Shown: one piece after another, positions 1 through 62,230 of the stretch | How positions within the stretch are numbered: the first letter of the stretch is position 1 | Layout of the letters: every line of letters starts with the position of its first letter | Assembly: GCA_017450705.1 (NCBI GenBank) | Contig: JAFSTC010000052.1 | Coordinates: 1-62,230 of the forward strand | DNA: 62,230 nt | Reading direction: 5' to 3' | Source: Lentisphaeria bacterium | Lineage (GTDB): Bacteria > Verrucomicrobiota > Lentisphaeria > Victivallales > Victivallaceae | The notes under the pieces: model-generated | What the model saw: only the letters and a program-made list of their open reading frames with translations | The model's database searches: none | Told to the model about the DNA's origin: nothing | Made by a program: the position numbers and the translations under genes

Positions 1-18
1 CCTCATACCTCATACCTC

Positions 19-118
19 CGGCGGCCCCCCGTCAGGGCAGGCCGCCGTTGCCCCGCTTTTCTTGTTTTACTTCTTTTCACGGGGAAAAGAAGTAAAGGAA
101 AAGAAGTAAAGGTTTTTT
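19..118 (+). terminator. Hairpins and T-run before tRNA-Gln
   Basis: No gene is visible in 1-198. An 8-bp stem (19-26 with 40-47) is followed by a 13-bp arm at 66-78 that pairs perfectly with 84-96 and equally well with a direct copy of that sequence at 98-110. A T6 run sits at 113-118. This looks like a rho-independent terminator with two interchangeable 3' arms, probably ending a gene left of the window. That gene is not visible, so the assignment is inference. Confidence 0.5.
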
Positions 119-198
119 GGGGGAATTTTGGGATTTGAACTGGAAAAAAGGCTTGTGAGGCGGTATTGTATGGAGATGCCGCAAGGTATCGCCGGCGC

Positions 199-272
199 AA
201 CCCCGTGGTGTAATGGCAGCACAACTGGTTTTGGTCCAGTTAGTCCAGGTTCGAGTCCTGGCGGGGTTGCCA
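199..272 (+). tRNA. tRNA-Gln (anticodon TTG)
   Basis: The sequence folds into a complete cloverleaf. The acceptor stem is 199-205 with 262-268 (7 pairs), the anticodon stem is 224-228 with 236-240, and the 7-nt loop 229-235 carries TTG at 231-233, which reads Gln codons CAA/CAG. The T-arm motif GGTTCGAGTCC is at 249-259. The discriminator G is 269 and CCA (270-272) is encoded in the DNA. Read by eye, not by a covariance model. Confidence 0.93.
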
Positions 273-317
273 GTTTGAAGCGTTCGAAAAATTTGTCAAG
301 TCGAGGATGGTTGGATC

Positions 318-986
318 ATGGAGTACAAAGTTTGCCGGATGACGGGGCCTGTGGATTTTTCCTGCGGACTGGAGGCGGGGAGCTGGAAGGATCTTCCGCT
401 GCTCGAGGTCGCCAATGTCCGGTCCGAAAGTTCATCTCACAGGCCGCATACGGTGGCCAAGCTGGGGTATGACGACGAAGCGCTTTATCTGCTTTTCGAA
501 GTCGACGACCGCTATGTCCGCAGTTGGGAGACGGAGTACAACACCAGCGTCTGCGTGGACAGCTGCGTGGAGTTTTTCGTCCAGCCCCGGGGGAAGGAGT
601 ACCTCAACTTCGAGGTGAACTGCAGCGGGACGATCCTGACCTATTTCATCTCCGATTGGCAGCGGGACCCGGTGACGGGGGCCATCGCCAAGTATCAGGC
701 GCTGAAGAGGGAGGACTTCGAACAGCTGACGATCTATCACACGCTTTCCGGGCAGATCGAGGGGATCACCGATCCCGTGAAATGGCGTCTGGGACTGCGC
801 ATCCCTCTGGCGCTGCTTCGGAAGTTCTTCCCCGGACTGGAGCTCAAGGCGGGCGCGGTCTGGCGGGGCAACTTCTATAAGTGCGGCGGCATGAAGGGGT
901 ACGAGCACTGGATTACCTGGAGTCCCATCGAAGGGAAACTCAATTTCCACGTGCCGCAGTATTTCGGCGACCTCAAGTTCGTCTGA
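318..986 (+). CDS. CBM9-like carbohydrate-binding (DOMON-type) protein
   Basis: 222 aa with no signal peptide or membrane segment. The pattern AKLGYDDEALYLLFEVDD followed by CVDSCVEFFVQP, FEVNCSGTIL and a late WRGNFYKCG/HWITWSP is typical of stand-alone family-9-like carbohydrate-binding domains (CBM9_2/DOMON-like beta sandwiches) common in Bacteroidetes and PVC bacteria. Such domains bind sugars or glycans, but the cytoplasmic role of single-domain members is not established. ATG 318 is preceded by GAGGA at about 303. The gene is closed by the strong terminator at 1005-1039, so it is probably a single-gene unit after the tRNA. Confidence 0.7.
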   Translation: MEYKVCRMTGPVDFSCGLEAGSWKDLPLLEVANVRSESSSHRPHTVAKLGYDDEALYLLFEVDDRYVRSWETEYNTSVCVDSCVEFFVQPRGKEYLNFEVNCSGTILTYFISDWQRDPVTGAIAKYQALKREDFEQLTIYHTLSGQIEGITDPVKWRLGLRIPLALLRKFFPGLELKAGAVWRGNFYKCGGMKGYEHWITWSPIEGKLNFHVPQYFGDLKFV

Positions 987-1004
987 TATCTCCCGTTCCC
1001 TCCG

Positions 1005-1039
1005 GCGGGAACGCGTCATGCGTTCCCGCTTCTTTTTTT
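1005..1039 (+). terminator. Rho-independent terminator
   Basis: A perfect 10-bp stem (1005-1014 with 1020-1029, arm GCGGGAACGC, loop GTCAT) is followed by TTCTTTTTTT. It ends the CBM9-like gene. A near-identical hairpin occurs at 1650-1674. Confidence 0.85.
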
Positions 1040-1117
1040 GCCGTGGGGAGGGGCGCCGCGGCTTGACTTTCTCCGCAGACAGCCTCTTTTGAGGAAAGAG
1101 GAAAGGAGAAGATCGCC

Positions 1118-1603
1118 ATGCAGTTGTTCGTTCTGGATCCGTCGCCCCGCCGGGCGGTGCGGTATCTCGCCGACGTCCACGTGCGCAAGATGTGTCTCGA
1201 GTGCGCGCAGATCCTTTCCTGCGTGCTGTGCGCCCGGGGCGGCGCGCTGGAGCCGGGGATGCCCCGGCCGTACAATCCGGCGCATCCCGTCGTCCGGGCC
1301 GTCGATACGCAGGCAAAGATCAACTGGGTCGCCGCGTACGATCAGGCGCTGCAGAAAGAGTTTCTCTTCCGTTTCGGCAAGCCCCATGCGTACGCCGGAC
1401 TCGCGGCCCGCTACTGCGAACTCCTCGACGACGGCGGACCTGCGGACTGCTCCGACCTTGCCCGCGTCTTCAGGGATTTTTCGACGGAGGAGCCGGATCT
1501 CGTTTCGGCCCACCGGGCCTATTACCGGTTCAAAAAAACGCGCATAAGGACCTGGCGGTACACCCGCCGGGCGGAACCCGCGTGGCTCGCTCAAGAGGAG
1601 TGA
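1118..1603 (+). CDS. Phage-type small protein of unknown function
   Basis: 161 aa, soluble. The opening LFVLDPSPRRAVRYLADVHV followed by KMCLECAQIL, the central YNPAHPVVRA and the C-terminal HRAYYRFKKTR plus WRYTRRAEPAW match, from memory, an uncharacterised family frequent in tailed-phage genomes (pattern IFVLDxDPxxAAxxxxDKHVxKMxLExAQ). No enzymatic function can be named from the sequence. There is no phage neighbourhood and the base composition matches the flanks, so it looks domesticated. A possible promoter is TTGACT at 1063-1068 with a poor -10 (1085-1090). ATG 1118 has a distant GAGGAAAG. Confidence 0.6.
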   Translation: MQLFVLDPSPRRAVRYLADVHVRKMCLECAQILSCVLCARGGALEPGMPRPYNPAHPVVRAVDTQAKINWVAAYDQALQKEFLFRFGKPHAYAGLAARYCELLDDGGPADCSDLARVFRDFSTEEPDLVSAHRAYYRFKKTRIRTWRYTRRAEPAWLAQEE

Positions 1604-1649
1604 GAAGGCGGGGTTCCCGTCACGGACCGGGCGTGCAGTTGATTTTCCT

Positions 1650-1680
1650 GCGGGAGCGCGTCCTGCGTTCCCGCCTTTTC
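1650..1680. terminator. Hairpin between convergent genes
   Basis: Arms 1650-1659 and 1665-1674 (GCGGGAGCGC / GCGTTCCCGC, one G-T pair, loop GTCCT) are followed by CTTTTC. It repeats the hairpin at 1005-1029 almost base for base, loop included. It lies between the convergent ends of the phage-type gene and the DUF6259 gene (stop at 1687), so it may act in both directions. Confidence 0.6.
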
Positions 1681-1686
1681 ACGCTT

Positions 1687-4440
1687 TCATTTCCCGCCGG
1701 GCAGGAGCGCCATCCGGACCTGGGGACGGTCGGCGACGCGGTTTTCCGCGGGGGAGGTCTCCAGCGTGACGAGGATCGTTTTGCCGTCGTAGGGGGCGAG
1801 GGGGATCCGCCACTTGCGGGGCGTCAGATCGAACATGAGGCGCCGCTGTTCGCGGTCGGCGGTCCATTTCAGTTTTTTGCGGAGGGCCGTGTCGTGCCGT
1901 TCGACCGTTTTCCCGTCGATCTTCAGGGTGAAGACCGTTCCGTCGTGGGGGTGGGTGTGGATGTTGGCTTTGTCGCGGACCTCCACCTCGAGGACGGCGC
2001 TTTTGTTCTTGACGGCGATGGGCCAGACGACGGTGCTGTATCCCTGGGGGAGGCGGCTCCAGTCTTTGTCCTTTGGGACGCTGCTCAGCGGCCGGGGCGT
2101 CTGACTGGCCAGCCCGATCTCCAGCCGGGGAACGAGATAGGGTTCCGGGGCGGGGGCGCTGATGCGGGCGACGGAGGCGGCCTCGTCGGAGAGCAGGAGA
2201 TAAGTCACGTGCGGCGTCTTCCAGTACTGCCGGACCCGGACGCCGGGTTTGATTTCCGGCGGATCGGCGTCGGGGGAAACGCAGTCCCCGTTGCGGGGAA
2301 AGAGCGCGTAGGACATTTTGGGATTCAGACCGAAGATGCGGTTTCCCTTGCGGTAGGGCCAGCCGGGGATCCAAAGCGTCGTTTCCACCTCTTCCGTTCC
2401 GTTGACCCGCCCGTAGACGGGAATCCCCGCGGGGGAGTGCATTTCCTGGAGCGTTCCGTTGTCGAAGTAGCTGTAGATGCCGTCCGTGCCCTTGTACCGG
2501 GAGATCAGGTGCGGCGGGTAGGGGGCGGGATCGTCGAAATAAGGCTTGAGTTTCTTTTCGGCGAAGAGCACTGCGCGGCGGAAGGCGTGGCCCTCCATGC
2601 TGTAATCGTGTTCGATCTCCTCTTTGGTTCGGCCGAGGTAGAACTCGATGGGGATGACGCCGAAACCGCCGCAGGCGTCGGCGTAGGCCAGCTGGAGATG
2701 GCGGTACATATTGTCGTAGCCCCGCTTGGGCTGGGTGAAGGGCCTCACGCCGAAAAGATAGGCCGAGAGCGGCCGGTGGGAGTGCAGTCTTCCCCGCAGA
2801 TACTTGACGCTTCCGAAGGCGGCGGGACTGCTCATGACCCAGTGCAGTCCGAAGGCGATGGCCGCGGGGGCGAATTCTCCCGTCATTGGGACCGGCTGAG
2901 TCTTCAGGAGAAGGCGCATCTGCTCGGTGTCGCCCATGCCCGCGCTCAGGCCGTCGATGACGCCGTTGCCGTGATCGTTGGTCGTGCCCGCCGTGTCTTC
3001 GTAGTTGGCATCGGTCCCCGTGGTTTCATGCCACCACTTCATCATGTTGGCGTGGTACTCGCGCCAGCCTTTGGAGAGCAGGTCGCCGTAGAGCAGTTTT
3101 CCAGGCTGGATGTTTTTGAACTGGTCGGGGCCGTCCGCGTAGTCCACCGTGCCCGAAAAGAGATCGTTCACCCGCTCCTTGCGGGAGGAGTCCGCCATCT
3201 TGTAGTTCTGGAGGCGGTTTTTCCGGGTCAGGAAGAAATCGCTCAGGCGGTCGCGGCGCCACACGGGGCAGTCGTAGTTCGCGCAGCAGATGTTCATGTA
3301 GGCCATTGTTTTGAGGCCGTGTTTTTTTGCCCGCCGGACGAATTCCAAATATCCCGGACGGGGGGTCCAGTCGGGGAGTTCCTTGTCCCAGCCGGGCGTG
3401 CGGGCGTTGTACTCCATGATGATGATCGAGTCCCGGGGGAAGAAGCGCATCAGATCGTCGAGGTCCTGATCGGTCGCCATCCAGCTGATGTTCCTGGTTG
3501 AACCGAAGATGTTCCCGGCCCACGTGATGGCGTCTCTCGCGGCCATTTCCCTGCTGAATACTTTTCTGTACCAGTTCCGGTAGGGGGCGGCGGCCGTGCG
3601 CCAGTCGCCGTCGAAGGTCTGGATCCAGATGACCGGGGTCGAGACGTTCGTGCGTTTTTCGAAAGGCATCAGAGGGTTGACCTCCATCGTCAGGCCGAAG
3701 CCCGCTTCCGTGCGCCGGAAAAACAGGTAATGGGGGCGCCAGGTCGCGTCCTCCATCCACATGGCGAGGGTGCGTCCGGGCTTCATGAAGATCCCGATGG
3801 GGGCGTCCAGCCGCGGCGCTTGCGAAAAACTTTGAACGGAGGGCTTGCCCTGACCGAAGACCCGGCCGCCGCAGTAGGGGATCAGCAGTTCCGAAGAGGG
3901 ATCGACGTTGGCGAGGGGCAGGGCGGCTCCGAAAACTTTGCCTCCCGGATAGTTCCCCTCGATCTGTATGCCGATCCGGCCGTCATCGCCCTCGCGGAAG
4001 GTGTAGGCCCACGAGGCGTCGGGCAGAAATTCGTCGCCGTTGTTCAGGCCCTGCCAGCGGGCCGTCCAGAGGTCTCCCGAGCGGGTCAGGTCGAACTTGG
4101 ACCTTCTGTCGGGCAGAAAGTAATTGGTCCGGGGAAAATCCGGGGAGATGTGGCGGTTCATGGCTTCCACGCCCCAGAGCATGTGTCCCCGCCGGAGGGC
4201 GGAGAGACTGCGGATGATCCCCAGGCCGCGGGGGAATGCGCCGGTCCGCCGCCTGGCGTCGCTCCACACCGCGCCGTTGCGCACGTCGCGGAGTTCGATG
4301 ATCGTTCCCCGCCGGATGGTCAGCTCCATGGACCGGCTCCGGACACGGAATCCCGCCGGGACGGGGGTGATCTCCAGTGCCGGAAGACAGCTTCCGAAAA
4401 GGATCGCTCCGCAGAGCGCCCGCTTCATGATCGTTTTCAT
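1687..4440 (-). CDS. Secreted DUF6259-type glycoside hydrolase-like protein
   Basis: 917 aa with a signal peptide (residues 1-22: basic start, hydrophobic core, ALE). An N-terminal beta domain leads into a TIM-barrel-like centre (about 300-560) with TWAGNIFGSTRNISW, IIIMEYNARTPGWDKELPDW, GLKTMAYMNICC and TTGTDANYEDTAGT, then a beta-rich C-terminus. This layout fits DUF6259 proteins, which resemble retaining alpha-glycosidase barrels. The substrate is unknown; acidic residues in MEYN and ANYED are candidates for catalysis. It is the last gene of the long minus operon, 7 bp after the upstream pseudopilin. Product class is recalled family knowledge; function is inferred. Confidence 0.7.
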   Translation of the reverse strand: MKTIMKRALCGAILFGSCLPALEITPVPAGFRVRSRSMELTIRRGTIIELRDVRNGAVWSDARRRTGAFPRGLGIIRSLSALRRGHMLWGVEAMNRHISPDFPRTNYFLPDRRSKFDLTRSGDLWTARWQGLNNGDEFLPDASWAYTFREGDDGRIGIQIEGNYPGGKVFGAALPLANVDPSSELLIPYCGGRVFGQGKPSVQSFSQAPRLDAPIGIFMKPGRTLAMWMEDATWRPHYLFFRRTEAGFGLTMEVNPLMPFEKRTNVSTPVIWIQTFDGDWRTAAAPYRNWYRKVFSREMAARDAITWAGNIFGSTRNISWMATDQDLDDLMRFFPRDSIIIMEYNARTPGWDKELPDWTPRPGYLEFVRRAKKHGLKTMAYMNICCANYDCPVWRRDRLSDFFLTRKNRLQNYKMADSSRKERVNDLFSGTVDYADGPDQFKNIQPGKLLYGDLLSKGWREYHANMMKWWHETTGTDANYEDTAGTTNDHGNGVIDGLSAGMGDTEQMRLLLKTQPVPMTGEFAPAAIAFGLHWVMSSPAAFGSVKYLRGRLHSHRPLSAYLFGVRPFTQPKRGYDNMYRHLQLAYADACGGFGVIPIEFYLGRTKEEIEHDYSMEGHAFRRAVLFAEKKLKPYFDDPAPYPPHLISRYKGTDGIYSYFDNGTLQEMHSPAGIPVYGRVNGTEEVETTLWIPGWPYRKGNRIFGLNPKMSYALFPRNGDCVSPDADPPEIKPGVRVRQYWKTPHVTYLLLSDEAASVARISAPAPEPYLVPRLEIGLASQTPRPLSSVPKDKDWSRLPQGYSTVVWPIAVKNKSAVLEVEVRDKANIHTHPHDGTVFTLKIDGKTVERHDTALRKKLKWTADREQRRLMFDLTPRKWRIPLAPYDGKTILVTLETSPAENRVADRPQVRMALLPGGK

Positions 4441-4447
4441 CGTTTTT

Positions 4448-5179
4448 TCAATCCCGTTCCTGTTCGTACGTATCCTTGACGGCGTCGGTGACAGTTTTGT
4501 GTTTCGGCGTCATCTTCACGGAAAGATCGGCCATCAGGACGTTGCCCGCGGCTTTGCCGTCGAGGGTGTGGGCGCTGTTGAGCGTCGCGTAGCCGGGATT
4601 GTAGGACCTGTTCAGCGGACTCAAATAGATCCGGCGCTGGACGATGTTTTTCCGCTCGGAGATCAGGGGGGTGACGTCGGGCCACTCCGTCTCCGCCGCT
4701 TTGCGTCCCGTTTCGCCGGGAAGCTGGGAGAGCCGTCCATTGAAGGCGTAATTGCTGCCGTCCACAGGGACGTCCGTCTGCCGGACGCCTTTGGCGTCTT
4801 CGACGGGGACGACGGGGCAGAAGTAGAAGTTTTTGTCGGAGACGTAGCTGTTCAGCTGGCTGTGCCACCACAAATTTTTGTATTTCGTATCCCAGCGGCC
4901 GAAGCCCCTCGACCAGATCATGCCGGAGGCGTTGCCCTCTTTGCGGTTCCTCTCCGAAAAGGAGGTGGGGTAATAACCCTGAAAATCCTGACCGTACTGC
5001 GCGATGGCCTGTCCCAGACGGCTCAGGTTGGCCGAGCAGCGGCGCACGCCGGCCTGATCGCGTCCGTTCGTGTGCAGGGGCGGAGCGACGGCGGCCAGAA
5101 GCGCCGCCGTCGACGTCACGAGAACCAGTTCCGTCAGTGTGAAAGAATGCCTGCCGGAGGAATTGTTTCCGAACTTCAT
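4448..5179 (-). CDS. Type II pseudopilin-like protein (degenerate N-terminus)
   Basis: 243 aa starting at ATG 5179 behind a GGAGA-type site. The N-terminal helix reads HSFTLTELVLVTSTAALLAA instead of the [16 protein letters not shown] of the other three pseudopilins here, although the Glu at mature position 5 is kept. The rest (CSANLSRLGQAIAQYGQDFQGYYP, YFCPVVP, NYAFNG, LISERKNIVQRRIYL) aligns block for block with the neighbouring pseudopilin at 5203-5997 ([37 protein letters not shown]). It is clearly a tandem duplicate. Pseudopilins are inner-membrane-anchored parts of type II secretion or type IV pilus-like machines. The decayed helix may reflect loss or change of function. Confidence 0.8.
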   Translation of the reverse strand: MKFGNNSSGRHSFTLTELVLVTSTAALLAAVAPPLHTNGRDQAGVRRCSANLSRLGQAIAQYGQDFQGYYPTSFSERNRKEGNASGMIWSRGFGRWDTKYKNLWWHSQLNSYVSDKNFYFCPVVPVEDAKGVRQTDVPVDGSNYAFNGRLSQLPGETGRKAAETEWPDVTPLISERKNIVQRRIYLSPLNRSYNPGYATLNSAHTLDGKAAGNVLMADLSVKMTPKHKTVTDAVKDTYEQERD

Positions 5180-5202
5180 GCAGTCTCCTTTCTCCTCACA
5201 GG

Positions 5203-5997
5203 TCAGCGGGGAGCGCCCGGACGCTTGTCCAGATCGTAAAATTTCTTGACTTCCTCGGTTGCCGTCGCGAAGCGGGTCTGGCGTTTCACGGAGGCGTCGA
5301 TCATGGCGACGTTCCCCCAATCGCCCTGCTGCTTGCCGTTCATCGAACCGTGGGCGGTGTTGATGACGGTGTAGGCGGCATTGTAGGTGCGGTCGCACGT
5401 GGGCTGGAGATACACGCGGGGCGAGTTGACGACATTCCGCTCCGAGAGGATCGGCGTGCCCGACGGACGTTGCGCGCTCGTGATCTTGGCGCCGATGCCG
5501 CCTTCGCCGCGCCACTGGACCAGCATGCCGTTGAAGGCGTAGTTCGAACCGTTCAGCTTCTGCTGCGCCGTACCGTCTTTGTTCAGCTGGGGAACGACGG
5601 GGCAGTAGTACACGGTCTTGGTCGGCGCGTAGGGCCGCAGCTGGCAATGCCACCAGGAGTTCTTGTAGGTCGTGTCCCACTGATTGAATCCCCGCTGCCA
5701 GTAGGAGGCCGTTTCAATGGGATCGCTGGAGCTGGGAAAATAGTCCTGATTGTCGCCCGTGTAAAGCTGATTGGCCGTGCCCAGCTGTTTCAGATTGGCT
5801 GTGCAGTTGCTGATGCCCGCCCTCATCCGCGCCTGCTGCAGCGCGGGCAGCAGCATGGCCGCGAGAATGGCGATGATGGCGATCACGACCAGAAGCTCGA
5901 TCAACGTGAAACGACTTGCTCCGCCGGGGAGACGCCGCCCGCATGGAAGAGGGACGGACGCATCCGAACATCTCACAGTTTCAGGAAAGCATTTCAT
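5203..5997 (-). CDS. Type II pseudopilin-like protein
   Basis: 264 aa. Prepilin-type leader of about 28 residues ending GGASR, then [28 protein letters not shown] and a variable globular domain ([41 protein letters not shown]). The residue before the mature Phe is Arg, not the canonical Gly. GGAGG precedes ATG 5997. Proteins of this class (related to the DUF1559 pseudopilin-like group) are very numerous in Lentisphaerota and Planctomycetota. It sits between an esterase and its own duplicate in the minus operon, which suggests a role in presenting or exporting the hydrolases; that role is inferred. Confidence 0.85.
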
Positions 5998-6075
5998 GAC
6001 GACCTCCTCCTATGATTTTTTCTACGGAAAGAAAACTGATCCGGATCCGCATTTTCTGGCGAATTTTCCATGGTC

Positions 6076-7347
6076 CTATTTTTTCTCCTTGTCATTTTTG
6101 GAAAGCATTTCGAACTGCCACTTCTGCGCGGCTTTGAAGCCGGGACCGACGCTGTGCCCCATGCCGATCTCGTCCGCGATCTTCTTGTCGGCGGCGGGAA
6201 TGGAGTTCCATGCCGCGTAGACCGTGCCCGGAGAGCATGTTCCGTCGGCGAATCCTACGGCGACCCGGACGGGCTTGTTCAGATGGCGGCAGAAATTGAC
6301 CGTATCGTAGTAGTGGGCGCACGCGTCGCTGCCCTTGACTTGAGACGAGACCAGCCGGGGCCAGCCGGGCGCTCTGTTCTGCCGTCCCGCATGGTGATCG
6401 CACATGGCCGGCACATTGGCGGCTACGACGCTGACGTGGGGGTTGATCGTACCGACGACCAGCGCCAGCATCCCCCCCTGACTGGATCCCTGGATGCCGA
6501 TCCTCGCCGGATCGATCTCCGGGCGACCGGCCAGATAATCGACCGCGCGGTTGATCCCGAGGATGACGCGGTGGAAGAAATAGGCCTTGCGGTCATGGGC
6601 GTTGCTCTTGCTGTACACCCCTTTCGCCTGCAGTTTTTTGTAATATTCCGCGATCTTTTTATTGCCGCCGGCAAAGATTTCGTCGCCGAAGTCGTGGACG
6701 GTCATGTTCAGGACCGCGATCCTGTTGTTGAAAAGACCGCGCACGGGGACCGCGCTTCCCGGACCCGCGCCCGGCACGATCACGAGCGCCGGGACCTTGT
6801 GAGAGACTTTCGGCAGGGTCAGCGTGCCGTAGACCCGGCCGCCGGGGGCGGCGAAGCTCACGCTGTAGCAGGTCCATTTTTCCGTGCAGTAGGCCGGCAG
6901 TTTCTCGATGCGGGGATCGAGGGGGATCTTCTCCGCCGCCGCGATCTCGCCCTGCCAGAAGTCCCAGAAATCCGCGGGTTCGGGGGCACCGGGCCGGATC
7001 TGCTCGGGATCGAAAGCCACGCCGAAGACGGCGGGGCGTTTTTTCCCGGCTGAAAGATTTTTTCCCTTTTCCGTCACCGTCAGGCGCAGAAAACCCGGCT
7101 CTTTGAGGGTTTCCGAAAACTCCGACTGCTGCTTCGGGTCGAATTCGAAGCGCCGGATCACCTTGCCGCCGTCCTGCGAGAAAATCCCCGCGAGCGTGAC
7201 GGGTTCTTCCGATTTGCAGACGACCTTGAACACCGCCCTTTCACCCGGTTTGTAACGGGCGTTGGGCCGGTCGGCCGTCACCGTGAGTTCGGCCGCGGCA
7301 GCGGCGGCCAGTCCGAGAAAGAGCGATCCGGTGATTTTCCGCAGCAT
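6076..7347 (-). CDS. Secreted acetylxylan esterase / cephalosporin-C deacetylase-like hydrolase
   Basis: 423 aa. The signal peptide (1-19, LFLGLAAAAAAE) is followed by a beta-sandwich domain and an alpha/beta hydrolase fold. The nucleophile elbow is GIQGSSQGGMLAL; PALVIVPGAGPG gives the oxyanion region; candidate catalytic Asp and His lie in VGFADGTCSPGTVY and EIGMGHSVGPG. This is the AXE1/CE7-like arrangement, which removes acetyl esters from polysaccharides or small sugars. It is in the minus operon, 33 bp after the ceramidase-like gene. A second, divergent member is at 23445-24791. The acyl substrate is unknown. Confidence 0.8.
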   Translation of the reverse strand: MLRKITGSLFLGLAAAAAAELTVTADRPNARYKPGERAVFKVVCKSEEPVTLAGIFSQDGGKVIRRFEFDPKQQSEFSETLKEPGFLRLTVTEKGKNLSAGKKRPAVFGVAFDPEQIRPGAPEPADFWDFWQGEIAAAEKIPLDPRIEKLPAYCTEKWTCYSVSFAAPGGRVYGTLTLPKVSHKVPALVIVPGAGPGSAVPVRGLFNNRIAVLNMTVHDFGDEIFAGGNKKIAEYYKKLQAKGVYSKSNAHDRKAYFFHRVILGINRAVDYLAGRPEIDPARIGIQGSSQGGMLALVVGTINPHVSVVAANVPAMCDHHAGRQNRAPGWPRLVSSQVKGSDACAHYYDTVNFCRHLNKPVRVAVGFADGTCSPGTVYAAWNSIPAADKKIADEIGMGHSVGPGFKAAQKWQFEMLSKNDKEKK

Positions 7348-7380
7348 ATCGATACCTCCCCTGAAAAAAATTCCGTTTTT

Positions 7381-8583
7381 TTATCGCCGGATGTGCTCCA
7401 GCAGCGAATCGATGATCTTCTCCGGCTCGCCGGGAGCGCACAGCGCCACGGAGGGCTCGTAGCCGCCGTACCGGAATTCCCCCTTCGCGACCATGTAGCC
7501 GGAACTGCCGTTGGTCAGCGAGCAGATCTGCGCGAATCCGACGCCCGCGCGCTTTTTGAAATCCATGGCAAGTTCTGCAAAGCATTCGCAGGGAACGAGA
7601 CCGGCCAGCCAGTTGCCGATGCGGAACATACCCAGCGGCACGGGCGCGGTCTCCTTGCCCCAGAACTGCTTGAAGCAGTAAGTCATGCCCGGAGGATAGC
7701 ACTTGACCGTGACCTCCCAGCGCTGCGTGGAAAATTCGTCGCCGATGTTTTTTCTCATGGCTCCGCTGTCCAGCAGGGCGGAAACTTTGGCGGTCAGATC
7801 GTCCGCCACCAAATCTTTCGACTCGGCGCCCTGAAGTCCCAGCAGGGGGGCGGCATTGCCCAGCGCGGCATTGGTGTAGCCGCAGACGCAGCCGTATTTT
7901 TTGCGCAGTTCCGTCATGGTCCTGCCCACGAAACAGGAACTGACGGCATCGTAGTGGATGGGGAAACAGATCGGGTGACAGTTCCAGTTGACGAGGATCC
8001 CCTTGAAGCTTCCGTCCGCTCTGCGGGCGGCGGAAACGACGACCTCGTGGTCCACGGGACGGTCGACGGCGGCGAAGGTGAATTCCGGGTGCACCGGCTG
8101 CATGAAACTTGTTCCGTTGACGATGGCCCGGCGGTTGATGTTCATGCGGCAGAAGGTCTTGCCCAGTTCCAGCGTGACGGGTTCCATATTGCCGAAGGTC
8201 TCTGCGGCGCAGACGGTCGCCCGTTCGATGAAGAACGCCCTGTATTCGGGATTTTCGGGGACCCTGACGGAATTCGTGAAAAGCACCGGAGCCCAGTGGG
8301 TGTGGCTGGCGGTGATGAAGAAATCCCACTTTTTCCAGTATTTCTCTGCTTCCGGACGGATGCGTGATTCGATGTCGGCCGCCGCTTCGGCGTCGACGTA
8401 GAGGATGTCGCAGGTCAGAAGCGTGAACGCCTGATCCCCGGACGCAAAGGTGAATCCGCGGATCTCCAGATCGGACTCCACGGACTTGGCCACGTTGCCC
8501 GGTCCCATCCCGTTGGTCACTACGGGAAGGGTCTGCGGCGTGGTGTTGACGACGGCGGTGCCGAGATGCAGGGAAACGGACAT
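7381..8583 (-). CDS. Neutral/alkaline ceramidase-like protein
   Basis: 400 aa, no signal peptide. It starts LHLGTAVVNTTPQ and has LLTCDILYVD, FFITASHTHWAPV and ILVNWNCHPICF, the His-rich pattern of the neutral/alkaline non-lysosomal ceramidase N-terminal domain, where His residues bind zinc. True ceramidases are about 650-780 aa and extracellular; this is a short, apparently cytoplasmic version like many in environmental and gut PVC genomes, so ceramide as substrate is doubtful. It lies 2 bp after the creatininase-like gene, so the two are probably translated together. Confidence 0.7.
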   Translation of the reverse strand: MSVSLHLGTAVVNTTPQTLPVVTNGMGPGNVAKSVESDLEIRGFTFASGDQAFTLLTCDILYVDAEAAADIESRIRPEAEKYWKKWDFFITASHTHWAPVLFTNSVRVPENPEYRAFFIERATVCAAETFGNMEPVTLELGKTFCRMNINRRAIVNGTSFMQPVHPEFTFAAVDRPVDHEVVVSAARRADGSFKGILVNWNCHPICFPIHYDAVSSCFVGRTMTELRKKYGCVCGYTNAALGNAAPLLGLQGAESKDLVADDLTAKVSALLDSGAMRKNIGDEFSTQRWEVTVKCYPPGMTYCFKQFWGKETAPVPLGMFRIGNWLAGLVPCECFAELAMDFKKRAGVGFAQICSLTNGSSGYMVAKGEFRYGGYEPSVALCAPGEPEKIIDSLLEHIRR

Positions 8584-8585
8584 TT

Positions 8586-9344
8586 CTATTTGTTCTCCTT
8601 TTTTTCGATGTTCTCTCCGAAAAGGAGACGTTCGACGCTGTCCACCATATCGGAAATGTAACTTTCTCCCAGTTCAGGAGAGGCCTTGAGCGCGCCCTGG
8701 GCGTACCAGGCGTTGGGGTCGTGAAGCTCCATATGGACCGTTTCCGGGAAGAGCGCCATGGTTGCGGAGGTCTCCATGCGGCCCGCATGATCGCCGCCGT
8801 ACTGCTTGCGGACCTCGAAGGCGGGTGTGTGGACCTGGATCCAGTTGAAGACGTTGTTGTCGTCGTAATAGTTGCTCATGGAGCTGTCTCCCCACCAGCC
8901 CCGGCCCCGGTTTTTCTCCAGATGGGCGAAAATGGCCCGCTTCGCGCCGAGACGCAGGGCGAGATCCGTCGGCATGCCCTGCTGGAAGTTTTCTCCCTGA
9001 TGCTTGATGAAGGCGTGGATGTTGCGCCATCCCGTATCCAGCAGATCCCGGAAGATGTTTTCCGCAAAACGGCACAGCAGGAGGGAATCCATGTCGATGG
9101 TGCCCTGACCGTTCTCGGGACCGGCCACGGCAAAACTGGAGACGCCGTAATAGAGCGGCGGCATGACGACGAGCTCCGGCCGCCGTTTTTCGAGCCGGTC
9201 CAGACACCCCTCCACCACCAGCCCGTCCACGCCCAGGGGCAGATGTTCGGAGTGGTACTCGATGGTGCCGACGGCCAGTACGATGGGAGCGTTTTTTTTG
9301 ATCGCCTCCCGGATCTGCACCGGGTGCATTTTGTGATAATACAT
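8586..9344 (-). CDS. Creatininase-family amidohydrolase
   Basis: 252 aa from ATG 9344 (GAGG 6-10 bp upstream); the open frame runs further upstream but has no site there. Creatininase-family features: IVLAVGTIEYHSEHLPLGVD (metal-binding Glu/His/Asp), MPPLYYGVSSFA, FIKHQGENF and GGDHAGRMETSATMA. The family hydrolyses cyclic or linear amides and includes creatininase and formamide-type enzymes; the substrate cannot be told from sequence. Cytoplasmic. It is followed at 2 bp by the ceramidase-like gene and preceded by the putative glycosidase gene. Confidence 0.85.
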   Translation of the reverse strand: MYYHKMHPVQIREAIKKNAPIVLAVGTIEYHSEHLPLGVDGLVVEGCLDRLEKRRPELVVMPPLYYGVSSFAVAGPENGQGTIDMDSLLLCRFAENIFRDLLDTGWRNIHAFIKHQGENFQQGMPTDLALRLGAKRAIFAHLEKNRGRGWWGDSSMSNYYDDNNVFNWIQVHTPAFEVRKQYGGDHAGRMETSATMALFPETVHMELHDPNAWYAQGALKASPELGESYISDMVDSVERLLFGENIEKKENK

Positions 9345-9402
9345 ATCGACCTCGCTTTTTTGGGGGAAGGGCAGGGGGAGTCCCGGCCCGGTTCCTCCGT
9401 AT

Positions 9403-11484
9403 TTATTTTTCGTCAAGCACCTTGCGGTAGCTTTGTATCTCTCTGAGCGCGCTCTCCACTTGGCGGATCTTCCAGTTGAGATGCCAGGGGTCGCAGACGT
9501 ACTCCATGCTGGGTTCCCAGCCGAGCCTGGAATCCGTTTCCGTACAGGCGATCGTGTCGCGGGCGTTGGCGATCTCCTCCCGGGCCAAGGCTTCGATCCT
9601 GTCGAGAAGAGCCCGCGCCTCCGCGGCGTCGGACGAGCACTGCATGCGAATGTTGAGGAGCCACCAGCGTTTGATGTTGATGGTCGTACGGATGCTGTTG
9701 CGGATGAAGTGCCCGAGGGCGATGAGCCGTTGTCCCTCTTCCGTGCCGGAAGCGGCGGAGGCCGCCTGTTCCCCCTTTTCCCAGAGGGCGAGCATTTTTT
9801 CCAGCGAACGGATCTCCGCCGGGTAGCGGAGGAACCCCGGAGCCTGATGTTCGTTCTCGTAGGGCTGGTAAAAGGTTTTGATGATCCGCCAGCCGAAATG
9901 CGCTCCGGGCGCGGTGGGGAACCGGATCTCCTTGTTCTGCATGGTGCGGGTGATGTTGGGCTGGAAAATGAAGGGATAGGCCGGCCCCACCCGCCACGGT
10001 CCGTACTGGTCCTCGTTGCTGGCCGTGTAGTGGGCCATGGCTTCGTCCCAGAGTTTCCATGCGGCAAGGACGCCCGGCGCGGCCTCCTCCCCGTAATCGC
10101 GGACGGCGATCTTTTTCAGCAGTTCGTCATAATCCGGCTCGAAATCCTCCCAGGCGCTCCAGCGGCCGAGGTCTGCGGCGGGACTGGCCCACCAGCCGTA
10201 GTGGTGGGTGGTGTAGTGCTTCGAGACGTTCCAGTCGGCCTTCGCCTTGCGCAGATAACGGTCCCGCGCCAGCCAGCGGCCGGGAACGGGGACCCAGGGA
10301 ACGGTCCCGAAACTCCAGCTGATCCCTGCCGTGTTGACGTTGCCCCGGAGGGGGATCCCCAGGTGAGCCGCCGTCTCGCATTCGCTTTTGAAGTAGTACC
10401 CCGGCTCCGTCACCGAGATCGTGTAGTCCATGACGGGCGTCCGCAGGCCTTCCAGCGTATGTTGGGAAAAGATCTCGAAACAGACGCAGAGCGTGATCCC
10501 CTTCGGCAGTTTTTCGAGGAACTTTCTCCGCAGTTCCAGCGGAGCCCAGCCCCAGTTGTATGTACTGAAGGAGATCAGTGCGTCGGGCTTCACCCGGTGG
10601 ATGGCCCGTTCGATCCCCGCGAGGTAGCGGGGATAGTCTTCGCAGGGATACCAGCCCGGACTGGGACGGGTGTCGGGAATCCCGTCCGTGACGCTCTCGT
10701 TGTAGCGCTTCCCGGTCACTGCCGGATCCTTGCTCGGGAACTCCAGCGATTCGCCGCAGAGCGTGATCCCCATGGCGTCCGGATAGCGGCGGAAGATCTC
10801 CCCGTAAACGGCGTCGAAGGTCTCCTCCGCCTTGGGGTCGTCCGGGTGGATGAAGGTCGGGATGTAATTGTACAGAAGCACTTTCAGCCCGTACTGGCCC
10901 GCGCGGCGGATCACGTCGTTGACGTCGCATTTTCCCGCCGCCGTCATGTCGAAGTCCTTCAGAAAAAGGATGATCGTCGTGTAGCCGGCGTGGACGGCGG
11001 CGCAGAGCTCGCTGTCCGGGTAGTTGTCGATGCCGCTGCCGGAGTGGACGGTCCGCGAGTCGTAGAGGGGCCGCCGCACCAGCTCGCCCCGGCGCAGAAC
11101 GGGGGCGCCTTCGAGGTTCATGATGTCCTCGATGTGGCAGACTGCCCGAAAGGCCTCTTCCGGAAACGCCAGTTCCACATCGATTGCATCCCGCCGCGTC
11201 CGGATGACGAAGCCCCTGCCGATATTTTCGTTCACGCTCAGAAAGAGCGTTCGTTCATTCCTTTCCCGCGTCACGGGGAGAGAGAGTTCCATGCTGACGC
11301 GGAGATAATCCTGAAAATCCTCCAGCGCCCGGAGCAGGATCTCCGGGGCGTCCGGGGCGCAGGCGAGCTGCCAGGAGCCGTCGGGCATGACCTCGTCGTC
11401 GGCAGCGCGTCGTCCGGCGCGGCGCCGGCCGGGCTTGTGCACCTGCCAGTGGCGGGAGAGGAAATCGTAGTTCTTTTCCATCAC
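9403..11484 (-). CDS. Putative TIM-barrel glycoside hydrolase (GH20/GH67-like)
   Basis: 693 aa, no signal peptide. A short N-terminal beta domain precedes a barrel: PLYDSRTVHSGSGIDNYPD, YTTIILFLKDFDM, GLKVLLYNYIPT, AMGITLCGESLEFPSKDP, KPDALISFSTYNWGW, ITLCVCFEIFSQ, TAGISWSFGTVPW and HYGWWASP. A helical C-terminus follows. The strand order and conserved Glu in CGESLEF resemble GH20/GH67-type exo-glycosidases, but I cannot assign a family. The start overlaps the stop of the acyltransferase gene: GTG 11484 has GAGGAG at 9 bp, while ATG 11481 forms TGATG with the upstream stop. Both are possible. Confidence 0.55.
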   Translation of the reverse strand: MMEKNYDFLSRHWQVHKPGRRRAGRRAADDEVMPDGSWQLACAPDAPEILLRALEDFQDYLRVSMELSLPVTRERNERTLFLSVNENIGRGFVIRTRRDAIDVELAFPEEAFRAVCHIEDIMNLEGAPVLRRGELVRRPLYDSRTVHSGSGIDNYPDSELCAAVHAGYTTIILFLKDFDMTAAGKCDVNDVIRRAGQYGLKVLLYNYIPTFIHPDDPKAEETFDAVYGEIFRRYPDAMGITLCGESLEFPSKDPAVTGKRYNESVTDGIPDTRPSPGWYPCEDYPRYLAGIERAIHRVKPDALISFSTYNWGWAPLELRRKFLEKLPKGITLCVCFEIFSQHTLEGLRTPVMDYTISVTEPGYYFKSECETAAHLGIPLRGNVNTAGISWSFGTVPWVPVPGRWLARDRYLRKAKADWNVSKHYTTHHYGWWASPAADLGRWSAWEDFEPDYDELLKKIAVRDYGEEAAPGVLAAWKLWDEAMAHYTASNEDQYGPWRVGPAYPFIFQPNITRTMQNKEIRFPTAPGAHFGWRIIKTFYQPYENEHQAPGFLRYPAEIRSLEKMLALWEKGEQAASAASGTEEGQRLIALGHFIRNSIRTTINIKRWWLLNIRMQCSSDAAEARALLDRIEALAREEIANARDTIACTETDSRLGWEPSMEYVCDPWHLNWKIRQVESALREIQSYRKVLDEK

Positions 11485-12311
11485 AGGATCTTGCTCCTCA
11501 ATCTCGCGCAGCCCGGGCAGCCCTCCTTGTGGAGAAGGATCGCGGGGTCTTCGGCAAACAGTTTGTTCATGCCCGCCGCCAGTTCGTCCGCGCGGCAGAC
11601 GGTGACGACGGCGTCGCCGATCTTTCCGTAATGATAGACGCCCATGGCGTCCAGTTTCAGGTAGTAGGGGGCCTGGCGTTTGAGTTTGTACCAGCCGCCC
11701 CGGCAGCCGCCGGGGTAGTTGGTGACCCGGACCTGCCGGGGGCCGTCAGGGGTTTTGATCCACGCCATGGTGGAGTCGAGGTAGGTGTTGAACCATGCCT
11801 CGCAGGCGTGGAGAAAGGTGTTGCCTCCGACGGATTCCCCGAAGAAGAGGATCTTGCCGCCCTCCTCGTGAAGTTTCCCCCACGGACTGTCGGGGGAGAA
11901 GATGTCCCAGGGATCCTTTTGGCTGAGGAAGCGCGCCGCATCGTTCCCCCACGCGCAGACCGAATGGGTCGGGTGAAGGGAGCGTATCACGCCCGGCTGA
12001 TGGCGGAAGGTCTCCGGGATGAGGCCGACCCACGTTTCGACGGGGGACGTTTCCGGATCGAAGGGGCCCTGTGCGCCGCCGTCGGAGCAGTCGCTGAAGG
12101 CCGGCATGGCGAGGATCCCCGCCGGCGTGATGACCTCCTGCAGGGCGGAAATGACCGTCCGCGCCCCTCCTTCGACCCGTCCGAAGGACTTGAGGCTCGA
12201 GTGGACCATGACTTTGTCTTTGGCGGTGATGCCGATCGACCTCAATCCGGCGGCGATGTCCTGCCGCGTCACTTCGGCGGGCGCGGCGTATTCTTTCGTA
12301 TCTTCTTTCAC
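11481..12311 (-). CDS. AAC(3)-family N-acetyltransferase-like protein
   Basis: 276 aa from GTG 12311, which has AAGGAA 9 bp upstream. A further GTG at 12377 would add 22 residues that do not look conserved and overlap the leader dyad. Antibiotic_NAT (YokD/FrbF/AAC(3)) features: KVMVHSSLKSFG, TPAGILAMPAFSD, FDPETSPVETWVG, HPTHSVCAWG and SPWGKLHEEGGKILFFG. The family acetylates amino groups of aminoglycosides or unrelated small molecules from acetyl-CoA. As first gene of a hydrolase operon it more likely acts on an amino sugar or related catabolite than on a drug. That role is inference. Confidence 0.8.
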   Translation of the reverse strand: MKEDTKEYAAPAEVTRQDIAAGLRSIGITAKDKVMVHSSLKSFGRVEGGARTVISALQEVITPAGILAMPAFSDCSDGGAQGPFDPETSPVETWVGLIPETFRHQPGVIRSLHPTHSVCAWGNDAARFLSQKDPWDIFSPDSPWGKLHEEGGKILFFGESVGGNTFLHACEAWFNTYLDSTMAWIKTPDGPRQVRVTNYPGGCRGGWYKLKRQAPYYLKLDAMGVYHYGKIGDAVVTVCRADELAAGMNKLFAEDPAILLHKEGCPGCARLRSKIL

Positions 12312-12360
12312 GAACGGCTGTTCCTTTTTTTTGGAGTGGTCTTGCCCGAACCGGAAGACA

Positions 12361-12383
12361 AAAAGTGACCCTCTCACTTTTTT
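12361..12383. promoter_or_regulatory. 9-bp dyad, probable operator in operon leader
   Basis: AAAAAGTGA at 12361-12369 pairs perfectly with TCACTTTTT at 12375-12383 (5-bp centre), followed on plus by another T and on minus by TTTTTG. It lies just downstream of a plausible minus -10 (TATTGT, 12406-12401; upstream -35-like CTTGAT, weak). The stem is AT-rich, so an operator for the adjacent GntR-type regulator is more likely than a terminator. An attenuator is the alternative. Confidence 0.5.
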
Positions 12384-12470
12384 CTTCTGCTTACTGCCTA
12401 CAATACAGCTGAAAAAATCAAAATCAAGCCTTGGGATCCTGTTTTTTTGAATTTTCTTGACCCCCTTACT

Positions 12471-12499
12471 TTGACATTTTCCCGGTTTCGGAGTATATT
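12471..12499 (+). promoter_or_regulatory. Sigma-70 promoter of GntR-type regulator
   Basis: TTGACA (12471-12476), 17 bp, TATATT (12494-12499): a near-perfect consensus. The ATG at 12500 touches the -10 box and so cannot be in the transcript, which moves the regulator's start to 12533. Confidence 0.85.
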
Positions 12500-12532
12500 A
12501 TGGGGAAAATATCCGACAGGGAGAAAAAAAGA

Positions 12533-13567
12533 ATGATGACGATCGCCGAGGAGATCTACGGAAAACTGCTCTTGCGCCTGCAGCAGGGGGAGTTCCCGCC
12601 GGGGAGCCGTTTTCCCTCGGAGAGCCTGCTGGCCGATCTTTACGGCGTCGACAAAAAGACCGTCAACCGGGCCGTCAGTCTGCTGGCGGCTGAGGGCTAT
12701 GTGGCGCGCGGGGTCCGCGGCGCGGGAACGAGGGTCCTGCGGACGCAGAGTTTCCCCAAAGGTTTTCTTCTCTTCATTTCCCGGTTCAGTTTTTATCATA
12801 CCCGTCTGCTGAAAGGGGGCCAAGACGCCGCGGGCAGCCGCGGCTATGCCGCCGCGGTCCTTTTCCGCGAATCGGGGGAGGAGCTTCTGCAGACGGCCTG
12901 TCTTTTCGGGCCCCGCATCAGGGGGATCGTTTCGGCGGGCACCGTCTCCCTGATGATCCGGCAGCTGGGGCTGCCTTTCGTTTCCGTTGACTTCGACGAC
13001 GCCGAGGCGTACCCCGACATCAACATGGTCAACACCGACAATTACCGCGGCGCTTACGAATTGATGCGCGAGGCTCTGAGGCGGGGGCACAGGGAGATCC
13101 TGATCTACTCCAGCGGGAGGGAATACGTCGACCGGCAGAACCGGTTGAGAGGATTCTGCGACGCCATGCGTCAGGCGGGCATCGGAGGACCTGAAAAGAG
13201 GATCTTTTACGGGACCCGGCACGACGTCTCCGCCGCGTGGACTGCAAGGGAGGAGATGAAAAGGCGCTATCCCGAACCCTCGCTGATCTGCTGTGACGCC
13301 GATGACGCGGCGGAGTCGCTGATCCGCGCCGCCGTCTCCCGGGGGGCGCCCCTGCCCGCCGTCACATCCTTCGGCAACACGCTGCTCTCGGACCGTCCCG
13401 TGGCCACCGTGGAGCAGTTCCCCGAGCGCATCGGGGAATACGCCTGCTCGAAGCTGGTGGAGTTCATCGAGCTGGGCGTCCCGCCGCAGGCGGTGCGGGA
13501 AAAAATCGCCCCGCAGGTCGTCGGGAGTGAATTCATTCCCGATCTGACCGCGGGGCGTTCCGGATAG
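12533..13567 (+). CDS. GntR-type repressor with LacI-like sugar-binding domain
   Basis: 344 aa from ATG 12533, chosen because ATG 12500 overlaps the -10 box; AGGGAG lies 9 bp upstream. Residues 1-70 form the GntR winged helix (IYGKLLLRLQQGEFPPGSRF, PSESLLADLYGVDKKTVNRA, AEGYVARGVRGAGTRV). The rest is a LacI/periplasmic-binding-like domain (GIVSAGTVS, LPFVSVDFDD, NTDNYRGAYELM, GHREILIYSSG, ICCDADDAAESL, SFGNTLLSDRPVATVEQFP). This architecture, like AraR of Bacillus, senses a sugar. It is divergent from the eight-gene minus operon and probably represses it through the dyad at 12361-12383. Confidence 0.88.
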   Translation: MMTIAEEIYGKLLLRLQQGEFPPGSRFPSESLLADLYGVDKKTVNRAVSLLAAEGYVARGVRGAGTRVLRTQSFPKGFLLFISRFSFYHTRLLKGGQDAAGSRGYAAAVLFRESGEELLQTACLFGPRIRGIVSAGTVSLMIRQLGLPFVSVDFDDAEAYPDINMVNTDNYRGAYELMREALRRGHREILIYSSGREYVDRQNRLRGFCDAMRQAGIGGPEKRIFYGTRHDVSAAWTAREEMKRRYPEPSLICCDADDAAESLIRAAVSRGAPLPAVTSFGNTLLSDRPVATVEQFPERIGEYACSKLVEFIELGVPPQAVREKIAPQVVGSEFIPDLTAGRSG

Positions 13568-13576
13568 GCGTCCGCC

Positions 13577-14359
13577 TCACAGATCGTACTTGTAGTCCAC
13601 GCCGGACTTGACCTTCTGGCGCGAGGGCTTCTTCGACGGATCGATCTTGTGCATGTTGGCGGTGACCGCCTCTTCGGGCAGAAAGTCGATCTCGTAGCCG
13701 ACGAAACGGAATTTGCCCGCGTCGTCTACGGCGTACTTGAAGAGGGCGCAGTTCCACGTGCCGCCGGTGACTTTGGTCTTGCTCCGCTCCTTCATCACGG
13801 CGGCCAGAGCGCCGACGGCGCCCGCGTGGGAGACGATCATGATGTCGCCGTCGGGATTCTCGGCAAGGAGTTCATCCAGCGCCTTGGCCATGCGTTCCCT
13901 GTGGGCGGTCGTTTTTTTCGGCTCCTCCTTGGTGTAGAGCCAGGGATACGGGAGTTTGGCGTCCTCGGCGATCTGATCCGGGAAGAGCTTTTTCAGCAGC
14001 TCGAGGGTCGCGCCGCCCTTTTTCATGTTGCCGCCATTGCGGTTGACGCGCTCCTGCACCCGGGCGTCGGGATAGACTTTGCTGCCGCACTGCGATGCGG
14101 CATGACAAGCCGTGGCCACCGTGCGGAAATAGGGAGACGCATAGATCTTTCCGGAGAATTTCAACTCCTTCAGGCGCTTGCCCAGAAGCCGGGACTGCTT
14201 CACGCCCAGCTGAGTGATCCCGGCGTCGCCGGCAACGGGCATGATGACGTTTTCTCCGGGGCCCGTCGCCTGACAATGGCGCGCGACGTAGATCATGCGC
14301 TCCTTCGCACAGAGCGCAAAAACCGACAAAGCACAGAAGACGGCAAGCAGAACTCTCAT
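13577..14359 (-). CDS. Secreted histidine phosphatase (second copy)
   Basis: 260 aa. Signal peptide (1-18, LAVFCALSVFALCA). Branch-1 histidine phosphatase features: MIYVARHCQATG (RHC in place of the usual RHG; the phospho-acceptor His is kept), ITQLGVKQSRLLG, IYASPYFRTVATA (second Arg), and the second His in IMIVSHAGAVGAL. It overlaps the upstream gene by 4 bp (ATGA) and is a paralogue of it, sharing the C-terminal GGTWNCALFKY / IAWNCALFVF block. It ends the six-gene operon. Likely removes phosphate from an exported or environmental phosphoester; substrate unknown. Confidence 0.82.
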   Translation of the reverse strand: MRVLLAVFCALSVFALCAKERMIYVARHCQATGPGENVIMPVAGDAGITQLGVKQSRLLGKRLKELKFSGKIYASPYFRTVATACHAASQCGSKVYPDARVQERVNRNGGNMKKGGATLELLKKLFPDQIAEDAKLPYPWLYTKEEPKKTTAHRERMAKALDELLAENPDGDIMIVSHAGAVGALAAVMKERSKTKVTGGTWNCALFKYAVDDAGKFRFVGYEIDFLPEEAVTANMHKIDPSKKPSRQKVKSGVDYKYDL

Positions 14360-15171
14360 TTTTCACCTTCCTTTTCAGCCTTGGTCTTGGCCTTGTTTTT
14401 GGCGTTGCGTTTGGCCCGGTCGGCCTTGTCCTGCTCTTTAGTCATGTACTGGGGATCATCGGGACGCTCGATCTTGGGGCAGCGGAAATTGCTGGTGACG
14501 TCGTGATCGTCCATGAATTCCGTGGTGTAGCGGCCGCCGGTCACTTCGTTTTTGTCGTCCAGTTCGAAGACGAAGAGGGCGCAGTTCCAGGCGATGCCCT
14601 TGACGGCCTTGACCTTGCGGGAGGGGCGCTTGTTGTTGAGGGCCTTCACCAGATCGTTGACGCTGGCGCCGTGGCCGGTCAGCAGGATGTCGCCCTTTTC
14701 CTCTTCGAGGATGGCGTCGAGGGCCTTGGTGACGCGGACGAGCCGCATGGCGTTGGTTTCCTTGCAGAGCCGCCAGCCGTCGGCGAACCGGGGGCCGGGA
14801 ACGGTCTGGTCGGGGAAGCGCTTGTTGATCTCCTCGAGCGTCATGCCCGGAGGCGCGGGTTTGGGCCCAGGGGCCATTTCCTGGATGCCGGGCTCGAGGA
14901 TGACCTTCGTCTTGAGCAGCAGCGCCGTGGGCCTGGCCGTTTCGATGGTGCGGTACAGCGGCGAGGCGTAGACCTTGCCGTTGAATTTGAGCTTGTTGAC
15001 GAGATAGTCCGCCGCGGCCTGCGCCTGTTTGACGCCCAGATCGGTCAGACGGGTCTCCTTGAGCTCCTTGATGGGGATCCCGACCTGTCCGTGCCGGATG
15101 ATGTAGACGGTCCGCGCCTGAAGCGCCAGCGCGAAGACGAGCGCTGCGAAGATGAAACAAAATCTTTTCAT
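14356..15171 (-). CDS. Secreted histidine phosphatase (first copy)
   Basis: 271 aa. Signal peptide (1-19, FIFAALVFALALQA). Catalytic pattern: VYIIRHGQVG, LTDLGVKQAQAAA, VYASPLYRTIETARP, ILLTGHGASVNDL, i.e. His, Arg, Arg and second His all present. The C-terminus is a highly charged Lys/Ala/Glu tail (KADRAKRNAKNKAKTKAEKE) that could bind a negatively charged surface or nucleic acid. It follows the third metallophosphoesterase by 18 bp and overlaps the next phosphatase by 4 bp. Family members include phosphoglycerate-mutase-like and phytase-like enzymes; which applies here is unknown. Confidence 0.85.
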   Translation of the reverse strand: MKRFCFIFAALVFALALQARTVYIIRHGQVGIPIKELKETRLTDLGVKQAQAAADYLVNKLKFNGKVYASPLYRTIETARPTALLLKTKVILEPGIQEMAPGPKPAPPGMTLEEINKRFPDQTVPGPRFADGWRLCKETNAMRLVRVTKALDAILEEEKGDILLTGHGASVNDLVKALNNKRPSRKVKAVKGIAWNCALFVFELDDKNEVTGGRYTTEFMDDHDVTSNFRCPKIERPDDPQYMTKEQDKADRAKRNAKNKAKTKAEKEGEK

Positions 15172-15189
15172 GGGGAGTTTATCCTTTCT

Positions 15190-16245
15190 TTATTTTGTTG
15201 ATGGGGATGATGTCCCTTGTTTTTTGACGAGATCGGTGAAAAGGGGCGGCGTCTGCGTGTTGGCGCCCTGATACTCCAGCCGGACCCCGGCGTCGGAGAC
15301 GTGGATTTTGGCGTACCCCGTGCCCCGGCGGGCGATGTGATTTCCCAAATACGGTTCCAGTTCCCTTTCCCAGTCGGCCATGATGAGGGGGGCCTTTTTG
15401 CCTCCCAGTTTCTGCGCCTGTTCCGAAATGTATTTCTTGTACGTGCCCAGATCCGTGGAGGTGACGACGGCCCGCATCCAGACGGGGTTTTGGGGCAGAC
15501 CGCTCGCGACGGTCACCTGCGTCACGCTCCCGCCGTCCTTTTTGTAGACGAGAGAGTAATTGCGGTGGACGTGGCCGCTGATGACGACGGCGTCGTATTT
15601 CGCCAACAGATCGACGAGGTCGGTTTTGACCAGATGGATCACCGGGCAGTGGACGATGATGAAAAGGTGCCGCGGCTTCTTTTCGAGCGCCTTCAGGGTG
15701 TCCTTGATGAACTGGGGCCCCTTGGCCTGCCGGTAGTAGTCTGTGAAGATGAAGAGGTCGTCACCCACGGTGACCGTGTAGTTTCCGAAGGGCAGTTTTT
15801 CCCGTCCGAGGGTCCGGGCCATTTCCGGCAGAAGGACGGCTCTGAGCGCGGCCATGCCGCCCAACCCGTAGCCGTCGTGGTTGCCGACAGTGTAGTAAAT
15901 GGGGAAGCTGAAGTGTTTTTTCAGCAGATCGACGGCGAATTGCAGCTGCTGCCCGTGCTCGGCTTCGCCCTTGGCGAACCCGTCCACAATGTCCCCGCAG
16001 TGGATGAGGAATTTCGTGTCGGTGCCGGCGTTCTGCGCCATGTACCGGAACATGTTTTCGTAAGCGGGCAGGACCTGGACCGTCCGGTCGACTTTCCCGC
16101 GGAAGCGGAATTTCGTTCCGGGGGCGGTGTTGTAGGTCTCAGCGGGGGCGAAGTGGGTGTCGGAGATGACGTAAAACGCGTAGCTCTCCCCTGCCGGGAG
16201 GAGAGCGCAGGCCAGCAGGACGATGAGTGAAAAGGTTTTCCGCAC
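15190..16245 (-). CDS. Secreted calcineurin-like metallophosphoesterase (copy 3)
   Basis: 351 aa from GTG 16245 (GGAGG 8 bp upstream); the ATG just before is out of frame. Signal peptide (RKTFSLIVLLACALLPAG). The five metal-binding blocks are present: VISDTHF, HCGDIVDG, VGNHDGYG, VHCPVIH and SGHVHRN. Third of three tandem paralogues sharing ESY-F-(F/V)ISD(T/P)H near the N-terminus and a C-terminal block (GTGYAKIHVSDAGVRLEYQG). The family cleaves phosphomono- or diesters with a dinuclear metal centre. Likely periplasmic or outer-surface. Next gene 18 bp downstream is a histidine phosphatase. Confidence 0.87.
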   Translation of the reverse strand: MRKTFSLIVLLACALLPAGESYAFYVISDTHFAPAETYNTAPGTKFRFRGKVDRTVQVLPAYENMFRYMAQNAGTDTKFLIHCGDIVDGFAKGEAEHGQQLQFAVDLLKKHFSFPIYYTVGNHDGYGLGGMAALRAVLLPEMARTLGREKLPFGNYTVTVGDDLFIFTDYYRQAKGPQFIKDTLKALEKKPRHLFIIVHCPVIHLVKTDLVDLLAKYDAVVISGHVHRNYSLVYKKDGGSVTQVTVASGLPQNPVWMRAVVTSTDLGTYKKYISEQAQKLGGKKAPLIMADWERELEPYLGNHIARRGTGYAKIHVSDAGVRLEYQGANTQTPPLFTDLVKKQGTSSPSTK

Positions 16246-16259
16246 GGCATGCGCCTCCG

Positions 16260-17321
16260 TTATTTTTCCTCTTTCCCGCGGAGCAGGAAGGTCTGGGGTT
16301 TCTGATTGAGGACGGCGCTCTGATAGGTGACGGAGATCCCGGCGTCGGAGACGTCGAATCTGGCGTATCCCGCGCCGCCGAAGTTCCGGTAATCCGTGAT
16401 GTACGGGGCCCATTCGCGCTCGAACTCGGGGAGGAAGTCAGCCTTTTTCCAGCGTCCCTTGAGACTGTCCCTGAATCTTGCAAGGAGCTGGTCTTTGGTG
16501 TTCTCCGCCGGATGGAGGAGCATCTTTTTCTTGGGTTCGAGGTAGGTCGAGACGGTCACCTGGACGAGTTTTTTCCCGTTCTTCTCATAGACGGTGACGC
16601 TGTTCTGGTGGCAGTGGCCGCAGAGCAGGACGGCGTCGTACTCCAGTAGCTGATCGAGGACGGTCCGGATCTCCTTCTGGTTCCAGTGGGAGGGGATGAC
16701 GGGGCCGTGCATGCCGACGAAGACGTACCGGGGCTTCCGGTCGAGGCTTTTCAATGTCTTGCCGAGAAACTCCCACGGCTTGGCCTTCGCGCCGCTGTAG
16801 CAGTCGAGGAAGATGTAAAGATCTCCGCCCGCCGCAACGGTGTAATTGGTGAAGTCCAGTTTCTCCAGGCCTGCGGTCTTGGCCAGTTCCGGCAGCAGGA
16901 CGGCCCGGTGGGCGGCCTCTCCGCCCATGCCGTAGGCTTCGTGGTTGCCCTTGACCATGTAGATCGGGATCCTGAAATACTTTTTGAGCAGGCCGACCGC
17001 ATCGGTCAGCACCTGTTTGTGGACCTCTTCGCCCTTGGTCCCGCCTTCGATGAGATCCCCGGCCTCGAAGAGAAAACGGGTGTTTTCACCGGTTTTCTTC
17101 GCCATGTCCTCGAACATCGCCTTGAAAGCGGGCATGCACTTGTCGGCCCGGTGGATGTCCTTTTTCGTGCGGAACTTTTTGGGAACGGCGGGGTCCGTGC
17201 AGTAGGTGGAGGCCGCTCCGAGGTGGGGGTCGGAGATCATGAAAAAGCTGTAGCTCTCCCCCGTGCCCGCCGCGCACAGCAGGGCAAAGAGCGCCGAAAA
17301 AATGAAAAATCTCTTACGCAT
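16260..17321 (-). CDS. Secreted calcineurin-like metallophosphoesterase (copy 2)
   Basis: 353 aa. Signal peptide (FFIFSALFALLCAAG). Metal-site blocks: MISDPHLG (Pro instead of Thr between Asp and His), EAGDLIEG, KGNHEAYG (Glu instead of Asp after GNH), GMHGPVIP and CGHCHQN. Both GNHE and DPH variants occur in active family members, so activity is likely retained. C-terminal domain GAGYARFDVSDAGISVTYQS as in its neighbours. It is 14 bp upstream of copy 3 and 15 bp downstream of copy 1, in the same transcription unit. Confidence 0.87.
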   Translation of the reverse strand: MRKRFFIFSALFALLCAAGTGESYSFFMISDPHLGAASTYCTDPAVPKKFRTKKDIHRADKCMPAFKAMFEDMAKKTGENTRFLFEAGDLIEGGTKGEEVHKQVLTDAVGLLKKYFRIPIYMVKGNHEAYGMGGEAAHRAVLLPELAKTAGLEKLDFTNYTVAAGGDLYIFLDCYSGAKAKPWEFLGKTLKSLDRKPRYVFVGMHGPVIPSHWNQKEIRTVLDQLLEYDAVLLCGHCHQNSVTVYEKNGKKLVQVTVSTYLEPKKKMLLHPAENTKDQLLARFRDSLKGRWKKADFLPEFEREWAPYITDYRNFGGAGYARFDVSDAGISVTYQSAVLNQKPQTFLLRGKEEK

Positions 17322-17336
17322 TTCGGGGAATATCCT

Positions 17337-18455
17337 TTATTTGTTTTCCGGCTTGAGCGGCAGGTCGAACTTGGCGGGCTTTTTGGCGAGGTCCGTCCCC
17401 TGATAGAAGACGGTGACGCCCCCGTCGGAGACTTCGAACTTCGCGTAGCCGCAGCCGGAGATGCCCGCGTAGGCGGTGACGTTGGCGAGGATCTTTTCGA
17501 GAGCCGCCTTCTTGGCCTCCTGAGTCCTTTGTTGTCTTTCGAACTTTGTTTTCTGTGCATCGGAGGCCGCTTTCTGCGCCCTCTGAACGGCTTTCTGCAG
17601 ATCCTTCTCCTCGCGGGCGAGGGAGAGGGTCCTGAATTTTTCGAGGGTCATCTTGTTTTTCGCGCAGACGAGTTTCCCCTCGGATTTTTCGGGGAGCCGG
17701 GTCGAGACCGTGAGCTGGGTGACGGCGTGGCCGTCCTTTTCGTACGTCGCGATCATGTTGCCGTGGATGTGGCCGCTGATGACGATCGCGTCATAGGGCA
17801 GCAGCATCTCCACCGCTTCGGCGGAGGGAACGGGATTCCAGTTGGAGATGAAAGGGGTGTGGATGGCGACGAAGAGATGCCGGGGCTTCTCCTTGAGACC
17901 GCCGAGGGTCTTTTTGAGAAACGCCATCCACTTGGCCCGGCCCCGCCAGTCGAGGACGATGAAGAGGTCTTTCCCGCGGGAGAATGTGTAGTTGCCGTAG
18001 GCGAGTTTCTCCCCGGCGGACTCGGAAATTGCGGGCATCAGCACCTCCTCGAAGGCTTTTTTGCCGCCTTCGCCGAAGTCCTCGTGGTTGCCGTTGACGT
18101 GATAGATTTTTATTTTGATGTGCTTTTTGAGGAGTTCCAGCGCCGAGACCAGCTCCTTTTTGTGCACCTCGAAGCCCGTCGTTCTGCCGTCGATGAGGTC
18201 GCCGCATTGGATGAGAAAACTGTCTTCCCCGGCCTTGGCCGTGATGTCGTCGAAGACCGCCCGATAGACGGGCAGGGCGGTCACGGTGCGCTTGGGGTCG
18301 CGGCAGAACCAGCCTTTGGCGCCGGGGGTGGGTTTTTCATAGTTCTCCGGCATGCCGAAGTGGGTGTCGGAGATGGCGAAAAAGGTGTAGCTCTCTCCGG
18401 CGTTCAGCAGGAAGGCGGCGGAGAGGATCAGGACGGAAAAAAGTTGCTTCTTCAT
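17337..18455 (-). CDS. Secreted calcineurin-like metallophosphoesterase (copy 1)
   Basis: 372 aa. Signal peptide (LFSVLILSAAFLLNAG). Metal-site blocks: AISDTHFG, QCGDLIDG, NGNHEDFG, IHTPFISNW and SGHIHGN. Unlike its two paralogues it carries a charged helical insert of about 50 residues (LAREEKDLQKAVQRAQKA..., Lys/Gln/Ala/Glu-rich, likely coiled coil) before the shared C-terminal block GCGYAKFEVSDGGVTVFYQG. It follows the pseudopilin gene by 18 bp. The insert may mediate oligomerisation or surface attachment (inference). Confidence 0.87.
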   Translation of the reverse strand: MKKQLFSVLILSAAFLLNAGESYTFFAISDTHFGMPENYEKPTPGAKGWFCRDPKRTVTALPVYRAVFDDITAKAGEDSFLIQCGDLIDGRTTGFEVHKKELVSALELLKKHIKIKIYHVNGNHEDFGEGGKKAFEEVLMPAISESAGEKLAYGNYTFSRGKDLFIVLDWRGRAKWMAFLKKTLGGLKEKPRHLFVAIHTPFISNWNPVPSAEAVEMLLPYDAIVISGHIHGNMIATYEKDGHAVTQLTVSTRLPEKSEGKLVCAKNKMTLEKFRTLSLAREEKDLQKAVQRAQKAASDAQKTKFERQQRTQEAKKAALEKILANVTAYAGISGCGYAKFEVSDGGVTVFYQGTDLAKKPAKFDLPLKPENK

Positions 18456-18473
18456 CTGTTCGGCCTCGCGGAA

Positions 18474-19307
18474 CTACTGGTTCTGGTAGGCGGGTTCGCC
18501 GTTGCCTTTGGGGTAGAAGCGGTTGTAAACGTCTTTCACCGTCTTGGCGGTCGCCGCGTTGCCGGTGCCGAAGCAGTACTGCCCGGGCGTGCCGGCGTTG
18601 CTGGTGTGGCCGTCCGGGTGCAGGAAATTGGCCACGTTCGAGCCCCTGTGCCTGAAGTCGATGTTGTTCGAGTCGTCGCCGCAGAAGGTGCGGGAATAGA
18701 AATAGTTCTGATGGTTGACCTGAACGGCTTCGCTGTCGGAAAAGGCGTAGTAATAAGAGGGGTGGCGCATCGTCGCGATCTTGCGGTACGACTGAGCGGA
18801 TTTCGCCGTTCCCGTGCCCATGACGCTTTGGACGATGGCGTAACTGTAATACTGCGCGGCGTAACCGCTTTTTTTGTCCGAGTCGGAGATTGCGGGGTAG
18901 GTCGTCTCCGTCCGCGAGGGACACCCGTTGATGCTTTTTCCGGCTCGCCACTTTGCCTGATTTGCGTTCACCGAGCGGCAGAGATAGTCGGATTGGTGAT
19001 TCCAGTCGCGAAGGGGCGTTGTCGTTCCGTCCGCGTTGTAGCCCAGCTGTTTGTAGGGCATGAGGAAGCCGTCGAATTCATTGACGTAATTGCCCACCAC
19101 CTGACCGATCTGTTTCAGGTTCGCCGTGCAGTTGGCGGCCTTGGCCGTCTCCCGGGCCTGCTGCAGCGCGGGCATCAGCATGGCGGCCAGAATGGCGATG
19201 ATGGCGATAACGACCAGCAGCTCGATCAGCGTGAAGCACATGTGCTTCCCTTCAGCTCCGCTGAAGGGATAATGACCTCTCAGCGTATTTATTTTACCAT
19301 TTTCCAT
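18474..19307 (-). CDS. Type II pseudopilin-like protein heading the phosphatase operon
   Basis: 277 aa from ATG 19307 (GGAGG at 12 bp and AGAGGAA immediately upstream). Leader of about 23 residues ending KHMC, then [28 protein letters not shown] and a variable domain ([53 protein letters not shown]). The residue before the mature Phe is Cys, not Gly. The His...DG block near the C-terminus is typical of this group. It is the first gene of an operon of five secreted phosphatases and is read from the minus half of the interlocked promoter at 19366-19402. Confidence 0.87.
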
Positions 19308-19365
19308 TTCCTCTGCCTCCTTGGTTTTTCTGCGTCCCGCCGACCCCGGTCGTGGTGATCCGTAC

Positions 19366-19394
19366 TTGTAAATATTATACACCGAAAGTATATT
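19366..19394 (+). promoter_or_regulatory. Promoter of frameshifted araC gene (AraC1)
   Basis: TTGTAA (19366-19371), 17 bp, TATATT (19389-19394). It is interlocked with the opposite promoter: its boxes alternate with those of 19374-19402, so RNA polymerase can occupy only one at a time. The predicted start near 19401 puts the half-sites at about +5 to +37. Confidence 0.75.
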
Positions 19395-19402
19395 AAAGGC
19401 AA
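19374..19402 (-). promoter_or_regulatory. Promoter of pseudopilin-phosphatase operon
   Basis: On the minus strand TTGCCT (19402-19397), 17 bp, TATAAT (19379-19374). Leader to ATG 19307 is about 60 nt. The AraC half-sites begin exactly 2 bp upstream of the -35 box, a class II activator position. Confidence 0.8.
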
Positions 19403-19404
19403 TA

Positions 19405-19437
19405 GCCGAATATCGGGAAATTTTAACAAAATATCGG
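19405..19437. promoter_or_regulatory. AraC-type tandem operator, copy 1
   Basis: Two direct 12-bp half-sites: GCCGAATATCGG (19405-19416) and ACAAAATATCGG (19426-19437), 9 of 12 identical, 21 bp apart (two helical turns). This is the spacing classical for AraC-family dimers. The same half-site shape and spacing recur at 24866-24898 and 23395-23427. Binding is inferred. Confidence 0.65.
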
Positions 19438-19445
19438 TTTTTTTC

Positions 19446-20319
19446 ATGGAGATCCGTTTCGACGGCAAATTGTGGACCCGGACGGGGAGCCCGGCCGTGA
19501 CCGACGTCGCGTCGCCCTTTGCCCCCGTCGACAAGATCCAGCTCTTTTTGCGGAACACGAAAAAAAAGGAGCCCGTGACCTGCGGGCGGGTCAATCTGGC
19601 GGCCCATGATTTTTTTCTGCATCTACCTGTGCCTGAAAGGGAGCGGGTACATCGAGACCGACGGGATCCCCTACTTCGTCGAGGAGGGGAACGCCATCGG
19701 GGTCCTGCCCTATCACCCCCACCGCCGGGTGAATCACGGTCCCGTGCAGTATCTGCTGATCCGGTTCCTCTGTTCGGATCCCGAATTCATCCAGGGGCTT
19801 TTCGGTGTCACCGTCAAATTCGACTCCGAGCTCAAGCCCTACATCCAGTCGTTGGTGACGGCCTACGAGTCCGTTCTGAAGAACGCCACGCTCCCGAACT
19901 GCAACGAGGCGGGACTGCGTCTGGCCCTTCTGCTCAACCGGATGAGGGACTGCGAACGGGACGCCCTCTCGGAAAAAAAGTTTTCCAACCAGCGGGTCCA
20001 CGACGCGCTGCAGATGATCATCTCGCCGGAAAACCTCAACCTCTCCATGCGGGACATTGCGGGGAAACTGGGGGTCACGCCGGGGCACCTGAGCGACCTC
20101 GTCCACGACAAGATCGGGTACGCGCCCCGGGGACTGCGCCGGATGACCCGCCACCGCACGGCGGTCAACCATCTGCTGCACTCGACGCTGAGCATCTCGC
20201 AGATCGCCGAACTGGCCGGTTTCAAAAGCATCTACGCCTTTTCCCGGTTCTTCCGGAGCGTCACGGGCATGAGCCCCTCGGCCTACCGCCGCAAGTACGG
20301 CAAGACCCCCGCGGAGTGA
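19446..20319 (+). pseudogene. AraC-family regulator with a +1 frameshift in a T7 run
   Basis: Frame 1 starts at ATG 19446 ([16 protein letters not shown]... to [11 protein letters not shown]) and continues out of frame after a run of seven T at 19610-19616. The remainder is read from the next frame ([17 protein letters not shown]...). Removing one T restores a protein of about 290 aa that aligns with AraC2 (24902-25765): MxIRFDxxLW, DVASPx[16 protein letters not shown] / VHKYHCLYLCLEG. The C-terminal AraC domain is intact: LSMRDIAGKLGVTPGHLSDL and ISQIAELAGFKSIYAFSRFF, then GMSPSAYRRKYGK. No Shine-Dalgarno is visible; the operator occupies that space. An internal ATG at 19606 could give a 237-aa protein. 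A true mutation, slippage/phase variation and a sequencing error are all possible. Confidence 0.75.
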
Positions 20320-20323
20320 CGGG

Positions 20324-22555
20324 TCATTTGGGGGCTTCGAACCGGGGATCGAGGGCGAAGACCTCGGCGAAGGGGGCGATGGCGAACTTTCGGGCCCTGA
20401 TCCCCCCGATCCGTATTTTGACCTTGCCTTTGGGGAGCAGCATGAACCGCTTCGCCTGGGCGATCTGCCGCCAGTGGGGACCCTCGATCGTCGAAAATCC
20501 CACGGGCCCCGCGGCGAAATCCCTGTTGCCCGGAACGCGGAACGTGACCTTTTTCGGGAACTTTTCGGCATAGGCGAAGAGGTACCAGACATCCTTCTCC
20601 GGCACGTCGAACTCCCAGGTGTCCTTTTCGCCCGGGACGGGCGTCCCGTAAACGGCCTTCTTGCGCAGTTCCGCCGTCAGATGCGTCAGAGACCGGGAAT
20701 CGACCTCCACGCCCACGGGGCGGGAGAGACCGTCGCTCCGGCGAATGAGGAAAGCCCCCCGGTTGAGCCGGGCCTGAGTGAGATTTTTGCGGTCGACCTC
20801 GACGGTCAGCACGAGCGGCTTGCCCGGTTCGACGGTCCCCGCTTCGGGGGTGACGGTGAAGAAGGTGAAATCGTCGTTTTTCCGCACGACGAAGTCGGTC
20901 TTTTCAGCGGCCGTGAGGGTGAGGGTCGCCGCCGGGACCTTTTCGCAGTCCAGACGGATGAAGGCTTTGGAACTGTGCAGGGAGAAGGGCCGCTCCGGCA
21001 GATCGGGACTGTCGGGCCGGGGGAACGCGCCGCGGTTGACCTTGTCCTCGGGCGTGAAGCCCGGGATCGGTTTGCCCGTGCCCGTGCCGGGGGAGTCCGG
21101 TCTCAGCCGGTAGTTCCCCGTGGCGGGATCGGCGAATTTCGGATCGGCGATGATGCCGTGGGTGTCCTGCCCCCGGCTCAGGGCGACTTTCCGGTACCCC
21201 GGTGCGAGCGCTCCGGTGCAGAGGGTGTAATCGAGGGTGCTTTGGGCCTTGACGAACATGCCGTTGGGCGAGCAGTAGGAGTCGACGACGTCCAGCACGT
21301 TGTTCAGTCCGGCCAGCTTGAGATAGTCCCGGTTGGCGTTGACCGAAAAGGCGTTGATGCCGTGCTGGAACCCGACGCCGGTGTTGTTGAAGTGACGGAG
21401 CGTTCCCGTGCCGAACTTGCTGTGGCCGTTCTTGAAGGCCGTGCTGTTATGGTTGAATTCGTCCCCCGGATCGCAGACCAGATTTTCGAAGACGAAGATG
21501 GGACCGCTGACGCAGCACCCCGTGGAGATGCCGCAGAGCGTCCCCTCGATGCGGTTGCGGAAGAACCGGGAATTGATCCCGCCGCCCTCCAGCTCGATGC
21601 CGTCGTCGTTGGCGATGGCCAGATAGTTGCCGTAGATCTCGGCGTCCCGGTAGAAGCCCCCCGTGGGGGAGGAGTTCTCGAAGCACTCGATGACGTCGTT
21701 GTAACGGTGCCGGTCGCTGCCGATGAAGTCGTTGTACCGCAGGGTCACGGCGGAGGCGGCCTTGGCGGCGAGGGCCTTGGGGCCCGCGGGGTGGGAGTAG
21801 AACCAGCTGTTGGCGTGGCCCCGGGTGTCGTGGATGTAGCACTTTTCGACCAGGATCCGGGAGCTGGAAAGGATCCAGATGCCCGAGTCGGAGTTGAGGA
21901 GCAGTTTGCCCTCGTAGAACCGGCCCAGTTTTTTCTTGTTCCACGTGCCCTTTCTGCCGTATTGCGCGATGTCGCAGTTGCGGATGACGATGTGATCGGC
22001 GCCCTCCAGCCGGATGCCGTCCTTTTCGGCGTTTCGGATGACGAGGTTGTCGAAGAGCATGTATTTGCCCTTGACGTGGATCCCGAACTCCCGGCCCGTC
22101 GCGTCCAGTACCGTGCCCGGTGCGGCGGTGTAGCGGATGTAGCCCTTTGGCGTCCCCGATTTGAGGTCGTCGGCGATCCTGCGCCAGTTTTCCCTGGTCA
22201 GCGTCACGGTCTCGGCCACGGGAACGCACGAGTTCTCCGTGCGGAAGGTTTTGCGGACTTCTCCCTTCTTGCCGTTATAAGCGTATTCGAGACGGAGTTC
22301 GTACTCGGTGTTTTCCTCGAGACCGACGACGACGCCCCGGGCGGCCTTCTCGGCCGCGTTGCAGATGAGCGGCAGCACGGGACGCAGGGGCCCGCCCTTT
22401 TTGCCGCAGAAAAGTTTCGACTGAAATTCCGACTCGTCCTTCACCTCGATTCCTGCGAGGTGAAGCGAGGCGCTGACGTACCCCGGCACGACCTCCAGTT
22501 CCGCCCGGAGCGTCAGGGCCGCGAGGAGAAAAAGCGGAAAAAGGCCTTTTTTCAT
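20324..22555 (-). CDS. Secreted right-handed beta-helix protein (pectate lyase/polysaccharidase-like)
   Basis: 743 aa. Signal peptide (LFPLFLLAALTLRAE). Fibronectin-like N-terminus (ENTEYELRLEYAYNGKKGEV), then parallel beta-helix repeats at about 140-420: HVKGKYMLFDNLVIRNAEKD, GIRLEGADHIVIRNCDIAQY, ILVEKCYIHDT, AEIYGNYLAIANDDGIELEG and FFRNRIEGTLCGIS. A beta-rich C-terminus follows. The fold is that of pectate lyases, polysaccharide lyases and glycosidases acting on long chains; catalytic residues cannot be assigned. It is 19 bp after a pseudopilin gene and ends 4 bp from the convergent araC1 gene. Confidence 0.8.
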   Translation of the reverse strand: MKKGLFPLFLLAALTLRAELEVVPGYVSASLHLAGIEVKDESEFQSKLFCGKKGGPLRPVLPLICNAAEKAARGVVVGLEENTEYELRLEYAYNGKKGEVRKTFRTENSCVPVAETVTLTRENWRRIADDLKSGTPKGYIRYTAAPGTVLDATGREFGIHVKGKYMLFDNLVIRNAEKDGIRLEGADHIVIRNCDIAQYGRKGTWNKKKLGRFYEGKLLLNSDSGIWILSSSRILVEKCYIHDTRGHANSWFYSHPAGPKALAAKAASAVTLRYNDFIGSDRHRYNDVIECFENSSPTGGFYRDAEIYGNYLAIANDDGIELEGGGINSRFFRNRIEGTLCGISTGCCVSGPIFVFENLVCDPGDEFNHNSTAFKNGHSKFGTGTLRHFNNTGVGFQHGINAFSVNANRDYLKLAGLNNVLDVVDSYCSPNGMFVKAQSTLDYTLCTGALAPGYRKVALSRGQDTHGIIADPKFADPATGNYRLRPDSPGTGTGKPIPGFTPEDKVNRGAFPRPDSPDLPERPFSLHSSKAFIRLDCEKVPAATLTLTAAEKTDFVVRKNDDFTFFTVTPEAGTVEPGKPLVLTVEVDRKNLTQARLNRGAFLIRRSDGLSRPVGVEVDSRSLTHLTAELRKKAVYGTPVPGEKDTWEFDVPEKDVWYLFAYAEKFPKKVTFRVPGNRDFAAGPVGFSTIEGPHWRQIAQAKRFMLLPKGKVKIRIGGIRARKFAIAPFAEVFALDPRFEAPK

Positions 22556-22574
22556 GACGTCTCCCTCCTCGGTT

Positions 22575-23273
22575 TTACAGAACGTCCAGTTTGTCAGCCG
22601 TGGCCAGCGGGATGTCGGGACTGTCGGTTACGTTCCCGGAGAGGGTGACGATGTTGGTTTTGCCGTTGTGGCGGTAGTCGATCCTGCGGCTGGTCTTGGA
22701 ATCCGTGGTGAGGGGCGACGAGGCCGAAACGTGCTGGGCCTTGGTCGGGGCGTAACTCGCCGCGACGCCGGTCGAATCCACGATGAAGGGGACTTTGCTC
22801 GGATTTCTGACCTGGTGGAGTTTGGGCAGATTGTTGCTCACGTCCCCTATGTTCGAGTTCATGACATAGGAGTGGTCCTTGACCTTCGTGGTCGGACTGC
22901 ACAGCACCGTCGCCTCCTCCGGGACTTCCGGACAGCGGAGGACTTTGAGTTTGCCGAGGTCGGTGCTCGCCTGCGTGGTCTTGTGGATGTAATTGGCAAG
23001 CCAGGTGTCTCCCATGAACCACTCCCGGGTCTTCGTGCCGGAAACGACGACCTGTTTCCACGGCATGATGTAGCCGTCGAAGGTGTCGCTGTAGACGTGG
23101 GAATAAAATCCCAGCTGTTTCAGCTGGCTGACGCAGCTGGACTTGCGGGCCGACGCCCGGGCCTGCTGCAGCGCGGGCATGAGCATGGCGGCCAAAATGG
23201 CGATGATCGCGATCACGACGAGGAGCTCGATCAAAGTGAAGTGTTTCCTTGCAGAAGCCGTCAGCTGCGTCAT
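22575..23273 (-). CDS. Type II pseudopilin-like protein heading the beta-helix operon
   Basis: 232 aa from ATG 23273, chosen for GGAGGG 5 bp upstream; an upstream ATG at 23306 has no site. Short leader [11 protein letters not shown], then [28 protein letters not shown] and a variable domain ([47 protein letters not shown]). The residue before the mature Phe is His, not Gly. It is read from the promoter at 23364-23392, whose operator is the orphan third copy of the AraC module. Pairing with a secreted beta-helix protein fits the pseudopilin-plus-hydrolase pattern of this window. Confidence 0.85.
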
Positions 23274-23363
23274 GGTTCCCTCCGTTTTTTCGTTGCCGAT
23301 GAACATGTTGAAATCTTTTTTCCGGCGGTTTTGCGCCGCCGTTTGTTTTTGGTGTCCGGCGAT

Positions 23364-23392
23364 AATATAGCCCGCTGTTCCGGCAAAGTAAA
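23364..23392 (-). promoter_or_regulatory. Promoter of pseudopilin/beta-helix operon
   Basis: On minus TTTACT (23392-23387), 17 bp, TATATT (23369-23364): the same hexamers and spacing as the esterase promoter at 24835-24863. The opposing araC promoter present in the other two copies is erased here (CCGGCG and TCCGGC at the equivalent positions 23356-23361 and 23379-23384). Confidence 0.75.
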
Positions 23393-23394
23393 TG

Positions 23395-23427
23395 ATTAAA
23401 CAACGGGGTTTTTTAACAAAAACACGG
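23395..23427. promoter_or_regulatory. AraC-type tandem operator, orphan copy
   Basis: Half-sites ATTAAACAACGG (23395-23406) and ACAAAAACACGG (23416-23427), 21 bp apart, starting 2 bp upstream of the -35 box as in the other two copies. The sequence stays similar to the araC2 leader up to CGGAAA, but the araC start codon and gene are missing; the end of the esterase gene follows at 23445. Confidence 0.6.
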
Positions 23428-23444
23428 AAATCGGAAGGAGGCTT

Positions 23445-24791
23445 TTATTTTTTCGCTGCTTTTATGATCTTCATAAGGGCGGCGTCGCCGTCGGTCGCGG
23501 GGCATTTGGCGTGGACGCCTCCGGGATAGGCGGCGATGTGTTTTGCGGTCGTCGCGGGGATCCGGTTGAAGAGGGCGCAGACCGAGGTGGTGGGGCAGGA
23601 GAGGTCGACGAAACCCATGGTGACGTACACGGGGCACTTGATCATGGGGGCGAAATTCACCGTGTCGAAATAGGACTGCACCTTGAGCAGTTCCGCGAGT
23701 TTTTCCGGGGTGGTCCCTGCTTTCCGGATCGCGAGGGCGAAATTCCCCCGGGGCATCCGGCGCGCGGGGGAGAACTCCCCGTCGATGTCGTTGAAGCCGG
23801 GGACGCCCGCGATGCACAGCGTCACCTTGTCGTCCAGCGCGGCGCCGACGAGGGCCTGCCAGCCGCCCTGACTTGCGCCGCTGACGATGAGGTCGCGGCC
23901 GTTCCACTGGGGCAGGGAGCGCAGATACTCGAGAGCCCGCACCACGCGCAGGGCCATGTCGAGGAAGACGTGCTCCTCTTTCGAGGGGTAGATCTTGCCG
24001 TAGTAGTCCTTCAAGCGGCCGTTCCGGAGATCGGCGTAATATTTGGCGGGCTGGCCGTTGAGGATCCCGTGGGCGTTGATCTCAAGGCAGATCGCTCCCT
24101 CTTTCGCCCACTTGAAGACGTCCCACATGGAGGCGCTGTGGACTCCGGCGCCCTGGACCAGCAGAACGGCAGGCAGGGATTGGGGTGCGGCCTTCTTCGG
24201 CATGGCGAGGTAGCCGGAGACGGGGACGTCATCCACACAGGAAACCTTGACATCCCACATATCGACGCGCTTGTATGCGCCGGGGAGCTTCGCTGGGGTC
24301 TTGCGCTCCAGCTCCTTCATTTCGACTTGAGCCAGGCGCGCCAGCTGGGCCTTCCAGAAGGCGGAAAAATCCTCCGGCGTTTTGCCCGCGGGCAGGATCT
24401 TTTCCGGCTCCGCCACGGCGCCGATGCGGCCGCCCGCGAAACGGATCTGATCGTAGCCCTTTTTCAGGGGGATCCGCTTGCCGTCGTCCCCGAGGACGGT
24501 GAACTCCGCCCGCAATGCGGCGGGATAGGTGAACTTGTAGTCGAAGGTCCAGGGCTTTCCCGCGTCGCTCACGAATTTTCCTTTTTTGGAAAATCCGCCG
24601 TCCGCGAGGATCGTGTAGGTGACGGTTTTTCCGGAGACGGGTTTGCCGTCCTCGAGGACGACGGCCGAGACGCGCACCGGCTCGCCGCACTTGTAGACGG
24701 CGTCCTTTTTGTCCGTCGTCGCCTGAACGCTCAACTCGCCCGCCGTGCAGCAGGCCGCGGCGAAGAACGCCGCAAGAAGACCCGATCTCAT
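23445..24791 (-). CDS. Secreted AXE1-like acetyl esterase (second copy)
   Basis: 448 aa from ATG 24791 (AAGGAA at 6 bp); an in-frame start further upstream would lie at the promoter. Signal peptide (RSGLLAAFFAAACCTAG), beta-sandwich domain, then an alpha/beta hydrolase: LPAVLLVQGAG, nucleophile IVSGASQGGWQALVGAA, candidate Asp/His in VTMGFVDLSCPTTS and YPGGVHAKCP. Same architecture as the esterase at 6076-7347 (both have DFWDFW/DFSAFWK before the catalytic domain), but well diverged. Monocistronic and divergent from AraC2. Confidence 0.82.
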   Translation of the reverse strand: MRSGLLAAFFAAACCTAGELSVQATTDKKDAVYKCGEPVRVSAVVLEDGKPVSGKTVTYTILADGGFSKKGKFVSDAGKPWTFDYKFTYPAALRAEFTVLGDDGKRIPLKKGYDQIRFAGGRIGAVAEPEKILPAGKTPEDFSAFWKAQLARLAQVEMKELERKTPAKLPGAYKRVDMWDVKVSCVDDVPVSGYLAMPKKAAPQSLPAVLLVQGAGVHSASMWDVFKWAKEGAICLEINAHGILNGQPAKYYADLRNGRLKDYYGKIYPSKEEHVFLDMALRVVRALEYLRSLPQWNGRDLIVSGASQGGWQALVGAALDDKVTLCIAGVPGFNDIDGEFSPARRMPRGNFALAIRKAGTTPEKLAELLKVQSYFDTVNFAPMIKCPVYVTMGFVDLSCPTTSVCALFNRIPATTAKHIAAYPGGVHAKCPATDGDAALMKIIKAAKK

Positions 24792-24826
24792 ATTTTTTCC
24801 TTTCCCTGTGGATATTTGGAGGTGGC

Positions 24827-24855
24827 TTGCAAACAATATACCCCGCGCCTATATT
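24827..24855 (+). promoter_or_regulatory. araC2 promoter
   Basis: TTGCAA (24827-24832), 17 bp, TATATT (24850-24855). Box offsets to the opposing promoter (8, 15, 8 bp) are identical to those at 19366-19402. The half-sites start 11 bp after the -10 box, as in copy 1. Confidence 0.75.
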
Positions 24856-24863
24856 AAAGTAAA
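24835..24863 (-). promoter_or_regulatory. Promoter of secreted esterase
   Basis: On minus TTTACT (24863-24858), 17 bp, TATATT (24840-24835); leader about 37 nt to ATG 24791. The operator starts 2 bp upstream of the -35 box. Confidence 0.75.
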
Positions 24864-24865
24864 GG

Positions 24866-24898
24866 ACAAAACAGCGGTTTTTTTTGACGAAAACGCGG
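24866..24898. promoter_or_regulatory. AraC-type tandem operator, copy 2
   Basis: ACAAAACAGCGG (24866-24877) and ACGAAAACGCGG (24887-24898), 9 of 12 identical and 21 bp apart. The second half-site ends 3 bp before the araC2 ATG, so bound protein would sit on the araC2 leader. Confidence 0.65.
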
Positions 24899-24901
24899 AA
24901 A

Positions 24902-25765
24902 ATGAAGATCAGGTTCGACAAGGCCCTGTGGGCGAAACTCGGCAAGACTGAGAGGCCGGACGTCGCGTCGCCTCTTGCTCCCGTCACCAATATCCGCTGC
25001 TGGGTGCGGGACGAATCGGGCATGTCGGGCCGGGGCGGGGCGGCCGTCCACAAATACCACTGTCTCTATCTCTGCCTCGAGGGAGCGGGGAAGATCGAGA
25101 TCGACGCCGTTCCCTATCTCATCGGGGAGAACGAGGCGATCGGCGTGCTGCCCCAGCACCCCCACAGGCGGCCGAAGGGGGAGACGCCCGTGAAGTATTT
25201 TCTCATCCGCTTCGAGCCGGTCGATCCCGGGCTTCTCCTGCCGCTCTTCGACGCGACGCTCCGGCTGGGGGAGGAGGTACGGCCTTTCATCCAGGAACTG
25301 GTAGGAGCCTACGAAAGGGTCTGCCGAAACGAAACGCTCAGGAACTGCAACGACGTGGGTCTGCGTCTGGGACTTCTGCTCAACGCCCTGATGACGTGCG
25401 CCAAGCGGGAATTCTCCGCCGCGCCCTCCGGCAATCAGCGGCTTTCGGAGGTCGTGGACGCGCTCCTCGACCCGGAAAACATCGGCCTTTCCCTGAAGGA
25501 GATCGCCTTCAAGCTGGGCATCACGTCGGGCCATCTGACCGACTGCGTCCGCGACGCCATGGGCTATTCTCCCCGGCACATCCGGCAGGTGACCCGCTAT
25601 CACGCTGCGGTGGATTGTCTGCTCCACACGACGCTGAGCATCTCGAAGATCGCCGAAAAAACCGGTTTCCGCAGCGTCTACGCCTTCTCCCGCTTCTTTC
25701 ACAGGATCACGGGCATGAGCCCTACCGCTTTCCGCCGAAAGTACGGAAAGACGCGGGAAGAGTGA
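24902..25765 (+). CDS. AraC-family transcriptional activator (AraC2)
   Basis: 287 aa from ATG 24902; a TTG at 24884 would add six residues and lie in the operator. N-terminal cupin-like sensing domain (MKIRFDKALWAKLG, YHCLYLCLEGAGKIEIDAVP, IGVLPQHPHRRP), linker helices, then the C-terminal double helix-turn-helix: SLKEIAFKLGITSGHLTDCV and LSISKIAEKTGFRSVYAFSR, ending GMSPTAFRRKYGK. No clear ribosome binding site (GGAAA directly before ATG), consistent with low expression. Likely activates the divergent esterase gene and, by operator similarity, the pseudopilin/beta-helix operon at 23273-20324. The ligand is presumably a sugar released by these hydrolases (inference). Confidence 0.88.
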   Translation: MKIRFDKALWAKLGKTERPDVASPLAPVTNIRCWVRDESGMSGRGGAAVHKYHCLYLCLEGAGKIEIDAVPYLIGENEAIGVLPQHPHRRPKGETPVKYFLIRFEPVDPGLLLPLFDATLRLGEEVRPFIQELVGAYERVCRNETLRNCNDVGLRLGLLLNALMTCAKREFSAAPSGNQRLSEVVDALLDPENIGLSLKEIAFKLGITSGHLTDCVRDAMGYSPRHIRQVTRYHAAVDCLLHTTLSISKIAEKTGFRSVYAFSRFFHRITGMSPTAFRRKYGKTREE

Positions 25766-25807
25766 AGCGGTATTCTTTTGTTTTTTGTGATGCTTTCAAA
25801 TGATGTC

Positions 25808-25835
25808 TTGAAAATCTTGAAAATTGTGATATATT
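25808..25835 (+). promoter_or_regulatory. Promoter upstream of inverted-repeat element
   Basis: TTGAAA (25808-25813), 16 bp, TATATT (25830-25835). The predicted start near 25842 puts the whole inverted-repeat element into the leader of the DUF5672-like gene. Confidence 0.6.
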
Positions 25836-25852
25836 ACTCAAGATAAGAGGAT

Positions 25853-26003
25853 AACGACGCATAATACCTATTATGTAAAGCCATTTTACCAGTCCTCTGT
25901 TTTTTCCATTTCAGTCAAGTGCGATATTCTGAAATCCTAATGCTCTGTTCGTGAGACGGTTGTGCTTGCTCGTCATTTAACATAATAGGTATTATGCGTC
26001 GTT
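25853..26003. repeat. 151-bp AT-rich element with 24-bp perfect inverted repeats
   Basis: The arm at 25853-25876 (AACGACGCATAA...TATTATGT) is the exact reverse complement of 25980-26003, with 103 bp between. Each arm contains an internal palindrome CATAATA-CC-TATTATG. The segment is visibly AT-richer than its flanks. No target-site duplication is evident and no transposase is present; the minus strand has only a 22-codon frame (25983-25915). It could be a MITE, the remains of an insertion, or a very stable mRNA leader hairpin. Confidence 0.6.
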
Positions 26004-26985
26004 GTCCTGTGAGCCTCACAGGACAAAAGACCTGTTCCTTGCCGATGGCGGCGATTCTGCCGGCGGGACCGGGCTGGACGTCTCTCCGTCCGTGGTCGTG
26101 ACGATCCCCGTTTACCGGGCGGAAATGTCTCAAAATGAAGAGGCTTCTTTCCGGAGGAATACCTCCGTTTTGGGAAAGAGACACCCGGTCGTCCTGTTCG
26201 CTCCCCGGGGACTTGACCTGACCCGGTACAGGAAGATCTTTCCCGGATTTCAGGTCGAATTTTTTCCGGACCGTTTTTTCGGATCCATCGAAGATTACAG
26301 CCGTCTGCTGCTTTCGGAAGAGTTCTACGAGCGCTTTTCGGCTTACGAGTGGCTGCTGATCTGTCAGCTGGACGCCTGGGTGCTGAAGGACGAACTGGCA
26401 CGCTGGTGCGCGACCTCCTGCGACTTCTGGGGCGCGCCGATCTCCGCGCGCTGGGAGTTCTACATGGACGGCAGGATCCGCGACATTGTCGGCAACGGGG
26501 GCTTCTCCTTGCGGCGTATCTCCGCCTTCCTGAAAGTCCTGCGGGCGGAACGGGGGCCCATGTACACCCGGAAAGCCCTGGGCCATCATATCGTCCGGCA
26601 TTTCCGCAACGGCGATTTCCTGCGCGCGCTCGTCCCGATCCTCCGGATGGCGGGCATCGGCAACGGCCGCCGTCTCTGTCTCGACATTCTGCGCCGTCAG
26701 GGCTGCTGCGAGGACATGGTATTCCGCGCCCTGTCGTCTCCCGAACTCGAGCCCCATTTGAATTTTCCTTCTGTGAGGGAAGCGGCCGACTTTGCGCTCG
26801 ACGGGAATTTTCTGCGGCAATTTTTCGAAATTTCCGGCCGGCGGATACCCTGTGGTCTCCACGCCTGGCATCAGCCGGAGGGCATGGCTTTTTTGAGATC
26901 TCTCCGGGAGAAAGATCCGGCCGCCGTTCCCGAATCGGTTCTCCCGGCGGCGCCGAACGAAGGGGAGCGGGGAGTGGACATATGA
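26002..26985 (+). CDS. DUF5672-like glycosyltransferase-type protein
   Basis: 327 aa if read from TTG 26002. The recognisable domain begins near residue 31 (VVVTIPVYRAEMSQNEEASF) and continues with FPDRFFGSIEDYSRLLLSEE, YEWLLICQLDAWVLKDEL, DFWGAPISARWEFYMDGR and VGNGGFSLRRISAFL: the DUF5672 pattern seen in glycan-biosynthesis loci, with an aspartate motif (CQLDAWV) like those of GT-A enzymes. There is no ATG and no ribosome binding site. TTG 26002 lies in the inverted-repeat arm and the palindrome would be coding; GTG 26092 or 26098 at the domain edge are alternatives. The original 5' end may have been replaced by the element. Overlaps the next gene by 4 bp. Confidence 0.7.
   Translation: MSCEPHRTKDLFLADGGDSAGGTGLDVSPSVVVTIPVYRAEMSQNEEASFRRNTSVLGKRHPVVLFAPRGLDLTRYRKIFPGFQVEFFPDRFFGSIEDYSRLLLSEEFYERFSAYEWLLICQLDAWVLKDELARWCATSCDFWGAPISARWEFYMDGRIRDIVGNGGFSLRRISAFLKVLRAERGPMYTRKALGHHIVRHFRNGDFLRALVPILRMAGIGNGRRLCLDILRRQGCCEDMVFRALSSPELEPHLNFPSVREAADFALDGNFLRQFFEISGRRIPCGLHAWHQPEGMAFLRSLREKDPAAVPESVLPAAPNEGERGVDI
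26004..26024. repeat. 21-bp perfect palindrome beside the inverted-repeat element
   Basis: GTCCTGTGAG (26004-26013), C, CTCACAGGAC (26015-26024) directly abuts the right arm of the element. It could be an operator, a recombination site or a second leader hairpin. Confidence 0.6.
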
Positions 26986-28031
26986 CAAAAAGCATCCGGG
27001 TTTTGTACACACTGCTGGACCTTCTGCCGAAAAAAGCGGGCATGAAGATCAAGTTGATCCTCAATATCTGCCGGCATGACTGGCGGTTCTTTTCCGAGAA
27101 GGCCTTTTTCCCCTTCGCCCATTGTTTCCGGGGAGACCTCGAAGCGGAGCTGGAGACCCTTCGTCCGCAGGTCGACGGGAGATCCTTTGCCGCCGTCATG
27201 CGTTTTCTCGAGAAGGTCATGAGGGAAAACGCGTTCATGGACGCGCTCGATCCCTACAGGGACTGCGTGTTCATCGACTATTCGAAGCTGGATAAATTTT
27301 TTCTGATGCCGCCGCCTCGGACGGGAGCCCTTGATTCCGCGCGGAAAAAATACGGCATCGAAACGAGCGTTCCCGAGGCCCTTGTTTTCCAGCACGGCGT
27401 CGCTTTTTTGAGTCCGGAGCAGCGCCGGTATTTTGACGGCAGGATCGCGCTCGACGCCGGTTCCTGCTGCGGCCACTGCACGGTCCCGCTTCTGAAAGAG
27501 TATCCGTTTGCCGAGGTCTGGGCTTTCGAACCGAATGCCGGGAGCCGCCGGCGTTTTGAGGAAAACATGAAAAGGAACCGCATCGATCCGGCGCGCCGGC
27601 GGCAGTTCCCTTTCGGCGTGAGCGACCGGGAGGAGACGGTTTTTTACGATGATTCGGGCATGGATCTGGGACGATCCGGCCGGGCCGAGTGCCGGATCAT
27701 CACCATCGACGGGATCGCCCGCGAACAGGGGTGTTCGGACCGCATCGGTCTGATCAAAGCCGATGTGGAGGGTATGGGGCTGAAGCTTCTGCGGGGCGCC
27801 GTCGAGGTGATCCGAAAATCCCGCCCCGTTCTGGCTCTGGCGGCCTATCATTGTCCCGAGGAGTTGTTCGGACAAGTCCATTTCATCATGGAAAACTTTT
27901 CCGGATACCGGCTCGTCTTCACGGATCTGCCGCCCGGCTCCGGTTGGGAATTGACCCTGCTGGCTCTGCCCGCCGAACTGGGAGAAATCGATATGGAGCG
28001 TTTCGTCGATTCTTTCCCCGGTGTCAGCTGA
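26982..28031 (+). CDS. FkbM-family methyltransferase
   Basis: 349 aa from ATG 26982, overlapping the preceding stop (ATGA). The N-terminal 150 residues are helical and unrecognised. The SAM-binding domain follows: IALDAGSCCGHCTVPLLKEY (motif I), AEVWAFEPNAGSRRRF, then RIITIDGIARE and IGLIKADVEGMGLKLLRGA, the FkbM signature (IKxDvEG). FkbM enzymes O-methylate sugars or polyketides. With the DUF5672-like neighbour this suggests modification of a surface glycan. It ends in an 8-bp convergent overlap with the radical SAM gene (TCAGCTGA contains both stops). Confidence 0.85.
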   Translation: MTKSIRVLYTLLDLLPKKAGMKIKLILNICRHDWRFFSEKAFFPFAHCFRGDLEAELETLRPQVDGRSFAAVMRFLEKVMRENAFMDALDPYRDCVFIDYSKLDKFFLMPPPRTGALDSARKKYGIETSVPEALVFQHGVAFLSPEQRRYFDGRIALDAGSCCGHCTVPLLKEYPFAEVWAFEPNAGSRRRFEENMKRNRIDPARRRQFPFGVSDREETVFYDDSGMDLGRSGRAECRIITIDGIAREQGCSDRIGLIKADVEGMGLKLLRGAVEVIRKSRPVLALAAYHCPEELFGQVHFIMENFSGYRLVFTDLPPGSGWELTLLALPAELGEIDMERFVDSFPGVS

Positions 28032-29151
28032 AGTCGCAGTAGCGGGCGGCTTTTTCGGCGAGTTTGCCCCGGATGCCCGCCGCGCCGAGAAAACCGAGGC
28101 GGCGGATGCGGCGGAAATGCAGTATTTTTTCCACGGCGGCCGGACCGAGACCCGGGACGCGCAGCAGCGCTTCGCGGTCGGCCGTGTTGACCCGAACGGG
28201 AAAGAACTCCGGATGGTGCTCCGCCCACATCGCCTTGGGGTCGCACGCGAGCGACAGATTTCCCTTTTCGTCGAACACCATCTCCGACGGGTCGAAACGG
28301 TACTTGCGGATCAGAAAATCCGTCTGGTACAGCCGGTGCTCCCGGGTCAGCCGGTCGGGCGCGTGGAAGATATCCGTCTCCCGCTCGCCGGGGATGCCCG
28401 GATCGCCCAGACCGGGCTGGTAGGCCGAGAAGTAGACCCGTTCGAAATCCAGCCGCCTGTAAAGACCCTCCATGCATTTCACGATCTCCCGGTCGCTTTC
28501 GTCGGAAGCGCCGACGATGAACTGCGTCGTCTTTCTGACCCGGGCGTGGGGCGAACCCGGCGCGGTGGCGCGGGCGATGTACCGCACGGGTTCCACGATG
28601 TCGCGGTAGAAATCCTTGGAAGCGGAGAGTTTTTGGAAATGCTTCGCCGTGGGCACCTCGATGTTCAGCGACACGGCGGAGGCCAGCTTGAGCGCTTCGT
28701 CGATGGCAGCACGGGACGCGCCGGGAATGATCTTCAGGTGGATCCAGCCGCGGTAGCGGTGCTTCCTGCGCAGGAGTTCCGCCGCCGCCAGCAGCCGGTC
28801 CATGGTCCGGTCGGGCGTCCCGATGACGCCGGAGCTCAAAAAGAGTCCCAGCATCCACTGTTTCCGGTTCTGTTCGAGGAAGAGCTCAACGAGCTCGTCC
28901 GGCGTCAGGGTGCAGCGGCGGGCATCGGCGTTTCCGCGCAGCGGGCAGTACCGGCAGTCGTTGGTACAGCAGTTCGAGAGCAGCGTCTTGAACATGATCC
29001 CCGTGCCGCCCGATGCCAGCGGCACGGGATACAGCCAGCGGCCGTCCGCGCCGCGCCGCCGCCGTTCCGCATCACTGGTGCCGCAGGCGCAGGCCAGATC
29101 GTACTGCGAATCCTGCGACAGGATCCGCAATTTTTCCAGAGCCGAAGTCAT
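28024..29151 (-). CDS. Radical SAM putative DNA modification/repair protein
   Basis: 375 aa. Iron-sulfur cluster motif SNCCTNDCRYCPLRGN (CxxxxxxC-xx-C form typical of this family), then LFLSSGVIGTPDRTM, LNIEVPTAKHFQKLS and QFIVGASDESDREIVKCMEG, and a C-terminal helix-hairpin-helix (LLRVPGLGPAAVEKIL). This matches the TIGR03916-type family found next to, or partnered with, a uracil-DNA-glycosylase-like protein. Here a family-4 glycosylase is the upstream gene. Exact reaction unknown. It has its own promoter at 29200-29227 and a 7-bp leader hairpin (29165-29171 with 29176-29182). Confidence 0.85.
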   Translation of the reverse strand: MTSALEKLRILSQDSQYDLACACGTSDAERRRRGADGRWLYPVPLASGGTGIMFKTLLSNCCTNDCRYCPLRGNADARRCTLTPDELVELFLEQNRKQWMLGLFLSSGVIGTPDRTMDRLLAAAELLRRKHRYRGWIHLKIIPGASRAAIDEALKLASAVSLNIEVPTAKHFQKLSASKDFYRDIVEPVRYIARATAPGSPHARVRKTTQFIVGASDESDREIVKCMEGLYRRLDFERVYFSAYQPGLGDPGIPGERETDIFHAPDRLTREHRLYQTDFLIRKYRFDPSEMVFDEKGNLSLACDPKAMWAEHHPEFFPVRVNTADREALLRVPGLGPAAVEKILHFRRIRRLGFLGAAGIRGKLAEKAARYCDFS

Positions 29152-29199
29152 GATCCGTTGTTTTCGACGGCATCCGCCGTCGTTTCCCTTTCCGGCGAT

Positions 29200-29227
29200 A
29201 CTATAGCACGGATAAACGGAAATGCAA
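29200..29227 (-). promoter_or_regulatory. Promoter of radical SAM gene
   Basis: On minus TTGCAT (29227-29222), 16 bp, TATAGT (29205-29200), between the two repair genes, so the radical SAM gene can be expressed separately from the glycosylase. Confidence 0.6.
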
Positions 29228-29236
29228 CGGCACTTT

Positions 29237-30028
29237 TCAGCCCTGCTGCGGTGCGGCGGCGGTCCCGGGGCGGTGGAACTTGTTGAATTTGGCCATCACC
29301 TGCTGGAGATCGTTCCACGCGTCCCGCTTGGCCTCGGGTTTGCGCAGCAGAAAAGCCGGGTGATAGGTGGGCATCACGGGGATCCCGTCATAGTCCAGCC
29401 AGCGGCCCCGGAGACGGGTGATCCCCTCCTGACGGCCCAGAAGATAATGGGCGGCCGTGGCCCCCAGCAGCACGATCACCTGCGGAGCAACGCAGGCGAT
29501 CTGCGCCTTGAGGTACGGCAGGCAGGCCTCGGCCTCCTCCGGCATGGGAACGCGGTTGCCGGGGGGACGGCACTTGACGATGTTGCAGATGTAGACGCTC
29601 TCCCGGGTGAACTGCATGGCGGCGATCATCTTGTCCAGCAGCTGCCCCGCTTTGCCGACGAAGGGCCGCCCCAGACGGTCTTCGTCGAACCCGGGACCCT
29701 CGCCGATGAACATGAGCCGCGCATGGGGATCCCCTTCGCCGAAGACCACGTTCGTCCGCTGTTCGCAGAGGGGACAGCCGCGGCAGGCAAGGGCCTGACG
29801 CTTCAGCGACTCCAGATCCTCTCCCGAAACGGCCACGGGAACGGGCGGGGGAACGGAGGCGGGCCGGGGGAGGGGAGACGGCGCCGCTTTTTCAGGTCCT
29901 TTCGCCTCCCCGCGGGGGACGTCCTGAAGAAACGCGCGCCACGCGGGGGAGTCCGGCATGCAGCGGGCCGCCGGTCCGGCTTTCGCCGCCGCGGAGACAA
30001 GTTGGTCGAAAAATTCGCTGTTTGGCAT
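29237..30028 (-). CDS. Family-4 uracil-DNA glycosylase
   Basis: 263 aa. Proline-rich linker at about 50-65, then CRGCPLCEQRTNVVFGEGDP (two of the four cluster cysteines), FIGEGPGFDEDRLGRPFVGK and AGQLLDKM (uracil-binding motif), ICNIVKCRPPGNRVPMPEE and, near the C-terminus, MPTYHPAFLLRKP (active-site His-Pro motif). Four cysteines ligate a 4Fe-4S cluster. Removes uracil from DNA. GEGPGFDE in place of GEAPGxDE is a common variant. The upstream promoter at 30068-30095 is back to back with that of argG. Confidence 0.92.
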   Translation of the reverse strand: MPNSEFFDQLVSAAAKAGPAARCMPDSPAWRAFLQDVPRGEAKGPEKAAPSPLPRPASVPPPVPVAVSGEDLESLKRQALACRGCPLCEQRTNVVFGEGDPHARLMFIGEGPGFDEDRLGRPFVGKAGQLLDKMIAAMQFTRESVYICNIVKCRPPGNRVPMPEEAEACLPYLKAQIACVAPQVIVLLGATAAHYLLGRQEGITRLRGRWLDYDGIPVMPTYHPAFLLRKPEAKRDAWNDLQQVMAKFNKFHRPGTAAAPQQG

Positions 30029-30037
30029 GGCAAAAAC

Positions 30038-30066
30038 TTGTTAAACGTTCGATCCTGCGCTATATT
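30038..30066 (+). promoter_or_regulatory. argG promoter
   Basis: TTGTTA (30038-30043), 17 bp, TATATT (30061-30066). The leader to ATG 30165 is about 92 nt. Its -10 box is 1 bp from the -10 box of the opposing glycosylase promoter. Confidence 0.7.
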
Positions 30067-30067
30067 T

Positions 30068-30095
30068 AATATAGCCCGGTTTTCCGCGCTTGCAA
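30068..30095 (-). promoter_or_regulatory. Promoter of uracil-DNA glycosylase gene
   Basis: On minus TTGCAA (30095-30090), 16 bp, TATATT (30073-30068). Back to back with the argG promoter; simultaneous occupancy is unlikely. Confidence 0.7.
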
Positions 30096-30164
30096 CGGCG
30101 CGGCCGGAGAAACATGTCAAACCGTGATCTTTTCACCAAAAAATCGATCGGAGAAAGACGGAAA

Positions 30165-31367
30165 ATGAAAGTTGTCGTCGCGTATTCGGGAGGTCTCGAC
30201 ACCTCGGTCATCGTCAAATGGGTCAAGGAGACCTACAAAGCCGAAGTCGTCTGCTACTGCGCCAACGTCGGCCAGGAGGAGGAGCTCAACGGTCTCGAGG
30301 CCAAGGCCATCGCCACCGGCGCCAGCAAGTGCATCATCGATGATCTGACCGAGGAATTCGCCCGCGACTTCATCTTCCCCATGCTCCAGGGCGACGCCAT
30401 CTACGAAAACAACTATCTGCTGGGCACCTCCATCGCCCGGCCCCTCATCGCCAAGCGCCTCGTCGAAGTCGCCAAGGCCGAGCACGCCGACGCCATCTGC
30501 CACGGCGCCACCGGCAAGGGCAACGATCAGGTCCGCTTCGAGCTCAACGCCAACGCCATCGCTCCCGAGATCAAGATCATCGCCGCGTGGAGAGATCCCA
30601 AGTGGAAGTTCAAGGGCCGGCAGGATATGATCAAGTACGCCAAGAAGAACAACATCCCGGTCAGCGTTTCGGCCAAGAAGCCCTACAGCATGGACCGGAA
30701 TCTGCTCCACATCAGCTTCGAGGGCGGCATTCTCGAGGATCCCTGGCAGGAGTTCCCCGAGGACATCGCCGTCATGACCGAACCCCTCAGCAAGGCCGCC
30801 GCCAAGCCCGAGGACGTCATCATCTCCTTCGAGAAGGGCATCCCCAAAAAGATCAACGGCAAAAAATATTCGCCCGCCAACATCATGCGTCAGCTCAACG
30901 CCATGGGCAAGAAGCACGCCGTGGGCCGGGTCGACATCGTCGAGAACCGCTTCGTCGGCATGAAGTCCCGCGCCGTCTACGAGACCCCCGCCGGGACCAT
31001 CCTCACCGCCGCCCATCGCGGCCTCGAGGAGATCACCCTCGACCGCGAAGTCATGCATCTGAGAGACAGCCTCATCCCCAGATACGCCGACATGATCTAC
31101 AACGGCTTCTGGTTCGCTCCCGAGCGTGAAATGATCCAGGCCCTCATCACCGAGAGCCAGAAATTCGTCACCGGCGACGTCCGCGTCAAGCTCTTCAAGG
31201 GCGCCTGTCACGTCACCGGGCGGCGCAGTCCCTACAGTCTGTACGACAGCGCCATCGCCAGCTTCGAGGACAGCGACTCCTACGACCACAAGGACGCCGC
31301 CGGTTTCATCCGGCTCAACGCCCTGCGGCTCCGGGTCCTTGCCCGCAGCAAACAGAAACGCTACTGA
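30165..31367 (+). CDS. argG: Argininosuccinate synthase
   Basis: 400 aa from ATG 30165 (GGAGA 14 bp and GACGGAAA directly upstream); the in-frame ATG at 30114 would add 17 residues without a site. P-loop [11 protein letters not shown] for ATP pyrophosphatase activity, then [48 protein letters not shown] and KIRRSP-equivalent [12 protein letters not shown]. Joins citrulline and aspartate with ATP in arginine synthesis. No other arg gene is adjacent. Full length for the family (about 400 aa). Confidence 0.97.
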
Positions 31368-31443
31368 TTGATCGGCCGGCGGGCGGCGGGGGACGCCCCT
31401 CCGCCGTCCCGACGCCCCTGCGGGGCAGGAAAGGAAGAGCGAC

Positions 31444-32805
31444 ATGGCTTCCGGAGAGAGAGAAAGCGCTTCGAATGTCTTTTCGAGCGGGGATTTTTCC
31501 GCCTCTCTGACCAGTTATCTGCAGCAGATCGGCCGTCTGCCGCTGCTTCAGCCCGAGGAACAGCACAGGCTCGGGATCGCCATCGAGGAAAAGACCGAGG
31601 AGCTCCGGGACCGTATGCGCCGTTTCGGCTTCTCCGCAAGGGAGTATATCCGGATCCTCGACGACTGCTCCGTCCGGCGGCTGGAGCCCCGGGATTGTTT
31701 CCTTCCCTCCTCGCTGGACGGCGGCGGGCCGGGGCAGTCCGCTCCCGACGGCGACGGACTCCTCGCAAAACTGGCGCTCTGGCGTCACGACATCTACACG
31801 GCCTACTCCGAGCTCTCCGGGTGTTTTTCTTCCGGCGGGGACTGCGGCGAGGCCCGGGAGAAACTGGCTCGGGTCATGTCCCGGTACCGCCTCAACGCCC
31901 ATCTGCTGGATGAACACGCCGACGTCGTCACCGACTACGTCTCCCTGCTCAAGGACAACTCTCTGGCGGGCGAGGGCGGGCTCCGGCTCCTGGAGGAGCG
32001 TTTCCTCATGCATCAGGAGGAGTTCCTCACCGAATCGGGACGGATCTCCGCCCTGCGCGAAGAACTGGGCCGTCTGCGCAACAGCATGATCGAGGCAAAC
32101 TTACGCCTCGTTGTGAGCATCGCCCAGAAGTTCCGCAGCCGGGGGGTGCCCTTCAACGATCTCATACAGGAGGGCAATCTGGGACTTCTCCGGGCGCTGA
32201 AACGCTTCGACTTCAATCTGGGAAACAAGTTCAGCACCTACGCCAGCTGGTGGATCAAACACAACATCCGCCGGGCCATCGCCGAGCAGGCCCGGGTCAT
32301 CCGCATCCCCATCCACATGATCAACGCCATCAACGCGATCAACTGGGCGGAGCAGCGGTTCATCCAGCTCAACGGCCGGGAGCCCGAGGTGGAGGAGCTG
32401 GCGTCTCAGCTGGACATGCCCCCCGCACGGGTCAGTTCCATCCGCAAGATGGCCTGTCAGACGATCTCGCTCCAGTCCTCCCTGCGCGAAGACGAAGACA
32501 GCGGCATGCTGGAGGACCTCATCGCCGACGACACCAGTACCAGTCCGTCGAAGCTGGTCGCCCGGAAGGTGCTCTACGACAAACTTTACGAAATGCTGCG
32601 GACTCTCCCCGAGCGTGAGCAGCAGATCATCATTCTGAGATTCGGCCTCTTCGATCAGCCCTGTCTGCCGCTCATCGAGATCAGCCGGCGGTTCAACCTC
32701 ACCCGCGAGCGGGTCCGCCAGCTGGAGGTCAAGATCATCAGCAATCTCCGTTCCCCCGCCAAGCTGAAATATCTGGACGGCATCGACGGGTACGAGAGCA
32801 TATAA
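31444..32805 (+). CDS. RpoD-like RNA polymerase sigma factor
   Basis: 453 aa. Region 1.2 at about 23-45 ([15 protein letters not shown]), a non-conserved insert of about 130 residues, region 2 at 214-290 ([52 protein letters not shown]), region 3, and region 4 at about 388-440 ([24 protein letters not shown]). No region 1.1. In region 2.4 the RpoD positions that read the -10 box (Gln and Thr of RQAITR) are His and Arg (KHNIRR). It is either this lineage's main sigma or a group 2 factor with changed specificity. AGGAA precedes the ATG; the ABC operon follows 12 bp later. Confidence 0.88.
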
Positions 32806-32817
32806 GGAATTTTTTCT

Positions 32818-33858
32818 ATGGCCGAAGTCAGGATCAGGGGGATCGTCAAGTCGTACACGTCCGGGGTCCCGGTGCTGAAGGGTGTCGATCTCGACATTCG
32901 CCCGGGAGAGCTGTTCTTTCTGCTGGGGCCCTCCGGATGCGGCAAGTCCACGCTTCTGCGGATCCTCGCGGGGCTGGTGAAGCCCGACGGCGGCAGCATC
33001 TCCTTCGACGGGACCGACATCGGCTCCCTGCCGCCGGAGAAGCGCCATGCCGCCATGGTGTTCCAGAACTACGCCCTGTGGCCCCACATGGACGTCTTCG
33101 AAAACGTGGCCTTCGGTCTTAAGACCTCCGGCGTCCGGGGCCGGGAACTGAAGGAAAAGGTCATGGAGGCGCTGGAGCTCGTCCGGCTCGCGGACTTTGC
33201 CCGGCGCAGGGTCCCGGCTCTCTCAGGAGGCCAGCAGCAGCGCGTCGCTCTGGCCCGGGCGCTGGCCGTTCAGCCCGCGCTCCTGCTTCTTGACGAACCG
33301 CTCTCCAACCTCGACGCCCGTCTCCGCGACGCCATGCGCTCCGAGATCCGGCGCATCTGCTCCCTGCGGAACCTCACCGCGCTTTACGTCACCCACGACC
33401 GGCAGGAGGCCCTGAGCATGGCCGACCGGATCGGCGTCATGCACGGCGGGCTGATCCGCGAAATGGGCGATCCCGAAGAGCTTTACAACTTTCCCCGCTC
33501 CCGTTTCTGCGCCCAGTTCCTCGGCGATGTCAACATCATCGACGGTTCGGTGCGCGACGGCAGTCTGATGACGCCTTTCGGCACCTTCAAGCTCAACGGC
33601 AAGGCCGGTCCCGGCTGCGTCGCGGGGATCCGTCCCGAGCGCATCCGGATCGTCGAGCCGGGCCGTCCCGGTTCCTTCGAGGCGGTCCTGGAGGAGCGTG
33701 TCTTCTCAGGCGACACCTGCGACTGGACCTTCCGTGTCGGTGAGCAGCGTCTCTTCGTCCGCGAGAGCGCGCCGGAGTCCCGGCGCATCGGCGCAACTTA
33801 CCATCTGGCTTTCGAGCCGGACTTCCTTCTGGCCCTGACCGACGCGGACGGCGAATGA
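32818..33858 (+). CDS. ABC transporter ATP-binding protein (FbpC/PotA type)
   Basis: 346 aa. Walker A GPSGCGKST (about residue 38), Q-loop VFQNYALWPHMDV, signature LSGGQQQRVALARAL (about 135), Walker B LLLLDEPLSNLD, switch His YVTHDRQEA, then a TOBE-like C-terminal domain. This belongs to the MOI/FbpC-type import ATPases for ferric iron, polyamines or related anions. Followed by substrate-binding protein and permease genes with 4-bp overlaps, which gives one complete importer. It begins 12 bp after the sigma factor gene. Confidence 0.92.
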   Translation: MAEVRIRGIVKSYTSGVPVLKGVDLDIRPGELFFLLGPSGCGKSTLLRILAGLVKPDGGSISFDGTDIGSLPPEKRHAAMVFQNYALWPHMDVFENVAFGLKTSGVRGRELKEKVMEALELVRLADFARRRVPALSGGQQQRVALARALAVQPALLLLDEPLSNLDARLRDAMRSEIRRICSLRNLTALYVTHDRQEALSMADRIGVMHGGLIREMGDPEELYNFPRSRFCAQFLGDVNIIDGSVRDGSLMTPFGTFKLNGKAGPGCVAGIRPERIRIVEPGRPGSFEAVLEERVFSGDTCDWTFRVGEQRLFVRESAPESRRIGATYHLAFEPDFLLALTDADGE

Positions 33859-35477
33859 TGGTCAGACGCTTTCTCATCTGCCTGCTTCTGCCCGGAAGTC
33901 TGCTGGTGATCCCCTTTCTGCTCCGTCCCGGGGCTGTCGGCGGACAGACATCCGGAGGCGCCGTCGACCGCCTTGTCATCATCTCCTCACACAACAAGGG
34001 CGTGAAGGACGAGTACGACCGGGCCTTCCGGAAATATTACCGGGAACACTTCGGCAGGGACGTCGTCCTCGATTTCCGCTCCCCCGGCGGGACGCGGGAC
34101 GTGGTGCGCTACATCGCCGACCGCTTCGAGTCGGAATTCCGCTTCTTCTGGGAGATGGATCCCGCCAACGGGCCGTGGACCGGGGAGATCGCCGCGGCCT
34201 TTGCCGATCCCTCCGTCGACCGGGATCCCAAAGCCTCTCCCGCCGCAAAACGGGCGCGAAAGGTGTTTCTCGACTCCGATGTGGGCATCGGCATCGACCT
34301 CATGGCGGGCGGCGGGACCTTCGAAATGATCCGTCACGCCTCCAAAGGCTTCGCCGTGGACGCCGGGGTGAGAAAGCGTCACCCGGAATACTTCCGGGCC
34401 TCCTCCATCCCCGAGTTCTTCGGCGGCGACAGGCTCTACGACGCGGACGGACGCTGGTACGGCGTCGTGCTCTCCACCTTCGGCATCTGCTGCAACGCGG
34501 ACCGGATTTCCGAGATGAAGAACAAAAACTTCCCCGCCGCGTGGCGGGATCTGGCCGATCCCCGGTTCTTCGATCTGCTCTCCGTGGCGGATCCCTCCAA
34601 GTCCGGCTCGGCGAACAAGTGTTTCGAGATCATCGTCCAGCAGTGCATGGCCGAGGCCGGGGATCCCGCCCGGGGCTGGGAAAACGGACTCAACCTCGTC
34701 AAGCGCATCTTCGGCAACGCCCGCAGCGTCACCGAGTCCGCAAGTCAGGTGGTGCTTGACGTGACGTGCGGCGACGCCGCCGCGGGCATGGCCATCGACA
34801 CCTACGCCCTCAGTCAGGCGGCCTGGACGCGCAAAGTGGAAGGCGAACGGCCCTCATTCCGTCCGGGGGGCGGTCCCCGGGTGCGCTACATCACCCCCCG
34901 GGGCGGGACCGCCGTCTCCGCCGATCCCATCCAGCTGCTGCGCGGCGCGCCCAACCGTCGCACGGCGGAGCGCTTCATCGACTTTCTGCTATCTCTGGAG
35001 GGGCAGAAGCTCCACTGCTTCAAGGTCGGCGTTTCCGGGGGCCCCGTCGTCAACCCCCTCAACCGCCCCGCCGTCCGCAAGGAGCTCTACCGGAGCGAAT
35101 ACGACGCGCTGCGCTTCGAGAAGGACTACGACCCCTACCGTTCCGGCTCGGATTTCGTCTACCGCTCGGCGTGGACCGGCAAATACTACGGTCTCCTGAG
35201 CCGCCTCATCAAGTGCATCATGCTCGAACCCTCGGAGGAGCTTCAGGCCGCCTGGCGTGCCGTCATCGCCGCGGGCGGTCCCGACAAGGTCCCGGAGGCC
35301 ATGGCCGCCTTCAACGCGCTGCCCTTCTCCTACGCCGAGGCCTCCGCGATGAACGCCCGCCTGCGCACGGGGCCCGGCAACTCCGCGCAGGACGTGGCCG
35401 CCCTCCTGCGGTCGTGGAGCGATTTCGCCCGTAAAAACTACATCAAGGCGGCGGAACTCGCCCGGAAAGGCAGGTGA
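33855..35477 (+). CDS. ABC transporter substrate-binding protein (ferric type, extended)
   Basis: 540 aa. Signal peptide (LICLLLPGSLLVIPFLL). Type 2 periplasmic-binding fold: LVIISSHNKGVKDEYDRAF, VVLDFRSPGGTRDVVRYIAD, WYGVVLSTFGICCNADRI, PSKSGSANKCFEIIV, AAGMAIDTYALSQ and VRYITPRGGTAVSADPIQLL. It resembles iron/2-aminoethylphosphonate-type binding proteins but is about 200 residues longer; the extra sequence lies before and after the core, including a C-terminal helical region (LRSWSDFARKNYIKAAELA). Ligand unknown. Overlaps both neighbours by 4 bp. Confidence 0.85.
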   Translation: MMVRRFLICLLLPGSLLVIPFLLRPGAVGGQTSGGAVDRLVIISSHNKGVKDEYDRAFRKYYREHFGRDVVLDFRSPGGTRDVVRYIADRFESEFRFFWEMDPANGPWTGEIAAAFADPSVDRDPKASPAAKRARKVFLDSDVGIGIDLMAGGGTFEMIRHASKGFAVDAGVRKRHPEYFRASSIPEFFGGDRLYDADGRWYGVVLSTFGICCNADRISEMKNKNFPAAWRDLADPRFFDLLSVADPSKSGSANKCFEIIVQQCMAEAGDPARGWENGLNLVKRIFGNARSVTESASQVVLDVTCGDAAAGMAIDTYALSQAAWTRKVEGERPSFRPGGGPRVRYITPRGGTAVSADPIQLLRGAPNRRTAERFIDFLLSLEGQKLHCFKVGVSGGPVVNPLNRPAVRKELYRSEYDALRFEKDYDPYRSGSDFVYRSAWTGKYYGLLSRLIKCIMLEPSEELQAAWRAVIAAGGPDKVPEAMAAFNALPFSYAEASAMNARLRTGPGNSAQDVAALLRSWSDFARKNYIKAAELARKGR

Positions 35478-37144
35478 TCATGCGCCGCACTTTTCAGTAT
35501 CTTTTCTTCTTCGCCGTCACGGCGTTCCTTGCCGTCTTCCTGCTGCTGCCGGTGTGGACCGTGATCGAGACCGGTTCCAAGCCGGGGCTGATCGCCGAGA
35601 TCTTCCGCAACCGGATCTATGTGGAGGGGCTTCTCAACAGCTTTGCCGTGGCTGTCGTCACCACCTCGGGGGTCTTCGTCATCTCCCTCGTCCTCGCGCT
35701 CATCTACGACCGGTTCGATTTTCCCGGCAAGGAGCTGTGCAACGTCCTGATGCTGGTCCCCATGATCCTGCCGCCCTTCGTCGGCGCGCTGGGTTTCCAG
35801 CAGCTCCTCGGCCACTACGGCGTGCTCAACACCCTGCTGGACGCCCTGGGCTTTGCCCGGATCGACTTCCTCGGCGGCCAGGGCAAGTTCTGGTCGGTGT
35901 GCGCGATCGAGATGCTCCATCTCTACCCCATCTTCTACTTGAATCTGGTGACCGCCCTCGGCAACATCGACCCGGCCCTCGACGAATCCGCCGCCAATCT
36001 GGGGGCGGGGCGTCTGCGGCGCTTTTTCCTCATCCGTCTGCCGCTGATGCGCCCGGGGATCCTCGCCGGCGGCAGCATCGTCCTCGTCTGGAGCTTCACC
36101 GAACTGGGGACGCCGCTCATGCTGGGCTACACCCGGGTGACCCCGGTCCAGATCCTCAACGGCCTGACCGAACTCGAGAGCAATCCTCTGCCCTACACGC
36201 TGGTCCTCATCATGCTCGCCGTTTCCTGCCTCATGTACCTTGTCAGCCGCATGGTTTTCGGCGGGCACGCCGCGACATCCGCAAAGGGCAGCATGGGCAG
36301 TTCCGCGAAGAAGCTCCGCTCGTGGAAGCGCTTTGCCGCCATCGGAGCGTTCCTCGCCGTGACCTGCGCCGCGGCGACGCCCCACGTCATGCTGGTGCTG
36401 TGCGCCTTTTCCAGACGCTTTTACAACACGCTCCTGCCCCGGGGCTTCACGCTGGATTATTTCGACAGCGCCCTCTCCACCGCGCTGGTGCTCCCGTCGA
36501 TCATGAACAGTCTGCGCTACTCCGTGCTGGCCATGGTGATCGCCTCCGCCGCGGGGATCCTCATCGCGCTGGCCTCCTGCCGCTGGCGTCTCAAGGGGGC
36601 TGTCGCCGCCGATCTGCTGGCCATGCTGCCGCTGGCCGTTCCCGGGGTGGTCATCGCCTTCGGATTTTTGAGCATGTCGGTCAAATACGCCTGGGCCCAC
36701 GCATTTTTCAACCCGGTTGAGAATCCCCTCTGGCTGCTGGCAACGGCCTACGCGGTGCGGCGCATCCCCTATGTGGTGCGGGCGGTCACCTCCGGACTGG
36801 AGCAGACGCCCGAGGAACTGGAGAACGCCGCCCGGAACTTCGGCGCGGGGCCTCTCCGCGTGCTGGCCAAAGTCACGCTGCCGCTGATCGCGGCCAACAT
36901 CCTCGTAGGGGGATTGTTCGCCTTCAGCTTCTCCATGCTGGAGGTCTCGGACTCTCTCATCCTCGCCCAGAAAGCCCGGTTTTATCCCATCACCCGGGCG
37001 TTGTACGAATTGTCCCAGATCCTGGGGTCCGGTCCCGGGATCGCCTGCGCCTTCGGCGTGTGGGCGATGTTCTTCCTCGCGGCGACGCTGGCCGCCGCCG
37101 GGATCATGCTGGGAAGAAAGATCGGTTCCATCTTCAAGTTCTGA
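35474..37144 (+). CDS. ABC transporter permease (FbpB type, two membrane domains)
   Basis: 556 aa with about twelve membrane segments in two halves, each carrying an EAA-type loop for ATPase contact (LDESAANLGAGRLRRFFLIRLPLMRPGILAG and PEELENAARNFGAGPLRVLAKVTLPLI, quoted in parts). This duplicated layout is typical of ferric iron importers of the FbpB/SfuB type. GTG 35474 overlaps the preceding stop; ATG 35480 is an alternative. It closes the three-gene importer; the GDSL hydrolase follows 14 bp later with its own GGAGG site. Confidence 0.9.
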   Translation: MIMRRTFQYLFFFAVTAFLAVFLLLPVWTVIETGSKPGLIAEIFRNRIYVEGLLNSFAVAVVTTSGVFVISLVLALIYDRFDFPGKELCNVLMLVPMILPPFVGALGFQQLLGHYGVLNTLLDALGFARIDFLGGQGKFWSVCAIEMLHLYPIFYLNLVTALGNIDPALDESAANLGAGRLRRFFLIRLPLMRPGILAGGSIVLVWSFTELGTPLMLGYTRVTPVQILNGLTELESNPLPYTLVLIMLAVSCLMYLVSRMVFGGHAATSAKGSMGSSAKKLRSWKRFAAIGAFLAVTCAAATPHVMLVLCAFSRRFYNTLLPRGFTLDYFDSALSTALVLPSIMNSLRYSVLAMVIASAAGILIALASCRWRLKGAVAADLLAMLPLAVPGVVIAFGFLSMSVKYAWAHAFFNPVENPLWLLATAYAVRRIPYVVRAVTSGLEQTPEELENAARNFGAGPLRVLAKVTLPLIAANILVGGLFAFSFSMLEVSDSLILAQKARFYPITRALYELSQILGSGPGIACAFGVWAMFFLAATLAAAGIMLGRKIGSIFKF

Positions 37145-37158
37145 CGGAGGCTCTTTAC

Positions 37159-37824
37159 ATGAAATGGACAGCTTTTTTTGCCCTGCTTTTCGGGGCGGCG
37201 GGCGTCTTCGGGGGCGACATCGTGATCGTCTGCTTCGGCGACAGCCTGACGGCCTGCGGGGGGCGGAACGGCCGCTACTCCGACTGGCTCGCCAAGGCGC
37301 TGCCCGAATGCCGGTTCGTCAACCGGGGGAAGGGGGGCGATACCCTCGGCGGAGGATTGGGCCGGCTGGAAACCGCCGTGCTGAGCCTGAAGCCCGACAT
37401 CGTCGTCCTCGAGCTTGGCCCCAACGATTACTGGCGCAGAAAAAGATCCCTCGCCGAGCTGAAGCGGGACTATGAAAGCATCGTTTCCCGGTGCCGCGCG
37501 GCCGGGGCCGATCTTCTGATCGTCAGCTGTTTCGGCAACGACAAGGTCCCCGAGGGGGAGGAAATCGATTTCACGCGTCCCGGGATCCCTCTCGCTCATT
37601 ACGCCGCCGGGCTGGCGCAGATCGAGCGGGAACTGGTGAAAAAATACCGTTGTGCCTACGTCCCCGATCTCCAGTGCGATATCACGCCCAAGGGGCGCAA
37701 GGATCTCTGGAGCGACAAAAACCACCCCAACGCGGAGGGGAACAGGATCGTCGCCGATACCATTCTGCCGGAACTGCGCCGCCTGCTGACGGCGCGGACC
37801 GGCCGGAAGAAAGACGCTATTTGA
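37159..37824 (+). CDS. Secreted GDSL/SGNH hydrolase
   Basis: 221 aa from ATG 37159 (GGAGG 8 bp upstream). Signal peptide (FFALLFGAAGVFGG). The four SGNH blocks are present: VCFGDSLTACGG (Ser), GKGGDTLGG (Gly), ELGPNDYW (Asn) and SDKNHPNAEG (Asp and His). A lipase/esterase-like enzyme, probably removing acyl groups from sugars. It follows the importer genes, but a role in uptake is not evident. It ends in an 8-bp overlap with the convergent sialate O-acetylesterase-like gene. Confidence 0.87.
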   Translation: MKWTAFFALLFGAAGVFGGDIVIVCFGDSLTACGGRNGRYSDWLAKALPECRFVNRGKGGDTLGGGLGRLETAVLSLKPDIVVLELGPNDYWRRKRSLAELKRDYESIVSRCRAAGADLLIVSCFGNDKVPEGEEIDFTRPGIPLAHYAAGLAQIERELVKKYRCAYVPDLQCDITPKGRKDLWSDKNHPNAEGNRIVADTILPELRRLLTARTGRKKDAI

Positions 37825-39853
37825 CCAGACTGTACTTCACCGCGTCGGACCGGAAGGGGTAGGCGGGGAGGTTGTCGGCGCTCTGCAGATTGCAGTCGCC
37901 CCGGTACTGGATATATGCGTAGCGGACGAATTTCGGCTCCTTGATCTTTTTGGAGCTCACCACGACGGTCTTGCCGTCGATCTTGGCATCCGCCCAGACG
38001 AACTTCTTGTCCGCTCCCGCGATGGCGAAGGCGCCGGGCTTCTTGCCGTCTTTCGTCTTGAGCGGTGCCGTCACGTTCGTGAAGAAGACGCGGATCTTCG
38101 ACCCCTCGACCTGCGCCCGGTCGAAGATGGGGCCCTGCGAGGCGATTTTTTCGCCGTAAACCATGCGCCGGGCTTCGAGGGAAAGCCGGTATCCCACCGT
38201 CTGCTTGTCGGGCGGGTGGATCGTCACGGGATCGCCTATGTCGATGGTGCAGATGACGCCCACCCGGTCGATGTCCAGCAGCCGCATCTGGATGTCGCGG
38301 GTCAGCGCGGCGCGGACCTCCCGGGGCGGATTTTTTTCCCAGTTGACGTCGCCCCAGGCGGAGAGCTGGACGACGAGGAAGGGCAGTTCGGGATCTCTCC
38401 ACTTGGCCCGCCAGTCGGCGATCAGCGCCCTGTGCTGGGGCAGATAATGGAGATCCCCCGCGTTGGCGCATCCCTGATACCAGATGATCCCCTTGATCGG
38501 GAGTTTCGTCCAGCTGTCCACCATGGCGTTGTAGAGATTGCAGGGGAACTGGTTGTTCATGAAGGGGAGAACGTGGTTCTCCGGCAGGATCGCCCCGTCC
38601 TTCCCCGAGGTCAGGGTGGACTCGGTGCAGTCCTTCCACGGGAGCGTGAGAGACTTCTTCCTGCCGTCGTAAAGGCAGATGTAGCGGCGCAAGTCGTTCA
38701 CCCGCTGGAGGTCCTTGGGATAGCAGTAGAAAGCCCGGATGGCCAGCACGTTTTCTCCCGTCTGTTCGAAAGCCTCCGGAGGGAGCACGATGCTGAGTTT
38801 GAGTTCCGGATCCAGCGCGCCCGCGCCGACATTGCGGATCTCTTTGCCGTTGAGCCAGACCGTGAATCCCCGGGCGATGGGGACGTTGCTCGAGTAGATC
38901 CGCAGTTTTTTGCCCCGGGCATTCTCCGGCAGGGTGAAACGGCTGCGGAACCAGCGAATCTCCGCGCCTTTGATCGAGCGGAGCGAGGCCGGCTTCCACG
39001 CGCCGTCGTCGAAATCCGCTTTGGCATAGACGGCGCAGGAAGCCTTTTCGGCGGCCCGCAGGGACTCCATTTTCCGCATGAAGACGGGCATTTCCTCCCC
39101 GTAGCGCTTTTCGCTGCGGGCGACGGCCTCCTTTTCCTGCGCGGGGGTCATGGTGTATTTGTTGATCTGCCCCAGTTCCTTCGTGAGATCGGCGGCTTCA
39201 TACCCTTCGCGGGAGATCCAGCCTTCGATCCGGGTCCCGCCCCAGGCGGCGCAGATGATGCCGACGGGGATATCCAGAGATTTGTGCAGTTCCCGTGCGA
39301 AATAATAGGCCACCGCGCTGTAGGAACTTGCCGTCGCGGGGGAGCACACCGTCCACGTCTTCTCGGCCATCCGCGCCGGCAGAAGCGCGCCGTGGGAGAC
39401 GCACTGGACTTGTTTCGCGCTGCGGATCAGGGGGTAGTTGGCCGCGGCGGTCTCCCGTTCGCTGTCCTTCGCCGTGCTGCCGAGGATGAATTTCCGCCCG
39501 ACGGTGAGGGACATGTTCGACTGCCCCGAACAGAACCAGACGTCGCCGATCAGGAGGTTTTTGAGAACGATCTGCTTTTTGCCGTCATCGAACTTCGCCT
39601 CGAGGGGTTCTTTGTCCGCTTTCATGGCGGGGAACTCGACGCGCCACGTCCCTTCCGAGGTGACCGTCGCGGCGGCGCGTTTTCCCGCGAATTCCGCCTG
39701 AACGGTCGTGCCCCTGTCCCCCGTGCCGAAAAAAGCGATGGGCTTTTCCCGCTGAAGGACCATGTTGGAACTGAACACCGGATCCGTCTGGAACGCCGCC
39801 GCAAGACGCGCCGCCGCAAGAAGTCCGGCAAAAACGAGAAGCTTTCTGTTCAT
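37817..39853 (-). CDS. Secreted sialate O-acetylesterase-like protein
   Basis: 678 aa from ATG 39853 (GGAGA 7 bp upstream); the open frame continues upstream through the promoter. Signal peptide (LLVFAGLLAAARLAAA). SASA/SGNH features: SSNMVLQREKPIAFFGT, IGDVWFCSGQSNMSLTVG (nucleophile Ser), PVGIICAAWGGTRIEGWI, a jelly-roll insert at about 290-400, KGIIWYQGCANAG and VICTIDIGDPVTIHPPDKQT (Asp/His). Removes O-acetyl groups from sialic or other acidic sugars, a typical step in host mucin glycan use. It has its own promoter at 39896-39924. Confidence 0.88.
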   Translation of the reverse strand: MNRKLLVFAGLLAAARLAAAFQTDPVFSSNMVLQREKPIAFFGTGDRGTTVQAEFAGKRAAATVTSEGTWRVEFPAMKADKEPLEAKFDDGKKQIVLKNLLIGDVWFCSGQSNMSLTVGRKFILGSTAKDSERETAAANYPLIRSAKQVQCVSHGALLPARMAEKTWTVCSPATASSYSAVAYYFARELHKSLDIPVGIICAAWGGTRIEGWISREGYEAADLTKELGQINKYTMTPAQEKEAVARSEKRYGEEMPVFMRKMESLRAAEKASCAVYAKADFDDGAWKPASLRSIKGAEIRWFRSRFTLPENARGKKLRIYSSNVPIARGFTVWLNGKEIRNVGAGALDPELKLSIVLPPEAFEQTGENVLAIRAFYCYPKDLQRVNDLRRYICLYDGRKKSLTLPWKDCTESTLTSGKDGAILPENHVLPFMNNQFPCNLYNAMVDSWTKLPIKGIIWYQGCANAGDLHYLPQHRALIADWRAKWRDPELPFLVVQLSAWGDVNWEKNPPREVRAALTRDIQMRLLDIDRVGVICTIDIGDPVTIHPPDKQTVGYRLSLEARRMVYGEKIASQGPIFDRAQVEGSKIRVFFTNVTAPLKTKDGKKPGAFAIAGADKKFVWADAKIDGKTVVVSSKKIKEPKFVRYAYIQYRGDCNLQSADNLPAYPFRSDAVKYSLVK

Positions 39854-39895
39854 TTTATCTCTCCGTATTTTGAAGACCGTGAAGATCCGCCGTCT

Positions 39896-39924
39896 ACTAT
39901 ATCCCTTGCGACGGGGATTTTCAA
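39896..39924 (-). promoter_or_regulatory. Promoter of sialate O-acetylesterase-like gene
   Basis: On minus TTGAAA (39924-39919), 17 bp, TATAGT (39901-39896); the leader to ATG 39853 is about 36 nt. Confidence 0.65.
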
Positions 39925-39983
39925 GCGGCATATGTCGGACAAAACGCAAAATAACCGGGCCGGGGGAGAAAAGCGCGCGCGGG

Positions 39984-40000
39984 GTTCTCCACGGGAGAGC
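39984..40000 (-). terminator. Possible thrC terminator
   Basis: A 7-bp stem (39984-39990 with 39994-40000, loop ACG, one G-T pair) lies 11 bp after the thrC stop. It is followed on minus by a GC-rich tract and then TTTT. Weak as an intrinsic terminator. Confidence 0.35.
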
Positions 40001-40010
40001 TGCGCGGCGC

Positions 40011-41498
40011 CTACGCGAAGAGTTTTCCCGCGATGAAGTCCGCCATGGCGGTTTTTTCGACGCAGTCCCGGTGCAGGACGGGCCGGGTGTTCAGGTCCGC
40101 CAGCGGTTTCGGGATCGGCGTTCCTGTGACTTGCGAAAGTTTCCGGATGATCTCGAACCCGTCCTCGGGAACGGGGCCGTCGTCCACGGCGGGCAGCACC
40201 GCTGGAGCGAATTTGTACGCCGACGCCGTCGAGGCGATGACGCACGGCGCTGTGTCGCCGGTCGCTTTGCGGTACTGGGAAAGCACGTCCACCGCCACGG
40301 CGGTGTGGGTGTCGCAGAGCATTTTCCGCTCACTGAAAAGACGCTTGATCGCCTCCGCCGCCCGGACGTCGTCGCAGAAACCGCCCCAGAAATCAGCTTG
40401 GAGCCGCTTCAGATGTTCCCCCGTGATCTCGTAGCGGCCCCTGGATCTGAGATCCGCCATCAGGCGGGCCACCGCCGCGCCGTCGCCGTCGTGGAGATGA
40501 TAGAGCATCCGCTCGAGATTGGAGGAGATGAGGATATCCATGGAGGGACTGGTGGTGAGATAAAACTCCCGGTTGCGGTCGTAGACGCCCGTACGGATGA
40601 AGTCCGTCAGGATGCGGTTGCGGTTGGAGGCGCAGATGAATCTGCCCACGGGCAGACCCATCTTCTTCGCATACACCGCGGCGAGGATGTTGCCGAAGTT
40701 GCCCGTGGGGACGGCGACGTTGAATTTTTCTCCCCGCTTGAGCCGTCCCGTCTTCACCAGATCGCACCAGGCGGAGACGTAGTAGACGATCTGCGGGACC
40801 AGCCGTCCGAAGTTGATGGAGTTGGCCGACGAGAAGACCAGTCCCCGGGCGGCCGCCTTCTTGGCCATTTCGGGATCGGAGAAGACGGCTTTCACGCCCG
40901 TCTGAGCGTCGTCGAAATTGCCTTTGATGGCGCAGACGCAGACGTTGTTCCCCCTCTGGGTCGTCATCTGGAGTTTCTGGATGGCGCTCACGCCGTTTTC
41001 GGGGTAGAAGACGATGATCCTGACGCCGGGCACGTCGGCGAAGCCCTCCAGCGCGGCCTTGCCCGTGTCCCCCGAGGTCGCCACGAGGATGACGATCTCC
41101 TTGCCGGGCATGGTGCGCCGGGCGGCTCTCGTCAGCAGATGGGGCAGCAGCTGGAGCGCCAGGTCTTTGAAGGCGCATGTGGGGCCGTGCCACAGGTCCA
41201 GCAGAAAAGTCCCGCCGTCGATCTCCCGCAGGGGCGCGGGGTCGTCGTTGTCGAAGGTGCCCAGATAGGCGCCGTCCACACAGGCGCGCAGTTCATCCTG
41301 CGGAAAATCCGTGAGGTACTTTTCGAGGATCGTTCCGGCCCGGCCGCGGTAGTCCGCGCCGATGAGGCCCTCGAAATCGTTTTCGGAGAGCTGCGGGAAG
41401 GATTCGGGGACGAAGAGCCCGCCGTCATCCGCAATGCCCTGCGTGATCGCAAGGGAAGCGCTCACGCTGTAGGGACTTCTTGTTCCTGTGTAGTTCAT
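40011..41498 (-). CDS. thrC: Threonine synthase
   Basis: 495 aa; AGGAGG precedes ATG 41498. N-terminal MNYTGTRSPYSVSASLAITQ and GGLFVPESFP, the PLP-lysine motif WHGPTCAFKDLALQLLP, LVATSGDTGKAALEGF, SSANSINFGRLVPQIVYY and VPTGNFGNILAAVYAKKMGL. Length and motifs match the bacterial/fungal class of threonine synthase, which converts O-phosphohomoserine to threonine with PLP. The upstream gene, 21 bp away, is a pyridoxal kinase, which would supply the cofactor. Confidence 0.95.
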   Translation of the reverse strand: MNYTGTRSPYSVSASLAITQGIADDGGLFVPESFPQLSENDFEGLIGADYRGRAGTILEKYLTDFPQDELRACVDGAYLGTFDNDDPAPLREIDGGTFLLDLWHGPTCAFKDLALQLLPHLLTRAARRTMPGKEIVILVATSGDTGKAALEGFADVPGVRIIVFYPENGVSAIQKLQMTTQRGNNVCVCAIKGNFDDAQTGVKAVFSDPEMAKKAAARGLVFSSANSINFGRLVPQIVYYVSAWCDLVKTGRLKRGEKFNVAVPTGNFGNILAAVYAKKMGLPVGRFICASNRNRILTDFIRTGVYDRNREFYLTTSPSMDILISSNLERMLYHLHDGDGAAVARLMADLRSRGRYEITGEHLKRLQADFWGGFCDDVRAAEAIKRLFSERKMLCDTHTAVAVDVLSQYRKATGDTAPCVIASTASAYKFAPAVLPAVDDGPVPEDGFEIIRKLSQVTGTPIPKPLADLNTRPVLHRDCVEKTAMADFIAGKLFA

Positions 41499-41519
41499 TT
41501 TCGGAAACCTCCTGTCCGA

Positions 41520-42359
41520 TCAGATCTTTCCCAGTTTTTTCAGCAGCAGCGGGATCGCCGACTCGAAATCCACCCCGTACCAGTTGTGGTCGGGATGGAC
41601 GATGGTGAGCCGGATGGACTCCACCGTGTAGTCCACGGCCGTCTCCATGGCCTGCGGCAGGGGCTGGCCCGACATGAGCGCGGCGAAGAGGGCGCTGGAA
41701 AACACGTCGCCCGTGCCGTGGAAGGAAACGGGCAGATGTTCCCGGAAAAAGGTGGTGTACTCCTGCGTTTCCGCATCGTAGGAGGCGACGCCGCAGCGGC
41801 CCTTCTCGAAGGAGACGCCGGTGAGGACGGCGGTCCGGCACCCCAGACCGCAGAGACGCTTGAGAAGTTCGCGGACGAATTTCTCGCTATAGGCTTCCCC
41901 TGGATAGTCCAGATTCAGCATGAAGGCCGCCTCGGTCATGTTGGGATCGATGATGTCCGCCTTTTTGCAGAGTTTCCCCATGCGCAGGGCGAAGGCGCGG
42001 TCGAAGCCCGCGTAAAGCCGGCCGTTGTCCCCCATGGCCGGATCCACGAACCGCAGGACGCCTTCACGATGGAAATCCGTGAAGATCCCTTCGGCCAGTT
42101 CTATCTGCCGGACCGTGCCCAGATACCCCGACGAAATGCCGTCGAAGGTGATTTTCTGCCGTTTCCAGTGATCGACGATCTCTTGCGCATCGTCGGTCAG
42201 ATCGCGGAACGTGAATCCCTCGAACGCGGTGTGCGTCGAGAGGACGGTCGTCGGCAGGATGGCCGTTTCGATGCCCGCGGCCGAAATGACCGGCAGCGCG
42301 ACGGTGAGCGAACACTTGCCGACACAGGAGATATCCTGGATCGAAAGGACCCTTTTCAT
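41520..42359 (-). CDS. Pyridoxal/pyridoxine kinase
   Basis: 279 aa from ATG 42359; the open frame extends further but the PfkB-like fold starts here. Features: VLSIQDISCVGKCSLTVALP, TAILPTTVLSTHTAFEGFTF, ISSGYLGTVRQIELA, VDPAMGDNGRLYAGF, DIIDPNMTEAAFML and the anion-hole motif FHGTGDVFSSALFAAL. Phosphorylates B6 vitamers to make PLP. Closest in style to the PdxY/PdxK ribokinase-like group found with threonine and cysteine genes in Firmicutes. Likely cotranscribed with thrC. Confidence 0.88.
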   Translation of the reverse strand: MKRVLSIQDISCVGKCSLTVALPVISAAGIETAILPTTVLSTHTAFEGFTFRDLTDDAQEIVDHWKRQKITFDGISSGYLGTVRQIELAEGIFTDFHREGVLRFVDPAMGDNGRLYAGFDRAFALRMGKLCKKADIIDPNMTEAAFMLNLDYPGEAYSEKFVRELLKRLCGLGCRTAVLTGVSFEKGRCGVASYDAETQEYTTFFREHLPVSFHGTGDVFSSALFAALMSGQPLPQAMETAVDYTVESIRLTIVHPDHNWYGVDFESAIPLLLKKLGKI

Positions 42360-42399
42360 CGGTGATGCTTCTTTCTTTTCTTTCCCGTTCGGATTCGAA

Positions 42400-42453
42400 A
42401 GGCCCCGTCCCTTCCGGGGCGGGGCCTGCCCGGACGTTCCGGCGAGCCGGAAC
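42400..42453 (-). terminator. Double-hairpin terminator after acyl-CoA synthetase fusion gene
   Basis: Two perfect 8-bp stems follow the stop at 42462: 42436-42443 with 42446-42453 (GTTCCGGC/GCCGGAAC), then 42400-42407 with 42420-42427 (AGGCCCCG/CGGGGCCT) followed on minus by TTTCG. They separate this gene from the pyridoxal kinase gene. Confidence 0.6.
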
Positions 42454-42461
42454 ATCCTTCG

Positions 42462-44726
42462 CTACTTCATCTCCCGCAGCACCGTGCGGCGGATCTTGCC
42501 GCTGGTGGTCTTGGGCATGGCTTCGATAAACTCCACCTGCCGCGGATACTTGTAGGGCGCGGTGTGGGTCTTGACGTAGTTCTGGATGTCTTTGACCAGC
42601 TCGTCGGAGGGCTTTTTGTCCTTCGTGAGGACGATGAAGGCCTTGACCACCTGGCCCCGGACGGGATCGGGGGCGCCGACCACGGCGCACTCGAGCACGT
42701 AGGGCAGCTCCATGATGACCGATTCGATCTCGAAGGGACCGATGCGGTAGCCGGAGGACTTGATGAGGTCGTCCTTGCGTCCCACGTACCAGAAATAGCC
42801 GTCCTCGTCGCGCCACGCCGTGTCGCCGGTGTGGTAGAGGCCGTCATGCCAGCTCTCGGCGGTGTGCTCCTCGTCCCTGTAGTATTCGAGGAAGAGACCG
42901 CAGACCGAGTTCTTTTCCGCCCGGATGACGATCTCGCCCACTTCTCCGGACTTGACCGGGTTGCCGTCGTTGTCCACCAGCTCCACGTCGTACATCGGCG
43001 AGGGCTTGCCCATGGAGCCGGGTTTGGGTTCCATGCCGATCAAATTGGCGATGGTCAGGGTCGTCTCCGTCTGGCCGAAGCCCTCCATGACTTTGATGCC
43101 CGTGGCCTTGTAGAACTGATGGAACACCTCCGGATTGAGGGCTTCGCCCGCGATGGTCGCGTACTTGAGACTGGAAAGATCGAACTTGGCCAGATCCTCC
43201 TTGATGAAGAAACGGTACATCGTCGGCGGCGCGCAGAAGGTCGTCACCTGGTATTTTTTGAAGAGGGCGAGGATGTCTTCCGCGATGAAGCGGTCGAAAT
43301 CGTAGACGAGGACCGCGCTTTCGCACAGCCACTGGCCGTAGATCTTGCCCCACAGCGCCTTGCCCCAGCCGGTGTCGGAGATGGTGAAGTGCAGTCCGTC
43401 AGGCTGGACGTTGTGCCACCAGCGCGCGGTGATGATGTGTCCCAGGGGATAGGTCATGGAGTGCAGCACCGCTTTGGGATATCCCGTCGTGCCGGAGCTG
43501 AAGAACATGATCCCCGGATCCGTGGCTTTGAGGTCGGCGGGACGCTCGAACTTTTCGCTGTAGCGCGGCAGATCGGCGTTGAAATCGTGCCAGCCCTCCC
43601 TTTGCCCGTTGATGATGATCCTGCACTTGACCGAGGGCGACTTTGCCGCCGCTTCGTCGGCGGCCGCCGTCACGGAGCCGTCCGCGGTGCAGATGACGCA
43701 CTTGACCTGCGAGTAGTTGAACCGGTACTCGAAGTCCTTGGCCAGCAGCTGATTCGAGGCGGGGAGCGCGATGGCGCCGATGCGGTGCAGCGCGTTGATG
43801 ACGAACCAGAACTGGTAGTGGCGCTTCATGACCAGCATGACGATGTCGCCCTTTTTGATCCCGAGACTGGTGAGGTAGTTCGCCGCCCGGGCGGAGTTCT
43901 CGGAGATGTCCTTGAAGGTGAAGCGCCTGCAGTTCTGCTTCTCGTCGACCCACACCATGGCGGTCTTCTCCGGCGACTTGCGGGCCAGCTCGTCCACCAC
44001 GTCGTAGGCGAAGTTGAAGTTGTCGGGGACCGTGAATTTCACGTCCGCCAAGTGGCCGTTTTCATCCAGCGTTTCCTGCATGAACCTGTGATAGAGCAGT
44101 TCCCGCGCGGGAGCGACTTTCATGTCGGGCGCCCGGACCGGACGGTCGTCGTAGGCGGCTCCTCCGTCGCTTTCGAAGACGACGGCGAGAAATTCGCAGG
44201 TCTCTTCTCCCACGGCGATCATGCCGTGGGGATGACTGGAGTCGTAAAGGATGCTGTCTCCCGGTTCCATGTACTCGATCTTGTTGTCGAGCTGGACCTT
44301 GAGCCGCCCCTTGAGGATGTAGTCGAACTCCTGCCCCGCGTGGGTCGCCAGATGGATCGGCGTGTCCTCGGGCTGCGGCGGAGCCTTGACGAGGAAGGGA
44401 TCCGTCTGCCGGTTCTTCAGCATGGCGGCCAAATGGCGGTACTCGAATCCCGCGCGGCGCTTGATCGATGTGCCGCCGCCCTTGCGGGTCAGCGTGTAGA
44501 ACGACAGGCGCGGCATTTCGCCGGTGACCAGATCGCTGATATCGACGCCGAAACGGTCGGCGCAGCGCAGGATGAACGTGAAGGAGCTGTCGATCTTTCC
44601 CTCTTCGTGATCGATGTATTCCGCCTCGCTGATACCGGTAATTCGGGCCATCTCCGTAATGGAAATATCCAGAATGGTACGGATTTCCCTGATGCGTTTG
44701 CCCATCATTACCAGTTGATTGTCCAT
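42462..44726 (-). CDS. XRE-cupin-AMP-forming acyl-CoA synthetase fusion
   Basis: 754 aa. Residues 5-65 are an XRE helix-turn-helix (GKRIREIRTILDISITEMAR, ITGISEAEYIDHEEGK). Residues about 95-190 are a cupin (HLATHAGQEFDYILKGRLKV, YMEPGDSILYDSSHPHGMIA). Residues about 225-750 are an ANL adenylating enzyme: MFFSSGTTGYPKAVLH, VMEGFGQTETTL, YHTGDTAWRDEDGYFWYVGR, KDDLIKSSGYRIGPFE and the catalytic Lys in PKTTSGKIRR. It activates a carboxylic acid as acyl-AMP/acyl-CoA; the fused domains could sense the same acid and regulate transcription. GGAGG precedes ATG 44726; monocistronic. Confidence 0.9.
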   Translation of the reverse strand: MDNQLVMMGKRIREIRTILDISITEMARITGISEAEYIDHEEGKIDSSFTFILRCADRFGVDISDLVTGEMPRLSFYTLTRKGGGTSIKRRAGFEYRHLAAMLKNRQTDPFLVKAPPQPEDTPIHLATHAGQEFDYILKGRLKVQLDNKIEYMEPGDSILYDSSHPHGMIAVGEETCEFLAVVFESDGGAAYDDRPVRAPDMKVAPARELLYHRFMQETLDENGHLADVKFTVPDNFNFAYDVVDELARKSPEKTAMVWVDEKQNCRRFTFKDISENSARAANYLTSLGIKKGDIVMLVMKRHYQFWFVINALHRIGAIALPASNQLLAKDFEYRFNYSQVKCVICTADGSVTAAADEAAAKSPSVKCRIIINGQREGWHDFNADLPRYSEKFERPADLKATDPGIMFFSSGTTGYPKAVLHSMTYPLGHIITARWWHNVQPDGLHFTISDTGWGKALWGKIYGQWLCESAVLVYDFDRFIAEDILALFKKYQVTTFCAPPTMYRFFIKEDLAKFDLSSLKYATIAGEALNPEVFHQFYKATGIKVMEGFGQTETTLTIANLIGMEPKPGSMGKPSPMYDVELVDNDGNPVKSGEVGEIVIRAEKNSVCGLFLEYYRDEEHTAESWHDGLYHTGDTAWRDEDGYFWYVGRKDDLIKSSGYRIGPFEIESVIMELPYVLECAVVGAPDPVRGQVVKAFIVLTKDKKPSDELVKDIQNYVKTHTAPYKYPRQVEFIEAMPKTTSGKIRRTVLREMK

Positions 44727-44768
44727 TTTTTCCTCCTTGTTTCGGATTTCAGGACGGCGGAAGAGGAA

Positions 44769-46577
44769 CTATTCCTCTTCCTGATTGAAGCGGTTGCGCC
44801 GTCTCTCGAGTTCCGTGAGAAAGATCTTTCTGAGACGGATGTTCTTGGGGGTGACTTCGACGAGTTCGTCGTCGTCGATGTATTCCAGAGCCTGTTCCAG
44901 AGACATCTTGCGGGCCGGGACTATTTTGATGTTCTTGTCGTTGGCCGCCGCGCGCAGATTTGTGAGCTGTTTCTCCTTCTGGACATTGACGACCAGATCG
45001 TTGTCCTTGCAGTGCTCGCCGACGATCATGCCTTCATAGGCCTCCGTGCCCGGGTCGATGAAAAACTCGCCCCGCAGCTGCAGCGCGTCGATGGCGAAGG
45101 GCACGGCTTTGCCGCCGGCCATGCTCACCATGACGCCGTTCTGCCGGGAGGGCAGGGGACCTTTGTAGGGTTCGTAATGGTCGAAGAGATGGGAGATCAC
45201 GGCCTCGCCCTGACTTGCGGTCAGCGCCTTGCTCCGCAGACCGATGAGGCCCCGGGTCGGGATGAAGAACTCCAGCAGCTGCCGCGTGCCCCGGGCTTCC
45301 ATCTGGATGAGCTCCCCGTGGCGCAGGCCGACCATTTCGATGATCTTGCCGGCGGATTCGGAGGGAACATCCACGGAGAGCCGTTCGACCGGTTCGTTTT
45401 TGACGCCGTCGATGACCTTGATGATGACCTGGGGCTTCCCCACGGCCAGTTCGTAGCCCTCCCGCCGCATGTTCTCGATGAGGATGGCCAGGTGGAGCAC
45501 GCCGCGGCCGGAGACCTTGAAGGAGTCTCCCGAGATCTCCTCGACGCGCAGCGCCACGTCCTTCTCGGTCTCCTTGAAGAGACGCTCGCGCAGCTGGCGG
45601 CTGCTGACGTATTTCCCCTCCTTGCCGAACAGGGGAGAGTCGTTGATCCTGAAAGTCATGGAGATCGTCGGCTCGTCGATGGCGATGGGGGGCATCGCCT
45701 CGGGATGCTCCGCATCGCAGATGGTGTCGGAGATGTCGATGTCCGAGATGCCGACGATGGCGCACAGGTCGCCGCACCGCACCTGTTCCGTCTCCTTGCG
45801 TTCCAGCCCCTCGAAGGTGAAGAGCTGTTTGATGACCGCGGGACTGCTGGTCCCGTCGCGTTTGATGATGAGCAGGGGACGGTTGAGATCCAGCGTCCCC
45901 CGGTAGACCCGGCCGATGCCGATGCGGCCCACGAAGTTGGAGTAGTCCAGCGTCGCCACCTGGGCCAGGACCGGCCCCTGAAGATCCTCCGGCGCTGGGA
46001 CGTATTTGAGGATGGCGTCCAGCAGCGGCGTGATGGAGACCCGCTCCTGAGAGAGGTCCGTCACCGCCCAGCCGTCGCGGCCGCTGGCGTAGAGGACGGG
46101 GAAATCCAGCTGTTCGTCGCTGGCGTTGAGTTCGCAGAAGAGATCGAAGACCTTGTTGCAGATCTCCGCCGGGCGGGCATCGGGCTTGTCGATCTTGTTG
46201 ACGACCACGATGGGCCGCAGGCCCAGGCGCAGGGCCTTGTCGAGGACGAAGCGCGTCTGGGGCATGGGGCCTTCGGCCGCGTCCACCAGCAGCAGGACGC
46301 CGTCGGCGAGTTTGAGAACACGCTCCACCTGACCGCCGAAATCACTGTGTCCCGGGGTGTCGATGATGTTGATCTTCGTGCCGTTGTAAGTGATGCTGAT
46401 ATTTTTCGAGAGGATGGTGATCCCGCGCTCCCGCTCCAGGTCGTTGCTGTCGAGGATGCACGTGGCCACGACCTCGTTCTCCCGAAAGAGCTTCGCCTGT
46501 TTTATGATCTGATCGACCAGCGTCGTTTTGCCGTGGTCGACGTGCGCGATGATCGCAATGTTTCTCAAACCGCTCAT
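44769..46577 (-). CDS. typA: Ribosome-associated GTPase TypA/BipA
   Basis: 602 aa from ATG 46577; the open frame extends into the promoter region. GTPase motifs: IAHVDHGKTTLVDQ (G1), ERERGITI (G2), IIDTPGHSDFGG (G3), VVVNKIDKPDARP (G4). Further FNDSPLFG-type block FRINDSPLFGKEGKYVSSRQ, SGRGVLHLAILIENMRREG and FIPTRGLIGLRSK, all BipA-specific. It acts on the ribosome in stress and assembly. The promoter is at 46629-46657. Confidence 0.96.
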   Translation of the reverse strand: MSGLRNIAIIAHVDHGKTTLVDQIIKQAKLFRENEVVATCILDSNDLERERGITILSKNISITYNGTKINIIDTPGHSDFGGQVERVLKLADGVLLLVDAAEGPMPQTRFVLDKALRLGLRPIVVVNKIDKPDARPAEICNKVFDLFCELNASDEQLDFPVLYASGRDGWAVTDLSQERVSITPLLDAILKYVPAPEDLQGPVLAQVATLDYSNFVGRIGIGRVYRGTLDLNRPLLIIKRDGTSSPAVIKQLFTFEGLERKETEQVRCGDLCAIVGISDIDISDTICDAEHPEAMPPIAIDEPTISMTFRINDSPLFGKEGKYVSSRQLRERLFKETEKDVALRVEEISGDSFKVSGRGVLHLAILIENMRREGYELAVGKPQVIIKVIDGVKNEPVERLSVDVPSESAGKIIEMVGLRHGELIQMEARGTRQLLEFFIPTRGLIGLRSKALTASQGEAVISHLFDHYEPYKGPLPSRQNGVMVSMAGGKAVPFAIDALQLRGEFFIDPGTEAYEGMIVGEHCKDNDLVVNVQKEKQLTNLRAAANDKNIKIVPARKMSLEQALEYIDDDELVEVTPKNIRLRKIFLTELERRRNRFNQEEE

Positions 46578-46628
46578 GAACTTGGAATGCCTCGACGAAA
46601 GATTGTTCTGTTTTTCACATATCTTATA

Positions 46629-46657
46629 AATATAGCACAAAAGCCCTTGTTCTGCAA
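46629..46657 (-). promoter_or_regulatory. typA promoter
   Basis: On minus TTGCAG (46657-46652), 17 bp, TATATT (46634-46629), about 45 nt upstream of the ATG after the start point. The 345-bp gap 46578-46922 otherwise holds only this and the divergent thrS promoter and leader. Confidence 0.7.
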
Positions 46658-46729
46658 TAGTTTTTTGCCGTTTTGCGCAAAAAAAACTGAATTTTTCTTC
46701 CGTTTTTCCGGTGAAACGCTTTCCCGCTC

Positions 46730-46758
46730 TTGCGAAAATCCGGCCTGCGGTGTATATT
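46730..46758 (+). promoter_or_regulatory. thrS: thrS operon promoter
   Basis: TTGCGA (46730-46735), 17 bp, TATATT (46753-46758). The leader to ATG 46923 is about 160 nt. Confidence 0.7.
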
Positions 46759-46832
46759 AGACGGAATAACATCGAGGAATATTTTGGTCATGTCGCGTTT
46801 TGCGTCACAATTTCTTTTTTCAGGAGGTCCAG

Positions 46833-46851
46833 CCCGCGTCACCGACGCGGG
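46833..46851 (+). promoter_or_regulatory. Leader hairpin of thrS operon
   Basis: CCCGCGTC (46833-46840), ACC, GACGCGGG (46844-46851) form a perfect 8-bp stem in the thrS leader, just after an AGGAGG at 46822-46827 that is not used by any clear gene. It could be part of threonyl-tRNA synthetase control. No T-box motif is seen. Confidence 0.4.
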
Positions 46852-46922
46852 GGGCACCGCGCCCGTCTCCCTTTTCGTTTGAGAAAATTTTAACGTCACA
46901 GCAATCAGAAAGTCAGAACAAA

Positions 46923-48650
46923 ATGGCAGATCAAAGTCTCGAAACCCTGCGGCACAGTGCCGCGCACGTCATGGCGTCGGCCGTGAAACAGCTCTATCCG
47001 GATGCGAAATTCGATATCGGTCCCGCGACGGAAAACGGCTTTTATTACGATTTCGACATGGAGCACCGTCTCGTCGCCGAAGACCTGAAGCAGATCGAAA
47101 AGGTCATGAAGAAGATCATCGGCCGCAAACTCCCCTTCGAGCGGATCGAGACCACCCGCGAGGAGGCGAAAAAACTTCTCGCCGGCCAGACCTACAAACT
47201 TGAGCGTCTTGCCGACATCCCCGAGGGAGAGGCCATCACCTTCTACAAGCACGGCGACTACCTCGACCTCTGCCGCGGCCCCCACGTGGAAAACACCGGC
47301 TGCATCGGGGCTGTGAAACTGCTCAGCGTCGCGGGGAGTTACTTCCGCGGCGACGAGAAGAATCCCATGCTCCAGCGCATCTACGGGACGGCCTTCGCCT
47401 CCGAGGAGGAACTCAAGGCCTACATCACCCTTCTGGAGGAGGCCGCCAAGCGCGACCACCGCAAGCTCGGGACCGAGCTGGATCTCTTCGGCTTTTCCGA
47501 CGCCGTCGGTCCCGGTCTCGTGCTGTGGCATCCCAAAGGCGCACTGATCCGCCACCTGATGGAGACCTACTGGAAAGAGGAGCACTACAAAAACGGCTAC
47601 GAACTCCTCTACACGCCTCACATCGGGCAGAGCAACCTGTGGGAGACCAGCGGACACCTGAACTTCTACCGCGACGGCATGTATTCCCCCATGCAGATCG
47701 ACGAAAAGGATTACTACGTCAAGCCCATGAACTGCCCGTTCCACATCGAGATCTACCAGTCCCGTCTGCGCAGTTACCGCGAACTGCCGCTGCGCTGGGC
47801 CGAGCTGGGAACGGTCTACCGGTACGAGAAGTCCGGTTCGCTCCACGGTCTCATGCGCGTCCGCGGCTTCACCCAGGACGATTCCCACATCATCTGCACG
47901 CCGGAGTCCATCGAGGACGAGATCGCCGAGGTCCTGCGCTTCAGTCTCCACATCAACCGGGCGTTCGGGTTCAAGGACATCAAGGCCTATCTCTCCACCC
48001 GTCCCGCCAAGGCGGTGGGCGAGCCGGAGCGCTGGGAGACCGCCATCGCCTCCTTGCGCAAGGCCGTCGAAAAGTGCGGTCTCGCCTGCGACGTGGACGA
48101 GGGCGGCGGGGCGTTCTACGGTCCCAAGATCGACCTCAAACTCCGGGATGCCATCGGCCGCGAGTGGCAGACGACCACGATCCAGTTCGACTTCAATCTG
48201 CCGGAGCGGTTCGACATGACCTACATCGGGGAGGACGGCAAAAAACACCGGCCCTACATGGTCCACCGGGCGCTTCTGGGCAGTCTGGAGCGGTTCTTCG
48301 GTATCCTCGTCGAGCATTATGCCGGGGCTTTCCCGCTGTGGCTTTCGCCGGAACAGGCGCGGGTCCTGCCCGTCTCCGACGCCTTCATCGACGCGGCGAA
48401 AAAAGTTCAGGACTTCCTGCGCAAGAAGGGGTTCCGTGTCGGTGTCGATGCCCAGGCCGCCAGTCTCGGCGCCAAGATCCGCGCCGCGCGTCAGGAGCGC
48501 GTGCCCTATCTGCTGGTGCTCGGCGAGAAGGAGGCCGCGGAGGGGACCGTTTCCGTCAGGACCCGCCGCGACGGCGAACTCGGCGCCATGAAATTGGAAG
48601 AACTTTGCGGAAAAATGCAAACAGAGGTTGACAACAAAGGGCTTCTGTGA
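46923..48650 (+). CDS. thrS: Threonyl-tRNA synthetase lacking the TGS domain
   Basis: 575 aa from ATG 46923. It begins directly with the editing-domain motif [18 protein letters not shown]; the about 60-residue N-terminal TGS domain of the usual 640-aa enzyme is absent. An in-frame upstream ATG (46800) would add 41 low-complexity residues that do not look like TGS. The editing site [13 protein letters not shown] is present. Class II motifs and zinc ligands: [34 protein letters not shown], then the anticodon domain ([19 protein letters not shown]). No obvious ribosome binding site. First gene of the translation operon. Confidence 0.95.
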
Positions 48651-48656
48651 TATCTT
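48628..48656 (+). promoter_or_regulatory. Internal promoter for infC-rpmI-rplT
   Basis: TTGACA (48628-48633), 17 bp, TATCTT (48651-48656), overlapping the thrS stop codon. It would give infC a leader of about 110 nt with a possible 6-bp long-range stem (GTCCGA 48662-48667 with TCGGAC about 48696-48701). Confidence 0.7.
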
Positions 48657-48771
48657 ATAGATTGTCCGACTTTCCGGGACGCGGTGTCGCGGCGTGTTCG
48701 GACGGTGTCGGCGTCTGTTTCCGCCCCGGGCGGCAGGCGCGGAATCGGGTTTTTGAAAGGAGGGTGCCGTT

Positions 48772-49281
48772 ATCGCTAAGCTCTTGAAAGCCAATGACAG
48801 GACTGTGACGCTCACCGAGGTGCGCCTGATCGGCGCCGAGGGGGAACAGCTGGGTGTTGTCCCCTACGCGCAGGCTCAGACACTCGCTTCGGAGGCGGGG
48901 CTCGATCTTGTCATGGTCTCCGACCGTTCCGTTCCCCCTGTGGTGCGGATCATGAATTTCGGAAAACTGCGCTACGAGCAGAAGAAAAATCTGAAGGCGC
49001 AGCGCCGGAACACCGCGGCTCAGAAGATCAAGGAAGTCAAGTTCCACATCAACATCGACGACCACGATTATCAGACCAAGATCAAGAAGGCCCTCGATTT
49101 TCTGGAAAAGAAATTCCGGTTGAAGGTCACGCTGGCCCTCCGCGGACGGGAGATGGCTCATCAGGATATGGCTTTCGAGCTCATCAGAAAGGTGATGGCG
49201 GAGCTGGCGCCCTACGCGGACGCCGACGGCGCGCCCAATCTTCTCGGACGAAATATATCTGTCACGTTTGCGCCGAAATAG
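48772..49281 (+). CDS. infC: Translation initiation factor IF-3, predicted AUC start
   Basis: 169 aa if started at ATC 48772. AAGGAGGG (48757-48764) is 7 nt upstream of ATC, and the only other in-frame candidate, TTG 48784, is too far (19 nt). The frame is closed upstream by TGA at 48754 and holds no ATG or GTG. The resulting IAKLLKANDRTVTLTEVRLI fits the IF-3 N-terminus. Later EGEQLGVVPYAQA, PPVVRIMNFGKLRYEQKK, EVKFHINIDDHDYQTKI and LRGREMAHQDM are IF-3 signatures. An AUU start is known for E. coli infC and allows autoregulation; AUC would work the same way. Confidence 0.93.
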   Translation: MAKLLKANDRTVTLTEVRLIGAEGEQLGVVPYAQAQTLASEAGLDLVMVSDRSVPPVVRIMNFGKLRYEQKKNLKAQRRNTAAQKIKEVKFHINIDDHDYQTKIKKALDFLEKKFRLKVTLALRGREMAHQDMAFELIRKVMAELAPYADADGAPNLLGRNISVTFAPK

Positions 49282-49362
49282 TTTCGGCGCCGGACCGCAG
49301 CCGGTGGTGCATTGACCGGCTCGGTCGTCAATAAATCATCTCAAGATGAAAGGAAAACAACA

Positions 49363-49563
49363 ATGCCGAAGCTGAAAACAAGAAAGTGCGCGGCGAAGCG
49401 TCTCAAAGAGACCGGAACCGGCAAATTCCGCCATCACAAGGCGGGAGCCCGTCACCTGAAGTCGTCCAAGGATTCCAAACGCCGCCGCCGTCTGCGCCAG
49501 GATGCCGCCGTTTCTCCCGCCGAGAACAGCCGCATCAAGGCCGCGCTGCCCTACGGTCTTTGA
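49363..49563 (+). CDS. rpmI: 50S ribosomal protein L35
   Basis: 66 aa from ATG 49363 (AAAGGAAA 7 bp upstream). MPKLKTRKCAAKRLKETGTG, FRHHKAGARHL and SKRRRRLRQDA follow the L35 pattern; highly basic. Lies between infC and rplT in the conserved order infC-rpmI-rplT. The in-frame start at 49312 adds residues without a site. Confidence 0.96.
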   Translation: MPKLKTRKCAAKRLKETGTGKFRHHKAGARHLKSSKDSKRRRRLRQDAAVSPAENSRIKAALPYGL

Positions 49564-49581
49564 TGGGAAAGGAGCTGAAAA

Positions 49582-49932
49582 ATGTCACGAGTCACTTATG
49601 CAGTTCCCTCCCGTAAACGCCGCAAGCGTCTTCTCGAGCAGGCCAAGGGGTTCTACGGCAACAGCAGCCGCAACCTCCGCAACGCCTACGATGCGGTGGA
49701 GCGCGCCCAGCGCAACGCCTATGTCGGACGCAAGCAGAAGAAACAGCAGTACCGCGCTCTTTGGATCGTGCGTATCAACGCCGCCTGCCGCGCGCTGGAT
49801 GTGAATTACAGCCGCTTCATGGATGGTCTCAAAAAAGCCAATATCGTCCTGAACCGCAAGGTCCTCGCCGATCTGGCCGTCCGGGAGCCTGACGCTTTCA
49901 AGGCTCTGGTGGAAAAAGTCACCAAGGCCTGA
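49582..49932 (+). CDS. rplT: 50S ribosomal protein L20
   Basis: 116 aa. [59 protein letters not shown] and [20 protein letters not shown] are L20 motifs; L20 organises 23S rRNA domain II and in several bacteria represses its own operon through an mRNA leader. GGAGC at 8 bp upstream. Followed by a 271-bp gap with two hairpins before pheS. Confidence 0.97.
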
Positions 49933-49946
49933 TGCGTCTTCCCGTC

Positions 49947-50067
49947 TTCCGGGAGCGGGCCGCCGCCGTGTGCGGGGAAAAAACGGGCCTCTCCCGGAAA
50001 GACCGGGCGTTTTGCAAGCAGCTTGAAACGGGTTGACTTTTTGACCGGTTTCAAGCTGTTGCGTTTT
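49947..50067 (+). promoter_or_regulatory. Two large hairpins in rplT-pheS gap (terminator/attenuator)
   Basis: Hairpin 1: 49947-49955 and 49958-49961 pair with 49991-49999 and 49986-49989. Hairpin 2: CAGCTTGAAAC (50019-50029) pairs perfectly with GTTTCAAGCTG (50048-50058), extended by GCAA/TTGC (50014-50017 with 50059-50062), then GTTTTA. The second is a good intrinsic terminator or attenuator in front of pheST. A weak promoter TTGACC (50041) -17- TTTTAC overlaps it. The rest of the gap to 50203 shows nothing further. Confidence 0.5.
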
Positions 50068-50203
50068 ACGGGGTGCAGGAATTGCTGCGGAAAAGCGTTT
50101 TCAACAGTGCCCGCCGCCGGTCCGGCTGTCACTTTTGAGGTCGTTTTTCAACGGAGAACGGGATCGTCGATAGAGGATCTTCATTTGAAACGGGGTGTTT
50201 GAC

Positions 50204-51220
50204 ATGAGTGATATCATCGCAGAAATAAATCGGGCCGTGTCCGAGGCCGAAGGCCGGGCCGCCGCGGCGGCGGCCGCGGCCGAGATCGAAGCCGTGCGCA
50301 TCGACTATCTCGGGCGGAACGGGCTTTTTCCCGCCCTGTCCCGCCGGATGGGGGAGATCCCTCCCGAACTGCGCCGGGCCGCAGGCGGCGCGTTCAACGC
50401 CGGAAGGACCCGGATCCAGGCGGCGATCGAGGCGGCGCAGCAGCGCCTGGCCTCGGGGGGCGAGGAGAAGGACGCCATCGACCTGACCCTGCCCGGACGG
50501 CGCGGCGCCGCGGGGAGGATCCACCCCATCAGCCGCACGGCTGAAGAGTGTGCGGAGATTTTCCGCCGGATGGGCTTCATTGCCGTCGACGGACCGGAGA
50601 TCGAGGATATCTACCACAACTTCGATGCGCTCAATACGCCCATGGATCATCCCTCTCGGGACCCCCAGGACACCTTCTATTTCCCCGACGGCCGGATCCT
50701 GCGTTCCCAGACTTCGCCCGTCCAGATCCGGGTGATGGAGACCCACACGCCTCCCGTTCGGATCGTGGCTCCCGGCCGGGTCTTCCGCCGGGATACCCCC
50801 GATGCCACTCACGGTATGAACTTTCATCAGATCGAGGGGTTGTACGTCGATAAAAACGTCTCCATGGCCGATCTCAAGAGCGTTCTGCAGCGCTTCGCCC
50901 ATGAGATGTTCGGACCGGACGTCCGCATTCGGCTGCGTCCCCACTTCTTCCCCTTCACCGAGCCCAGCGTGGAGTACGATTTTTCCTGTGTCGTCTGCGG
51001 CGGCAAGGGGTGCAACGTGTGCAAGAACTCCGGCTGGATCGAGATCGCCGGGGCCGGCATGGTGGATCCCGCGGTGTTCAAGGCGGTGGGATACGATCCG
51101 GCGGTCTGGTCGGGATTTGCCTTCGGTCTCGGCATCGAGCGTCTCGCCATGCTGCGGCACCGCATCCCGGACCTGCGGCTGCTCTATGAAAACGACGTCC
51201 GCTTCCTCAGGCAGTTTTAA
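50204..51220 (+). CDS. pheS: Phenylalanyl-tRNA synthetase alpha subunit
   Basis: 338 aa from ATG 50204 (a GTG at 50195 is also in frame). An alanine-rich N-terminal coiled coil, then HPISRTAEECAEIFRRMGF, DPQDTFYFPDGRILRSQTSP (class II motif 2 region), GRVFRRDTPDATHGMNFHQI, EPSVEYDF, the cysteine knuckle CVVCGGKGCNVCKNSGW and FGLGIERLAML (motif 3). With PheT it forms the heterotetramer that charges tRNA-Phe. 25 bp before pheT. Confidence 0.97.
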   Translation: MSDIIAEINRAVSEAEGRAAAAAAAAEIEAVRIDYLGRNGLFPALSRRMGEIPPELRRAAGGAFNAGRTRIQAAIEAAQQRLASGGEEKDAIDLTLPGRRGAAGRIHPISRTAEECAEIFRRMGFIAVDGPEIEDIYHNFDALNTPMDHPSRDPQDTFYFPDGRILRSQTSPVQIRVMETHTPPVRIVAPGRVFRRDTPDATHGMNFHQIEGLYVDKNVSMADLKSVLQRFAHEMFGPDVRIRLRPHFFPFTEPSVEYDFSCVVCGGKGCNVCKNSGWIEIAGAGMVDPAVFKAVGYDPAVWSGFAFGLGIERLAMLRHRIPDLRLLYENDVRFLRQF

Positions 51221-51245
51221 TTTTTCGGGAGGAGAGTGAAGCAAA

Positions 51246-53651
51246 ATGAATATTTCCAGAAAATGGCTTTCCGATTACGTGGCGCTGACCTGTGACGACG
51301 CGGCGCTGTGTCATAAGCTGACCATGGCCGGGATCGAGGTCGAGAAGGTCGAGACGGTCTCCGTCGTCCCCGCGGGCGTCATCGCGGCGAAGATACTTTC
51401 CCGCGAGGCGCATCCCAACTCGGATCATCTCTCGGTCTGTCAGGTGTTCGACGGCAGGGAAAATCTTCAGATCGTCTGCGGCGCGCCCAACTGCGACGCG
51501 GGGCAGATCGTGCCGCTGGCGCCCGTCGGAACGGTCTTTTCGACGCCGGAAGGGGAGTTCAAAATAAAGAAGTCCAAGCTGCGCGGCGTCGAGTCCTGCG
51601 GCATGATGTGCAGCGCCGAGGAGCTGGGTATCTCCGACGACAACTCCGGTTTGATGATCCTCGACCCCTCCGTCGCGCCGGGGACGCCTCTTGAGACGCT
51701 CTTCCCCGGGGATACCAGAATGGAGCTGGAGGTGACGCCCAACCGTCCCGACTGGCTCTCGGTGTGGGGCATCGCCCGCGACGTTTCATGTTTGCTGGGA
51801 ACCGAGGCGAAACTGCCCGAAATCAGCGTGAAGGAGAGTTCCGAAGAGCCGCGTCCCGATCTCGTGACCGTCGAAGCCCCCGATCTCTGCCACCGTTACA
51901 TCGGGCGGGTGATCCGCGGCGTCAAGGTCGGTCCTTCCCCCGCCTGGATGGTCGAGCGTCTGGAAAGCGTGGGGCTGCGGTCCATCAACAACATCGTCGA
52001 TGTGACCAATTTCGTGCTCATGGAGCTGGGACAGCCCCTGCATGCCTTCGATCTGGAGAAACTCGAAGGGCAGCGGGTCGTTGCCCGCCGGGCCGCCGCC
52101 GGCGAGAAGATCACCACGCTGGACGGCAAAACGCTGGACCTCTGTGAAGACAATCTCGTCATCGCCGACGCCCGCAAGCCCGTGGCGCTGGCCGGCGTCA
52201 TGGGAGGAGAATACTCCGGCGTCGGCGAAAATACGACTTCCATTCTGCTGGAGAGCGCCGTGTTCCAGCCTTCCAACATCCGTTCGACCAGCCGCAGGCT
52301 CGGGATCAGCAGCGACTCCAGCTACCGGTTCGAGCGCGGGGTGGATTACGACATGGCCGAAACCGCCTCCATCCGTGCGGCGCAGCTGATCCTCGCCGTC
52401 GCCGGGGGCCGTCTCGAGGGTAAGGCGCTGGACGTGACTTCGGGCCGCCCCGAGGAAGCAGTGATCCCCTGCCGGTTCGACAACATCCGCCGGCTCATCG
52501 GCTCCCGCGTCAGCGATGAACGGATCGTCGAGATCTTCCGGACGCTGCACCTCAAGGTTGACGATGTCACTCCGTCGGGATGCACCGTCACGGCGCCGCT
52601 GTTCCGCCGCGACCTCTCGCGGGAGGCCGATCTGGTGGAGGAGGTGGCCCGCATCGACGGACTGGACAACATCCCGGAGATCCCCGTCTGCGGCAAATGC
52701 TGTCATCCCGAGTCCGAGGACGCCTGGATGCCTCTGCAGAAACTGCGGGCCGCCGTGGCCGGGCTGGGATTCTGCGAGTGTGTCCACTACAGCATCGGCA
52801 GCGCGGCCAACTTCCTCACGGACACCCGTTTTTCGGAGAGCGACCTCGTCAAACTCGACAATCCGCTGAGTCCCGAGATGGCGGTCATGCGTCCCAGTCT
52901 GCTGGGCGGTCTGCTGGGCGCGGTGGAGCGCAACATCGCCCGGGGCAGCAAGACGCTGGCGCTTTTCGAGCTGGACAGGGTCTTCTGTGCCGACCGGAGC
53001 AAATTCCCCGAGGAGCGCAACGAACTTGCGCTGATCCTCACGGGACTGCGTCACCCCGAGCGTTATTCCGCCGAACTCAAGGAGAGTTTTGACTTCTACG
53101 ATCTCAAGGGAACGCTGGAGTCGCTCTTCGAACTTCTCAACATTTCCAATTACCGTTTTGCCGCGCTGGAGGGCGACGGCCGTTTCCGCCCCGGCCACGC
53201 GTGTTCCATCGTGATCGAGGGCAAAACCGCGGGGGCCTTCGGCGAATTGAAGAAAGAGCTCACGTCTTCGTGGCGGACGGTGTATCCGGTGTTCGCTTCT
53301 CAGATCGAGGCCGGGGCGCTTCTCCAGGCGGCGCGGCGGGCCGCGGCGAAATACAAGCCGGCGGCCCAGTATCCCGCAACGGCCCGGGACATCGCGTTCG
53401 TGGCCTCTTCCGGATTGACCTGCGGGGAGATCATCGAGTTCGTCCGCCGCAAGAAGCTGCCGGATCTTGAATCGGTCAGACTTTTCGACATCTTCGAGGA
53501 CGACGCGCTCAGGGAAAAACATCAGAAGAGTCTGGCGTTCACGCTCACGTTCCGCAACGCCGCAAGAACGCTCAAGGACGACGAGGTCAACGCTTCCGTC
53601 GAAAGACTGCGCGGGGCTCTCGCCGCTGAACTTAAAGTCGAATTGCGTTAA
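51246..53651 (+). CDS. pheT: Phenylalanyl-tRNA synthetase beta subunit
   Basis: 801 aa, full length. N-terminal tRNA-binding OB domain (HPNSDHLSVCQVFDG, QIVCGAPNCDAGQIVPLAP), B3/B4 editing domain (LGQPLHAFDLEKLEG, DNLVIADARKPVALAGVMGG), B5 domain (FRRDLSREADLVEEVARIDG), catalytic-like core (NPLSPEMAVMRPSLLGGLL) and C-terminal anticodon-binding ferredoxin fold (YPATARDIAFVASSGLTCGE). GGAGG precedes ATG 51246. Confidence 0.97.
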   Translation: MNISRKWLSDYVALTCDDAALCHKLTMAGIEVEKVETVSVVPAGVIAAKILSREAHPNSDHLSVCQVFDGRENLQIVCGAPNCDAGQIVPLAPVGTVFSTPEGEFKIKKSKLRGVESCGMMCSAEELGISDDNSGLMILDPSVAPGTPLETLFPGDTRMELEVTPNRPDWLSVWGIARDVSCLLGTEAKLPEISVKESSEEPRPDLVTVEAPDLCHRYIGRVIRGVKVGPSPAWMVERLESVGLRSINNIVDVTNFVLMELGQPLHAFDLEKLEGQRVVARRAAAGEKITTLDGKTLDLCEDNLVIADARKPVALAGVMGGEYSGVGENTTSILLESAVFQPSNIRSTSRRLGISSDSSYRFERGVDYDMAETASIRAAQLILAVAGGRLEGKALDVTSGRPEEAVIPCRFDNIRRLIGSRVSDERIVEIFRTLHLKVDDVTPSGCTVTAPLFRRDLSREADLVEEVARIDGLDNIPEIPVCGKCCHPESEDAWMPLQKLRAAVAGLGFCECVHYSIGSAANFLTDTRFSESDLVKLDNPLSPEMAVMRPSLLGGLLGAVERNIARGSKTLALFELDRVFCADRSKFPEERNELALILTGLRHPERYSAELKESFDFYDLKGTLESLFELLNISNYRFAALEGDGRFRPGHACSIVIEGKTAGAFGELKKELTSSWRTVYPVFASQIEAGALLQAARRAAAKYKPAAQYPATARDIAFVASSGLTCGEIIEFVRRKKLPDLESVRLFDIFEDDALREKHQKSLAFTLTFRNAARTLKDDEVNASVERLRGALAAELKVELR

Positions 53652-53672
53652 AAAACAAAGGAGGAAGGAATC

Positions 53673-54155
53673 ATGATCGATAAAAATGTCGGCTGTGTCT
53701 ACGAGGGAATGCTGGAAGCCAAGGGGCTGAAGTTCGGCATCGTCTGCGCCCGGTTCAACGACTTTTTCGTGAGCCGTCTGCTTTCGGGGGCCGTGGACGC
53801 CATCGTCCGCCACGGCGGCAAGGCGTCCGATGTGACCGTGGCCTACGTGCCGGGCTCCTACGAGATCCCCTTTGCCGTGAAGAAGATGCTGGCCACGGGG
53901 AAATTCGACGCCGTTCTGGCGCTGGGCGTCGTCATCCAGGGCGCAACGCCCCATGCGGGCTACATCAACAGCGAAGTCGCCAAGTGTCTCGCGCAGCTCG
54001 GTCTGGAGTCCGGCACACCGGTCACCTACGGCATGATCACCGCAGACAATCTCGATCAGGCCATCGAGCGCAGCGGGACCAAGGCCGGCAACAAGGGTGT
54101 CGACGCGGCTCTGGCCGCCATCGAAATGGCCAATCTCAACAAAGCGATCAAATAA
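53673..54155 (+). CDS. ribH: 6,7-dimethyl-8-ribityllumazine synthase
   Basis: 160 aa. FGIVCARFNDFFVSRLLSGA, VAYVPGSYEIPFAVKKML, AVLALGVVIQGATPHAGYIN and TYGMITADNLDQAIERSGTK; NKGVDAALAAIEMANL follows. The usual GxVIRGDTPHFDYV loop reads GVVIQGATPHAGYI, where the conserved Arg is Gln, but the His is kept. Condenses the ribitylaminouracil and butanone phosphate for riboflavin synthesis. Followed 6 bp later by nusB, a common pairing; ribD and ribE are three and four genes further on. Confidence 0.94.
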   Translation: MIDKNVGCVYEGMLEAKGLKFGIVCARFNDFFVSRLLSGAVDAIVRHGGKASDVTVAYVPGSYEIPFAVKKMLATGKFDAVLALGVVIQGATPHAGYINSEVAKCLAQLGLESGTPVTYGMITADNLDQAIERSGTKAGNKGVDAALAAIEMANLNKAIK

Positions 54156-54161
54156 GTTCTT

Positions 54162-54659
54162 ATGGCGGAAGATATCAAACGGGAGGCGGATCCCCTCCGG
54201 AAGCGCCACGGCAAGCGGCTGGGGCGTGAGCTGGCCATGGCCTTTCTTTTCAGCTGCGACATGCGCGGCGAGACGCCCCGGGCCGAGCTTTTCGACAGTT
54301 TCTTCGAGACGGCGGCGAGCGAATACGCAGACGTCGATGCCAAAACGATGCACCGGGCCCGGGAGTACGCCGTCCGGCTCTACGTCGCGGCGGCGCTCCG
54401 CCGCGAGGAGATCGACGCCATACTCATCCCCATGTGTGTCAACTGGGATTGGAAACGCATCTCCGCCGTCGACCGCAGCATCATGCGGGTCGCCGTCGCT
54501 GAAATGATCGAGTTTGACGAGATCCCCCCCGTGGTCAGCATCGACGAAGCCGTGGAGATCGCCCGCGATTTCTCCGGTACCGACGACGGGAATTTCATCA
54601 ACGGGGTGCTCAATGCTGTGAAGAACAAGCTCGTTTCCCCGGAGCGGGCCTCTCTTTGA
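54162..54659 (+). CDS. nusB: Transcription antitermination factor NusB
   Basis: 165 aa, all helical. Signature RELAMAFLFSCDMRG, WDWKRISAVDRSIMRVAVAE, PPVVSIDEAVEIARDFSGTD and DGNFINGVLNAVK. NusB works with NusE/S10 at boxA in rRNA operons. The N-terminus of about 20 charged residues is longer than usual. ftsY starts 19 bp downstream. Confidence 0.95.
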   Translation: MAEDIKREADPLRKRHGKRLGRELAMAFLFSCDMRGETPRAELFDSFFETAASEYADVDAKTMHRAREYAVRLYVAAALRREEIDAILIPMCVNWDWKRISAVDRSIMRVAVAEMIEFDEIPPVVSIDEAVEIARDFSGTDDGNFINGVLNAVKNKLVSPERASL

Positions 54660-54678
54660 CGGAGCCGGAGAAGGAAAG

Positions 54679-55611
54679 ATGGCGTCGATATTTTCTGTTT
54701 TCAAACGCGGTCTCGAAAAAAGCGCGACCCGGATCTCCCGTGCGATCTCCGGTGTTTTCACCGGGATCAAGGCTCACGGCGACGCAAGTTTTGAGGAACT
54801 CGAAGCCCTGCTGGTCTCGGCCGATTTCGGGCTACGGGCGGCCGTGGATATCACCTCCTGTCTGCGGGACAGGTACGACCGGGGCGAGATCGCCACGGAT
54901 GCCGACCTGGTCGACGCGGCGAAAAAGGAGGTCGTCTCCATATTGAAAAAACATGTCCGGCCCGTCAACACGGCTCCCGAGGGGAAGCCTACGGTCATTC
55001 TTTTCGTCGGCGTCAACGGCAGCGGCAAGACGACCACCATCGGCAAGCTCGCGTCGCGCCTGCAGAAGGAGGGGAAAAAGGTCATCCTCGCCGCCTGCGA
55101 CACCTTCCGGGCCGCCGCGGTGGAACAGCTTCTCCTCTGGGGAGAAAGGTCCAAATCGCAGGTCGTTTCCTCCCGCCACGGCGCGGATCCGGCCAGCGTC
55201 GCTTTCGACGCCACCCAGGCCGCGCTGGCGCGATCGGCGGATTATCTTTTGATCGACACGGCGGGGCGGCAGCAGAACCACCGGGATCTCATGGAGGAGC
55301 TGGCGAAGATCCGCCGGTCCATCGCCAAGGTCTATCCCGAGGCGCCCCACGAGGTCTGGATGACGGTGGATTCCACGCTGGGGGCCAACGTGGTCAGCCA
55401 GGCGCGGGAATTTTCCAAGACGGCGGGCGTGACCGGACTGGTCATCACAAAACTGGACGGGACGGGCCGCGGAGGGATGGCCGTGGCGCTCCATCAGGAG
55501 TTCGAACTGCCGACCTTCTTCACCGGCCTCGGGGAACAGCCGGAGGAGCTTCAGCCCTTCGATCCCGAGCTTTACGCGGAGGCCCTGTTTTCCTCCGGGC
55601 GGGAACACTGA
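54679..55611 (+). CDS. ftsY: Signal recognition particle receptor FtsY
   Basis: 310 aa: short A region, then the NG domain. P-loop VGVNGSGKTTTIGKLA, ILAACDTFRAAAVEQLLLWG, LIDTAGRQQNHRDLMEEL (G3), TVDSTLGANVVSQAREF, ITKLDGTGRGGMAVALH (G4) and FFTGLGEQPEELQPFDPELY. Docks ribosome-SRP complexes at the inner membrane for membrane protein insertion. The long acidic domain of E. coli FtsY is absent, as in many bacteria. The G3 DTAGRQQN differs from the usual DTAGRLxx. Confidence 0.96.
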   Translation: MASIFSVFKRGLEKSATRISRAISGVFTGIKAHGDASFEELEALLVSADFGLRAAVDITSCLRDRYDRGEIATDADLVDAAKKEVVSILKKHVRPVNTAPEGKPTVILFVGVNGSGKTTTIGKLASRLQKEGKKVILAACDTFRAAAVEQLLLWGERSKSQVVSSRHGADPASVAFDATQAALARSADYLLIDTAGRQQNHRDLMEELAKIRRSIAKVYPEAPHEVWMTVDSTLGANVVSQAREFSKTAGVTGLVITKLDGTGRGGMAVALHQEFELPTFFTGLGEQPEELQPFDPELYAEALFSSGREH

Positions 55612-55612
55612 G

Positions 55613-56644
55613 ATGACGGGAGGCTCTGACAGCGCATTCATGCTTCGCGCCCTCGAACTGGCCGGGAGGGCTTCCGGCATGACCAGCCCGAATCCCCTGG
55701 TCGGAGCCGTTCTGGTCCGGGATGGCCGGGTCATCGGCGAGGGCTGGCATCACCGCGCGGGGGAGCCCCACGCCGAGGTCAACGCCTTCCTCGATGCGGA
55801 GTCGCACCGCGAAGACACGACGGGCGCAACGCTTTATGTGACGCTGGAGCCCTGTTCCACCACCGGCCGGACGCCGCCGTGCACCGAGCGGATCCTCCAT
55901 TCCGGCGTGAAAAAGGTGGTGATCGGATGTCTCGATCCCAATCCCCGTCATAACGGACGGGCCGTCGAAACGCTCGAAAAAAACGGAATCGAGGTCGTTT
56001 CCGGTGTGGAAGAGACTTCCTGCCGGGAGATCAACCGCTCCTTCTTCTGCTGGATATCCACGGGGAAACCCTGGGTCGTCCTGAAACTTGCGACGACGCT
56101 GGACGGCCGGATCGCGGCGCATACAGGCGACTCCCGCTGGGTGAGCGGAGAGCTTTCCCGGCGGCGGGTCCAGGAACTTCGCCGTCTGGCCGACGCGGTC
56201 ATGGTGGGGGCCAACACCGTTCGCGCGGATCATCCGCGATTGACCGTGAGGGAACCCGCCGGCTGGCCCCGGCAGCCTCTCCGGATCGTCGCCAGTTCCT
56301 CCATGACGGGGGAAGAGCTGCGGACGTATTTCCCCGACGGGAACGCTGAGCTGGCCGACCCCGGGAAAGAGGGGTGGGACTCCTTCCTGCGCCGGCTGGG
56401 AAAGCGGGAGATCACGAATTTGCTCATCGAAGGCGGCGCGGGACTGGCCGGTTCCGCGCTGGATGCCGGCGCCGTGGACCGTGTGGAATTCCACATCGCG
56501 CCGAAGATCCTCGGCGGGGAGTCGAGCCTTGCCGCCGTGGCGGGCCGGACCCCGGAACGCATGGCCGAAGCCAGGCTTCTCAAGAACATTCAGGTGCACC
56601 GGTACGGGGACGATATCGCCGTATCGGGCGATCTCAAGGGATAA
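55613..56644 (+). CDS. ribD: Bifunctional riboflavin deaminase/reductase
   Basis: 343 aa. N-terminal deaminase: MLRALELAGRASGMTSPNPL, VGAVLVRDGRVIGEGWHH, GEPHAEVNAFLDAE and TLEPCSTTGRTPPCTERI (zinc ligands His, Cys, Cys). C-terminal reductase: PWVVLKLATTLDGRIAA, SRWVSGELSRRRVQELRRLA, DAVMVGANTVRADHPRLTVR and ITNLLIEGGAGLAGSAL. It starts 1 bp after the ftsY stop. Second and third steps of the pyrimidine branch of riboflavin synthesis. Confidence 0.95.
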   Translation: MTGGSDSAFMLRALELAGRASGMTSPNPLVGAVLVRDGRVIGEGWHHRAGEPHAEVNAFLDAESHREDTTGATLYVTLEPCSTTGRTPPCTERILHSGVKKVVIGCLDPNPRHNGRAVETLEKNGIEVVSGVEETSCREINRSFFCWISTGKPWVVLKLATTLDGRIAAHTGDSRWVSGELSRRRVQELRRLADAVMVGANTVRADHPRLTVREPAGWPRQPLRIVASSSMTGEELRTYFPDGNAELADPGKEGWDSFLRRLGKREITNLLIEGGAGLAGSALDAGAVDRVEFHIAPKILGGESSLAAVAGRTPERMAEARLLKNIQVHRYGDDIAVSGDLKG

Positions 56645-56659
56645 ATGCGGAGGAAAATC

Positions 56660-57322
56660 GTGTTTACGGGATTGATACAGCAGATCGGGACCGTCGTTTC
56701 CGTCTCGAACAGCCGGATCCTCATCCGGCCCGCGCGCAGGATCGAGTCTCCCGTCATCGGCGAGAGCATCGCGGTCAACGGCTGCTGTCTCACGCTGGAA
56801 CGTGTCACCGCCGCGGGAGAACTGTCTTTCTTCACCCTCGCCGAAACGCTCCGGCGCAGCACGCTTGCCGAACTTTCCCCCGGAAGCCGCGTCAACATGG
56901 AGCGGGCACTGGCCGCGGGAGACCGTCTCGGCGGTCATCTGGTCCAGGGACATGTGGACGCCGTCGCCGTCGTCGACGGGCAGTTCGTCAGGGACGACGG
57001 CGATGTGGAGCTCGGGATCGTCATCCCCGACGGGTTCGCGCCGGAACTGGTCGAAAAGGGCAGCATCGCCGTGGACGGCGTTTCGCTCACGGTCGCGGCG
57101 CTGACCGAACGGACCTTTTCCGTCTGCCTGATCCCCCGGACACTGGCCGATACGGTTCTGGGAAGCCGGATCTCCGGGACGCGGGTGAATCTGGAGGGCG
57201 ATATCATCGGCAAGTATGTCCGCCGCTTTTTCGAGCTCTCCCGGGCATCCTCCGGAGAAAAGAACGAAAGTTCTTCCGGGAGCATCACCTATGAAAAACT
57301 CCGGGAGGCGGGATTCCTATGA
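56660..57322 (+). CDS. ribE: Riboflavin synthase alpha chain
   Basis: 220 aa from GTG 56660 (GGAGG 6 bp upstream), which gives the canonical MFTGLIQQIG start; ATG 56645 would put that motif at residue 6. Two lumazine-binding repeats: SPVIGESIAVNGCCLTLERV with GDRLGGHLVQGHVDAVA, and VEKGSIAVDGVSLTVAALTE. Dismutates two lumazines to riboflavin. A Ser-rich C-terminal tail is slightly extended and overlaps the next start by 4 bp. Confidence 0.94.
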   Translation: MFTGLIQQIGTVVSVSNSRILIRPARRIESPVIGESIAVNGCCLTLERVTAAGELSFFTLAETLRRSTLAELSPGSRVNMERALAAGDRLGGHLVQGHVDAVAVVDGQFVRDDGDVELGIVIPDGFAPELVEKGSIAVDGVSLTVAALTERTFSVCLIPRTLADTVLGSRISGTRVNLEGDIIGKYVRRFFELSRASSGEKNESSSGSITYEKLREAGFL

Positions 57323-58101
57323 GACCCGTATTCGGACTGGGCATCCCCGGCGAAGAAGCGCTGTCCCTGCTGCCTGATGAGCTGCCGGCTGCCATGGCTT
57401 TCGGCGAGATCCCCGGGGAGATGCTGGACAGCGCCTCCCACCGGGCGGCCCTGCGGCGGATATTTCCGAAACAGGGCCGGGCGCTGATCGTCCGGGACAT
57501 CATGCCCGCCGATCTGGCCGGGATCGTTCCCGCGGCGCCTCTGCGCCTCAAGGTGGAGTTCGACAGCGGATTCCGCACCCGGTGCGCCGCGGCCGCAAAA
57601 ATGGGCTGCCGGGTCGTTTCCGCCGGATTCGATATCGTCCGGGCCCTGACGGACGCCTCCTACGAGGCCGGCCTCGTGAAAATGCTGCACTCCATCGCGG
57701 GGATACTGGAGGAATTCGGTACCATCATGGCCTTTCCCCTGCGCCTGCCGGCGGAGGCCGAGAGCGTTTCCGCATTTCTCGCCTTCAAGCACCGTCTGTT
57801 TTATCCGGGGTTCCGGTATCTGCTGGAGTTCCATTACGAGGAGCCCGGGGCCTTCGAGATCCTGGAAAACGCGCTGGGCGTTTTGAATTTCGAGCGCAGC
57901 CTGTGGCGTCTGCCTTATCGCCCCGACGAGGAGTCCCGTCTGACGGAGGATGTCCTTGAAAAGCTGCGCCCCGTCTGGCGCCGGGGAGATGACCGGCCGG
58001 TCTTCGTGTGTGTCGATCCGGGGAGAGGCTCCTTCGAACGGGAGTTCCCTGAGCGCTTTGCGGCCGTGATCGATCGTTTTTCGGCCAGGGAGGGCGAATA
58101 G
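57319..58101 (+). CDS. Conserved-looking protein of unknown function
   Basis: 260 aa, soluble, overlapping ribE by 4 bp and ending exactly where murJ begins. I do not recognise the family. Repeating hydrophobic beta strands and helices (FGLGIPGEEALSLLPDEL, PLRLKVEFDSGFRTRCAAAA, GCRVVSAGFDIVRALTD, FRYLLEFHYEEPGAFEILEN, PVFVCVDPGRGSFEREF) suggest an alpha/beta or TIM-like fold, as in sugar-phosphate isomerase/epimerase-type proteins. No catalytic motif stands out. Tight coupling to ribE and murJ suggests it is expressed constitutively. Confidence 0.65.
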   Translation: MRPVFGLGIPGEEALSLLPDELPAAMAFGEIPGEMLDSASHRAALRRIFPKQGRALIVRDIMPADLAGIVPAAPLRLKVEFDSGFRTRCAAAAKMGCRVVSAGFDIVRALTDASYEAGLVKMLHSIAGILEEFGTIMAFPLRLPAEAESVSAFLAFKHRLFYPGFRYLLEFHYEEPGAFEILENALGVLNFERSLWRLPYRPDEESRLTEDVLEKLRPVWRRGDDRPVFVCVDPGRGSFEREFPERFAAVIDRFSAREGE

Positions 58102-59706
58102 ATGGCCGCGGCGAAAACGGATGAAAAAAGAGCTCTGCTGCGTCCGTCGCTGGCCGTGGGAGCCGTGACTCTGCTCAGCCGCCTGCTGGGACTGGTCCGG
58201 GTGCGTCTGGAGGCCAGCGTCCTCGGCGGCGGCGCCGTGGCCAGCGCATGGTTCCTCGCCTTTTCCATTCCGAATCTTTTCCGCCGCATCCTGGGGGAGG
58301 GGGCCCTCGGCACGGCGCTGACGCCGCTCATCGCAGGCATTGAACAGACGCGCGGCAGGGAGGAGATGCGCAAGGAGCTGGCCGTTATCTTCATCGCCTT
58401 GAGCTGTGTGCTCGCCCTGATCGTCATCGCCGTGGCGCTTCTCGCCATCGGTCTGCGGTGGTACGGCAGCGTTTCCGGAGCGGCGTACCTCTGCACGCCC
58501 CGTATGGATATCGCCCTGCGCCTGCTGCCGCTTCTCATGCCCTACGCCTTTTTCATGTGTCTCGTGGGGTCGGCGACGGCGGTTTTGAACTATGCGCGGA
58601 TCTTCGTCCTTCCGGCGCTGGGCGCCCTGCTGCTCAACATCTTTCTGATCTGCGGCCTGGCCGTCGGGCTGGGACTGCGTATCACCGTTTCGGAACTGCC
58701 GGACTTTCTGCCGGTGCTCAGCGGCCTTGTTCTGATCTCGGGGCTGTGCCAGCTGATCCTGACGCTGCTCCTGCTGTTTTTCAGCGGACGTTTCCCCCGG
58801 GTGGACCGCGAGACCGTGAAAAAATCGGATGTGATCGGCCGCCTTTTCCGTCTCTCCCTGCCGGGAATGATCGCCGCCTCGGTGCTTCAGATCAGTTTTC
58901 TCATCGACCGGATGCTGGCCGTGAAACTCAACGATCAGGCGGTCCCGGCGCTGACCTTCGTCGACCGGCTGGTGGATCTGCCCATCGGCATTTTCGCCGT
59001 TTCGCTGGGCGCGGTGCTCATGGCGTCCATGTCCCGGGCGGCGGCCGAGAACGATTACGGGAAGCTCCGCGAGCAGATGCTTTTCAGCCTGCGCCACGTC
59101 TATTTCGTGTGCATCCCCATGGCGGCGGGGATCATCGTCTTTCACGCGCCCCTTCTGCGGATCCTGTGCCTCGGGGGAAACTACACGGCGGGGGATCTCG
59201 ACGCGGCGCGGAGCGTGGCCATGTTCTACGGGGCGGGGATCCCCTTTTTCTGCTCCCTGAAGATCCTGCTGCCGGCATTTTATTCGAGAAAGAAGATGAG
59301 ACAGCCGCTGTGCGCCTCGCTCATCGCTATCGGGACCAACATCGTCCTCAATCTGCTTTTGATGGGCCCCCTGCGGCAGGGAGGGATCGCCCTGGCGACG
59401 ACGATCTCCTCGATCCTGAACAACGGCATCCTGCTTTGCCTGCTGAAGCGGGACGATCTGCTGCCTGACGGCAGGGCGCTCGTGTCTGCGGCCCTGCGGG
59501 GGGTGGCGCTTTCGACCGCCGTCGTTTTTCTGCTGTGGAAGATCTATTCCCCTTGGGAGGACGAATTGGCGGCCTGCCGCTGGAAGGATATTTCCGCGAC
59601 GTCGCTTTTGTTTTTCTCGGCGGGGGTGCTGTACATCGTGTCGGCATGGCTGATCCGTTCTCCCGAGCCGGGGGAACTGTTTTCAGTCCTCAGAAGAAGA
59701 AAGTAA
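58102..59706 (+). CDS. murJ: Lipid II flippase MurJ
   Basis: 534 aa with about fourteen membrane segments. MOP-superfamily motifs: SLAVGAVTLLSRLLGLVRVR, AWFLAFSIPNLFRRILGEGA, GTALTPLIAG, PVLSGLVLISGLCQLILTLL, LPGMIAASVLQISFLIDRML and ISVSLGAVL-like FAVSLGAVLMASMSR. Flips lipid-linked peptidoglycan precursor across the inner membrane. The start is directly adjacent to the preceding stop. Confidence 0.94.
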   Translation: MAAAKTDEKRALLRPSLAVGAVTLLSRLLGLVRVRLEASVLGGGAVASAWFLAFSIPNLFRRILGEGALGTALTPLIAGIEQTRGREEMRKELAVIFIALSCVLALIVIAVALLAIGLRWYGSVSGAAYLCTPRMDIALRLLPLLMPYAFFMCLVGSATAVLNYARIFVLPALGALLLNIFLICGLAVGLGLRITVSELPDFLPVLSGLVLISGLCQLILTLLLLFFSGRFPRVDRETVKKSDVIGRLFRLSLPGMIAASVLQISFLIDRMLAVKLNDQAVPALTFVDRLVDLPIGIFAVSLGAVLMASMSRAAAENDYGKLREQMLFSLRHVYFVCIPMAAGIIVFHAPLLRILCLGGNYTAGDLDAARSVAMFYGAGIPFFCSLKILLPAFYSRKKMRQPLCASLIAIGTNIVLNLLLMGPLRQGGIALATTISSILNNGILLCLLKRDDLLPDGRALVSAALRGVALSTAVVFLLWKIYSPWEDELAACRWKDISATSLLFFSAGVLYIVSAWLIRSPEPGELFSVLRRRK

Positions 59707-59716
59707 AAAGGATCCT

Positions 59717-60667
59717 ATGTTCAAAAAATTGTATCTTCCCGTCGGACTGCTCGCGAGCGTCGTCGTCTCCATGATCTTTCCCCAGCTGGGGACCCAGATC
59801 AAACAGGCTTGCGGAAGCAGTCTCTTCATCGTGCTGATCTTTCTCGTCTGCGGCTACCAGACGGATCTCGGCGGAACGCGCTTCGACCGGCGTTTCCTGC
59901 TCTCCTTCATCGGATGCGGGGCGCTTTCCCTGCTGGCGGCGCCGTGGTTCGGCGCGGCGCTCGCCGCCGTTTTCAGGCTCGACGCGCTGGCCATGACGGG
60001 CTTGATCGTCATGGCAAGCGTGCCGCCCACGCTCTCCAGCGGCATCGTCATGACGGAGACGGCCGAAGGCAACATCATGCTGGGCGTGATGATGACGGTC
60101 TTTTACAATCTGCTGGGCGTCGTCACCATGCCGATCGTGCTGGCCTGGACTCTTTCTGGACGGGCGGAGATCGACACCGATCCCGTGGGGATGTTCCTGC
60201 AGCTCCTTCTGCTGGTCGTCCTGCCCTTCGCGGCGGGATTCGGCGCGAAAAAACTGCTCAAACGCAAACTGCCCAAGATCTGCGGATACATTCCTTCGAC
60301 GTGCGTCATTCTGCTCATCCTCTCGTTTTTCTCCAGCGCCAACGCGCAGTTCCGGGCCTATCCCGTGCGGGTGCTCCTGCTGGCGGCCGGAGCGGGGCTT
60401 GCCATGCGTCTGGGACTGCTGCTGATCCTCTGGTTCTGCGGCCGGCTGATGAAGATGAGCGCGGCCGACCGCAAGGCGGCGATCTTCACCGCGGGCTCCA
60501 AGACCCTGACCATCGCGCTGGCGGTCCTGGCCATTCTCAAGGTCGGTGACGGACCGGCGGTGATCCCCTGCATGGTGTTTTATTTCCTGCAGTCCATGAT
60601 CGACTCCATGCTGGCGGGGAAGATGGGGCTCTCCGCCGCGAAGGCGCGGGGAGAAAAAAACGCCTGA
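59717..60667 (+). CDS. Bile acid:sodium symporter (BASS) family transporter
   Basis: 316 aa with nine or ten membrane segments. YLPVGLLASVVVSMIFPQLG, LFIVLIFLVCGYQTDLGGTR, GLIVMASVPPTLSSGIVMTE and FTAGSKTLTIALAVLAILKV match the SBF-like group (YfeH type) of the BASS family. Members import organic anions with sodium; the substrate is unknown. AAGGA 7 bp upstream of ATG 59717. Last gene of the plus operon. Confidence 0.87.
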   Translation: MFKKLYLPVGLLASVVVSMIFPQLGTQIKQACGSSLFIVLIFLVCGYQTDLGGTRFDRRFLLSFIGCGALSLLAAPWFGAALAAVFRLDALAMTGLIVMASVPPTLSSGIVMTETAEGNIMLGVMMTVFYNLLGVVTMPIVLAWTLSGRAEIDTDPVGMFLQLLLLVVLPFAAGFGAKKLLKRKLPKICGYIPSTCVILLILSFFSSANAQFRAYPVRVLLLAAGAGLAMRLGLLLILWFCGRLMKMSAADRKAAIFTAGSKTLTIALAVLAILKVGDGPAVIPCMVFYFLQSMIDSMLAGKMGLSAAKARGEKNA

Positions 60668-60688
60668 CCGCGGTTTTGCCGCGGCCAG
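60664..60688. terminator. Hairpin between convergent genes
   Basis: CTG-A-CCGCGG (60664-60673) pairs with CCGCGG-C-CAG (60679-60688) around TTTTG. Strong stem but no T-run; it separates the BASS gene from the convergent decarboxylase gene. Confidence 0.45.
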
Positions 60689-60709
60689 ACGTGAAAAGAG
60701 TATTCCCTT

Positions 60710-61984
60710 TTACTGTTTTCTGCGTCCTTTGACGACCGCGAGTTTCTCGTTGACCTTGATGTTGTGCGCATCAAGTCCGGGCGTCTGGCCGTGGAGGTCG
60801 AATTCGATGTCCACATGGGGACCGAAGAGCAGACAGTGGGTTGAGCCGCCGAAGTGGAACATGCCCGTCTCGTCGCCCTTCTTCACATGCTGGCCCTCGT
60901 AGACGGTGATCTCGCAGGTGGAGACCTCCGCCATGCCGATGGCGACGAAGCACATGAGTCCGATGTCCGGATCGTCCGCGTGGATGTAGATCACCGCCCG
61001 GGTGGCCAGTTCCGAAATGTATCCCTGGGAATCGTTGGGGGCGAGGGGATCGAAGCCCACGCTCCGCGTTTCCGAGTAATACGTGCCGGGGATGACCGCC
61101 GTCTTGACGATCCTGCCCGAGACCGGCGCGTGCCAGCGGTGATAGCTCAGGGCGCTGAGGAAGGCCTGATAGACGGTCCCCCCCGCAAAATGGACGGCGC
61201 GGGGATCGTTGCCCAGCATGAACTGCAGCGCGTAGGGCTGGGCCTTGATCCAGAACTTGTCCCGCAGCTGGACATTTTTCGCCAGGGCGAAGGGAGCGGA
61301 CTCGCAGGCGTTGACGACGACTTTGTCGTCATCGGGGGACGCCACGGGGCGGACGCCGGGGCGGAAACGGCGGACGAAGAAGTCGTCCCACGACCGGAAG
61401 CCGTAATGGGGCTGGGCGGGATCGCAGACGAATTCCTTCTCGAAATCGGGCAGGGCCTTTTTCGCGTCCTCGCCGAACCAGCCGCTGCGGGGATCGGTGT
61501 TGAGGACATAGGCGCTGTCGGCGGACTTGAGAAAGCATCCCCACTGGTCGAGGATCGCCTTGAGGCGGCAGTTGATCCGGTCGTCGATGAAGCCCGCCCA
61601 GCCGCCTTCGGTGGCCATGGACCAGTCCAGGATGGCGTTGAAGGGAAAGCCCACGAATCCCGTTTCGTCGAAATCCGGCGCATGGGTCAGGATGACGTTG
61701 AAAAGTTTCAGCATGTGCATGTAGTCCCGCACCTGAGGCAGGCCCGTGAGGGTCTCTTTTTTGCCCGCCGGGACCTCGTCGAACATCTGGGTGAAGAACA
61801 TGTAGGCCCGGGCATCGTTTTCGATGAAGTGCTTCAGGTCTTCCACCACGGGCAGGAGCGGCGAATCGCTTTTCTCCGCCTTGTCCATGATCTTTCTCAT
61901 CCACTGGGCGAGCGTTTTCCGGTCGCGCGGCATCCAGCGTCCGGCGGCGAAGGTGTGTTTTGCGGGTTTTTCCTGTGTCGGCAT
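60710..61984 (-). CDS. Phosphatidylserine decarboxylase proenzyme (long form)
   Basis: 424 aa; AGGAG 7 bp before ATG 61984. An N-terminal helical domain of about 180 residues (MDKAEKSDSPLLPVVEDLKH, FVGFPFNAILDWSMATEGGW) precedes the decarboxylase core: YGFRSWDDFFVRRFRPGVRP, SALSYHRWHAPVSGRIV (catalytic His region), TRAVIYIHADDPDIGLMCFV and FHFGGSTHCLLF, where GGST is the self-cleavage site giving the pyruvoyl alpha chain (LGST in the classical enzyme). This resembles the long fungal/actinobacterial Psd group rather than the short bacterial one. Makes phosphatidylethanolamine; no pssA neighbour. Confidence 0.88.
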   Translation of the reverse strand: MPTQEKPAKHTFAAGRWMPRDRKTLAQWMRKIMDKAEKSDSPLLPVVEDLKHFIENDARAYMFFTQMFDEVPAGKKETLTGLPQVRDYMHMLKLFNVILTHAPDFDETGFVGFPFNAILDWSMATEGGWAGFIDDRINCRLKAILDQWGCFLKSADSAYVLNTDPRSGWFGEDAKKALPDFEKEFVCDPAQPHYGFRSWDDFFVRRFRPGVRPVASPDDDKVVVNACESAPFALAKNVQLRDKFWIKAQPYALQFMLGNDPRAVHFAGGTVYQAFLSALSYHRWHAPVSGRIVKTAVIPGTYYSETRSVGFDPLAPNDSQGYISELATRAVIYIHADDPDIGLMCFVAIGMAEVSTCEITVYEGQHVKKGDETGMFHFGGSTHCLLFGPHVDIEFDLHGQTPGLDAHNIKVNEKLAVVKGRRKQ

Positions 61985-62047
61985 GATTTTTCTCCTCTCT
62001 TTTTCCGGAGCGGCGTTGTGCCGTCTCCCTCTTCTCCTCTTCCATCA

Positions 62048-62075
62048 CAGATAAATCGATTCCCGAAAAATCCAA
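62048..62075 (-). promoter_or_regulatory. Promoter of phosphatidylserine decarboxylase gene
   Basis: On minus TTGGAT (62075-62070), 16 bp, TATCTG (62053-62048); leader about 58 nt to ATG 61984. Confidence 0.5.
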
Positions 62076-62085
62076 GGGGAAAAAA

Positions 62086-62230
62086 GAAGGTATGAGTTGC
62101 TATGGTAAAAGAAAAGCAGCAACCGGGAGTAAAAAAAGTGGCTGAACCTTAAAAAGTGTGTTACTGTAGATAGGGCGACGGCGGCTGGAGACGTCTCGCA
62201 ACAGAAATCACACTCAATTAGAAAGGAACA
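62086..62230 (+). other. Leader of a gene beyond the window edge
   Basis: AT-richer sequence with no supported gene. It ends AATTAGAAAGGAACA, a good ribosome binding site (AAAGGA), so a plus-strand gene probably starts just past 62230. A 16-codon frame (62102-62152) has no binding site and is not called. Confidence 0.4.

Follow-up and report, generated by a model that had tools for sequence, protein, structure and literature searches.

Introduction

In Escherichia coli, the half-sites of araI are 17 bp long and lie 21 bp apart, and the inner one overlaps the -35 hexamer. The arabinose-bound AraC dimer recruits RNA polymerase from the adjacent araI1 and araI2 half-sites (PMC4760080), and the occupancy of this pair in the presence of arabinose activates in the araC-araBAD system (PMC4760080, PMC7499043). 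Other divergent genes of E. coli, such as acrA/acrR and soxS/soxR, have bidirectional promoters, in which opposed promoters exclude each other's polymerase and an activator acting on one direction tends to reduce the opposite one; the opposed starts flank a shared -10 or lie within it, common distances between them being 10, 18 and 23 bp (PMC12825309).

We analysed a stretch of 62,230 nucleotides (the window) of a Lentisphaeria bacterium (GCA_017450705.1), in which positions 24827-24898, hereafter copy 2, separate a gene for an AraC-family regulator (araC2) from a divergent esterase gene. This locus resembles araC-araBAD in having adjacent direct half-sites (putative here) by the target promoter, a divergent araC, and an AraC-type regulator. 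It differs in that the promoters are not separate but interleaved within 37 bp, the box is CCG instead of TAGC, and the half-sites are in the araC leader; a search of the window for a further, araO2-like single half-site found none. Like the promoters of acrA/acrR and soxS/soxR, those of copy 2 are opposed and would be mutually exclusive. Unlike the bidirectional promoters described in PMC12825309, they share no -10: a separate -10 and -35 serve each direction, and the distance is 15 bp from one -10 to the other and ~34 bp from one expected start to the other.

Results

The promoter/operator region between araC2 and the esterase gene consists of two interleaved sigma-70-like promoters (predicted) and a 21-bp direct repeat (Table 1). 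The promoter hexamers match only 4-5 of 6 consensus bases, and those -35 of target promoters that match least only 2 of 6 (range 2 to 4), and the calls assume the sigma-factor preference of Lentisphaeria. All 12 bases of the araC2 promoter hexamers are identical in the orthologous region of the sister species G005. Read in the orientation of the target gene, the distal half-site CCGCGTTTTCGTCAAAA precedes the proximal one CCGCTGTTTTGTCCTTT; both are 17 bp long, direct, and begin with CCG (the CGG of the repeat is at 24875 and 24896, and at 19414 and 19435 in copy 1). By their coordinates, and given the half-site length of 17 bp and the hexamer as assigned, the proximal half-site and the esterase -35 overlap by 3 bp. 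The spacing of 21 bp between the two half-sites was found in 10 of the 10 sites compared. The start codon of araC2 is 3 nt beyond the distal half-site: the list of open reading frames had a TTG at 24884, and the ATG at 24902 is the one that aligns with all orthologues. The gene araC1 also begins just behind the second repeat, with its ATG at 19446.

Table 1. Positions of the promoter/operator sites and of the neighbouring genes in the window.
Feature	Position	Strand	Remarks
pilin 1 (N_methyl + DUF1559)	18474..19307	-	76% identical to the G005 orthologue
copy 1	19366..19437	.	between pilin 1 and araC1; interleaved promoters; half-sites 19400-19416 and 19421-19437
araC1	19446..20319	+	frame broken at T7 run 19610-19616; G005 orthologue intact
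right-handed beta-helix protein	20324..22555	-	downstream of pilin 2; order kept in G005
pilin 2 (N_methyl + DUF1559)	22575..23273	-	78% identical to the G005 pilin directly divergent from araC
copy 3	23364..23427	-	operator and target promoter, no araC; -10 23369-23364, -35 23392-23387; half-sites 23390-23406 and 23411-23427
esterase (AXE1 family)	23445..24791	-	signal-peptide-like start; absent from this place in G005; paralogue of the C103 esterase (75%)
araC2 promoter (predicted)	24827..24855	+	-35 TTGCAA 24827-24832, 17-bp spacer, -10 TATATT 24850-24855
esterase promoter (predicted)	24835..24863	-	-35 TTTACT 24863-24858, 17-bp spacer, -10 TATATT 24840-24835
proximal half-site (putative), CCGCTGTTTTGTCCTTT	24861..24877	-	same place in all orthologous regions
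distal half-site (putative), CCGCGTTTTCGTCAAAA	24882..24898	-	21 bp from the proximal half-site
araC2, AraC-family regulator (287 aa)	24902..25765	+	N-terminal AraC_binding, C-terminal HTH_18 (Pfam)

The initial annotation had described copy 2 as a recurrence of copy 1 with the same distances and a different spacer sequence. The distances are indeed equal: the left ends of the four hexamers step by 8, 15 and 8 in both copies (at 19366, 19374, 19389 and 19397 in copy 1), and the CGG pair, with its 21-bp repeat, is equally far from the promoters. The bases, on the other hand, are not unrelated. Because 46 of the 72 (27 of the 37 in the promoter core) are identical without a gap, copies 1 and 2 are homologous, a point that had not been considered, and their equal spacing is therefore not independent evidence.

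AraC2 has an AraC-type C-terminal helix-turn-helix (HTH_18, 69.3 bits for a cut-off of 33.6) and an N-terminal ligand-binding domain of the sugar type that scores just over its cut-off (AraC_binding, 22.3 bits for 21.1). It is not an orthologue of E. coli AraC (48 bits against the equivalog model, for a cut-off of 208). The similarity of its helix-turn-helix to RhaS, RhaR and MelR, which regulate carbohydrate genes, is in all cases far below the NCBIfam cut-offs, and AraC2 is no orthologue of a named member; unlike theirs, its targets are likely to be pilin-like proteins, a beta-helix protein, and enzymes resembling acetyl-xylan esterases. AraC1 and AraC2 are ~50% identical paralogues whose helix-turn-helix regions are very alike in the alignment. 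G005 has both, which dates their duplication, as read from these sequences, before the split from that species. The frame break of araC1 could reflect a broken gene, phase variation or an assembly error. Just downstream of araC2, a 32-nt inverted repeat (25848-25879 and 25977-26008, 97 nt apart) is 94% complementary; no further copy of it was found elsewhere in the genome.

The third site of the window, copy 3, was missed by the initial annotation, even if its minus-strand promoter (23392-23364) is seen in the promoter scan. It precedes the gene of pilin 2, has the half-site pair in the same register, and has lost both araC-direction hexamers. Compared with the orthologous region of G005, the target hexamers and half-sites are identical at 37 of 40 bases, and the araC-direction hexamers at 2 of 12 (Fisher p 1e-6, in a test that treats sites as independent and with element classes chosen after the alignment was seen). 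This is how copy 3 should have decayed if it continued to serve the pilin gene but stopped driving an araC. The araC-direction -10 follows the same division: it is present in 7 of the 7 araC-divergent regions and in 0 of the 3 sites without araC (copy 3 and the two esterase sites described below). Copy 3 is thus a natural deletion test, an operator without an adjoining araC in which only the araC-direction hexamers decayed, and it separates the part that would control the target from the araC promoter without an experiment.

We searched the 3.97-Mb genome for further operators. A promoter-core pattern matched only copies 1 and 2; copy 3 was missed because it lacks the araC promoter. A pattern of 23 positions, combining the half-sites with the -35 flank and allowing at most 3 mismatches, matched only copies 1, 2 and 3, and its reversed control had 0 matches. 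The three copies have 0 mismatches by construction because the pattern was made from them, and the information of this search is the absence of any further match. A looser pattern, searched exactly (0 mismatches), fits two further places. One, C40:39338, is GC-rich and was taken as a chance match. The other, C103:30762-30798, is AT-rich and unlinked to the window; an esterase 75% identical to that of the window starts ~120 bases beyond it. This fourth operator, also missed initially, has an orthologue in G005, found in a genus-wide search before the orthologous esterase (C238:12156-12192). In both, the -10 (TATAGT in C103) is 1 bp nearer than at the other sites. The C103 locus (C103:30762-33613) has two tandem AXE1 esterase genes behind the operator.

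Of the 33 other genomes examined in the genus, 4 have orthologues of AraC2 (G005, G020, G003 and G045); these are Lentisphaeria MAGs from goat rumen, sheep colon, and roe deer caecum. In a contig scan of the genome collection, AraC2 alone as query gave no match, and the alignment as query retrieved relatives. The operator is found at araC in the 5 of 5 genomes with an AraC2 orthologue (including our own), and in the other genomes of the genus its pattern gives only scattered matches. All four relatives have the interleaved promoters and the 21-bp repeat at araC; a single araC, G005b, has an araC-promoter spacer that is 1 base shorter. In G005 the two araC genes are ~4 kb apart and the gene order is the same (pilin, araC, beta-helix, pilin, araC). 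The initial annotation had proposed to ask if distances are more conserved than bases, and this is what we observe: across the 72-bp core of seven araC-divergent regions from five species there is one 1-nt indel, whereas the pairs compared differ at 13 to 26 of the 72 bases, and the gap between the core and the ATG of araC, outside the core, varies in the same regions (3, 4, 6, 7 or 8 nt).

The genome encodes 72 AraC genes, and we surveyed the 70 AraC regions outside the window. We trained a layout profile on other species only; it scored above 40 bits at copies 1 and 2 and at the regions of two other AraC genes, L047 and L042, which are orthologues of training members, and 34 at copy 3, and its reversed control gave no hit. 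In a quick tree, the AraCs with the layout make up a single clade (SH-aLRT 100), in which AraC1 groups with G005b and AraC2 with G005a. One weak profile match (L063, 20.8 bits) falls outside it and was left out of the count. L042 and L047 are other branches of this clade, with the same promoter/operator layout and other bases in place of the CCG boxes. The divergent gene at L042 encodes a GFO/IDH/MocA oxidoreductase; that at L047, by our reading of its sequence only, may encode a sialidase-like BNR protein. In the other AraC regions of the genome that have overlapping promoter-like pairs, the offsets of the best pairs are scattered, and an offset of 8 is found only in copies 1 and 2. The initial annotation held that random spacing at other araC regions would make the match a coincidence. 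The spacing is scattered, but the match is not coincidental, given that the layout is confined to a single clade and is kept from species to species.

The direct neighbour of araC differs between the window and its relatives. A pilin gene directly faces araC in G005, G003 and G045, so the esterase between pilin 2 and araC2 would most simply be an insertion in which the operator was duplicated, the direction of this change being deduced from the outgroups. Ancestrally, this clade of regulators appears to have targeted the pilin-like proteins (N_methyl + DUF1559).

Discussion

We think it likely that a small AraC-type regulon is controlled here, by an operator/promoter of the araI1-araI2 kind. 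A ligand-bound dimer of AraC2, AraC1 or both would occupy the two half-sites and activate the esterase or the pilin promoter by a class II contact at the -35, as AraC does at araI1-araI2. We infer activation of the target, as opposed to repression, from position alone. With transcription expected to start 7 bases past each -10 (~24862 on the plus strand, ~24828 on the minus strand), the half-sites lie just past the expected araC start; hence, binding would hinder the transcription of araC, and an operator in this leader probably represses araC as well (negative autoregulation). Interleaved promoters would admit one RNA polymerase at a time, and activation in one direction would therefore lower transcription in the other. 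Within the window, the putative regulon contains both pilins, the beta-helix gene and the local esterase, and it would extend in trans to the C103 esterase operon. Because the frame of AraC1 is broken, all sites may depend on AraC2. As for the ligand, a guess from the esterase and beta-helix genes is an oligosaccharide of plant cell walls.

The same site could also act with the opposite sign, the AraC protein covering the target -35 to repress and the ligand releasing it, with no direct activation. An overlap of 3 bp between the proximal half-site and the -35 suits steric block too, but the low match of the target -35 hexamers is what one expects of activator-dependent promoters, and direct half-sites 21 bp apart that end in the -35 are generally known as the activating araI1-araI2 layout (for the roles of araI, see PMC4760080). 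Such repression thus seems unlikely, and we favour activation of the target by the bound dimer.

The likeness of the copies could also reflect recency, in a recently duplicated segment or mobile repeat, and not function. AraC1 and AraC2, like the two pilins, are tandem paralogous pairs. Yet the duplication is old, because copies 1 and 2 retain only 46 of 72 identical bases, the AraCs are ~50% identical, and the pair is older than the split from G005; furthermore, two species have retained the operator at unlinked loci. This divergence, together with the loss from copy 3 of just the araC-direction hexamers, led us to reject a recent duplication as very improbable. More improbable still is that consensus-like hexamers in AT-rich intergenic DNA agree by chance. 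The hexamers match imperfectly, and overlapping promoter-like pairs often occur in front of other araC genes, but when we shuffled positions 24792-24901 200,000 times, preserving dinucleotides, the four-hexamer geometry arose in one shuffle, and in none together with the CGG pair. Together with the conserved layout of the orthologous regions in five species, these shuffles exclude chance. The agreement of distances is the result of common descent plus constraint, not of independent acquisition.

The initial annotation saw in this agreement a genuine transferable module. The third site of the window, the unlinked esterase operon and the four relatives argue for a genuine module with constrained spacing. 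It is transferable only in the sense of duplication and reuse inside a lineage, and the copies trace back to duplications in one AraC clade.

As judged from the sequence, the site is a real one: it recurs with unchanged spacing both at sister genes and among relatives, which marks an inherited control site whose kind is well known. We found nothing relevant in the literature on this regulator or layout in Lentisphaeria or Victivallis. To our knowledge, a fixed layout of interleaved promoters with the operator in the araC leader has not been described in any AraC system. It is a tentative possibility, on the doubtful side, that this whole clade of AraC regulators in Lentisphaeria keeps interleaved promoters and a leader operator that turn polymerase competition into a mutually exclusive choice between regulator and target. 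These sites define, from sequence, an AraC regulon of pilin-like proteins, a beta-helix protein and acetyl-xylan-type esterases in uncultured gut Lentisphaeria, of which this genome alone encodes 72 AraC genes.
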